Shown here piece after piece: positions 1-35,544 of a DNA stretch of 35,544 nucleotides (positions are counted from its first letter, which is position 1; every line of letters starts with the position of its first letter). The notes beneath the pieces are model-generated. The model did no database searches. It was not told where the DNA came from and saw only the letters and a program-made list of their open reading frames with translations. The stretch is from IMG/VR virus record IMGVR_UViG_3300022187_000099, positions 1 through 35,544 of that record, one strand, 5' to 3'. A program made the position numbers and the translations under genes. Source of the DNA: a virus.

Positions 1-2
1 GC

Positions 3-131
3 AAAGTCCAATCCGAATGTTTAGAATATGCGGTCGAACGCAAAGAAAGATTTGGTATTTGGGGAGGTAAATCAGAGAGAGAACGCAGAGCTATTCGTAG
101 AGAAAGGCGTAAAAATGCAGAATCTGAGTGA
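3..131 (+). CDS. WhiB-family transcriptional regulator, C-terminal fragment (5' end outside window)
   Basis: The frame starting at base 3 is open from the window edge to TGA at 129-131 and encodes 42 residues. They contain the WhiB hallmarks: a Cys in the motif SECLEYA (the fourth cluster cysteine), then FGIWGG, then SERERRAIRRERR, the conserved G[IV]WGG turn and basic C-terminal DNA-binding tail. The codon cut by the window edge ends in GC, so it could be TGC; that would give the usual C-x5-C pair. WhiB proteins carry a 4Fe-4S cluster and act with the principal sigma factor; phage versions can affect host transcription or superinfection. The family is restricted to Actinobacteria and their phages. 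The gene overlaps the following exonuclease by 17 bases. Identification of the family is firm despite the short fragment; the specific role is unknown. Confidence 0.9.
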   Translation, partial: KVQSECLEYAVERKERFGIWGGKSERERRAIRRERRKNAESE

Positions 132-720
132 TTTTATCTTTATAGACTTTGAAACAACAGGTAGAGATTTAGCAGGAAGATACTATTTCGACAAAAATGT
201 ACCAAAACAAGACGCAGTACAGATAGGATTAGTATGGTATGACGGTTTAGAGTTCGAATCTGCGCACTCTTACATCAAACCCCCTAGTGCTTACTTTAAT
301 TTAGAATGGTCTTTTGCTTCTCCTAAAAAAGAATATAGCGAAAATGCACCAACTTTTGATAAATTGTTTCCAATATTAGTAGGCTTAGTAGGAAAAAAGA
401 CATTTGTAGCTCATAATGCTAAGTTTGATAAAAAGGTTATGGAGGATACTTTAGATTATTACAACAAACCAATGTTTACTAATGAGTGGTTATGCACTAA
501 AGATATGTCTAAAGAATACTTTAATTCCCCAACAAAATGTTTTGACACCTGTAGAAGTGAATGTTCAGGTCATACATTAAGTCATTTACATCACGAATTT
601 GGTTTTGGAGATTATTTAGAACACGACGCAGTTGCAGATACTATGGCAGTTGCAAATATATTCCAAATTCTTTACAAAGATAAACCAGCACAAGAAAAAC
701 CTGATTGGATTTTTGTATAA
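115..720 (+). CDS. DnaQ-like DEDDh 3'-5' exonuclease
   Basis: A 201-residue protein of the DnaQ/RNase T exonuclease superfamily, which removes nucleotides from 3' ends of DNA or RNA with two metal ions. Visible motifs (numbered from the 115 start): Exo I D11-F-E13 in IDFETTG, Exo II N101/D105 in HNAKFD, Exo III H170-x4-D175 in EHDAVAD. The His makes it the DEDDh subtype. The frame extends upstream to an ATG at 28, but those bases are the WhiB coding region in another frame. The 115 ATG has an AGAAAGG-type ribosome site about 8 bases upstream and starts right before the catalytic domain, so 115 is preferred. A Cys-rich stretch (C142, C146, C150, H153) lies before Exo III. No polymerase domain is attached. 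It could serve in replication proofreading, recombination or host DNA degradation; the sequence does not decide which. Confidence 0.9.
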   Translation: MQNLSDFIFIDFETTGRDLAGRYYFDKNVPKQDAVQIGLVWYDGLEFESAHSYIKPPSAYFNLEWSFASPKKEYSENAPTFDKLFPILVGLVGKKTFVAHNAKFDKKVMEDTLDYYNKPMFTNEWLCTKDMSKEYFNSPTKCFDTCRSECSGHTLSHLHHEFGFGDYLEHDAVADTMAVANIFQILYKDKPAQEKPDWIFV

Positions 721-789
721 AAACAAAATTGTGTAATAATTATTTTACATAGATAGCCTCCTTGTTGTTTATGTATGTATGTACTGAAA

Positions 790-826
790 GAGACAAGTCC
801 GTCCTGTGAGGCGGACTCTCTTTTTA
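790..826 (+). terminator. Rho-independent-type terminator after the exonuclease gene
   Basis: An inverted repeat pairs AGTCCGTC (796-803) with GGCGGACT (810-817), including one G-U pair, around a six-base loop (804-809). It is followed by CTC and a T run at 821-825. This is the classical intrinsic terminator layout on the + strand and probably ends the WhiB/exonuclease transcription unit. Confidence 0.75.
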
Positions 827-839
827 AATACCACTCCCC

Positions 840-850
840 TATGATATAGT
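840..850 (+). promoter_or_regulatory. Possible -10 element before the 75-aa gene
   Basis: Overlapping hexamers TATGAT (840-845) and TATAGT (845-850) lie 10-15 bases before the ATG at 861, just downstream of the terminator. No ribosome site is visible between them and the ATG, so a very short or absent leader would result. No -35 box was recognised. Confidence 0.35.
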
Positions 851-860
851 TACAATTACG

Positions 861-1088
861 ATGATTAAAGACTATATTTTTCCAAGCAAAAACAGATTTA
901 AAATAGTAGGGGATACCGAAGAACACTTCTTAGTTGAATATTATAAAACTAATCAGTTAGTTGAAGAATTTTATATTCCAAAGCAAGACGACCCAGATAC
1001 TATTAGAATTGCATTGATGTATTGGTACAGCCAAAGATTTTTAATCAAGGCACCCTCAAATACCACTTTCTCAAGTACCAAGAGCTAA
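861..1088 (+). CDS. Hypothetical protein, 75 aa
   Basis: I do not recognise this protein. It is 75 residues, rich in aromatic and charged residues, with no Cys motif, signal peptide or membrane segment. It has a mixed alpha/beta look: a beta-like N-terminal half (FKIVGD, HFLVEYY, EEFYIP) followed by a helix-like DTIRIALMYWYSQRFLI. It stands alone between the terminator at 790-826 and the hairpin region at 1089-1182, so it may have its own transcript. There is no clear ribosome site before the ATG. It is a moderately credible real gene because the + strand is otherwise packed and codon use (AGA, AAA, TTA) matches the neighbours. Confidence 0.55.
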   Translation: MIKDYIFPSKNRFKIVGDTEEHFLVEYYKTNQLVEEFYIPKQDDPDTIRIALMYWYSQRFLIKAPSNTTFSSTKS

Positions 1089-1182
1089 AGTTAAATTGTC
1101 GGCATCCACACCGACCTCCTCCCATCATCGGCTCTTCTCAGGAAGAGCTGTATCTAATTTCAAATTCTGTTAATATATTTTT
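1089..1182 (+). other. Noncoding segment with two hairpins and an ACCTCCT motif
   Basis: Hairpin 1 pairs GTCGG (1098-1102) with CCGAC (1111-1115) around eight bases. Hairpin 2 pairs GCTCTTC (1131-1137) with GAAGAGC (1142-1148), a tight 4-base loop, extendable by two pairs. Between them lies ACCTCCT (1114-1120), identical to the core of the anti-Shine-Dalgarno sequence of 16S rRNA. There is no T run after either stem, so a standard intrinsic terminator is not indicated. It could be a terminator variant, an RNA-processing element or a small structured RNA. Confidence 0.45.
1168..1176 (+). promoter_or_regulatory. Extended -10 promoter, leaderless type, for the SET gene
   Basis: TGT-TAATAT matches the extended -10 pattern TGnTAnnnT. 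The hexamer (1171-1176) ends six bases before the ATG at 1183, so transcription would start at or beside the A of ATG. No Shine-Dalgarno sequence precedes this gene, which fits a leaderless message. Confidence 0.5.
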
Positions 1183-1479
1183 ATGAAACAGTACAGACCA
1201 TTACCTAATAGTTTAACTATTAAACAATCAGAAATAGAAGGATTAGGTTTATTTGCAAAAGAATTTATTTCAGCAGGAACTAATCTTGGAATATCTCACG
1301 TAGCTTCAGAGAGGTTTGAGAATGGTTGGATTAGAACTCCACTTGGAGGATTTGTAAATCATTCAGATGAACCTAACTGTAGAACAGTATTAAAAAAAGA
1401 AGAAGTATATCTTGAAACTTTTAAAGATATTCAATCAGGAGAAGAACTTACTTTAAAATATACTTGGTATCAAATATGA
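1183..1479 (+). CDS. SET-domain protein (putative lysine methyltransferase)
   Basis: A compact 98-residue SET domain, the fold of S-adenosylmethionine-dependent protein lysine methyltransferases. Visible motifs: G20-L-G-L-F-A near the N-terminus, the N59-H-S-x-x-P-N-C knot motif (NHSDEPNC, 59-66), and GEELTLKY (86-93) with the usual catalytic-region Tyr (Y93). The zinc-binding post-SET cysteines are absent; only C66 remains. It is short for the family but spans the core motifs. Bacterial and phage SET proteins are uncommon and their substrates mostly unknown; phage or host DNA-binding proteins are conceivable. It appears to have its own leaderless promoter and overlaps the HNH gene by ATGA at 1476-1479. 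Confidence 0.85.
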   Translation: MKQYRPLPNSLTIKQSEIEGLGLFAKEFISAGTNLGISHVASERFENGWIRTPLGGFVNHSDEPNCRTVLKKEEVYLETFKDIQSGEELTLKYTWYQI

Positions 1480-1853
1480 CAACTTGGGATGCTGAAAATG
1501 AAACTTGGGAAGAATTTAAAAAAAGAAGAAGTAAAAACTCTGGTATATCCGGTATGGGTCAGAAAAAGCGTGAAGGTACTGGAAAAATAAATAAATCAGC
1601 TCTTAGAGAAAAAGCATTAAAACGAGCAAACTATAGATGTGAGTGGCCCGAGTGCGATACTACACAATGGTTGGAGATGGCACACATTACTGGAATTGGA
1701 ATGGGAGGCATGAATCGAAATATTTCGAACGATGAAGGTAATGTTGCTATCTTTTGTAAATTTCATCACGATATTTTTGATGGCAAAACTATATCTGGAC
1801 AAAAAAGAGAGTACACTAAGTTTGTAAGAGCTTACTTGGGGAGATATGCCTAG
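1476..1853 (+). CDS. HNH endonuclease
   Basis: A 125-residue HNH nuclease. From the 1476 start: zinc cysteines C55 and C60, the LEMAH motif with H70 (first H of HNH), N residues around 85-89, and FCKFHHDIFDG with C94, H97 and H98. The basic N-terminus (15-50) could bind DNA. An in-frame ATG exists at 1464, but 1476 forms an ATGA overlap with the stop of the SET gene, which is typical of coupled genes. HNH proteins next to the large terminase are common in phages of this type; in HK97 the HNH partner is required for specific DNA packaging. A packaging role is the best inference from position; a homing-type nuclease is the alternative. Confidence 0.85.
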   Translation: MTTWDAENETWEEFKKRRSKNSGISGMGQKKREGTGKINKSALREKALKRANYRCEWPECDTTQWLEMAHITGIGMGGMNRNISNDEGNVAIFCKFHHDIFDGKTISGQKREYTKFVRAYLGRYA

Positions 1854-2085
1854 ATACGATTATAAGTGTTTACTTTGTGAACACGTTTATGAAATAGAAC
1901 ATAAAATTACAGATGACCCAGAAATTTTGTGTCCTAAAGATTCTTTTATTTGCAAAAGACAAATTTCAAAAAATGTCACATTTGAGACTCCTATGGATGT
2001 AGAATTTACACAAGACCCTTCAACATTAAGTGAAAAAAGTTTTGCTCAGGTTGAAAAAGCAAAAAAGACAAAATACAGATGGTAG
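1846..2085 (+). CDS. FmdB-type zinc-ribbon protein
   Basis: A 79-residue protein whose first 40 residues match the FmdB/CxxC zinc-ribbon pattern: MPRYDYKC, C8-x2-C11, then D-P at 24-25 and a second cysteine pair. Here the second knuckle is C29-P-...-C36 (C-x6-C) instead of the usual CPxC, an odd variation. The remaining 40 residues are polar and lysine-rich. FmdB proteins are small putative regulators; in phages they often lie just upstream of the terminase. The start overlaps the HNH stop by eight bases, with GGGGAG at about 6 bases upstream. A DNA- or protein-binding role is inferred from the ribbon only. Confidence 0.75.
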   Translation: MPRYDYKCLLCEHVYEIEHKITDDPEILCPKDSFICKRQISKNVTFETPMDVEFTQDPSTLSEKSFAQVEKAKKTKYRW

Positions 2086-2091
2086 GAGTAT

Positions 2092-2304
2092 ATGGATTAC
2101 GAACACATTTCAGAAGAAGATAAAATTACAATTATCACAAATCAATTAAAACAAATGGAGGGACAACACTTTAGCTTGTCTTTAGTAGAACCCTCTAGAC
2201 TTCAAGATGAACAACAGCATATGGTTTGGAGACAACAAGTTATGCAAATAGAAAAAAATATTGAACTTCTTCGTAAAAATAAGTCAAAGTTAGAGAATGG
2301 CTAA
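2092..2304 (+). CDS. Short coiled-coil protein upstream of terminase
   Basis: A 70-residue, helical, charged protein with no Cys and a likely coiled coil in the second half (about 45-68, IEKNIELLRKNKSKLE). I do not recognise a named family. A strong GTAGGAG ribosome site precedes the ATG. It overlaps TerL by eight bases. Its position directly before TerL is where a small terminase subunit would lie, but no helix-turn-helix is visible and it is much shorter than usual small terminases, so that assignment is not made. Confidence 0.7.
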   Translation: MDYEHISEEDKITIITNQLKQMEGQHFSLSLVEPSRLQDEQQHMVWRQQVMQIEKNIELLRKNKSKLENG

Positions 2305-3511
2305 ATATGCGCCGAAACTTCCTGGATTACATGATGCGCAGAGAGCTGTTGCAGATAGTGAAGCAAGGTGGAAGATTCTTTGTGCTGGTCGCAGGTTTGG
2401 TAAAACTAGACTCGGTGTTCAATTATGCATCGAAACTGCCTTGGCAGGCGGTAGAGCTTGGTGGGTTGCTCCTACTTTTGCTATTGCTCGTGTTGGCTGG
2501 AGGGCGTTAGAAGCTGCAGCACTTTCCTTTCCTAAAGAAATTGAACCAAAAATTTCAATCGCCAATATGGAAGTACAGTTTCCTAATGGTGGTTTTATTG
2601 CTTGTAAGTCTGCTGATAATCCGCAAAGATTAAGAGGTGAAGGTTTAGACTTTATCGTTATTGATGAGGCAGCTTTCGTAAAACCTGAAGTCTGGCAAGA
2701 AGTACTACGTCCTACATTAACTGAAAGAAAAGGTTCTGCTTTATTTATTTCCACCCCTCTTGGTATTGGTAATTGGTTTTATGATTTATGGCAAAACGCA
2801 GAAGAAAGAGAAGATTGGGAAAGATTTCATTATTCAACTGTAGACAATCCAAATATTGACCCAGAAGAAGTTGAAGCAGCCAAAGAAGAAGTTGGTTCTA
2901 TTGTTTTTGCTCAAGAGTACATGGCAGAGTTTATTGAAGCAGGTCAAGGTTTATTCAAGCAGGAATGGTTTTCCTATTATGATGTTATGCCTAATGGTAA
3001 CTACGTAGGTGGTGGTAATAACTTTGCACCAAGAGATATGCAACACTTTGGAACATTAGACGTTGCTGTAACTACTGAAGAAAGAAGTGACTACACAGTA
3101 ATAATAAGTTTTGCTCAAGCAAACGGAAAACTTTATGTAGAAGATGTAGTAAGGAGAAAAATGGAATCTCCTGATATTATTCCTGAAGCTAAAAGATTAG
3201 CAAGCCAAAATAACTGGTCTCATATCTGTATTGAAAATCAAGGTCTATCAAAACCATTCATTCAAGAAGCTGGAAGGTCTGGTTTAAGAGTTAGAGAAAT
3301 AAGAGCAGAAAAAGATAAAATAACCAAAAGTTTACCGCTATCAGCTAGGATGGAGGCAGGTGACATCTTGTTTAGAAAAGACGCACCTTGGTTAGCAGAC
3401 TTAGAAAGAGAGCTGTTAACGTTCCCTGTCGGCAAAAATGACGACATGGTGGACGCACTGGGACTAGCTGCCTCAACTTTGCAGCAAAGAAGAAGTTGGG
3501 AAGCTTTTTAA
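2297..3511 (+). CDS. terL: Terminase large subunit (TerL)
   Basis: The DNA-packaging motor, 404 residues, with an N-terminal ATPase and C-terminal RNase H-like nuclease. Visible: Walker A at 30-37 (AGRRFGKT), Walker B at 117-124 (LDFIVIDE), the coupling motif FIST at 150-153, nuclease Asp D255 in FGTLDVAV, E313 in CIENQG, and the C-terminal acidic motif KNDDMVDAL (380-388). The length is typical for HK97-like or Terminase_6-type phages, slightly short, and all motor motifs are present. It works at the portal vertex with the next gene product. The start overlaps the previous gene by eight bases; the ribosome site is weak, so translation is probably coupled. Confidence 0.97.
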   Translation: MAKYAPKLPGLHDAQRAVADSEARWKILCAGRRFGKTRLGVQLCIETALAGGRAWWVAPTFAIARVGWRALEAAALSFPKEIEPKISIANMEVQFPNGGFIACKSADNPQRLRGEGLDFIVIDEAAFVKPEVWQEVLRPTLTERKGSALFISTPLGIGNWFYDLWQNAEEREDWERFHYSTVDNPNIDPEEVEAAKEEVGSIVFAQEYMAEFIEAGQGLFKQEWFSYYDVMPNGNYVGGGNNFAPRDMQHFGTLDVAVTTEERSDYTVIISFAQANGKLYVEDVVRRKMESPDIIPEAKRLASQNNWSHICIENQGLSKPFIQEAGRSGLRVREIRAEKDKITKSLPLSARMEAGDILFRKDAPWLADLERELLTFPVGKNDDMVDALGLAASTLQQRRSWEAF

Positions 3512-3526
3512 TACTGGGAATATATT

Positions 3527-6500
3527 TTGGAAGAAAAGAGCAGATTACAAAAAGCTTTAGATTTTATTACGCCTTCAAGACGTAACGAAAGTAAAGTACA
3601 ATCAAATTACAATCAGTTATTTGGCAATGATGCCTCAATTTATGGTTATAATACCACATCAGGTTTTTGGGAAGCAGACAAACTAAAAGAAATAGGAGAT
3701 GGTTCTGGTAACTCAGCTGTAACAGCATGTCTCAATGTTTTAGCTACCTCATTCGCTGAACCTCAACTTCAAGTAGTAAAAAGAGACCAAACATTTGGTG
3801 ATAGAGAAGTAGATTATTCTCACCCATTAGCAGAACTTCTTAGAAGACCTAATCCATTTATGTCTCATAACTTACTGTCTCACTATATTGTTTTAGCTTT
3901 AAATACAAATGGAGACTCATTTCTTTATAAAAACAGAAATAAACAGGGTAAAGTTGTAGAACTTATTCCTTTAATGCCCCATCTTGTAGAAGTAAGAGGA
4001 AATGAACAACAATTAATTACTCATTATGAATACTACACATATGGAAAAGGTGAATTTGTAAAAATAGATGTTAAAGATATGGTACATATCCGACAAGGAA
4101 TTGACCCTAATGACCACAGAAGAGGACACGCACCACTTAAATCAGTACTAAGAGAAATCTTAGGTGACGAATCAGCTGGACAGTTCACAACTGCTCTATT
4201 GAACAATATGGCTGTACCGGGTGTAGTTCTTACACCTAGAAGTGATGGTTATGGTGGTCCTACTAAAGAAGAAGCAGAAGCTATCTCTGCAATGTACAAA
4301 GAAAAGTTTGGAGGAGCCAACAGAGGTGCTCCTATGGTTTTATCTGGTGCAATGAATGTTGAAGTAGTTTCTTTTACACCAGACCAAATGAAATTAGCAG
4401 AACTAAGAAGAATACCAGAAGAAAGAGTATCTGCGGTTTTAGGAGTGCCCGCTATACTCGCCGGCCTCGGGGCTGGATTGAATTCAGCGACCTACAATAA
4501 TACAAAAGAACTTAAAGAATTTTTTACAGAGCAAAAACTAGTACCAATGTGGAGAACAGTTGCTAACGAATTAACTCATCAATTACTTATACCTGATTTT
4601 GGTGATAACGGAAAAATGTGTGATTATGATATACAGTCTGTTAGAGCTTTACAAACTGATGTAGACAATCTTTACAAGAGAGTAAACATGGGTGTATCTG
4701 GTGGTTGGATAACAATCGGAGAAGCTAGACAAGTTGTAGGTTTGGATGTTGACGAAAGACATGCTGTATATCTAAGACCATTAAACATGATTCAAGTAGA
4801 TGCTGATGGTAATGCAATATTAAATGATATGCCTGAAGCAAACAGACAACAAGCACAAGCTGAACAAGAGGGTCAACCTTTACAAGCAGCTGGCTTATCT
4901 GAATTACCTGAAGTAAAAGATATTTTAAATTTAACAGCAGTTCCAGCTGAATCTCCAAGAGCAGACAGAATACAACAAACTGAAGAACCTCGTAATGAAG
5001 AAAAGTATATTGCTAAGATGCCTAATGGTGCATACTGTGTAATAAGTCATGACACAGGAAAAGTTATTAAATGTTTTGATACAGAAAAAGAAGCAGAAGC
5101 TTACTTAGGTAAAAAAGCTGCAGCACCAGTAATGGCTGATACTTATACTACTCCTGAAGAAGCTACAGCAAGAGCAAAAGAATTAGGTTGTGATGGATAT
5201 CATATTGTTGACAGAGGACCAGCAGGTAAGTTTTATATGCCTTGCAAAAATGACGAAGACTACGATAAGTTAATAAAATCTGCACACCCAGATAGAAATA
5301 CTTCTAGCAATATGTTTATGTATGACACAATTGAAGCTGCTGAAAGAAGAGCAGAAGAAATGGGATGTTCTGGATATCATGAGCACGATGTAAGAGGAAC
5401 AACTTACTATATGCCTTGTGCTACACATGAGCAGTTAGAAAGGTCAAAAAAATCTTATCTAGTTGATATAATGGAAGAACTTAAAGTTAGCTTAGAAGAA
5501 GCAGAAGTTATTATGGAATCACAATTTAGTATAGAGCCAGAAAATATTAAGAAAGAAAAACCTAAAAAAGATAGAACTAACTTTCCTAGTCCAGGAGATG
5601 ACAAACAAGTTTCAATATCAAATTCAAAATATAAACAATTTCCATACGGATATGCAAGAGACCTAAAAGAAAATTGGCCTGAGATTTGGAGAAGAGCTGG
5701 TAACGGTGGTAATCCTCCTACATCATTTACGGGTAATGATGCTTTTAGAAACTGGACTAAATATAAATCTGGTGATAGAAGTGAATCAGTTCTTAACTGG
5801 GTCAGAAGAAGAGAACGTTATATGGGAAGACATCAAGGTAATAACAGACTTAATGGAACTATTGCAAATATTAAATGGGGCGGTGTTTCCAACATTGGCG
5901 TTTCTGCAATGAAGAAAATAGTTAATGACCAAAAGAAAGTTGTTAGAGCTAGAAGAAAAGCTGCTGAAAATATGGCTGATGAAATTTATGAAGAAAAATT
6001 AGCTGAGACAAAAGCAGTTTCATCTAGAGTAAGAAAAGCTTTAGTTGAAAAAGTAAAAGACCACAATGCTAAAAATCCAAAGTATAGAGCCAACCTTAGA
6101 ACATTAACATCTGTCTTTAACAGAGGTGTAGGTGCTTATCGCACTAACCCTGGTTCAGTTAGAGGAAATGTAACAGGAGCTGACCAGTGGGGATTGGCAA
6201 GAGTTAACGGTTTCTTACACGCATTAAGAACTGGTAGATTTAAAAGAAAACCATATGACCAAGATTTATTACCTAGCAATCATCCATTAAGTTCTAAAAA
6301 ATCTGGAGATATTGAAGAAAAAGCAAGTTCTGTTAGAGTAGGACAATCTGTAAGTTGGTCTATTAATAAAGACCCAGACCCACCATCAACAGTCCATGGA
6401 ATTGTTACTTCTGTTAATAGTGAAAAGAAAGAAGCAACAATGCAAGTTTATGCAATAATGGAAGACGGGAGTCACAAAAAAACAGATAGAAAAGTGACTA

Positions 6501-6541
6501 TGCCTATATCAAAACTAAAAGTTATAAAACCTATCAAATAA
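3527..6541 (+). CDS. Portal protein with long multi-domain C-terminal extension
   Basis: Residues about 30-430 are an HK97-type portal: features include DASIYGYNTTSGFWE, NGDSFLYKNR (127-137), the RIPEERVSAVLGVPA motif (295-309), and LGAGLNSATYNN (314-325). A usual portal ends near here, but this protein runs to 1004 residues. The extension contains a small beta motif (about 491-530, YIAKMPNGAYC...KVIKCF), two related units (540-580 and 599-638) sharing GC-x-GYH and YMPC, a domain at about 703-800 (YGYARDLKENWPEIW...), a basic helical domain at about 830-920 (ending DQDLLPSNHP) resembling what I recall as DUF5824, and a C-terminal Tudor/SH3-like domain (936-1002). The start codon is TTG; ATT at 3524 is the only close alternative. 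The portal assignment is firm; the extension's role is unknown. Confidence 0.9.
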   Translation: MEEKSRLQKALDFITPSRRNESKVQSNYNQLFGNDASIYGYNTTSGFWEADKLKEIGDGSGNSAVTACLNVLATSFAEPQLQVVKRDQTFGDREVDYSHPLAELLRRPNPFMSHNLLSHYIVLALNTNGDSFLYKNRNKQGKVVELIPLMPHLVEVRGNEQQLITHYEYYTYGKGEFVKIDVKDMVHIRQGIDPNDHRRGHAPLKSVLREILGDESAGQFTTALLNNMAVPGVVLTPRSDGYGGPTKEEAEAISAMYKEKFGGANRGAPMVLSGAMNVEVVSFTPDQMKLAELRRIPEERVSAVLGVPAILAGLGAGLNSATYNNTKELKEFFTEQKLVPMWRTVANELTHQLLIPDFGDNGKMCDYDIQSVRALQTDVDNLYKRVNMGVSGGWITIGEARQVVGLDVDERHAVYLRPLNMIQVDADGNAILNDMPEANRQQAQAEQEGQPLQAAGLSELPEVKDILNLTAVPAESPRADRIQQTEEPRNEEKYIAKMPNGAYCVISHDTGKVIKCFDTEKEAEAYLGKKAAAPVMADTYTTPEEATARAKELGCDGYHIVDRGPAGKFYMPCKNDEDYDKLIKSAHPDRNTSSNMFMYDTIEAAERRAEEMGCSGYHEHDVRGTTYYMPCATHEQLERSKKSYLVDIMEELKVSLEEAEVIMESQFSIEPENIKKEKPKKDRTNFPSPGDDKQVSISNSKYKQFPYGYARDLKENWPEIWRRAGNGGNPPTSFTGNDAFRNWTKYKSGDRSESVLNWVRRRERYMGRHQGNNRLNGTIANIKWGGVSNIGVSAMKKIVNDQKKVVRARRKAAENMADEIYEEKLAETKAVSSRVRKALVEKVKDHNAKNPKYRANLRTLTSVFNRGVGAYRTNPGSVRGNVTGADQWGLARVNGFLHALRTGRFKRKPYDQDLLPSNHPLSSKKSGDIEEKASSVRVGQSVSWSINKDPDPPSTVHGIVTSVNSEKKEATMQVYAIMEDGSHKKTDRKVTMPISKLKVIKPIK

Positions 6542-6612
6542 CACACATTTTAAAATAATCTGTAATAATTTCTATATAGCGTACCTAAATACTGTTAACA
6601 GGAGAATAGGTA
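6542..6612 (+). promoter_or_regulatory. Promoter-like leader before the protease/capsid genes
   Basis: A 71-base AT-rich gap. It contains the palindrome TTTTAAAA, then TGTAATAATT (6561-6570) followed by TCTATATAGC, nearly the same arrangement as at 732-753. AGGAG at 6600-6604 is a good ribosome site for the ATG at 6613. A dedicated promoter for the abundantly needed capsid genes would make sense here; the exact -10 cannot be fixed by eye. Confidence 0.4.
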
Positions 6613-7752
6613 ATGTCTGAAAAAGAAGTTAAGAATATTGACCTCGAGTTCAAAACGGACTCAGAAGGTAAAGTTTCTGCTGTATTTTCAGTGTTCAACA
6701 ATTTAGATTCCGATGGAGATGTTGTAGTACCTGGTGCTATTAAATCAGGCTTCAAATCAGGTGACGTTCCAATGGTATGGGCTCACAAATGGGATATGCC
6801 AATTGGCAAAGGACAAATCACTTCAGATGGCGATAAAGCCACATTTAATGGTGAGTTCTTTATGGATACTGAATCTGGCAAAGAGGCTTATAAAATAGTT
6901 AAAAACATGGGTGACATGCAACAATGGTCATTCGGTTATAGAGTGAATGACTCAGAGAGGGGACAGTTTGGCGACGATGAAAAAGACGCTAGATTTCTTA
7001 AAGACCTCACAGTTTATGAAGTTTCACCAGTTCTTGTTGGAGCTAATCAAGATACATACACAATGGCGATTAAATCAAACACAGAACTATTAGAAGAATT
7101 GACAGGAGTTGAAGAAGACCAAAAAGGTGTTCTTGGTAACTCTACATTCTTTGAACAAGAACCAGAAGATGAAGCTGGTGATGACACAGATGATGTCAAA
7201 TGCTCTAACTGTCAAGATATGATTGATAATCCAGAAAAATACTTGAAGGAATTATCAGAATCTGTCGAAGAAGTTAAAGAAGAGATTTCAGAGGAAGGTT
7301 CTAAATCTTTCTCGGAACAAGTCAAAGATGTGCTTGCTGCATTAAACGACTTGATGGTACGAGCTACCGCCATAGCGATGTTGCGTGCCAAAGATGGAAG
7401 GAAATTAGGCGAAAAAGCCACTGAAGCACTACGTGCAGTTCAGGATGACCTACAAGATGCTTGGGTTGAAATAGACCAATTTATCGATAATGTAGGTGAC
7501 ACTGAAGATGTAGTTGTTGAGGATAGCGTTGACGTAGAAGAAGAACAATCAGTTGAGGAAATTGAAGACGTCGACACAGAGGAACCTGTAGTCGAAGAAG
7601 TCGAGGTTGAATCCAACCCAGAGGTTGAACCAGTCCAAGCTGAAGATAACACTGATTCCGTTGATGAAGAGGCTGAAGCTTTATGGTTAGAGGCACAGCA
7701 AAATATTGCTGAGTCTTTGGATGCTGAATTAGAAGTAGAAGACAATATATAG
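6613..7752 (+). CDS. Prohead protease with scaffold-like acidic C-terminal region
   Basis: Residues 1-156 are an HK97-type (U35/S78-like) prohead maturation protease: VFSVFNNLDSDGDVVVPGA, the catalytic His region VWAHKWDMPIGK (H58), the catalytic Ser region QQWSFGYRV (S106), and YEVSPVLVGAN (135-144). It trims capsid protein and scaffold inside the prohead. The remaining 220 residues are very acidic (runs of VEE, DVEE, EVE) with helical parts and one CSNC motif near 197-200, consistent with a fused scaffolding or delta-like domain. The C-terminus ends LEVEDNI; LEVEDN also occurs in the capsid N-arm (65-70). AGGAG precedes the start. A separate scaffold gene is not seen, supporting the fusion idea. 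Confidence 0.93.
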   Translation: MSEKEVKNIDLEFKTDSEGKVSAVFSVFNNLDSDGDVVVPGAIKSGFKSGDVPMVWAHKWDMPIGKGQITSDGDKATFNGEFFMDTESGKEAYKIVKNMGDMQQWSFGYRVNDSERGQFGDDEKDARFLKDLTVYEVSPVLVGANQDTYTMAIKSNTELLEELTGVEEDQKGVLGNSTFFEQEPEDEAGDDTDDVKCSNCQDMIDNPEKYLKELSESVEEVKEEISEEGSKSFSEQVKDVLAALNDLMVRATAIAMLRAKDGRKLGEKATEALRAVQDDLQDAWVEIDQFIDNVGDTEDVVVEDSVDVEEEQSVEEIEDVDTEEPVVEEVEVESNPEVEPVQAEDNTDSVDEEAEALWLEAQQNIAESLDAELEVEDNI

Positions 7753-7764
7753 GAGATATATACA

Positions 7765-9000
7765 GTGAGTAATGTTAATGAGCTCAAAGAGCAAATTGCA
7801 AAATCTCGTGAAGAGCTAAAAGCTGCTTTTGATTCACAAGAAGACGGCAAGTACACTCCTGAGGCCAAAGAGAAAATCAAAGGTCTCAACGATGAACTAG
7901 CTGGACTTGTTGATGATTTAAAAATCGAAGAAGCAAAAGCTAAAAACGAGAAAGCTCTCGAAGTAGAAGATAACACACCAGTTAACTCTATTCCTAATGC
8001 TATGCCAGAGCAAAAAGGTCCACAAACAATTGGGGAACAATTTGCTAGCACTGATGCATACAAAGCATATGTGGAAAAAGGAGTTAAAGGTGTTGATTCT
8101 CAAGCAGAGTTTAAAACAACTTTAAATACCACTGGTTATCCACCAGAGAGCCTAAGAGCTCCTGGAATCCTAGAGACCGCTCTTCGTAATCCAGATAGCG
8201 TTATTGGATTGTTTGACCAAATTCAAACATCACAAAATGCTTATGTTTACTTAGAAGAGACAACTTTTACTAACAATGCAGGTTCTATTGCAGAATCAGG
8301 AGACATCTCCTCTTCATTAGAATCAGCACTTGCATTTACAGAAAGAACAGAATCCATCAGAAAGATGGCTACATTCTTGCCTGTAACTGACGAATTGTTA
8401 GCTGATGTTGCTGGTATCCAAGGATATGTCAACTCACGTTTATCAACAATGATGAAGTTGAATATGGACAACCAATTAATTAATGGTAATGGTACAGCTC
8501 CTAATTTAACTGGTGTATTACAAAAATCCGGAATCAATACATTTGATTACGCTTTACCATACGCTGGAGAATTAGGAAAGCTTGGACAAATTTATCAAGC
8601 AATTACAGAAATCAGAAAAGACGCTTTCGTTGAACCTGATGCAATTGTAATGCACCCATCAGACTGGTATCAAATCGTTACATCAGTAACTGACGTTGAC
8701 ACAAGTGGTTCTAAGAACCCATTGTTCGTCGTTGCTGGCGGATTCGGTGCTGATGCTGCTCCAAGAATTTGGGGTCTAAGGGTAGTTCCTTCAACAGTTA
8801 TTGCTGAAGGCACAATGCTTGTAGGTAAGTTCGGCGGTGGCGACGCAGCTCAAGTAATTATGAGAGAAGGCGTTGACCTAGCTGTTTCCGACAGCCATAG
8901 CGATTTCTTCGCAAAGAACCAATTGGCAATTAGATTAACTATGCGTCTTGGTTTTGCGATTTATCGCCCAACAGCATTCTGTACTATTACTAACGTATAG
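7765..9000 (+). CDS. HK97-fold major capsid protein
   Basis: A 411-residue capsid protein of the HK97 fold. Residues 1-65 are a charged coiled coil (delta domain) that acts as built-in scaffold and is removed by the protease. Residues from about 90 onward have the usual phage capsid pattern: SLESALAFTERTESIRKMATFLPVTDELLAD, LINGNGTAPNLTGVL, VMHPSDWYQIV, WGLRVVPS and a C-terminal IRLTMRLGFAIYRPTAFC. The start is GTG at 7765 with AGGAG nine bases upstream. A linker (about 66-92) follows LEVEDN and is the likely cleavage region. A strong hairpin follows the stop codon. Confidence 0.96.
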   Translation: MSNVNELKEQIAKSREELKAAFDSQEDGKYTPEAKEKIKGLNDELAGLVDDLKIEEAKAKNEKALEVEDNTPVNSIPNAMPEQKGPQTIGEQFASTDAYKAYVEKGVKGVDSQAEFKTTLNTTGYPPESLRAPGILETALRNPDSVIGLFDQIQTSQNAYVYLEETTFTNNAGSIAESGDISSSLESALAFTERTESIRKMATFLPVTDELLADVAGIQGYVNSRLSTMMKLNMDNQLINGNGTAPNLTGVLQKSGINTFDYALPYAGELGKLGQIYQAITEIRKDAFVEPDAIVMHPSDWYQIVTSVTDVDTSGSKNPLFVVAGGFGADAAPRIWGLRVVPSTVIAEGTMLVGKFGGGDAAQVIMREGVDLAVSDSHSDFFAKNQLAIRLTMRLGFAIYRPTAFCTITNV

Positions 9001-9007
9001 TACTGAC

Positions 9008-9044
9008 GGTTTATAAGGGCGGATTTGTATTCGCCCTTATAACC
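9008..9044 (+). terminator. Strong hairpin after the capsid gene (attenuator or processing stem)
   Basis: GGTTTATAAGGGCG (9008-9021) pairs with CGCCCTTATAACC (9032-9044): 13 base pairs with one bulged T and a 10-base loop. There is no T run; AGAGGAG, the ribosome site of the next tiny gene, follows within a few bases. It may reduce read-through, protect capsid mRNA from 3' decay, or regulate the next gene. The stem is clear; its function is inferred. Confidence 0.65.
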
Positions 9045-9061
9045 ATAAGAGGAGAAATAAA

Positions 9062-9190
9062 ATGAATTCCAATTTAACATCATTTGGATATATAGAAAGA
9101 GACGAAAAGTTTTTTGAAGATTCTGAAAAAATTTTACAAAGATTTAAAATCAAAGCAACTATGGAAGTTGCCATGGAAGAAGAGGAGTAA
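9062..9190 (+). CDS. Small acidic protein, 42 aa
   Basis: A 42-codon gene preceded by AGAGGAG at the right spacing. The product is mostly helical and ends with four Glu residues (MEEEE). I do not recognise it. Its stop overlaps the next start in TAATG (9188-9192), so the two are coupled. It lies directly behind the capsid gene, where head decoration or assembly factors are often found. Confidence 0.6.
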   Translation: MNSNLTSFGYIERDEKFFEDSEKILQRFKIKATMEVAMEEEE

Positions 9191-9291
9191 TGCCTAGAGG
9201 CAGACCAAAATCATACAGGATGGGTGGACGGGTTCGTCCTAAAAAGATGAAGCGTGGTGGCCGAGTTCGTAGACCTAGGAGAAGACGATAA
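9190..9291 (+). CDS. Arg-rich micro-protein with AT-hook-like motif, 33 aa
   Basis: A 33-residue, extremely basic protein. It begins MPRGRPKSYR; RGRPK is the core of the AT-hook minor-groove DNA-binding motif. A repeated unit follows (MGGRVRPKK, RGGRVRRP) and the end is poly-Arg. Start and stop both lie in TAATG overlaps with neighbours. A DNA-binding or head-packaged peptide is the natural guess. The MGGRV unit also occurs near the C-terminus of the tape measure protein. Small size limits certainty, but coupling and composition argue that it is real. Confidence 0.6.
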   Translation: MPRGRPKSYRMGGRVRPKKMKRGGRVRRPRRRR

Positions 9292-9353
9292 TGGGTTATA
9301 ACAAACCAAAAAAACGCAGTACAAGTAAAAAACCAAAAAAAACTAGAAGATAG
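9291..9353 (+). CDS. Lys/Arg-rich micro-protein, 20 aa
   Basis: A 20-codon gene, MGYNKPKKRSTSKKPKKTRR, sharing TAATG with the previous stop. Half of its residues are Lys or Arg. Too short for any family call. It may be a DNA-condensing or capsid-interior peptide like its neighbour, or a leader whose translation feeds the next gene. It would be missed by most gene finders. Confidence 0.45.
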   Translation: MGYNKPKKRSTSKKPKKTRR

Positions 9354-9367
9354 GTTAGGATAGCATT

Positions 9368-9646
9368 ATGTATACAATATTAGATACCAACGTTTATAAA
9401 TTACCTGACGGAAAAATTTGGAAAGGTGTTCCAGCAGATTTACCATCATCTCAAGCTGATTTGATTGCTAAAGCTGGTAAAGAGTATCCAACTGAATGGC
9501 TTAAAGAGCAAGGTGCTCTTGATAAACCTAAAAAAGCAGCTCCTGCTAAAAAAGTAGAAGCTGAAAAGGTTGAAGAAAAAGCTGAAGTTAAAGCTCAAAA
9601 ACCTGCTGAAAATAAAGCCGTCAAAGCTAAAGTAGAAGACAAGTAA
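9368..9646 (+). CDS. Small head-region protein with Lys/Ala/Glu-rich tail
   Basis: A 92-residue protein. Residues 1-50 form a small folded-looking domain (MYTILDTNVYKLPDGKIWKGVPADLP); residues 54-92 are a low-complexity K/A/E tail (PKKAAPAKKVEAEKVEEKAE) likely helical or disordered. No named family recognised. It lies between capsid and connector genes, the usual place for minor head proteins. The ATG has TTAGGA seven bases upstream, which could be a ribosome site; the same stretch holds TAGGAT six bases before ATG, so a -10 reading is also possible. Confidence 0.7.
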   Translation: MYTILDTNVYKLPDGKIWKGVPADLPSSQADLIAKAGKEYPTEWLKEQGALDKPKKAAPAKKVEAEKVEEKAEVKAQKPAENKAVKAKVEDK

Positions 9647-9663
9647 CTCAGGAGGTCTAACTT

Positions 9664-10323
9664 ATGGCTTTCTGTACAGCTGCAGATGCAGAAGCATTTG
9701 CTCTTATAGACTTTTCATCAGATTTAGAAAATCATCTAACTAATGAATTAATTCCTTTAGTCGAAGATGCTATTAGAGAATATGTAGGTTATACAGTAGA
9801 TTATGGAACTTACACTGATACATTTTCAGGAAATCAGACCAGAGAATATTTCTTAGACGAAAGACCTGTAAACTCTGTTACTTCAGTAGTAGAAGACGGA
9901 ACAACACTTACTTACGGCAATCAAGAAGATTTCTTATGGTATTCAAACGGAAGAATAAGAAGAATAGGTTCTCGTTGGTCTTTTGCTTATCCTGATAATG
10001 TCAGTGTTACATATACAGCTGGATATAACACAGGAGGTGGCGTAGGTCCTGCTCTACCTAATAACTTTAGAGTGGTAACTGCTAGAGCTTCAGCTAGATT
10101 ATTAGAATCTGCATTAGTTTTATCTGCTCAACAAGAACCTGATGAAATTGTTGCACAAAAACCTTCAGCTAATCAAGTGTCTAACTTTATTGCTACAGAC
10201 TCTGAATCTGTAGGAGACTATCAAATTAATTATGTAGGTAACTTAGCTATGAACTCTGTATCTGTTTTATCTGGTGCAGATTTAGCAATGTTAGGTAAAT
10301 ATAAGAAAACATTTTTTATTTAA
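9664..10323 (+). CDS. Head-tail connector (gp6-like adaptor)
   Basis: A 219-residue protein matching the pattern of HK97 gp6/SPP1 gp15 adaptors, which form a ring below the portal. It starts with an acidic helical segment (CTAADAEAFALIDF...ENHLTNELIPLVEDAIREYVGY), then a beta region (DTFSGNQTREYFLDERPVNSVTSV, VSVTYTAGYN) typical of these proteins, then helices (PNNFRVVTARASARLLESA). AGGAGG precedes the ATG. It is the first gene of the neck cassette, consistent with the head-closure and tail-terminator genes that follow. Confidence 0.85.
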   Translation: MAFCTAADAEAFALIDFSSDLENHLTNELIPLVEDAIREYVGYTVDYGTYTDTFSGNQTREYFLDERPVNSVTSVVEDGTTLTYGNQEDFLWYSNGRIRRIGSRWSFAYPDNVSVTYTAGYNTGGGVGPALPNNFRVVTARASARLLESALVLSAQQEPDEIVAQKPSANQVSNFIATDSESVGDYQINYVGNLAMNSVSVLSGADLAMLGKYKKTFFI

Positions 10324-10326
10324 TAC

Positions 10327-10332
10327 TATAAT
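10327..10332 (+). promoter_or_regulatory. TATAAT -10 box before the double zinc-ribbon gene
   Basis: A perfect TATAAT ends nine bases before the ATG at 10342, inside the short gap behind the connector gene. A transcript would start only a few bases before the start codon. GTAGG between box and ATG is a poor ribosome site. No -35 match was seen. Confidence 0.4.
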
Positions 10333-10341
10333 GTAGGTATT

Positions 10342-11004
10342 ATGCCTGCAAGAAAAGCACCATCACCAGAAGAAGCTAAAAAATTATTTTTATCATACCC
10401 TAACAAAAAACTATCTTACTGGGCTGATGAATGGGGAATAACAATAGAAAGAGTACGTCAAATTAAACTTGAATCAGGTGTTGGTTCAAAGTTTGATATA
10501 AATTATGATGTCGCTAAACAAATAGCTAATAAGATAGCTAGTGGTGAATACACATTAACCCAAATGGAACTTTATGATGAGTTTCCTATAGGAAGAGAAG
10601 CTTTTATGACTTGGATTAGAAAGTCAGAAGATATAGAAAGCTTAGTTTTAAACGCACAAAAAATTGCTAAAAAAAATAAATTAAATCCTAATGATAAAGA
10701 GTGCAAGAAATGTAACTCTATTAAAAGTGTTGATAATTTTACAAAAAGTCAAAAATACATAGACGGTAGATTACCTTGGTGTGAAAGTTGCGTAAGTGAA
10801 AGTCTTGATAGGGAACGTGCTGAGGGAAAAGAAAAATCTACAAAAAAAATATGTTTACTTTGTAAAAAGCAAAAATCACTTAAATCATTTACTGCAAATA
10901 AAAACTATAGAGATGGGTTAGTTCCTTTTTGTAAGACATGTAAATCTAAATCTAGAAGAGCCAAGAGAGCAATATCTACCAAAATTACTGATACCATAAA
11001 TTAA
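10342..11004 (+). CDS. HTH plus duplicated zinc-ribbon protein (putative DNA-binding)
   Basis: A 220-residue protein out of place among neck genes. Residues about 23-46 (LSYWADEWGITIERVRQIKLESG) look like a helix-turn-helix related to sigma region 4. Residues 121-150 and 171-200 are two copies of a zinc ribbon: C121-x2-C124...C147-x2-C150 and C171-x2-C174...C197-x2-C200, exactly 50 residues apart, each with a DG-LP-WC or DG-LV-PFC turn. Similar ribbons occur next to HNH nuclease domains in phages, but no HNH residues are present. A basic tail follows. It has its own -10-like box and splits the connector from the head-closure gene, so it may be a later insertion. Regulator or remnant of a mobile nuclease are both possible. 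Confidence 0.7.
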   Translation: MPARKAPSPEEAKKLFLSYPNKKLSYWADEWGITIERVRQIKLESGVGSKFDINYDVAKQIANKIASGEYTLTQMELYDEFPIGREAFMTWIRKSEDIESLVLNAQKIAKKNKLNPNDKECKKCNSIKSVDNFTKSQKYIDGRLPWCESCVSESLDRERAEGKEKSTKKICLLCKKQKSLKSFTANKNYRDGLVPFCKTCKSKSRRAKRAISTKITDTIN

Positions 11005-11013
11005 GAATCTAAC

Positions 11014-11022
11014 TGTTAGAGT
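11014..11022 (+). promoter_or_regulatory. Extended -10 promoter, leaderless type, for the head-closure gene
   Basis: TGT-TAGAGT matches TGnTAnnnT and ends six bases before the ATG at 11029, the same spacing as at 1183. CTGTTA is shared by both sites. There is no Shine-Dalgarno sequence before this ATG. Confidence 0.5.
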
Positions 11023-11028
11023 GTTCTT

Positions 11029-11379
11029 ATGGTTGGAAAATTAAGCACAAGATTATTTACTGATAAAGTTAACATCCAAAGAATTAGCGATACTTCTATA
11101 GATGAAAGAGGACTTGAGAGTACAGACTGGTCAACAATAAGTACTAATGTAAAATGTCACATACAAAATTTAGGAAGTCAAGAAAACAGAGCTGGTAGAA
11201 ATACAGTATTAACAAACTTTATAATTCAAATACCTAGTGATGTTGATGTAAAAGCAAGCGATAGATTACAAGATACTGTTAACACAGACGTATATTATGA
11301 AATAGATGGAGTCAGGAAATCTACTACTCCAACAAATAGAACGCTAGGACTGGTAATAACAGCACACGCATTTGAATAA
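11029..11379 (+). CDS. Head-closure / head-tail joining protein
   Basis: A 116-residue all-beta protein consistent with the SPP1 gp16/HK97 gp7-type head-completion family: FTDKVNIQRISDTS...WSTISTNVKCHIQNL near the N-terminus, then ADRLQDT-like and DGVRKSTTPTNRTLGLVITAHAFE at the end. These proteins close the connector channel and form the docking surface for the tail. The call relies on size, beta pattern and position after the connector. Its stop overlaps the next start in TAATG. Confidence 0.75.
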   Translation: MVGKLSTRLFTDKVNIQRISDTSIDERGLESTDWSTISTNVKCHIQNLGSQENRAGRNTVLTNFIIQIPSDVDVKASDRLQDTVNTDVYYEIDGVRKSTTPTNRTLGLVITAHAFE

Positions 11380-14300
11380 TGGCTTACAGATTAGGTAGCG
11401 CCACAAGACAGTTTTTTAAAACTGGTGGAATAACTCTCACAGATAAAAGTTCTAAATATGGGCCAGGTAAAATACCTTTATTTAAAAGCCTTAAAAATTT
11501 AAATCCTAGAGAAAGAGTATATGCGGTTGGTTATAACTTAACTACATTAGGTTCTTTTGGTTTAGATTTAGGTCAAATAGTAAGCGTTCCATATCTAATT
11601 GGTGAATATACAAACACTGCTCGTTCAGTTGTAAAAAACTTAAAACAACCAACAAATTTACTTGGTGGTCAGGTATTGAAAAGACAGAAATTATTAGGTG
11701 GTGCAAAATATGTTGGTAAGACTAAAGGTGCAATTTCTAGAGCATTAAGAACTGGTACTCCTGTAGATAGAGCTACAAATATTATATTAGGTAGAGAGTC
11801 AGCTGGCTTATTAAAAAACATTAGAGAGTTTGGTTCAGCTGGAGCTTTGATGGAAGTAGTTCAAACTGCTGATGCTAGAAAAATGGATGCTGAGATACTA
11901 AGACAAGCTCAACTACCAAGTAAGAATAATGTATTTCAGAAATGGCAAGTTTTAACATTTACAGAAGCTTTTAAAGGAGCTCCTGACCCATTTAGAGATA
12001 ATCCTATGCGTAAAGCTGAAAAAATAAGGAGTAAGACAGTCAAAACTAAAGGTGACACTTTTGATGTAACTTCTCTTCAATTTAATCAAGATTTAAATGT
12101 AGGTATCAACGCTACTAGAGCTAATCAACTTATGTCAATAGCAGACGCTCAAAACTTTGGTGGGGCAGCCGGATTTCAAGGAGATATAGTTAATTCAATT
12201 TTAGATGCAGAATCTCTTGATTATTTTAAAGGTAAAAATAAATACGAAAAGCTATCTACTGAAAGAAGAATAAGAGCTATGGAACAAGCTGAATACAACT
12301 CTATTGGAAAAATTATGCGTAGCAACAGTACTCAAACTAGAGATTACGAAGATAGAGAAACTTTAAAAGAAGGTTACACGCATCTTAATACTGCTAGAAA
12401 TGAAAGAGGAGAAAAGGTTCAAGATATTGTTTACGACCCTGAAAACCAAAGAATGAGTACCCTTAAACAAAGAGATTTACAAAACAAATTAAATGCAGAA
12501 TTTTTACGTTCGTGGCATAACGATATTGGTGCTGGCGGTGCTGTTGATTTTGATGTATTATCATCATTTGAATTAGGACCTGACATTTTAAATGAAATGA
12601 AAAATGTAGCAGCTGCTTTTAACTTTCCATTTCCAAAATTAGATAAAATGAGTGCCGCTGGAATGACAGACTTACTTACACAAATGGTAACTACAGTTAG
12701 TTCATTTGAAGTAAAACAAGGATTTTTTGTAGGTGCTGGTATGCAAGCTTCATCTTTACAAAATTTAGTTGATGCACTTAGGAAAAATGGATATACCACT
12801 TTAGCTAAGGTTATAAAATCACAAGCTGGTTTTACAAAAAAAAGTAATCCTGGATTAGATATTCTTCCTTTTAACTTAAACAAAGGATTCTTAAAAGGAA
12901 GAAACAACATTATTAATAATTTGCAAGGTGCTATGAATCAAGGTGTCTTATATAGTTTAGTTTCTGGTAAGAATCCTGGTGATGTTGATTTAGGATATAG
13001 GTTCCAGCCAACAGGAGATATATTCAGCAACACAAAAATGATGAGAGAGTATTTAGGAAGAAAAGGAAGTACTAAATACTCTTTAGGTAAAATACAATTT
13101 CTTGATTCTGATACTGGTCCTCCTGTAGTTAAAAGCTATAGAGGTGTAACTGGAGACCACATGACTTTACCTAAAACAAAAAAATATTTTAACAAATTGG
13201 GTGTGGGAGATGTCACTGGTGGTGGTTCTGGTTTTCATTCGACTGTAAAAGAACCTAATAGAGATAGGTATTTTTCATATGAAGACTTTTTATCTGGAAA
13301 TGTAAAAGGTATGTCTGTTGAATTAGCTCCTAATGGTAAATTTAAAAAATTACATTTGACCGGTAGTGTTCATAGACAATTTAAAAAAACAGGAAAAGTT
13401 TATGGAAAACCCGAACAATGGTGGATGAATAAATTAACAAGAATGCACAGCGAATTTGCAAACAATTTAAAGCTAATAGGTATGGGTAGTATTTTAAATG
13501 AATTAACAGGAGCAACAGTAAGTACAGATAAAGGTAGTCTTACTAGAAAAATTGAAAAAGCTATGTTAGATAATGGTAAAAGGTCTAACCTTATTGAAAA
13601 TATGACAGGTACAACATATGGAGGTTCAGTATTTCATGAAGGCAAAACTAGCTTTCAGGGAAAATCTACTGCTTTAAAAAATAGTCACAACTATGTACCA
13701 ACTAGAGGGCAAATCAGAAAATCTATACATATGCATGATATGGATAGATTCGGTAGAAATGAAAATGACGGAACTCCATACTTGTTTAGATTTTCAGTTT
13801 CTGCTGGTGGTAGTAATAAAAACTCTAAAACAGCTGACGCTATTAGAGATATAGCTCAGATAGAATATGGCGGATTTGCTCACGATAAAAACATGCAAAT
13901 AGAAAAAAGAACTGATGGTATGTTTTTCTTACCTTCTCACTTTATGGGTATAGCAGGTACTAAATCAGCTGCATACTTAGGAATATGGGACAAAGGAACA
14001 GAGTTTAGAAGCAATGTCGACGGTATGGATTTTGCAGCAAAAATTTCTGGTTCAGGAGCTATAAGTCCTTTGGATTTAAAAGGTGATGGTCCCAATAGAA
14101 GTAGAACTAGATTTGACGTAAAACAAATTAAAGAAGATATGAGACAGGGTAAAAATCGTTTAGCAAAATTAGAAAAAGATTTAACACAAGTATTTAAAGA
14201 TGGTGCTAGAACCAACTCTAGTTTTAATAGTGCAGAGGCAAGAATTGCTTCACAGAAATCTTTAGCCTTATTTAGAAATACTGGTCAATTTGGAAATATG

Positions 14301-16505
14301 AGTGGTGGAGATTTGTTTACTTCTATGGATGATGTTACTAGAGGAAACTTAGGAATTACTGGTGATAAAGTAGCTTCAAACTTTACAATGAACTCAGCAA
14401 ATTTAGGTTATTACAGTGCTGGTAGCAGAAAGTATATTGGTAAATTATCTGACCCATTAGGAGATAGGAATTCTATACATGGAATAACTCACTCTTATGG
14501 AACTGGTAATAATAATGTTGGAAGATTGTATACAACTAAATATAGAAACTTAGCAACAGGTATGGATGTATATGGAGAAATGCCTGTAGTACCTTTATTA
14601 AACAATCAATTAAACAAACTTCAAAACATATTTACTGAGTTAGCTCATGACACTGTAGAAGTAAATAGATACGGTGGTGGTACTAAAAGATTTAATACAG
14701 CTAAAAATAGCGTTAATTGGAATGCATTTTCTGAATTTACAGGATTAAGTCCAGGTCAACTTAGACATATGGTACAGCAGTCAAGAACAGCTGGACAAGT
14801 TGACACTGGTTTTGATTACAGATTAGATTGGGAATTAAATCCAAGTGAAGACCCGGTCATAAGAAAAATTATAGATGGTGACGTTGAAGGAGTAGCTGAA
14901 GTTTTTGGTTTAAAGAATATTGATGGTCCTATGCATACTCTTGGAGGTAAAAAGATACCTTTGAATAGTCCTGCACATCCAACAAATATGTTTAAAAAAG
15001 CTTTCTTAAATGATGCGGGTGTAGCAAGAGAAATACAAGTTTATACATATCAAGCTTACCAATCAGAACTAGCTGGAATAATATCCTCATTAAAAGGAAC
15101 AGCAAAAGGTGAAATGTTGGAAAGACAAATAAGACAATATGCTAGAGAAAACGCTGAAGTATTTATGAGGAGTCTGAATAAAGCAATCTTAAACCATTTA
15201 GGTCTTTCTGAAACAGGAAGTGAACTACCATTTAGAGCATTTTTAAGACAAGTAGCATTAACTGTTAAATATTGTAAATTAAATGCAACTAAAAATGCAA
15301 GTTCAATAAGAAACAGAATGGGTGAAACTAAGTTATTAACTGAAGAAATTGCAGATGTTTTTTACCAATCTGATGGAAAATTAGATTTAGATTTAATTAA
15401 CTCTTCTAATGTTCAACTTATACCTGACGAAGATGGTATTAAATTGGTAGCTAAAGATGCATCAAATAATGTAGTTAAAGTGTTAGCTAATGAAGGAGAC
15501 TTTAGCGCTAAAGAAGCTGCCTTAATGGAATTCTATAGTGAAGAGTGGAGAAACAAAAGTAACTTTGCTGCAGACCCAAAATATGGTATTCACGGAAATA
15601 AAGCTTTCAGAGATTTAGGAATGGACCCTGCTGATTTAACATTTGACAATATTTATAGTCAGGCAGGTTTAGATGCTCAAATTCAAGCATTGGTTAATAA
15701 TGCACATCCAGGTGATAGAGGTAATAAAGAAAAAATATTATCTATAAAAAGAATGCTAGCAGATTCAAATAACAATAATTTTGAAAGCGGACCTGAGTTA
15801 AAAGGTAAATTTAAAAATGGAATTGAAGTTGGTGTTGACCAGGGTTTAGAAAAAGTAGTTGTTGATGCATTAAGAGACCCTTTCCCTTCAAGTGAATCAG
15901 TAATGAGAGGGATGGGTCCAATATACAATAGAGGTAAAACCTTTACACATGTACTTAGACTAGCAAAATACGGAGTAGCTAGCCATAGAGAAGTAGCACA
16001 AGAGTATTTTAAAAGTTTAAGAAAAACAGCTAGAACAGTAAGCGATGAAACTGTTTACAGTGATTTACTTGCTTTATCTGCCGCAAGAGGACAATCATCT
16101 GCAGTAATGGGTAGAACAAACGAATTGGCTAAATTTGTGGAGCAAATGTGGTACGCTTCTGTTCCAACAGGGGGACAAAGTGGAGGTAAAGCTGTGAGAG
16201 TAACTAATTTTTTAGCTAGTAGAAAAGTAGAAGATGCAAATAAATTTAGAGAACTCCCACCTGAATATCATAAATTAGTTAGAGCTTTACATATGTTAGG
16301 TTTTAACTTTAAAAATTTTATTGAAACAAATCATGGTGCAATACCAACTTTGAGCACAAATGACTTTAATGAAATAGCAAAACTGTTAAAAATGCATGCT
16401 ACATCACCTGCAAGGTCTGAAGAATATCTTTCTAGAGCTCTTGCTGGAAGGTTCTGGAATCAAGGACCAAACCCAATAGAATATAGTCCATGGCCTCGTG
16501 GTTAA
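11379..16505 (+). CDS. Giant neck-region protein, 1708 aa, with embedded HK97 gp10-like motif
   Basis: A 1708-residue protein in the slot between head closure and tail terminator, where type-1 neck phages carry a gp10-like protein of about 120-200 residues. I recognise no family over most of it. Residues 772-834 (VPTRGQIRKSI ... IAQIEYGGFAH), followed by FFLPSHF (849-855), resemble the gp10 pattern (PVDTGxLRxSI ... YAxxVEYG ... FLRP). This suggests a gp10 fold inside a greatly enlarged protein. The N-terminus (40-80) has a hydrophobic stretch (LGQIVSVPYLIG); the rest is mixed, mostly polar, with helical C-terminal parts. It is not the tape measure, which is at 18760. It might form a large neck collar or be a virion protein injected with DNA. 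Start shares TAATG with the previous stop. Confidence 0.7.
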   Translation: MAYRLGSATRQFFKTGGITLTDKSSKYGPGKIPLFKSLKNLNPRERVYAVGYNLTTLGSFGLDLGQIVSVPYLIGEYTNTARSVVKNLKQPTNLLGGQVLKRQKLLGGAKYVGKTKGAISRALRTGTPVDRATNIILGRESAGLLKNIREFGSAGALMEVVQTADARKMDAEILRQAQLPSKNNVFQKWQVLTFTEAFKGAPDPFRDNPMRKAEKIRSKTVKTKGDTFDVTSLQFNQDLNVGINATRANQLMSIADAQNFGGAAGFQGDIVNSILDAESLDYFKGKNKYEKLSTERRIRAMEQAEYNSIGKIMRSNSTQTRDYEDRETLKEGYTHLNTARNERGEKVQDIVYDPENQRMSTLKQRDLQNKLNAEFLRSWHNDIGAGGAVDFDVLSSFELGPDILNEMKNVAAAFNFPFPKLDKMSAAGMTDLLTQMVTTVSSFEVKQGFFVGAGMQASSLQNLVDALRKNGYTTLAKVIKSQAGFTKKSNPGLDILPFNLNKGFLKGRNNIINNLQGAMNQGVLYSLVSGKNPGDVDLGYRFQPTGDIFSNTKMMREYLGRKGSTKYSLGKIQFLDSDTGPPVVKSYRGVTGDHMTLPKTKKYFNKLGVGDVTGGGSGFHSTVKEPNRDRYFSYEDFLSGNVKGMSVELAPNGKFKKLHLTGSVHRQFKKTGKVYGKPEQWWMNKLTRMHSEFANNLKLIGMGSILNELTGATVSTDKGSLTRKIEKAMLDNGKRSNLIENMTGTTYGGSVFHEGKTSFQGKSTALKNSHNYVPTRGQIRKSIHMHDMDRFGRNENDGTPYLFRFSVSAGGSNKNSKTADAIRDIAQIEYGGFAHDKNMQIEKRTDGMFFLPSHFMGIAGTKSAAYLGIWDKGTEFRSNVDGMDFAAKISGSGAISPLDLKGDGPNRSRTRFDVKQIKEDMRQGKNRLAKLEKDLTQVFKDGARTNSSFNSAEARIASQKSLALFRNTGQFGNMSGGDLFTSMDDVTRGNLGITGDKVASNFTMNSANLGYYSAGSRKYIGKLSDPLGDRNSIHGITHSYGTGNNNVGRLYTTKYRNLATGMDVYGEMPVVPLLNNQLNKLQNIFTELAHDTVEVNRYGGGTKRFNTAKNSVNWNAFSEFTGLSPGQLRHMVQQSRTAGQVDTGFDYRLDWELNPSEDPVIRKIIDGDVEGVAEVFGLKNIDGPMHTLGGKKIPLNSPAHPTNMFKKAFLNDAGVAREIQVYTYQAYQSELAGIISSLKGTAKGEMLERQIRQYARENAEVFMRSLNKAILNHLGLSETGSELPFRAFLRQVALTVKYCKLNATKNASSIRNRMGETKLLTEEIADVFYQSDGKLDLDLINSSNVQLIPDEDGIKLVAKDASNNVVKVLANEGDFSAKEAALMEFYSEEWRNKSNFAADPKYGIHGNKAFRDLGMDPADLTFDNIYSQAGLDAQIQALVNNAHPGDRGNKEKILSIKRMLADSNNNNFESGPELKGKFKNGIEVGVDQGLEKVVVDALRDPFPSSESVMRGMGPIYNRGKTFTHVLRLAKYGVASHREVAQEYFKSLRKTARTVSDETVYSDLLALSAARGQSSAVMGRTNELAKFVEQMWYASVPTGGQSGGKAVRVTNFLASRKVEDANKFRELPPEYHKLVRALHMLGFNFKNFIETNHGAIPTLSTNDFNEIAKLLKMHATSPARSEEYLSRALAGRFWNQGPNPIEYSPWPRG

Positions 16506-16531
16506 ATAACAAAACAATAGTTATTTATATA

Positions 16532-16537
16532 TATAAT
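16532..16537 (+). promoter_or_regulatory. TATAAT -10 box, leaderless type, before the tail terminator gene
   Basis: A perfect TATAAT followed by exactly six bases (TAGTAC) and ATG at 16544, in an AT-rich gap after the giant neck gene. No ribosome site is present. The spacing equals that at 1183 and 11029. Confidence 0.55.
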
Positions 16538-16543
16538 TAGTAC

Positions 16544-17014
16544 ATGCCAACTACAGGACAACCCGTACCACCAGACGCTGAAATTATATTCAGAAAATTT
16601 TTAACAACCAAAACTGGTATTACAGACTTGGTAGACAATAGAATAGCAACAAGATTACCAAGAGATGCTGAATTACCATTCCTAGTATTTATTAGAGCAG
16701 GTGGTATTTTAGTAAGACCTACTTCACAAGTACATATACAATCTGCAATATTTCCAATTATTGCTTATGCAGGACAATGGGGTGGAGATGATACTAAAGC
16801 AAACCCTGATTATGGTGGAGCAATGCAATTGGCAAACGCTGTAATACAAGAATGTTTCAATATGGAAAACGAATATATTACTACAGATGATTCAAGTACT
16901 AGAGCTAAAATATACGGAATAGACATTCTTCAAATGCCAACAAGAATAGATGAAGTTTCTACTGGTTTAGGTAGATATGACTTTTCAGTTGGTATGACTT
17001 ATAGAGCAGTTTAA
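16544..17014 (+). CDS. Tail terminator / tail completion protein
   Basis: A 156-residue protein matching the lambda gpU/SPP1 gp17-type (DUF3168-like) terminators: an N-terminal helix (DAEIIFRKFLTTKTGITDLVDNRI), the conserved ATRLPRDAELPFLVF turn, a beta sheet, the helix GGAMQLANAVIQECF and the C-terminal strand GRYDFSVGMTYRAV. It caps the tail tube and joins it to the neck. Position directly before the tail tube protein fits. Confidence 0.8.
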   Translation: MPTTGQPVPPDAEIIFRKFLTTKTGITDLVDNRIATRLPRDAELPFLVFIRAGGILVRPTSQVHIQSAIFPIIAYAGQWGGDDTKANPDYGGAMQLANAVIQECFNMENEYITTDDSSTRAKIYGIDILQMPTRIDEVSTGLGRYDFSVGMTYRAV

Positions 17015-17064
17015 TTTTTATAAATACCACATATTTCTAAACAATCATATACCATTTAAGTATT

Positions 17065-17337
17065 ATGTTTGCTAAAAAAACAATGAAGATAAAAGTCAGT
17101 CCCTTGTTTACAAAGGCTGATGTTGTGCGTGATACCGTAACAGGTATTAAATTCACTAGCAAAGAATGGGTAGAGGTTGATGTCAAAGATGGAGAAAGAT
17201 TGTTAAAAAATAACATGAACATCTTTATCGTTGATGAGGATTCAGTGGAAGACAATGAAGCTGATTCCAACATTGGATACGACACTGTAGATTCCTCAAA
17301 TGAGGATATCTTCGAAGATATACTAGAAGAAGAATAG
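17065..17337 (+). CDS. Small protein with acidic tail, 90 aa
   Basis: A 90-residue protein of no recognised family. The first 55 residues are a beta-rich, mildly basic domain (MKIKVSPLFTKADVVRDTVTG, KEWVEVDVKDGERLL), and the last 35 are strongly acidic (SVEDNEADSN..., ending DILEEE). It sits between tail terminator and tail tube genes, where small accessory proteins are common. No ribosome site is visible; TACCAT at 17050-17055 could be a -10 with a very short leader. Confidence 0.65.
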   Translation: MFAKKTMKIKVSPLFTKADVVRDTVTGIKFTSKEWVEVDVKDGERLLKNNMNIFIVDEDSVEDNEADSNIGYDTVDSSNEDIFEDILEEE

Positions 17338-17350
17338 CAGGAGAAGTTAA

Positions 17351-18004
17351 ATGGCAACTTATACTAATGGTACGATTAACGAAGTATTAATCGGTACTGG
17401 TGTACTTTATGTCGGAGATAGAGCTAACGTAGCTTTCCCAGCTGATGACGGAGCAGGTGCTTTTCAAACACCAGCTGTAGCATCAGCAAACTGGAGAGAC
17501 ATCGGATATTCCGAAGATGGTTGGACTCTTGAAATGGACAGAACTTTTGAAGACATTTTAGTCGCAGAAGAAGTAGACCCAATTAAGACAATTAAAACTG
17601 CTCAGGAAGCAAGGTTAATGGGTGAGCTATCACAGGCATCACTTAAAAACTTGTCAATAGCTATGGGACAACTCGACACTTATGTCGACGAGGACAGTAC
17701 TTTATTTACAACAGATTATGATGTAATAAAAGCCCCAATTACTGACTCATTCAGCGAATTAGCTGGATTGTTAATACTTGAGGGTCCAGCAGGTGCTGAT
17801 AGGCAAATACATATGCCTAGAATGGTATCAGTTGGAGCTTTCTCAATGTCACACGCTAAAGCACCACAAAAAGTGGTTATAGCAACTGAGTTTAAGTTGT
17901 TAGTCCCTGATGATACATTAAATGTTGGAGCTACAGGTGGTAAAAAACACCTCTTCATCATTGTTGATAACACAGGCGACTCAACAGAATTTGATGTCAA
18001 CTAA
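17351..18004 (+). CDS. Major tail (tube) protein
   Basis: A 217-residue protein with the look of siphophage tube proteins: short N-terminal arm with EVLIGTGVLYVGD, NWRDIGYSEDGWTLEMDRTFEDI (matching the common pattern around a long loop), EARLMGELSQASLKNLSIAMGQ and the C-terminal region ATEFKLLVPD. It polymerises into the tail tube around the tape measure. AGGAG lies eight bases before the ATG. It is followed by the chaperone pair and tape measure, the standard order. Confidence 0.85.
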   Translation: MATYTNGTINEVLIGTGVLYVGDRANVAFPADDGAGAFQTPAVASANWRDIGYSEDGWTLEMDRTFEDILVAEEVDPIKTIKTAQEARLMGELSQASLKNLSIAMGQLDTYVDEDSTLFTTDYDVIKAPITDSFSELAGLLILEGPAGADRQIHMPRMVSVGAFSMSHAKAPQKVVIATEFKLLVPDDTLNVGATGGKKHLFIIVDNTGDSTEFDVN

Positions 18005-18049
18005 TAGTTGATATAAGTATTAATTTACATATAGGAGATAAAGGTCGGT

Positions 18050-18400
18050 ATGGACGACAAAAAATTTAAAGACTTTGATGCAGCTTTATCTGAAGCTGAC
18101 AATGAAAAAGTTAAATTCGTAATAGCAGGAAAACAATATGAACTTCCTGGTCAGCTACCAGCAAGAGTAGTTCTTACCCAAATGAAATTAATGGATTCTA
18201 ATGGTGGTATGGAAGCTAACAATCTACCATTATGGTTAGAATCATTAGTTGGTAAAGATAATCTAGAGGAAATGTTAGACGCAGGTGCTACATGGCCTCA
18301 ATTAGATGAACTACTTCAATTCCTACTTGAAGCATACAATATTTCTGATGAAGAAAGTGCTGAGGTAGATGCGGAAGGTGAAGCTGACCCAAAAGCATAA
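18050..18400 (+). CDS. Tail assembly chaperone, gpG-like (zero-frame product)
   Basis: A 116-residue acidic, helical protein (KFVIAGKQYELPGQLPARVVLTQMKLM near the N-terminus, acidic end). It lies between the tail tube and tape measure, where lambda gpG-type chaperones coat the tape measure during tail assembly. AAAGG and AGGAG precede the ATG. A slippery CCCAAAA heptamer lies immediately before its last codon and stop, allowing a longer product. The call rests on position, size and the frameshift signal rather than on sequence similarity. Confidence 0.85.
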   Translation: MDDKKFKDFDAALSEADNEKVKFVIAGKQYELPGQLPARVVLTQMKLMDSNGGMEANNLPLWLESLVGKDNLEEMLDAGATWPQLDELLQFLLEAYNISDEESAEVDAEGEADPKA

Positions 18401-18756
18401 CATTTAGCTTACACGAAATACTAGAACGTTGGTCTAGTATAGAAGCTGACTTCCTTCGCTGGTACAAAATAGATAATCCATTAAATATATCATGGAGAAG
18501 ATTTATGGTATTAATTGGTGGGTTGCCATTTGACAAATCATTATTTTTGTCACCTTATTATTCTGCATTCTTGGATTCTGATAATGATGAAACAGAAAGT
18601 GCACCTAATAATATAAGAAATACTAAACAAGAATACGACCGGAAAGCCAACAGAACTGGAAGGATGCGTAGTAGGATATCATTAGACGATTTTATTGCCC
18701 AGTCGGATGGGCTAGGTAGTAGAACAACCCTTAATGACATTTCTAAAGACGAGTAA
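18050..18756 (+). CDS. Frameshifted tail assembly chaperone, gpGT-like (-1 frameshift)
   Basis: After codon 115 (AAA, 18392-18394) a -1 slip on CCCAAAA continues in the frame open from 18388 to TAA at 18754-18756, adding 120 residues for a 235-residue product. The added part begins SITFSLHEILERWSS and contains a WYKID...WRRFMVLIGGLP segment, a typical T-domain look, then a basic region. No start codon with a ribosome site exists near its beginning; the ATG at 18505 would omit the conserved first third. In lambda-like phages only a few percent of ribosomes shift; the T domain contacts the tail tube protein. Confidence 0.88.
18388..18449 (+). promoter_or_regulatory. Programmed -1 ribosomal frameshift signal
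   Basis: CCCAAAA (18388-18394) is a canonical XXXYYYZ slippery heptamer in register (C-CCA-AAA), followed by GCA and TAA. After a nine-base spacer comes a two-part stem: TTAGCTT (18404-18410) pairs with AAGCTGA (18443-18449, one G-U), and inside it ATACTAGA (18418-18425) pairs perfectly with TCTAGTAT (18433-18440) around a seven-base loop. The spacing suits a stimulatory structure. Confidence 0.88.
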
Positions 18757-18759
18757 TAT

Positions 18760-21700
18760 ATGGCATCAATAGACGCATTTAAAGTACGTGCAGTAATCGA
18801 AGCTGGTTACGATAAAGCTTCTCTAAGAAAAGCAAATAGTGAGATAGCTCAATCATTCAATGGAATGAAAACCAAGCTAGCAAAAGTTAATGCTATTGCT
18901 GCTAGTGCTCAAACTAACTTTATGATGGTTGGTGCTACTATTGCTGCATCATTTGCAGCTGGTGTTGGTGCCGCAGCTAGCTTTGAAGAACAATTTGTTA
19001 GAGTAAAGAAAACATTAGATATAGCTGGTGACTCAAAACAAGTAGAAAAATCTTTAGATTCCATATCTAAAAAATTAAGAGATTTAACTAAACTTTCTCC
19101 AGCAACCACAGATACAGTAACAGAGATTGCTGCAATTGGTGGACAGTTAGGTGTAGCTGCTAAAGATATTGTTAGCTTCACAGATACAATACAAAAACTT
19201 ACAATAGCAACAAACCTATCCGCAGAAAATGCAGCTATGGCTATGTCAAGACTTCAAGAAATAACTGGCACAGCAACTTCAGAACTAGATAACTTAGGTT
19301 CGTCACTTGTTGCATTAGGTAACAACTTTGCTGCTCAAGAATCTGAAATAGTTACAGCAGCATTACAAATTGCAACTTCTACAGCTCAGATACAAGGTGA
19401 AATGAATAATGCAGCAGTTGACGCTTTAGCATTTTCAACTGCACTTAAAGCTATAGGTCAGCCGTCACAAGCAGGTGCTACAGCAATTGTAAGATTAATG
19501 TCTGAAATGTCTGAAGCAATTGCTCAGGGTGGAGACAATCTTGAAATGTTTGCTAAAGTTGCAAGAATGTCTGTTCCTGCATTTGAACAGTTATTTAAAT
19601 TAGATTCATCACAAGCAGTAGCAGCATTTATAAAAGGATTAGAAGATACTTCTAGCGTAGGTCTTACAAACATATCTGTACTACAAAAAATGGGATTGGG
19701 TCAGGTAAGAACACAAAAAGCAATACTAGCTTTAGCAAAAGCAAACGATACTTTATATGATGCATTAAATACTGCTAATGAAGCATACTTAGAAAACAAT
19801 GCATTAACAGAAGAAGCTGAGAGAAGATATGAAACATTATTCTCTGAACTACAAAGAGGAAAAAATTTAGTAAAAGCAGAATTTATAGATTTTGGGCTAG
19901 ATAATTTAGATGGTGCTAAAAACATTGTAAAAGATTTAAACAACTTTTTATTCGCAACAACAAAAGCTGCAACTACATTATTTGCTAAATTTTCTGGAGG
20001 ATTAGGTGTTCTTGGAGTAGCTTATTCTATATTAAGAGGAGTAAAAATATCATTAACTTCTTCTGCTACAGAAGGTGGAATACTTGCTGCTAGCTTGGAA
20101 AGAGCTCAAGGTGCTGCAGCCTTATTGAAATCATCTTTAGGTGAAGTCGCTTCATTAACAGCTGTTAGTGCTGAAGGTGCCAGCGTAGCTGCATATGCTA
20201 CAAAAACAAGAATGTTCAAAGGAGACATAGGATTACCATTTAATACACTAGGTCCATCTGGATTGATGGAAAGGTTAATGCCTGGAAAGTACCAGATGCG
20301 TTTAATGGAGACACTAGCAAATCCTGCTGTAACTTCATTAATTTATGGTGGAAATATTCCTAAAGAATTATATGGTCTTTCTAACTATGCAGCAAAAGTA
20401 CAAGAAATACAAAACCAACTTGTAAGTCCTGGTCTGAGAAATAACGCTACTGCTGATGCATTTGGGATAGGAGCTTATGCAAAAGCAACTGCTGAACAAT
20501 TAGCTTTACAAGAATTATCAGTATCTAATGACCCATTTATGACACTTGGAGAAGAAAAAATGCGTGGAGGATTTAGAAGATTTGCTCCTACCAAAATGGG
20601 TAAACTTAAACTTCAATTACTAAAAGGACAAAGCGCTGCAATATTAAAATTAAGAAAAGTCCAATCAAAATTGTCTATCGATGAAAAATCTTTTGCAGAA
20701 AGAATAAATGTTACTAATCAACAATTTTTAAGAAGAAAAACATTATTAAATGATTTAAATGCATTCATGGGTGCTGCTAGAGGTAAGGGTAAGGGATTTA
20801 ATCAAGTACTAGACAAACAAATAGAAGCTCTATACGGAGACCAGTTAGATTTTGGTAATATGGGAAGACTTGATAGAGCTAGATTAAGAAAATCTGCATT
20901 ACAGGGACAAAGTAAAGCATTCAATGATGTAGTAGCTTCGTTACAAGAGAAAGTTAAAAATACTGGAGAAGCAACTGCATCAGAACTTCAATTCTTAGAA
21001 GCTGTTGACAAAGGTAGAGCAGGCTTGGGTAGGTTTACAAATGCTGTTATGGGAACTGTTAAAGCTCTTGGTAAGATGCTTATATACACAGTAGCAATAC
21101 AAGGTATATTCAAATTAGTTGGAAAGTTTGGTGCAGCTGCTAGAGGTGTTGAAGAATATTCAGCTGCTTTATCAGAAGCATCAGAAAAACTAAATGAACT
21201 TTACATGAATCAATTAAAACTTGACCAGTTACAATCTGGTGGAGTATTAGATGAAATAACAGATAAAGCAGTATTAGAAAATGCGCTCAAAAAAATAGAA
21301 CAACTTGAAGCTGCTAATCAAAAAGCTAGAAGAGAACTAGCAGCAGAGTTAGGTCAATCGTTTGTAGAAAACATAATTATCGCAAGAGCAGGTAGAGAAA
21401 GTAAAAATCAAGGTGGTTACTTAGAATCATTAATTAAACAAGAAGCTATAGCTTTCAAAAAATCTGAAGCAGATATCAGACAAGACATTGGTACTGCTGT
21501 AGGAAATGTAATACTTAATGCAGTAGACCCAGAAAATCTAAAAAGAACAGGAGGAAAGCTTCCTACTATACAAGAACTTATGGATAGTTTATTGTTTAGC
21601 GATACCACAATAGATGCAAGTGGATATAAAGATATATACATACCATCAGATTTATTTAGTGGAGTTTCATCAGGAATGCTTATAGCTTTACAAGAGTCTT

Positions 21701-24700
21701 CTGATAAAAGAATAGGCTCTAAAGAAATATTCGCAATGACAGGATTAGATAATCTTAATGACCCAAATGTTTTAGGAGAGCTTTCAAATGACTTAATGAA
21801 TTGGGGTAAAAAACTTGGATTAGGAGATGAAGGTATTCTTAAATACATTATGGGCGATTTAAAACAATTTGATTTTACTCCGGGTCAAAGTGCTATGGAA
21901 CAGCTCAAAAATATGTTTAATACATTTAGAGATATCTTCGGTGAAGAATACACAGACCAAGATGTAGCACAATTTGTTTTTGATATAGCAAAAGCAATAT
22001 CAACAGCTGAAGGTATTGTTGGTACAAGTTTAGAAAATATTGAAGCTAACTTTAAAAATACATTAGGACCAGGTTCTGGTCTTGGTAGAGAAATTAAGAA
22101 ATTCTTAGTAGCTAGATTAGAAGATTTCAGAGATACTGGAATTGTTACAGAAGAAGAAATTAAAAGGGCAGGAAATAACTACCAAAGAATTGTTGAATTA
22201 TATACAAAAACTTATGACAAGTTTACTAAAGATAACAAGCTAGCTTCTGATGAACTAAAGAAAGAATTGGGAATTACTGAGAATGCTGCTATACAACTTG
22301 CAGCAAGATTAGACAAAGCATTTACAGACGCGAGAAAATCATTAGTTAATTTGACAGCTCCATTACCTGATGATGCATTTCAAGACATGACTGCTTTAGA
22401 TGTGTTACTAAACACAATTAAAAAAAGTGCAGCACAAGCTAAGTTTGAAAAAACATTAACTGCATTGGGAGCTTTTGGTAAACCAGTATTAGCTGCTGAA
22501 CTTGCAAAAGTTGGTGTAGGTGGATTAGATATGGCACAAACATATTTATCAAATCCAGCACTTGCTTCTGCACAGGAAATGTATTTAAGAGGTCTTGGTG
22601 GTAGCGATTATGTTTCTGAAATAGTTCCTGAAGAAGCAGAAGATGCCGAAAAAGAAAGACTCGAAGAAATGGGATACTTTATGGGTGAAGCTTCTGTTAT
22701 GGGTATTGTCAAAGGTATAGAAGAAAACTCTGAAGAAATAACAGATATGTTCGTAGAAGTATTAGACAACGCTTTTAACAATGTATTTACATTGTATGGA
22801 ATATTCTCTCCTTCAAGATTTACTGCAAAGCACATTGGTGAACCATTAATAGATGGTGTAATAGTAGGTATAGAAAATGGTAAGTTAAAACTTAAAGATA
22901 CTTTTGCAGCAGTTATTAATGATTCTGTAGCTGACTTCGAACTACCAGACATGAAAGGTAGTTATAAAGGAACAAATGTATCTTATGAAGAATTAGCAGG
23001 AAAAATATCAGGAAATAGTCAATATCTAACTAACGACTTTTTAACACAAGGTTTCTTATCAAGTTTAGGAACGACTATGATGCAAAACTTAGATATGTTT
23101 GCAGAAAAGTTAGCTAAATCCTATCAACAAGCAAACTCTAGAATGCAAGAGGCTTTTGCAATAATCACACAAGTTACAAGAGCAGAAAGAGCTCAAACAG
23201 ACCAAGCTAGAGCATTAGTTAAAGCAAAACAAGATTATGCTGCTGTATTACGTAGAGAAGCTTCTTTATCTGAAAGATTAGAAAAGCAAAAAGAAAAACT
23301 TATGAAGTTAGAAGTTACTGGAATGGCTGGTAACATCACAGTCCAAGAACGTATTGGTCTTTTACAGAGAGAACTAGATTTAACAGAAAGAAAGCGTAGA
23401 TTAGATAAAGACTACACAGCTAGAGAACAATTAGATATTCAAGCTAAAGAAAAAGAAGTTGCTGAACTTGGAAGAATGTTTAATTTAGGAATAGTTAGTG
23501 CTTTAGAGGTAGACGCTGCTAGAGATGAACTTCGTGAAATGAAAGGGGAGTTTAAATCAGAAACAGAAAAAGAATTATTTTTACTTGAATACTCTAATGC
23601 TTTAGAACAAAAAGCAGAATATGAAAAAGAAATATTAGAAATATCTCCAGAGCTAGTAGCTGCTAGAGATGCATATATACAATTATTAGATGAGCAAAAA
23701 CTTATATCATTAGATGTACAAGCAGGTGCTAATGGAATTGCAGAAGCTGAAGAAAGAGTTGCTGAAGGTGTTTTATCTGTTGATGCAGCTTATGCAAACT
23801 TTAAAGAAAATGCTCCTGAATATGTTGACGAAATAGGTGCTCTTGAAGGTGCATTTGGTTCTGTAAACACAAGAGTTGAAACATTATTTGGATTAATCAA
23901 TAATTTAACAAAAGAAGGAACATTTGATTTTAGTTCTTTGAAAACACAAATTAGTGATGTAACACAGGACCTTGCAGACTTACTATTTGCAAGAGAAATG
24001 GATGAATTGTTAGATGCAGGTGGTGTATCAGGTTTTAGAAACGTGTATCAAACAGCAATGCAAGCAGCTCTTACTGGTTCAGGTATGGAAGGTAGAGGTT
24101 TTTCTCAATTAATGAGAATGGGTCTAACAAATTTAGACGCTTACCCAATATTAATGGAAGCTTACAATGCACTAGGTGGTAGTGATGGTAATGAAGTTAG
24201 CGACTTATCTAACATTGATAAGTATTCTAAGTTTTTTAAAGATTCGCAGTTTCAAAAAGCTAGAGTAAACAGACAAGGAAACATATTAAATAACGCATCA
24301 TATGGTCAAGCTATGATTGATTTCTTAAATATGATGGGTATAGGTACAGTAGAAACTGATACTGGAGAACTTGGTTTTTCTATAACTAACGCGGAAGATA
24401 TATCTAAAGGTTTAAGTAAAGAACTTATGGTTCTGGGTCTTAGAGGAATGCAAGAGTATGAATATATGAAAATACTAAATTCTCAAATGGAAGCATTAGC
24501 TAATCGTAGAAGTGGACCTATAGTAGAAGAATTTTTTAATGATGATGACAAAGACGGTACGGGTCCTGGAACTCCTGGAAGGAACACAGTAGTAAACATA
24601 AATAGTTCAAATATTCCTGGTGGTAATTTACCTTCATATTTGAATGAGTTGCTATTTGGAACTGGCTCTGCTTTTGCTCCATTAGGTCAAGATACCGGAG

Positions 24701-25056
24701 GTTACAAGTTTGGAGGTAGAATTAAAGGATTTAAGATGGGTGGAAGAGTACCTGACATGACACATATTACTCCTAAGAAGTATGCTATGGGTGGAAGAGA
24801 TAATTTAATGAGAAGAGCACTTGTTGGAGAGTACGGACCTGAAGAAGTAAGATTTGTTCCTGGTTCTGGTTTCTTAGTAAAACCACTAACTCAAGGTGGA
24901 CGTGGTAATAATACTATAGTAGAACATTTATCAGTAAATGTTACAGGAGTACCAGCAGACCCTTCACAAGCTAGAAAAGCTGCTATACAAATAAGTAAAG
25001 CTCTTTCAAGACTTGATAGAGAAGGTAGTGTTGGTGGCAATATAAGGAGAACATAA
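18760..25056 (+). CDS. Tape measure protein
   Basis: A 2098-residue tape measure, the largest gene here. The N-terminus has the phage minor tail/TP901 core pattern: hydrophobic ATIAASFAAGVGAAASFEEQF (near 58-78), LRDLTKLSPATTDTV, AAIGGQLGVAAKDIVSFTD and repeated MSRLQEITG-like helices. Hydrophobic segments occur near 405-435 and 770-795. A long helical charged region lies near 1440-1640. The C-terminus has the usual GGR/MGGR repeats (around 1985-2015) and LVGEYGPEEVRFVPGSG. It sets tail length and is released into the host during DNA delivery. Length predicts a long tail (about 0.15 nm per residue gives roughly 0.3 micrometre as an upper estimate). No peptidase or lysozyme motif recognised in it. 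Stop overlaps the next start in TAATG. Confidence 0.95.
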   Translation: MASIDAFKVRAVIEAGYDKASLRKANSEIAQSFNGMKTKLAKVNAIAASAQTNFMMVGATIAASFAAGVGAAASFEEQFVRVKKTLDIAGDSKQVEKSLDSISKKLRDLTKLSPATTDTVTEIAAIGGQLGVAAKDIVSFTDTIQKLTIATNLSAENAAMAMSRLQEITGTATSELDNLGSSLVALGNNFAAQESEIVTAALQIATSTAQIQGEMNNAAVDALAFSTALKAIGQPSQAGATAIVRLMSEMSEAIAQGGDNLEMFAKVARMSVPAFEQLFKLDSSQAVAAFIKGLEDTSSVGLTNISVLQKMGLGQVRTQKAILALAKANDTLYDALNTANEAYLENNALTEEAERRYETLFSELQRGKNLVKAEFIDFGLDNLDGAKNIVKDLNNFLFATTKAATTLFAKFSGGLGVLGVAYSILRGVKISLTSSATEGGILAASLERAQGAAALLKSSLGEVASLTAVSAEGASVAAYATKTRMFKGDIGLPFNTLGPSGLMERLMPGKYQMRLMETLANPAVTSLIYGGNIPKELYGLSNYAAKVQEIQNQLVSPGLRNNATADAFGIGAYAKATAEQLALQELSVSNDPFMTLGEEKMRGGFRRFAPTKMGKLKLQLLKGQSAAILKLRKVQSKLSIDEKSFAERINVTNQQFLRRKTLLNDLNAFMGAARGKGKGFNQVLDKQIEALYGDQLDFGNMGRLDRARLRKSALQGQSKAFNDVVASLQEKVKNTGEATASELQFLEAVDKGRAGLGRFTNAVMGTVKALGKMLIYTVAIQGIFKLVGKFGAAARGVEEYSAALSEASEKLNELYMNQLKLDQLQSGGVLDEITDKAVLENALKKIEQLEAANQKARRELAAELGQSFVENIIIARAGRESKNQGGYLESLIKQEAIAFKKSEADIRQDIGTAVGNVILNAVDPENLKRTGGKLPTIQELMDSLLFSDTTIDASGYKDIYIPSDLFSGVSSGMLIALQESSDKRIGSKEIFAMTGLDNLNDPNVLGELSNDLMNWGKKLGLGDEGILKYIMGDLKQFDFTPGQSAMEQLKNMFNTFRDIFGEEYTDQDVAQFVFDIAKAISTAEGIVGTSLENIEANFKNTLGPGSGLGREIKKFLVARLEDFRDTGIVTEEEIKRAGNNYQRIVELYTKTYDKFTKDNKLASDELKKELGITENAAIQLAARLDKAFTDARKSLVNLTAPLPDDAFQDMTALDVLLNTIKKSAAQAKFEKTLTALGAFGKPVLAAELAKVGVGGLDMAQTYLSNPALASAQEMYLRGLGGSDYVSEIVPEEAEDAEKERLEEMGYFMGEASVMGIVKGIEENSEEITDMFVEVLDNAFNNVFTLYGIFSPSRFTAKHIGEPLIDGVIVGIENGKLKLKDTFAAVINDSVADFELPDMKGSYKGTNVSYEELAGKISGNSQYLTNDFLTQGFLSSLGTTMMQNLDMFAEKLAKSYQQANSRMQEAFAIITQVTRAERAQTDQARALVKAKQDYAAVLRREASLSERLEKQKEKLMKLEVTGMAGNITVQERIGLLQRELDLTERKRRLDKDYTAREQLDIQAKEKEVAELGRMFNLGIVSALEVDAARDELREMKGEFKSETEKELFLLEYSNALEQKAEYEKEILEISPELVAARDAYIQLLDEQKLISLDVQAGANGIAEAEERVAEGVLSVDAAYANFKENAPEYVDEIGALEGAFGSVNTRVETLFGLINNLTKEGTFDFSSLKTQISDVTQDLADLLFAREMDELLDAGGVSGFRNVYQTAMQAALTGSGMEGRGFSQLMRMGLTNLDAYPILMEAYNALGGSDGNEVSDLSNIDKYSKFFKDSQFQKARVNRQGNILNNASYGQAMIDFLNMMGIGTVETDTGELGFSITNAEDISKGLSKELMVLGLRGMQEYEYMKILNSQMEALANRRSGPIVEEFFNDDDKDGTGPGTPGRNTVVNINSSNIPGGNLPSYLNELLFGTGSAFAPLGQDTGGYKFGGRIKGFKMGGRVPDMTHITPKKYAMGGRDNLMRRALVGEYGPEEVRFVPGSGFLVKPLTQGGRGNNTIVEHLSVNVTGVPADPSQARKAAIQISKALSRLDREGSVGGNIRRT

Positions 25057-26408
25057 TGTATCAAGTTCATATAGGAAGATTATCAATAACATCACCCGCA
25101 ACATTAAATCATAGTTCTTCATCTGATGGTAAGTCATTATCTATATCAGGTACATTAGGTGGTGTAGAAAATGAATTAGACCACTTAAAGTATATTAGAG
25201 ACCAACTTCAGTCTATGGCAAGAATGGATGAACATGTTCCATTTAGATATGATGGAGATTCAAGTCTTAATGGTTATGTAAAAATAAACAGCGCAAGTGT
25301 AAACGTTAGTAAATATTTGTTAGGTAGTTTTGAATACAGCATAGATATGGAGTATGTAGGAAGAGAGGGAGATGTTATGTTTGAATCTAGACTTACAGGT
25401 TCTTTGTTAGAAAATGACTTTAACGTTTCTAGTTCTACTACTCAACAATTTCATGCACCTCCAGCAGGTCATTACGCTTATATACATAATGGTGAACCTG
25501 AATCAGATATAAGAGTATGCAAAGATTTAACTTCTGATAATGAATTTGCTTCAGTTAATTTATATGTAAAAACAGACGAACAACTTAGAAATAATAATGC
25601 TCAATATGTAGTAGATATTGAGGATTATTACAAAGGATGTTGTCAGATATCTATAGGTACTCATCCACAAAAAACAAACGCAGGTATTACCTCAACTGTT
25701 AATAGTGTTATGTGTGGCAAAGATGCTAACAACTGGCAAGTTGGGGATTCTTTAATATTAGAAAATGGATTAATTAAATTAAAACTAGGAGTTAGCACCT
25801 CTAAAGCAACAGTAAACACTCTCATATATGACGATACACAATATGCAACAGAACAAGAATGGATATTTAGTTCTGGTCAAATAACTTCAGGAAACCAACA
25901 AGGTGATGACTTTTCAGGTTGGAGAAGAGTACAAATACTTGTAAATAGACCTGAAGTAGCAATCGTAAGATGTACTACTTATTTAAATACAGATAAGTCA
26001 GGTAGACTAACTGTTGACTTTGCCTTGCGTAGAGGCTCACATTTTGTATCTGTTATTTCAAACTATTACACAGCGGGTACACCAGTTAACTTTGGATTAT
26101 ACACTGCACCTTCTACCGCAGCTGATGATTCTACTATTTCTAGTGGTTACATAATAGATGGAACTGCTTCACCAGAAGATAACAACTCATGGATTTTAGG
26201 AAGTACTGCATCGCTGTCTACAGACACAAATTTAACAGAGAATGGAATAATAAAAAGAGCAGTTGGTGGAGCAACATTTCCATTCTTTATAGGATATATA
26301 TTAAGAGACGCAGATACTGGTCAACCATCTGATATTGATGATGCTGCTTCAATATACAATCAATACATAGATAATGTAAACGAAGCACAAAGGTTAATTA
26401 AAGCATAA
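25056..26408 (+). CDS. Distal tail / tail-tip protein
   Basis: A 450-residue, beta-rich protein directly after the tape measure, the usual place of distal tail (Dit) proteins that form the ring at the tail end. The N-terminal 120 residues (VHIGRLSI, GTLGGVENELDHLKYIRDQLQSM, GYVKINSASVNVSKYLLGSFEYSIDMEYVG) match the tail-tube-like beta fold of Dit proteins. The rest is a beta sandwich-like region (WRRVQILVNRPEVAIVRCTTYL, LTVDFALRRGSHFVSVISNYY) that could bind carbohydrate. AAGGAG precedes the ATG. It is coupled to the next gene by TAATG. Position carries most of the weight in this call. Confidence 0.75.
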   Translation: MYQVHIGRLSITSPATLNHSSSSDGKSLSISGTLGGVENELDHLKYIRDQLQSMARMDEHVPFRYDGDSSLNGYVKINSASVNVSKYLLGSFEYSIDMEYVGREGDVMFESRLTGSLLENDFNVSSSTTQQFHAPPAGHYAYIHNGEPESDIRVCKDLTSDNEFASVNLYVKTDEQLRNNNAQYVVDIEDYYKGCCQISIGTHPQKTNAGITSTVNSVMCGKDANNWQVGDSLILENGLIKLKLGVSTSKATVNTLIYDDTQYATEQEWIFSSGQITSGNQQGDDFSGWRRVQILVNRPEVAIVRCTTYLNTDKSGRLTVDFALRRGSHFVSVISNYYTAGTPVNFGLYTAPSTAADDSTISSGYIIDGTASPEDNNSWILGSTASLSTDTNLTENGIIKRAVGGATFPFFIGYILRDADTGQPSDIDDAASIYNQYIDNVNEAQRLIKA

Positions 26409-27100
26409 TGGCTGTTACAGAAAAATTAATGGCTCAAGGGTCATTCAATGTTGCATTAGATTTATCTTTAGTACCTAATTCAATATTAAACGCAATACAA
26501 CCTTTCGACCAAATAGTTATTACTAATAACGAAGTAGAAGCAGCAGATAGAATTGATAAAGTTATTTTGCCCAGTTCTGAATACGTAGGTGTAATTAGAA
26601 CATTATCTCTAGAGCCAGAGTCAGCTTATATTGAAGGTGCTGGTCTTAATTTTTACCTAGGTGATGATGAAAACAAAGGTATGCCAGTTACTGACGCAGG
26701 TGCTTCTACTGCTCCAAGAGATTATACAGGTGTGTCTTTAGAATATTTTGTAAATAATGATGATGGAGCACCTTATGGAATTATTAGAAGAAATGATAAT
26801 GGTAATTTAAGAGGTATATGGCCTGGTAATATATACGAAAAAACTGTTGAAGAAACTGACTTATTATTAAACTTTGAAGGTAGTGATGGAGATAAAACAA
26901 CTACTGATGAAACTAATAGAAAACATGAAGTTACATTTCATCAAGGTGCTGAAATATCTACAGACCAAGCAAAGTTTGGAAACACCAGCCTTAAATTAAC
27001 TGATGTTAACTCTCATTTAACAGTTGACTATAAACCAGAGTTTACACTTCATTCAGAAGATTTTACAATAGAGTGGTGGGAGTACAGGTTAACGCCGTGA
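26408..27100 (+). CDS. Tail hub N-terminal part ending in the first half of a LamG domain
   Basis: A 230-residue protein. Residues 1-148 look like the start of a tail-hub protein (FNVALDLSLVPNSILNAIQPFDQIVITN, EYVGVIRTLSLEP, GAGLNFYLGD). Residues 150-228 are the first half of a LamG/concanavalin-like domain: DLLLNFEGSDGD, AKFGNTSLKLT, then EDFTIEWWEYR, after which LamG domains normally continue for another 80-120 residues. Here the protein stops at tandem TGA TAA (27098-27103). The missing half is found about 1.4 kb downstream in the next gene. This is therefore half of a gene split by an inserted lysozyme-like segment; the truncated product may still fold with its partner. Confidence 0.75.
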   Translation: MAVTEKLMAQGSFNVALDLSLVPNSILNAIQPFDQIVITNNEVEAADRIDKVILPSSEYVGVIRTLSLEPESAYIEGAGLNFYLGDDENKGMPVTDAGASTAPRDYTGVSLEYFVNNDDGAPYGIIRRNDNGNLRGIWPGNIYEKTVEETDLLLNFEGSDGDKTTTDETNRKHEVTFHQGAEISTDQAKFGNTSLKLTDVNSHLTVDYKPEFTLHSEDFTIEWWEYRLTP

Positions 27101-27104
27101 TAAT

Positions 27105-30100
27105 ATGCCTCAATTTGATTTAGCAAACGCAACAGTTGACAATAGTTTTATAGATAATGTAATGTATCCTGATGAAGGATTTGTTCCATATATTTATGAT
27201 GACAAATATCCATTAGTAATTAGCAAAGCTACAGCAGAAGCTCTAAGCATAGATGATGATTTATTTGATTCTACAAACAATGCTAATGGTGTTTATTATC
27301 ACAGACTAGACCCTTACAACTCAACACAGTTTTCAACAGGTTCTAGGCTATATCAAACAAGACAAAACTATAGAAGTTCTAATACTGGTGTTTCAGGTTC
27401 TAGAGTTCCTTATAATCCAGATGTTCATGGTAAACCAACTGGTACTCTTACTGTAGGTTTTGGAGCTACTTTTCATCCCTATGGTATTACAGAAGATGAT
27501 TTCTTTAAAAACTTTTATACAGATGGTATAGATATTAACGGGACTGTTTATACATTCCCAGCTTCATTTAGTTCAAGTTTAGTTAATAACAATGGTGGAT
27601 ATTGGCTAGATAATAATGGAACTTTACAAACTGGTAAAGATTTGCCATTTAAATACACTGGTGATGATTCATCAAATAGCAATATGAGATTTAGCTATTC
27701 ATTAGCTAGAGAGCAAGCAAAGTGGTTATTTACTAGAAGTGGTGGATACATAGACTCTGTTAAAAATGCGATGACAGGGTACGAAGATGCTTTTCCTTAC
27801 GATACTGCATTAGCTCAAACTCATTTTGAAATTATGTGTGCAATAGCATATCATCGTGGTGGTGCAGGATTTTCTAAGAGCCTTTTTGCTTATTTTTATA
27901 AACAAAAAGATGGAACAGGTGTAAGTAGCGTATCTGATTTAGATAATGAATATTCTGATATAGCAGCTTCTTTAATTTTTTTTGCATCAGTAAGAAATGA
28001 CTTAGGTGGATATCATATATCTTCAGGAATGGCTGATAGATATCAAAGACATATAAATAGACTATTAAAAAATGACAAAACTGATACAACTCATTCTTTA
28101 GGAAATTTGGATGCAAAGAACGATTCAAATTGGTATTCTGGTGCAGATATACCAACCGAGTTTTTAAATAAACCAGAATATACAACAGCTAAAACACCTG
28201 ATGGTCGTTCTACAGGTAATACAAGTAATTACCAAGTTTTAAGTCAGTCTGGTGGAACATATGTAATTTCCTCATCTACAACAATTGAAGACATAATAGA
28301 TGATATTATGTCAAGACCAACAGTAGATTTTTGGACAGCTTCAGGATGGGATAGTGATGATTATCCTGAATACTATGCAGGTGATAGGTCTATATACGAT
28401 ACAGACGCAGGTAGCGAAGATTTCTATAAACTTAATGCAACTTATCAATCTATATATTCTCAATACTGGCAGGATGAAAATTCATACTTTCATGGTAAAA
28501 CTGCTACTGGAACAAACCCAAGAAGTGCAACAAGACATGGGCCTGTAGTAGCTTCTACAACACACAATGGAATACCATCATTCATAATTGGGTTAAATGA
28601 AAATGGTGGAGCTAATTCAAAAGTTTATATAAGGTCATCAATATCAAATACTGCTGTAGAAAATGGTGTTACATCAGCTTATGACATTGCAGATGGTAAA
28701 TCACTTGGAACAATAGATTACGGACAATGGAATCATTTTGCAATAGTAAGAAAGGGTATAAATTTTTACACTTTTAAAAACGGAACAATGGTTGAAACAT
28801 GGCAGAGTGATAAAAATATAAAATCTCCAACTCCTGATTTAAAAACTTTTTCTCCTGATGGAATGGATTTATCTATAGGTAAATCACAAACTGCTGACTA
28901 CTTTTATGGCTACATAGATGGTTTAAAATGGACTAAAGGTGAAGGTCAAGTAAATATAGATAGTGGTGGAACTGCAACATTTACAGTTCCTACGAGTGCT
29001 CCTGTTATTGAAGACACAACAAATGCTTATTATGGTAAGCATCATATAGAAACTGTTAAAAGTGCTTTAGATAAAGCTGCTACCCAATTAGATGTAGAAT
29101 ACAGACTAAGAATTGGTGATAGTTCTGATGATACAGATAGACCTATTCCTGGTGGAACAAATCAAGGCAAGCTTTTAATTGATATGGGGCCTAGAGAAAA
29201 CTTATTTTCAGGTCACGCAGAAGACCCTACTGTAATTGTAGTTAGACAAAATAGTGGAGATGACCCTTCAATAACTGGTTTGAATCCATCTGCTATCAAG
29301 TCATCTTTTGATGCTTCAGAGTATGTTTCTATTGTTGAGTACATTTCTGATTATGGAGATGGAAAACAGTATGATGCATTAGATGTTATTGACGACAAGA
29401 ATCCATACAGAGGTTTAAATGGTGAGGAATTAGAAAGAGCTATTTATGTAACTGAGCCTGACCATGCGTATATGACCAGAGAAGAAAGAGCTATTGCTTT
29501 CTTAAATGAATTAAAAAGAACAAAAAGAAATATAAATTTAGATTTAGATTTTTACGATATACAAGGAGACTTTGAAGTAGGGGATAATATATTTGTTTAT
29601 GACCCAGATTTAGGATTTGAAGACACTGATGATAAAGTTGCAGAAGACCCTGAAAGAAATTCTAAGTATGAAGTTTCTTATCAAGGTGAGTATATTAATC
29701 CAGAAAAAATTAGAGTTACTTCAATAACTTGGCCTGTACAAGAAGGATACGGTGTGTATTTAAGAAGATTACGTTCTTCTAGGTATAACTTAGTAGAATA
29801 TGTTGATTTAACTCCTTACGTACAATGGGAAGGTGCAGGAACACAATTAGAAGTTGGAGACTTGCCATTGAGACTTGGTGATGATTTAAGATTTAGTCAG
29901 GTAACAAGTGGTATTACTTTAGGTGATAAATTTAACCAACCACAATCTGTTAGCAACTTAGCTTTAGTATCTGGATTCCAAGAAGATGCGTTAGGTGTTT
30001 CTAGAGCAATAATAAAAGCTACTTGGGATACACCGTTAAATGTTGATGGAACAATTATACAAAATGGTGTAATGTACAGAATTAGATATAGAAGAACTGG

Positions 30101-31235
30101 TAGTACAGACCCTTATACACAACTTACAGTCAATTGGGGTGTTAATGAATTTACTATAGAAGGATTAGACCTTGCAACAAACTATGAAGTAGGAATAGCT
30201 CCTGTTAATAGTAATGGTGATAGCAACCTTTATACAAGCGACACTATTACAACTGCTATTGATGGAGATGCTCCAGATAAACCAGGTCCAGCTGATAGTA
30301 TTGCTGCTGGTACATTAAGAACTCAAATAGTTCATAGTTTAGGTAGAGCAGTGGATGACCAAGGTAATCCATTAGCAAGTATTGTTGACTTTACTTTACA
30401 AAATGACATTGAACATTTAAATGTTTATGTTTCTACACAAACAGGGTTCTCTATTACAGGTATGGAGCCAAAAGGAAAGATACCTGCTACTGCTGCAAAT
30501 ATAAGAAATAATATTCCTGTTGTTGGTGAAATAGCATTAGAAAATGGAGACGCTCATTATTTTAGATTTACTGCTGTAGATATTGCAGGTAACGAATCAG
30601 ACCCTTCTGACCAGCAATTAGCAACTGGTCAATTGATTGCTACTCAATTCATATCTGACGCTGCAATTACAGAAGCAAAAATTAATGACTTAGCTGTTAC
30701 TACTGCAAAGATAGGAGACGCAGCAATTGTTAATGCTAAGATAGGTAATATCATTGAGTCTGATAACTATTCAGCAGGTAGTTCTGGTTGGACAATTAGG
30801 AAACAAGATACTGGATATCCTGATGGATTTATAGAAATTAATGATGCTTTAATAAGAGGAAACATAACTGCAACTACAGGAGAAATTGGTGGCTGGACAA
30901 TATCAGCTTCAAAGCTAACTGCAGGGAATTTAGAATTAGATGGTGGTAACACAAGCATTAAAGGTGATTATACACCGGGTTCATCAGGTTTTAGTTTAAA
31001 CTCTGATGGTACTGTAGAATTTAATGAAGGAACATTTAGAGGTGCTATAACTGGTGCTACAATAAATATTGGAAACAATGCATTTAATGTAAATAGCAGT
31101 GGACAATTATTTATGGGAAATTCAGTATTCGGTAGTGCTAACTTTAGAGTAGATTCAGATGGAACAATGGTTGCGTCTGGAGCAACTATAGCTGGTACTT
31201 TAAATGTAAATGCAGGCTCAATACACATAGGATAA
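27105..31235 (+). CDS. Tail hub with inserted lysozyme-like domain, second LamG half and FN3 domains
   Basis: A 1376-residue protein. Residues 1-325: lysozyme-like (GH24/T4 type) domain with E24 (YPDEGF), D32 (IYDD), a long insertion, then TLTVGFGAT (114-122) with T116, and CAIAYHRGGAGFSKSL (245-260) matching the AFNVG-GAF-STLL helix; it should cut peptidoglycan during entry. Residues 330-465: unassigned linker. Residues 470-612: second half of a LamG domain (WNHFAIVRKGINFYTFKNG, DLSIGKS, YFYGYIDGLKW). Residues 640-940: hub-type domain. Residues 945-1060 and 1062-1172: two fibronectin III-like domains. Residues 1185-1215: ITEAKI/VTTAKI/IVNAKI repeats. The rest is beta-rich fibre stem with GGWTISASKL. 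The start lacks a ribosome site and follows the upstream stop by four bases, suggesting reinitiation. Confidence 0.85.
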   Translation: MPQFDLANATVDNSFIDNVMYPDEGFVPYIYDDKYPLVISKATAEALSIDDDLFDSTNNANGVYYHRLDPYNSTQFSTGSRLYQTRQNYRSSNTGVSGSRVPYNPDVHGKPTGTLTVGFGATFHPYGITEDDFFKNFYTDGIDINGTVYTFPASFSSSLVNNNGGYWLDNNGTLQTGKDLPFKYTGDDSSNSNMRFSYSLAREQAKWLFTRSGGYIDSVKNAMTGYEDAFPYDTALAQTHFEIMCAIAYHRGGAGFSKSLFAYFYKQKDGTGVSSVSDLDNEYSDIAASLIFFASVRNDLGGYHISSGMADRYQRHINRLLKNDKTDTTHSLGNLDAKNDSNWYSGADIPTEFLNKPEYTTAKTPDGRSTGNTSNYQVLSQSGGTYVISSSTTIEDIIDDIMSRPTVDFWTASGWDSDDYPEYYAGDRSIYDTDAGSEDFYKLNATYQSIYSQYWQDENSYFHGKTATGTNPRSATRHGPVVASTTHNGIPSFIIGLNENGGANSKVYIRSSISNTAVENGVTSAYDIADGKSLGTIDYGQWNHFAIVRKGINFYTFKNGTMVETWQSDKNIKSPTPDLKTFSPDGMDLSIGKSQTADYFYGYIDGLKWTKGEGQVNIDSGGTATFTVPTSAPVIEDTTNAYYGKHHIETVKSALDKAATQLDVEYRLRIGDSSDDTDRPIPGGTNQGKLLIDMGPRENLFSGHAEDPTVIVVRQNSGDDPSITGLNPSAIKSSFDASEYVSIVEYISDYGDGKQYDALDVIDDKNPYRGLNGEELERAIYVTEPDHAYMTREERAIAFLNELKRTKRNINLDLDFYDIQGDFEVGDNIFVYDPDLGFEDTDDKVAEDPERNSKYEVSYQGEYINPEKIRVTSITWPVQEGYGVYLRRLRSSRYNLVEYVDLTPYVQWEGAGTQLEVGDLPLRLGDDLRFSQVTSGITLGDKFNQPQSVSNLALVSGFQEDALGVSRAIIKATWDTPLNVDGTIIQNGVMYRIRYRRTGSTDPYTQLTVNWGVNEFTIEGLDLATNYEVGIAPVNSNGDSNLYTSDTITTAIDGDAPDKPGPADSIAAGTLRTQIVHSLGRAVDDQGNPLASIVDFTLQNDIEHLNVYVSTQTGFSITGMEPKGKIPATAANIRNNIPVVGEIALENGDAHYFRFTAVDIAGNESDPSDQQLATGQLIATQFISDAAITEAKINDLAVTTAKIGDAAIVNAKIGNIIESDNYSAGSSGWTIRKQDTGYPDGFIEINDALIRGNITATTGEIGGWTISASKLTAGNLELDGGNTSIKGDYTPGSSGFSLNSDGTVEFNEGTFRGAITGATINIGNNAFNVNSSGQLFMGNSVFGSANFRVDSDGTMVASGATIAGTLNVNAGSIHIG

Positions 31236-31236
31236 T

Positions 31237-32898
31237 ATGGCAAATTTTAATGTAGACCAAAATGGAAACATGTGGATAGGAACAAATGTTTCTAACACAT
31301 TTAGTACTGCTCAATCTGATGCTAATACAAAGTTTTATGTAGAAAGTGACGGAACAATTAAAGCTGAAGCAGGAACTGTTGGTGGAATAGTAATTGACGC
31401 AGATGGTATTGAGTCTGATAACTTTGACGCTTCAACAAATACAGGTTGGAGACTTGATAATGCTACAGGAATAGCACAGTATTTTGACATTGATATAAAC
31501 TTAGAGGCTTCTAATAACAACAGTCCATCAGATACACAATTTATTGGCTTTGGTGTTGGTTCTATATATGGAAATAGTAATTCTAACGATTTAGTTATAG
31601 CTGCACCTCAGGTTGCTATACAAGATAGCTCTGGCACTCCAGGAGCAACAAGCCCTTCATTAATATTTACAGATGGTACTTATTCTAATCCAGGTTTTTA
31701 TGCTGAAGAAAACAATGCAGACCAAAGAGCGGAATTTTACTTTTCTAATGGTACACACGATATATTCCACACAAGGTCTGGGATGAACACTCTTTACTTA
31801 GATGCAACTTATTTATCTGTACACGATGGTATTGGAAACAATGGTCAAGTATTAACTAGAACATCAAACGGCTTGGAATGGGTTACTCCATCAGCAGGTA
31901 CTGTTTATACTGCTGGAACTGCTCTTAGTTTATCTGGAAGTACTTTTAATGTTGATTTAGGAACTACATCTTCAACAGCTGCTTATGGAAATCATACCCA
32001 CAGTTATGATAATTATAATAAATGGTTATTTCAAGCTAATGATTCTCTTGTAGGTAATGTACTAACTGGCTATGGTGTAAGTTTTAATAATGGTACAGGA
32101 ACTACTGTTAGCACTGATAGTAGTCCATATAGAGTAAGATATAATGTAAATTTTGGTGCTAGTGGCACTAGCAATAGTGCTGCTAGGTCTGACCACGACC
32201 ACGGAATTTCTACACACGTTCACACTTCTGTATTAAGTTTTAGTGCCAATGAAATAAATATTTATGGTTCTGTAAAACCCAGCTCAAACAATAGTAGAAC
32301 TATAGGTACATCATCTTCTTTAAGATTTGCTGATATGTATTCACAAGAATTTTATGGTCAATATTTTTATGGAACATTAATAAACTCATCATCAGAAAAT
32401 GTAAAAACTAATATTGCAGATACTGGTTTAGGTTTAGATTTCATAGAAGCATTACCTATAAAGCAGTTTAACTATATTACAGAAGGACACTCTGATAAAA
32501 AATATACTGGTGTTATAGCAGAAGATGTTCAAGATATACTAGATGCAAATGGTTGGGAAGATTATTACTTAGTTGTTGATAATTCAGATACTTATAGATT
32601 TAATAATAGATGTCAGCACCCTGCAATATGTACCTGTGGAGATGAAGATTGTGAAGAAGGTAATTATTCTTGTCAAGATGATTGTTGTAGTGCATATTTT
32701 AAATATACAGAAGAAGATGGAACTGTAACAAACTGGGTACACCATACTGTAGAAGAATGTGAAGCATTTGAAGTAGATGGAAATAGACACCCACACTTTA
32801 ATTATTATCAGCTAGTTGGTCCATTAGTAAAAGCTGTACAAGAACTAAGCACACAGATTTCAGATTTAACTGCTAGAGTAGAATTGTTGGAGGGATAA
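31237..32898 (+). CDS. Tail fibre with S74 intramolecular chaperone domain
   Basis: A 553-residue fibre protein. The N-terminus repeats the stem motif seen at the end of the previous protein (FNVDQNGNMWIG, FYVESDGTIKA). Middle: GQVLTRTSNGLEWVTPS and HxH motifs at H253/H255, H320/H322 and H327/H329, which in T4 gp37 bind iron. Residues from about 384: a peptidase S74 chaperone, SSENVKTNI with the candidate dyad S385/K390, IEALPIKQFNY, YTGVIAEDVQDIL, then YYQLVGPLVKAVQEL and a C-terminal coiled coil. S74 domains fold the trimer and cut themselves off. Odd: an insertion with eight cysteines (C459-C508) sits inside the S74 domain. Start follows the previous stop by one base. Confidence 0.9.
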   Translation: MANFNVDQNGNMWIGTNVSNTFSTAQSDANTKFYVESDGTIKAEAGTVGGIVIDADGIESDNFDASTNTGWRLDNATGIAQYFDIDINLEASNNNSPSDTQFIGFGVGSIYGNSNSNDLVIAAPQVAIQDSSGTPGATSPSLIFTDGTYSNPGFYAEENNADQRAEFYFSNGTHDIFHTRSGMNTLYLDATYLSVHDGIGNNGQVLTRTSNGLEWVTPSAGTVYTAGTALSLSGSTFNVDLGTTSSTAAYGNHTHSYDNYNKWLFQANDSLVGNVLTGYGVSFNNGTGTTVSTDSSPYRVRYNVNFGASGTSNSAARSDHDHGISTHVHTSVLSFSANEINIYGSVKPSSNNSRTIGTSSSLRFADMYSQEFYGQYFYGTLINSSSENVKTNIADTGLGLDFIEALPIKQFNYITEGHSDKKYTGVIAEDVQDILDANGWEDYYLVVDNSDTYRFNNRCQHPAICTCGDEDCEEGNYSCQDDCCSAYFKYTEEDGTVTNWVHHTVEECEAFEVDGNRHPHFNYYQLVGPLVKAVQELSTQISDLTARVELLEG

Positions 32899-33167
32899 TG
32901 TCTGAAGAGCAAAAAGATTCAAAACCTTACGAAATAGAATATCGTTTCGTTAATGATACATTTAAAAAAGATTACATATTAGCAAGAATTGCTGAAGCTG
33001 AGCGTGCTCACTTTGAGTTAATGGTTGATAGACTTGGCGAAGGTCACCCAGAATATGAAGAATGGCTTGATGCAGTAAATAATGTAATGGAAGAAATTGA
33101 AAGACTAAAATTTATATACCGTCAGTTAGGAGGAAGTTTCGGTTCTGAGTTTATAAATAATGGCTGA
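32898..33167 (+). CDS. Small helical protein, 89 aa, between fibre genes
   Basis: An 89-residue charged, helical protein (AEAERAHFELMVDRLGEGHPEYEEWLDAVNNVMEEIERLKFIYRQL). No family recognised. GGAGG precedes the ATG, which overlaps the previous stop (TAATG). The position between two fibre genes suggests a fibre assembly chaperone or connector, but that is a guess from context. Confidence 0.7.
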   Translation: MSEEQKDSKPYEIEYRFVNDTFKKDYILARIAEAERAHFELMVDRLGEGHPEYEEWLDAVNNVMEEIERLKFIYRQLGGSFGSEFINNG

Positions 33168-34326
33168 TGTAACTCATAGTTCGACTAGCCAGATAAGCGG
33201 GAGCTCCTCAGCCGACCACGTATTTGACGTAGATTCCAATGGTACACCTTACGGTTACCAACTAAGTAATGCAACAGTAAACATATCAGATGTTGAACAT
33301 GATATGTACCTTGATGGTCAGAGTATTTTATCTGACGGTACATTTGTAGTAGGTACAACTAATTCAAGTAAAATAATATTTGCTCCTGATTCAACTCCAC
33401 AAGTACAAATAACAACAGATGGTGCTTTAGACCTTTTATCTGGTAGATTTTTACTTAACGGAACTACCGGAAACGCTAATCAAATTCTTAAAACAGATGG
33501 TTACGGAAATCTATCTTGGACTGACCTACCCTCACAACAGTACGCTTTTGGTGGGTTTGTTGTCTCAGGTCAGGACACTGTACAGGCAGGTAATCTATCT
33601 GAAACACTAAGTTTAGTAGCTGGAAACAATGTAACTATAACTACAGACAATAATACTAAGACTATTACTATATCTTCAAGTGGTGGAGGTACAGGTAATG
33701 GATTTAGTACAGTAGTAGCTGGTGGTTCTAACCTTATTGCAGACCAAGCAAGTGATACTCTTAATATTGTTGCTGGTTCTAATGTATCTATATCAACAGA
33801 TGAATCTACAGATACATTAACAATATCTGCAAGCACTTCAGGTGAATTAAATCAAAATGCTTTTAAAAATGTTGCTGCTACAGGACAAAATACAATACAA
33901 GCAGGGCAATCAGAAGATACTGTTACTTTTGAATCTAACGAAGAAACTGGTATGGATTCTAGATACTTAGAAATCAGAGATAAAGTAACACTAGAAACAG
34001 ATACTGATATAAATAAAGTAACTTTAAAGAATAATATACCAAAAACTTTATCAATGGCTAGTAAAGTACCAGTAGTGACACAAACAGGTGAAAATGCTGG
34101 AATGCCACTAAGAAATAAATTCTTTAATGTGCAAACCACAGACCCTGTTTCAGGTGGCGGTAATGTTGTAGGTCTAAGCACAAGAGCAATTCCAATTTTG
34201 CAAAGTAATGGCACAACTACAGTTGATGTTTTAATGCCAGCGAAATCCGATAACAGTACGCTAGAATTAACAGTATTAGATTCCTCTGGAAGTGACCAAA
34301 CAATTGATATGGAAGTAGCTGAATAA
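33160..34326 (+). CDS. Fibre/structural protein with three beta repeats
   Basis: A 388-residue beta-rich protein. Three related units of about 50 residues start near 128, 181 and 234: each has an aromatic start (GGFVVSGQDTVQA, GFSTVVAGGSNLIA, AFKNVAATGQNTIQA), then SETLSL/SDTLNI/EDTVTF and, in the first two, VAGNNVTITTD/VAGSNVSISTD. Such repeats are common in tail fibres and virion surface proteins of aquatic phages. N-terminal residues include NGTTGNANQILKTDGYGNLSWTD, a common fibre stem motif. The start overlaps the previous gene by eight bases, and its own ribosome site is weak. Probably a receptor-interacting or collar fibre. Confidence 0.75.
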   Translation: MADVTHSSTSQISGSSSADHVFDVDSNGTPYGYQLSNATVNISDVEHDMYLDGQSILSDGTFVVGTTNSSKIIFAPDSTPQVQITTDGALDLLSGRFLLNGTTGNANQILKTDGYGNLSWTDLPSQQYAFGGFVVSGQDTVQAGNLSETLSLVAGNNVTITTDNNTKTITISSSGGGTGNGFSTVVAGGSNLIADQASDTLNIVAGSNVSISTDESTDTLTISASTSGELNQNAFKNVAATGQNTIQAGQSEDTVTFESNEETGMDSRYLEIRDKVTLETDTDINKVTLKNNIPKTLSMASKVPVVTQTGENAGMPLRNKFFNVQTTDPVSGGGNVVGLSTRAIPILQSNGTTTVDVLMPAKSDNSTLELTVLDSSGSDQTIDMEVAE

Positions 34327-35544
34327 TGGCAGAAAAAACACCAGTAAGAGTAAATTATGATGGCAACGGTAATGCCATTGGTTTTGCTGAGTTTCAAGCA
34401 GAAGAGTTCATAGGAATAGATGATGGTGGTACAGGTGCTACCACGCTACTTGGAGCACAATCAGCTTTAGGACTAGAAATTGGTGTTGATATCCAAGCTT
34501 ATGATGTTGATTTAGCTACAATTGCAGGTTTTTCTCACAGTGACGGAAACTTTATAGTATCCAATGGTTCAGCATGGGTAGTAGAAAGTGGCTCCACTGC
34601 AAGAGATTCTTTAGGACTTGGTACATCAGATAGCCCTACATTTAATAACTTAACAGTAGGTAATGACTTAACAGTTACAGGTGATTTAACTGTTCAAGGC
34701 GACACAGTAACAATTAATACTTCAACAGTAACAATTGAAGATGTATTAATGAAACTTGGTGAAGGAAATACTTTAGACAGTGTTGACTTAGGTTGGTATG
34801 GAGAGTATCAAGAATCTTCAACAACAAAATATTTAGGTTTTACTTGGGATGCTTCACAAGATAAGTTCATACTTTGGACTGGTAATGAAACAGAACCAAA
34901 TACATTAGTAGATACTGGTGATTCAGGTCATGCTACTGCTACATTAATTGCAAATATTGAAGGTAATGTAACTGGTCAAGTTACAGATATATCAAACTTT
35001 AACACTGACGATTTAACAGAAGGTAGTGTCAATCTTTACTTTACAGATGAAAGAGTCGATGATAGAGTAGCATCTTTACTTGTTGATTCTACTACATCTG
35101 GTATAGACATTAGCTATGATGATGTATCTAATTCTTTAACAATTTCTACGGATTTAACAGAAATAATTGAGTCACTTCAAGATAACATAGAAGGTTTATT
35201 TGTTGGAGGTACTGGTGTTTCAGCAACTTATGATGACGTAAACAATCAACTCGAACTAGCAATAGATTTTTCTGAATTTGATTCTGGTTCTATTGTAGAG
35301 GGTTCAAATCTTTTCTTCACCGAAGAAAGAGTAGATGACAGAATATCTGCATTATTAGTAGATGCTAATACTGAAGGTATTGATGTTAGCTATGATGACG
35401 CTGGGAATCAGCTTACTTTAAGTGTTGACTTAACAGAAATTGTTGAATCACTTCAAGATAATGTTCAAAGCCTATTTAGTGGCGGAACTGGAATAACTGC
35501 TACTTACGATGACGCAGCCAATACATTAGCTTTATCTATCGATT
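34326..35544 (+). CDS. Tail fibre protein, N-terminal part (runs off the window)
   Basis: Open from ATG at 34326 (TAATG overlap with the previous stop) to the window end, at least 406 residues. N-terminus: IGIDDGGTGATTLLGAQSALGL, then the fibre motif DSPTFNNLTVGNDLTVTGDLTVQGDTVTIN common in phage fibres. From 35031 a 92-residue repeat begins: NLYFTDERVDDRVASLLVD, ISYDDVSNSLTIS, TDLTEIIESLQDN, GGTGVSATYDDVNNQLELAID; the second copy starts at 35307 (NLFFTEERVDDRISALLVD). Such LYFTDERVDDR repeats occur in many marine phage fibres. The C-terminal receptor-binding end lies outside the window. Confidence 0.8.
   Translation, partial: MAEKTPVRVNYDGNGNAIGFAEFQAEEFIGIDDGGTGATTLLGAQSALGLEIGVDIQAYDVDLATIAGFSHSDGNFIVSNGSAWVVESGSTARDSLGLGTSDSPTFNNLTVGNDLTVTGDLTVQGDTVTINTSTVTIEDVLMKLGEGNTLDSVDLGWYGEYQESSTTKYLGFTWDASQDKFILWTGNETEPNTLVDTGDSGHATATLIANIEGNVTGQVTDISNFNTDDLTEGSVNLYFTDERVDDRVASLLVDSTTSGIDISYDDVSNSLTISTDLTEIIESLQDNIEGLFVGGTGVSATYDDVNNQLELAIDFSEFDSGSIVEGSNLFFTEERVDDRISALLVDANTEGIDVSYDDAGNQLTLSVDLTEIVESLQDNVQSLFSGGTGITATYDDAANTLALSID
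35031..35544 (+). repeat. 276-bp coding tandem repeat in fibre gene
   Basis: Two consecutive units of 276 bases (35031 and 35307; the second is cut by the window end) encode the 92-residue fibre repeat. DNA identity is moderate while the protein pattern is well kept, so the duplication is old or under recombination with relatives. Within each unit the YDD...N-L motif occurs twice, suggesting a still smaller sub-repeat of roughly 40 residues. Confidence 0.7.

Follow-up and report, generated by a model that had tools for sequence, protein, structure and literature searches.

Why would a phage tail fibre gather all of its cysteines within a chaperone that it is predicted to cut off? The question is raised by a 553-amino-acid tail-fibre ORF (31237..32898) in a 35,544-base virus record from an uncultured phage, referred to here at its full length as the window; this ORF, the features mapped within it and the tail-tip ORF before it lie on the + strand. 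A first-pass annotation had noted eight cysteines in an insertion within an S74 chaperone domain, and had suggested that they serve folding, or redox or metal sensing, during assembly.

Results

The cysteine and histidine cluster and its genomic setting

The eight cysteines are found exactly where they had been reported (residues 459, 465, 467, 472, 479, 483, 484 and 508; codons 32611-32760), and the fibre has no others. When 8 Cys were placed at random in 553 residues, all fell within 50 residues in 0 of 400,000 trials. The insertion also holds five histidines (461, 502, 503, 518 and 520), and the conserved motifs that flank it are as the annotation quoted them. The frame of the insert looks coding, with a GC content by codon position of 0.52/0.37/0.11. 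Over 20 selected ORFs of the window, Cys accounts for 0.42% of the letters (45 of 10,789, stops counted). Among the other 19 ORFs the maximum is 6 Cys per 60 residues, and six ORFs in 16544-25056 and 26408-31235 do not exceed 1. The maximum is reached in ORF 10342-11004, which has a marginal Stc1 match (24.3 bits, cut-off 24.8). In the fibre body, HxH motifs occur at residues 253, 320 and 327 (31993-32223), as in the iron sites of T4 gp37.

Directly upstream of the fibre lies a tail-tip protein of 1376 amino acids (27105..31235), recognised by Pfam Phage_Tail_Tip and fn3. Its N-terminus carries E24, D33 and GTLTVGFGAT, of which E24, D33 and most of the last string are invariant in 9 homologues; we take these to recall the catalytic motif of T4-type lysozymes, with an insertion. 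The homologue in the related contig L014 has a Pfam Phage_lysozyme match at residues 160-250 (24.2 bits, cut-off 22.3), and no match above the Pfam cut-off was found in the tail tip of the window or of contig L012. At three other loci (L128:9001-13776, L132:9001-13746 and L016:8001-13391) the tail-tip protein and the S74 domain form one fused ORF. Two further contigs are near-copies of the window in the parts compared: one shows 100% identity in 5,358 bases and the other 99.97% in 5,797.

The fibre ends in an S74 intramolecular chaperone

The Pfam profile Peptidase_S74 (PF13884) matches residues 385-439 of the fibre (32389..32553) with 38.1 bits against a curated cut-off of 22 (E 2e-9). Combining 25 such domains into a profile recovers S74 domains of solved structure, with 8jov at 2.4e-11 and MYRF 7dc3 at 2.6e-9, and with 3gud, 4uw8 and 3gw6 also among its matches. 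Comparison of the predicted model, in which residue 1 is fibre residue 349, with solved structures is likewise headed by S74 entries: the K1F endosialidase chaperone 3gw6 (Z 8.1, 135 residues, rmsd 9.2), the MYRF ICA domain 7dc3 (Z 7.6, 114 residues, rmsd 3.0), 4uw8 (Z 6.8) and 3gud (Z 6.5), the next entry having a Z of 2.4. Foldseek alone gave a best E of 3.9e-3 and nothing below 0.001. The core blocks of the model have pLDDT values of 91-98. The fibre C-terminus is thus a Peptidase_S74 (ICA-type) intramolecular chaperone.

Alignment of the S74 rows places the predicted scissile serine at Ser385 (32389..32391), with cleavage between Ser384 and Ser385, and its predicted dyad partner at Lys390 (32404..32406). 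These residues correspond to Ser1264 and Lys1269 of T5 and to S587 and K592 of MYRF. The Ser-x4-Lys spacing is seen in 63 of 66 aligned rows, the other three having gaps at the dyad columns, and the dyad is present in all 12 aligned rows that bear a cysteine-rich insert. In the fibre of L012 (L012:12343-14202), the S74-like C-terminal domain is free of Cys and, by eye, of Ser-x4-Lys; HDSRLL stands where SDxRLK would be expected, and from its sequence this fibre is possibly left uncleaved.

Position of the insertion in the S74 fold

In the chaperone of the T5 L-shaped tail fibre protein pb1, the scissile Ser1264 and Lys1269 are followed by a hairpin made of strands A' and B' (1277-1322), then by the tentacle, a second hairpin (1332-1371) that is 50 angstrom long and wraps around the fibre, and then by a coiled-coil helix (1371-1394) (PMC4690869). 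In the model of the window's domain, Ser385 and Lys390 are followed by a first hairpin, a helix after the GVIA motif (residues 428-437, 32518..32547, mean pLDDT 96), the insert, and a C-terminal helix (residues 523-552, 32803..32892) that corresponds to the trimeric coiled coil of solved S74 domains. Because the order of elements is the same as in T5 pb1, the insert appears to replace the tentacle; by this analogy, residues 438-522 (32548..32802) would be an enlarged version of the hairpin that forms the tentacle in solved S74 chaperones, and the coiled coil at the C-terminus follows immediately. The T5 tentacle has 40 residues (PMC4690869), whereas the region in the window has about 85, of which 8 are Cys and 5 are His.

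As a structural unit, the insertion extends over approximately residues 438-522 and is thus wider than the span 32611-32790 originally proposed. The insertion does lie inside the S74 domain and, as had been anticipated, on the side that would be released by the predicted cleavage at Ser385. Residues 449-518 are modelled with block pLDDT values of only 52-73, and at this low confidence the model suggests a hairpin at 487-501 and a helix at 505-511. With regard to the two suggested tasks, a role in folding would fit the position of the tentacle, while nothing positive was found for redox or metal sensing.

Conservation of the insert

Relatives were sought with the tail-tip protein as bait, so that the sampling does not select for the insert. 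This search gave 14 contigs, nine of which show the fibre C-terminus and five of which stop before it. The nine comprise four with the insert of the window's class (two being the near-copies), four with a different Cys-rich insert and one, L012, without Cys. One further phage, L025, was obtained by a direct search with the insert; repeating the search with another stretch gave no phage beyond L025, and an 89-amino-acid neighbour protein used as bait returned only contigs already found. The insert of the window's class is therefore known from the window and three other distinct phages (L010, L011 and L025), and the window does not stand alone.

Six of the eight Cys and all five His are invariant across these four phages: C459, H461, C465, C479, C483, C484, H502, H503 and C508 in the cluster (C459-C508, 32611..32760), and both histidines of the HxH motif H518-P-H520 (32788..32796). 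Loss of the cysteines in close homologues, which would have spoken against the first-pass annotation, was not observed for these six in any of the three other carriers; an importance of all eight is not supported, as C467 and C472 are present only in the window phage among the four carriers. The domain is 76% identical to the window's in L011 and 57% in L010, and the loop of the insert varies in length among carriers. Within residues 445-523, invariance extends to 11 of 13 Cys and His but to only 18 of the 66 remaining residues (Fisher p 1.7e-4, uncorrected for kinship). Over six homologue pairs, pN/pS ranged from 0.17 to 0.54 in the insert, from 0.59 to 0.85 in the fibre body and from 0.18 to 0.58 in the S74 core, values that are rough since synonymous distances are mostly near 1, with sites near saturation in most pairs. 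The insert had a lower value than the fibre body in all six pairs and a lower value than the S74 core in three of them.

Outside these contigs, tblastn of the insert alone against named phages returned 46 records, all at E of 3 or more and all terminases where annotated in the rows shown. The domain, searched against 50,697 records, gave 12 at E up to 1, all below 60% identity, and no Cys was found in the S74 part of the four that were translated (P-SSP2, S-TIM5, Dolphis and Pascal). No relative was found in bacterial and archaeal genomes, either by the insert or by alignment of the tail tip, and the four inserts gave nothing below E 0.077 against PHROGs. Two candidate loci, L112 and L113, were dropped, as their match is confined to the string HHTVEEC of a protein that is not related.

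A second cysteine-rich insert in related phages

Eleven contigs whose tail tip is related to that of the window carry a different Cys-rich insert (L014, L016, L029, L030, L031, L032, L034, L115, L116, L118 and L128). This insert precedes the GFIAQ motif and, by the order of elements, occupies the first hairpin, where it separates strand A' from strand B'. It has seven Cys in L014, L029 and L115 and four in the other eight, with the pattern C-x2-C-x10-C-x2-C in L014 and L029. At least one CxxC occurs in 8 of 8 rows examined of this sister class, against 0 of 4 rows of the window's class. The S74 domain of L014 matches 99 named-phage records, and its insert is modelled better than that of the window (blocks of 71-90).

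Several signals in the sister class point in the direction of zinc, all below significance. Pfam gave DZR_2 at E 0.071 for L014 and zf-Tbcl_FmdE at E 0.17 for L031, both below cut-off, and no zinc family for L118, L016 and L030, the other three of the five sister domains scanned; NCBIfam gave CxxC_VVA0879 for L118 at E 0.0045, with 17 bits against a cut-off of 37. A profile of the sister class matched ten PDB sequences, nine of them at E 0.078-3.2 and below significance, the tenth being the S74 domain 3gud. The nine are six forms of L37Ae (best E 0.078), followed by RecR, PhnA-like and RING proteins. All of these proteins bind zinc. The reversed profile had 0 PDB matches, and a Cys-rich profile tends to match Cys-rich zinc proteins in any case. 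The L014 model weakly resembles a DUF35 entry (Z 2.3) and ribosomal L40e (Z 2.2). Taken together, sequence and model give weak signs of a zinc ribbon in the sister insert, none significant on its own.

Distribution and phylogeny

The wider distribution was examined at 81 S74 loci, namely 80 of 254, chosen by likeness to the last 33 residues of the window, plus L025, which is a selection and no census. Division into segments was feasible for 79 of these, L052 and L096 being too short. At least four Cys before GxIAQ were found at 5 of the 79 loci, and at least six after it at 3 of the 79, one being a near-copy of the window and one L025; none of the other 71 loci in this selection has more than two Cys in a segment. 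On a poorly resolved tree of S74 cores without the insert columns (66 rows, 83 columns), the window's class forms one clade (99/94), and the 12 rows with a Cys insert fall, together with six rows without a cluster, in one 18-row set. A single clade is unrejected for the sister class (p-AU 0.404) and for both insert types jointly (0.305), although the tree shows neither. One of the six cluster-free rows, L043, is preceded by a related tail tip (35% identity); since it lacks the Cys cluster, as L012 also does, members of the group can do without the cluster. The fibre of L025 (L025:1714-3330) is 56% identical to that of the window, while the available part of its tail tip is only 31-33% identical, and this difference in sequence suggests that the fibre may move between phages as a module.

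Discussion

We consider it probable that the Cys/His cluster is a metal site, most plausibly for zinc, which holds an enlarged tentacle in a self-cleaving S74 chaperone. The tentacle hairpin would have grown into a small subdomain in which C459-x-H461-x3-C465...C479-x3-C483-C484...H502-H503-x4-C508...H518-x-H520 would most likely bind one structural metal ion or two. The cytoplasm, where phage fibres fold, is reducing, and the metal would there keep the tentacle in its folded shape. As the fibre assembles, three chains would join through the C-terminal coiled coil, their tentacles, pinned by metal, would clasp the distal part of the fibre, and the attainment of the correct fold would trigger cleavage by Ser385 and Lys390; by analogy with T5 and MYRF, a chaperone of 169 residues, cluster included, would then be released. 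Several points count against this reading: CxxC spacing is found in none of the window-class rows, most of the insert is modelled at low confidence, only four distinct sequences carry the insert, and L012 and L043 have no Cys cluster. The profile of the window-class insert had no PDB match at E up to 10, two fragments of the window's insert had no Pfam match at E up to 10, and no zinc family was found by Pfam in the domains of L010, L011 and L025.

Disulfides that stabilise the tentacle, or the released chaperone outside the cell, would agree with the even number of invariant Cys, with the co-occurrence of the two extra Cys of the window and with the lack of CxxC in its class. A metal site is nevertheless likelier, because the cytoplasm is reducing and the conservation of the Cys is shared by five His; the sister class, moreover, has seven-Cys members and a CxxC spacing typical of metal sites. 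Disulfides are, in our judgement, unlikely.

A further possibility, which takes up the sensing idea of the first-pass annotation, is a metal or redox sensor that controls cleavage and restricts the maturation of fibres to suitable conditions. The cluster does lie in the chaperone, and in T5 and MYRF cleavage requires correct folding or trimerisation beforehand (PMC4690869, PMC8326128). However, no signature of a switch was found in the sequence, Ser385 is 74 residues from the nearest Cys, and a permanent structural site accounts for the same conservation more simply. We regard a sensor as quite improbable, and give equally little credence to an uncleaved fibre that retains the insert as a ligand- or receptor-binding domain. 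The apparent exchange of fibres and the HxH motifs of the fibre body would suit such a domain, but the Ser-Lys dyad is kept in every aligned row with a Cys insert, and the insert varies less than the fibre body in all pairs, unlike a receptor-binding tip. That the insert is a tolerated loop without function, its Cys incidental, is hardly credible, for although C467 and C472 are confined to one phage, the loop varies in length and two relatives have no Cys, the invariance is concentrated in Cys and His, pN/pS of the insert is below 0.6 in all six pairs, and relatives bear a Cys cluster in a second loop.

The S74 chaperone itself is known, and that of the window differs from the described ones by the conserved Cys/His cluster in its putative tentacle. 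As far as the available parts of the reports go, the T5 pb1 chaperone (4UW8, PMC4690869) shares with it the S74 fold, Ser-x4-Lys and the order of helix, tentacle and coiled coil; the K1F endosialidase chaperone has a longer tentacle than T5, with no Cys/His cluster mentioned; and the MYRF ICA domain (PMC8326128) has the same fold and an S587/K592 dyad, but both of its hairpins make a donut and not tentacles. In the A5-type fibre chaperones of Alteromonas phages, extra residues lengthen the tentacle beta-hairpin of an S74-like chaperone, which, unlike that of the window, is a separate protein with a plain hairpin, as described in the available part of the paper (PMC10579305). The word zinc is absent from the T5 and MYRF papers, and the words cysteine and zinc from the A5 paper. 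HxH iron sites are described for T4 gp37 and marine phage fibres (PMC11705849), where, in the part available, they consist of His only and lie in the fibre itself; in the T4 gp37 type the motifs sit on the trimer axis. The window's fibre shares HxH in its body and at residue 518 of the insert; unlike the T4 gp37 type, it has one HxH in the portion whose removal is predicted, together with six invariant Cys. With zinc ribbon proteins (L37Ae, L40e, DUF35), the sister inserts of L014 and L029 have the C-x2-C-x10-C-x2-C pattern in common, with weak profile or fold matches below significance, whereas the window's insert has no match. The accessible text of the open-licence literature yielded no description of an S74 domain that is rich in Cys or binds zinc.

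A broader reading, doubtful though conceivable, is that of a metal-gated chaperone, in which metal mini-domains sit on either protruding hairpin, and folding and release need a metal ion supplied by the host. The tentacles in three papers on S74 structures are plain beta-hairpins, and none of the three uses the word zinc (PMC4690869, PMC8326128, PMC10579305). A conserved Cys/His cluster at the place of the tentacle, together with another type of insert that relatives bear in their other hairpin, indicates that metal may shape or fix the arms that fold the fibre. The domain is compact and expressible, and could show if an intramolecular chaperone can depend on metal.
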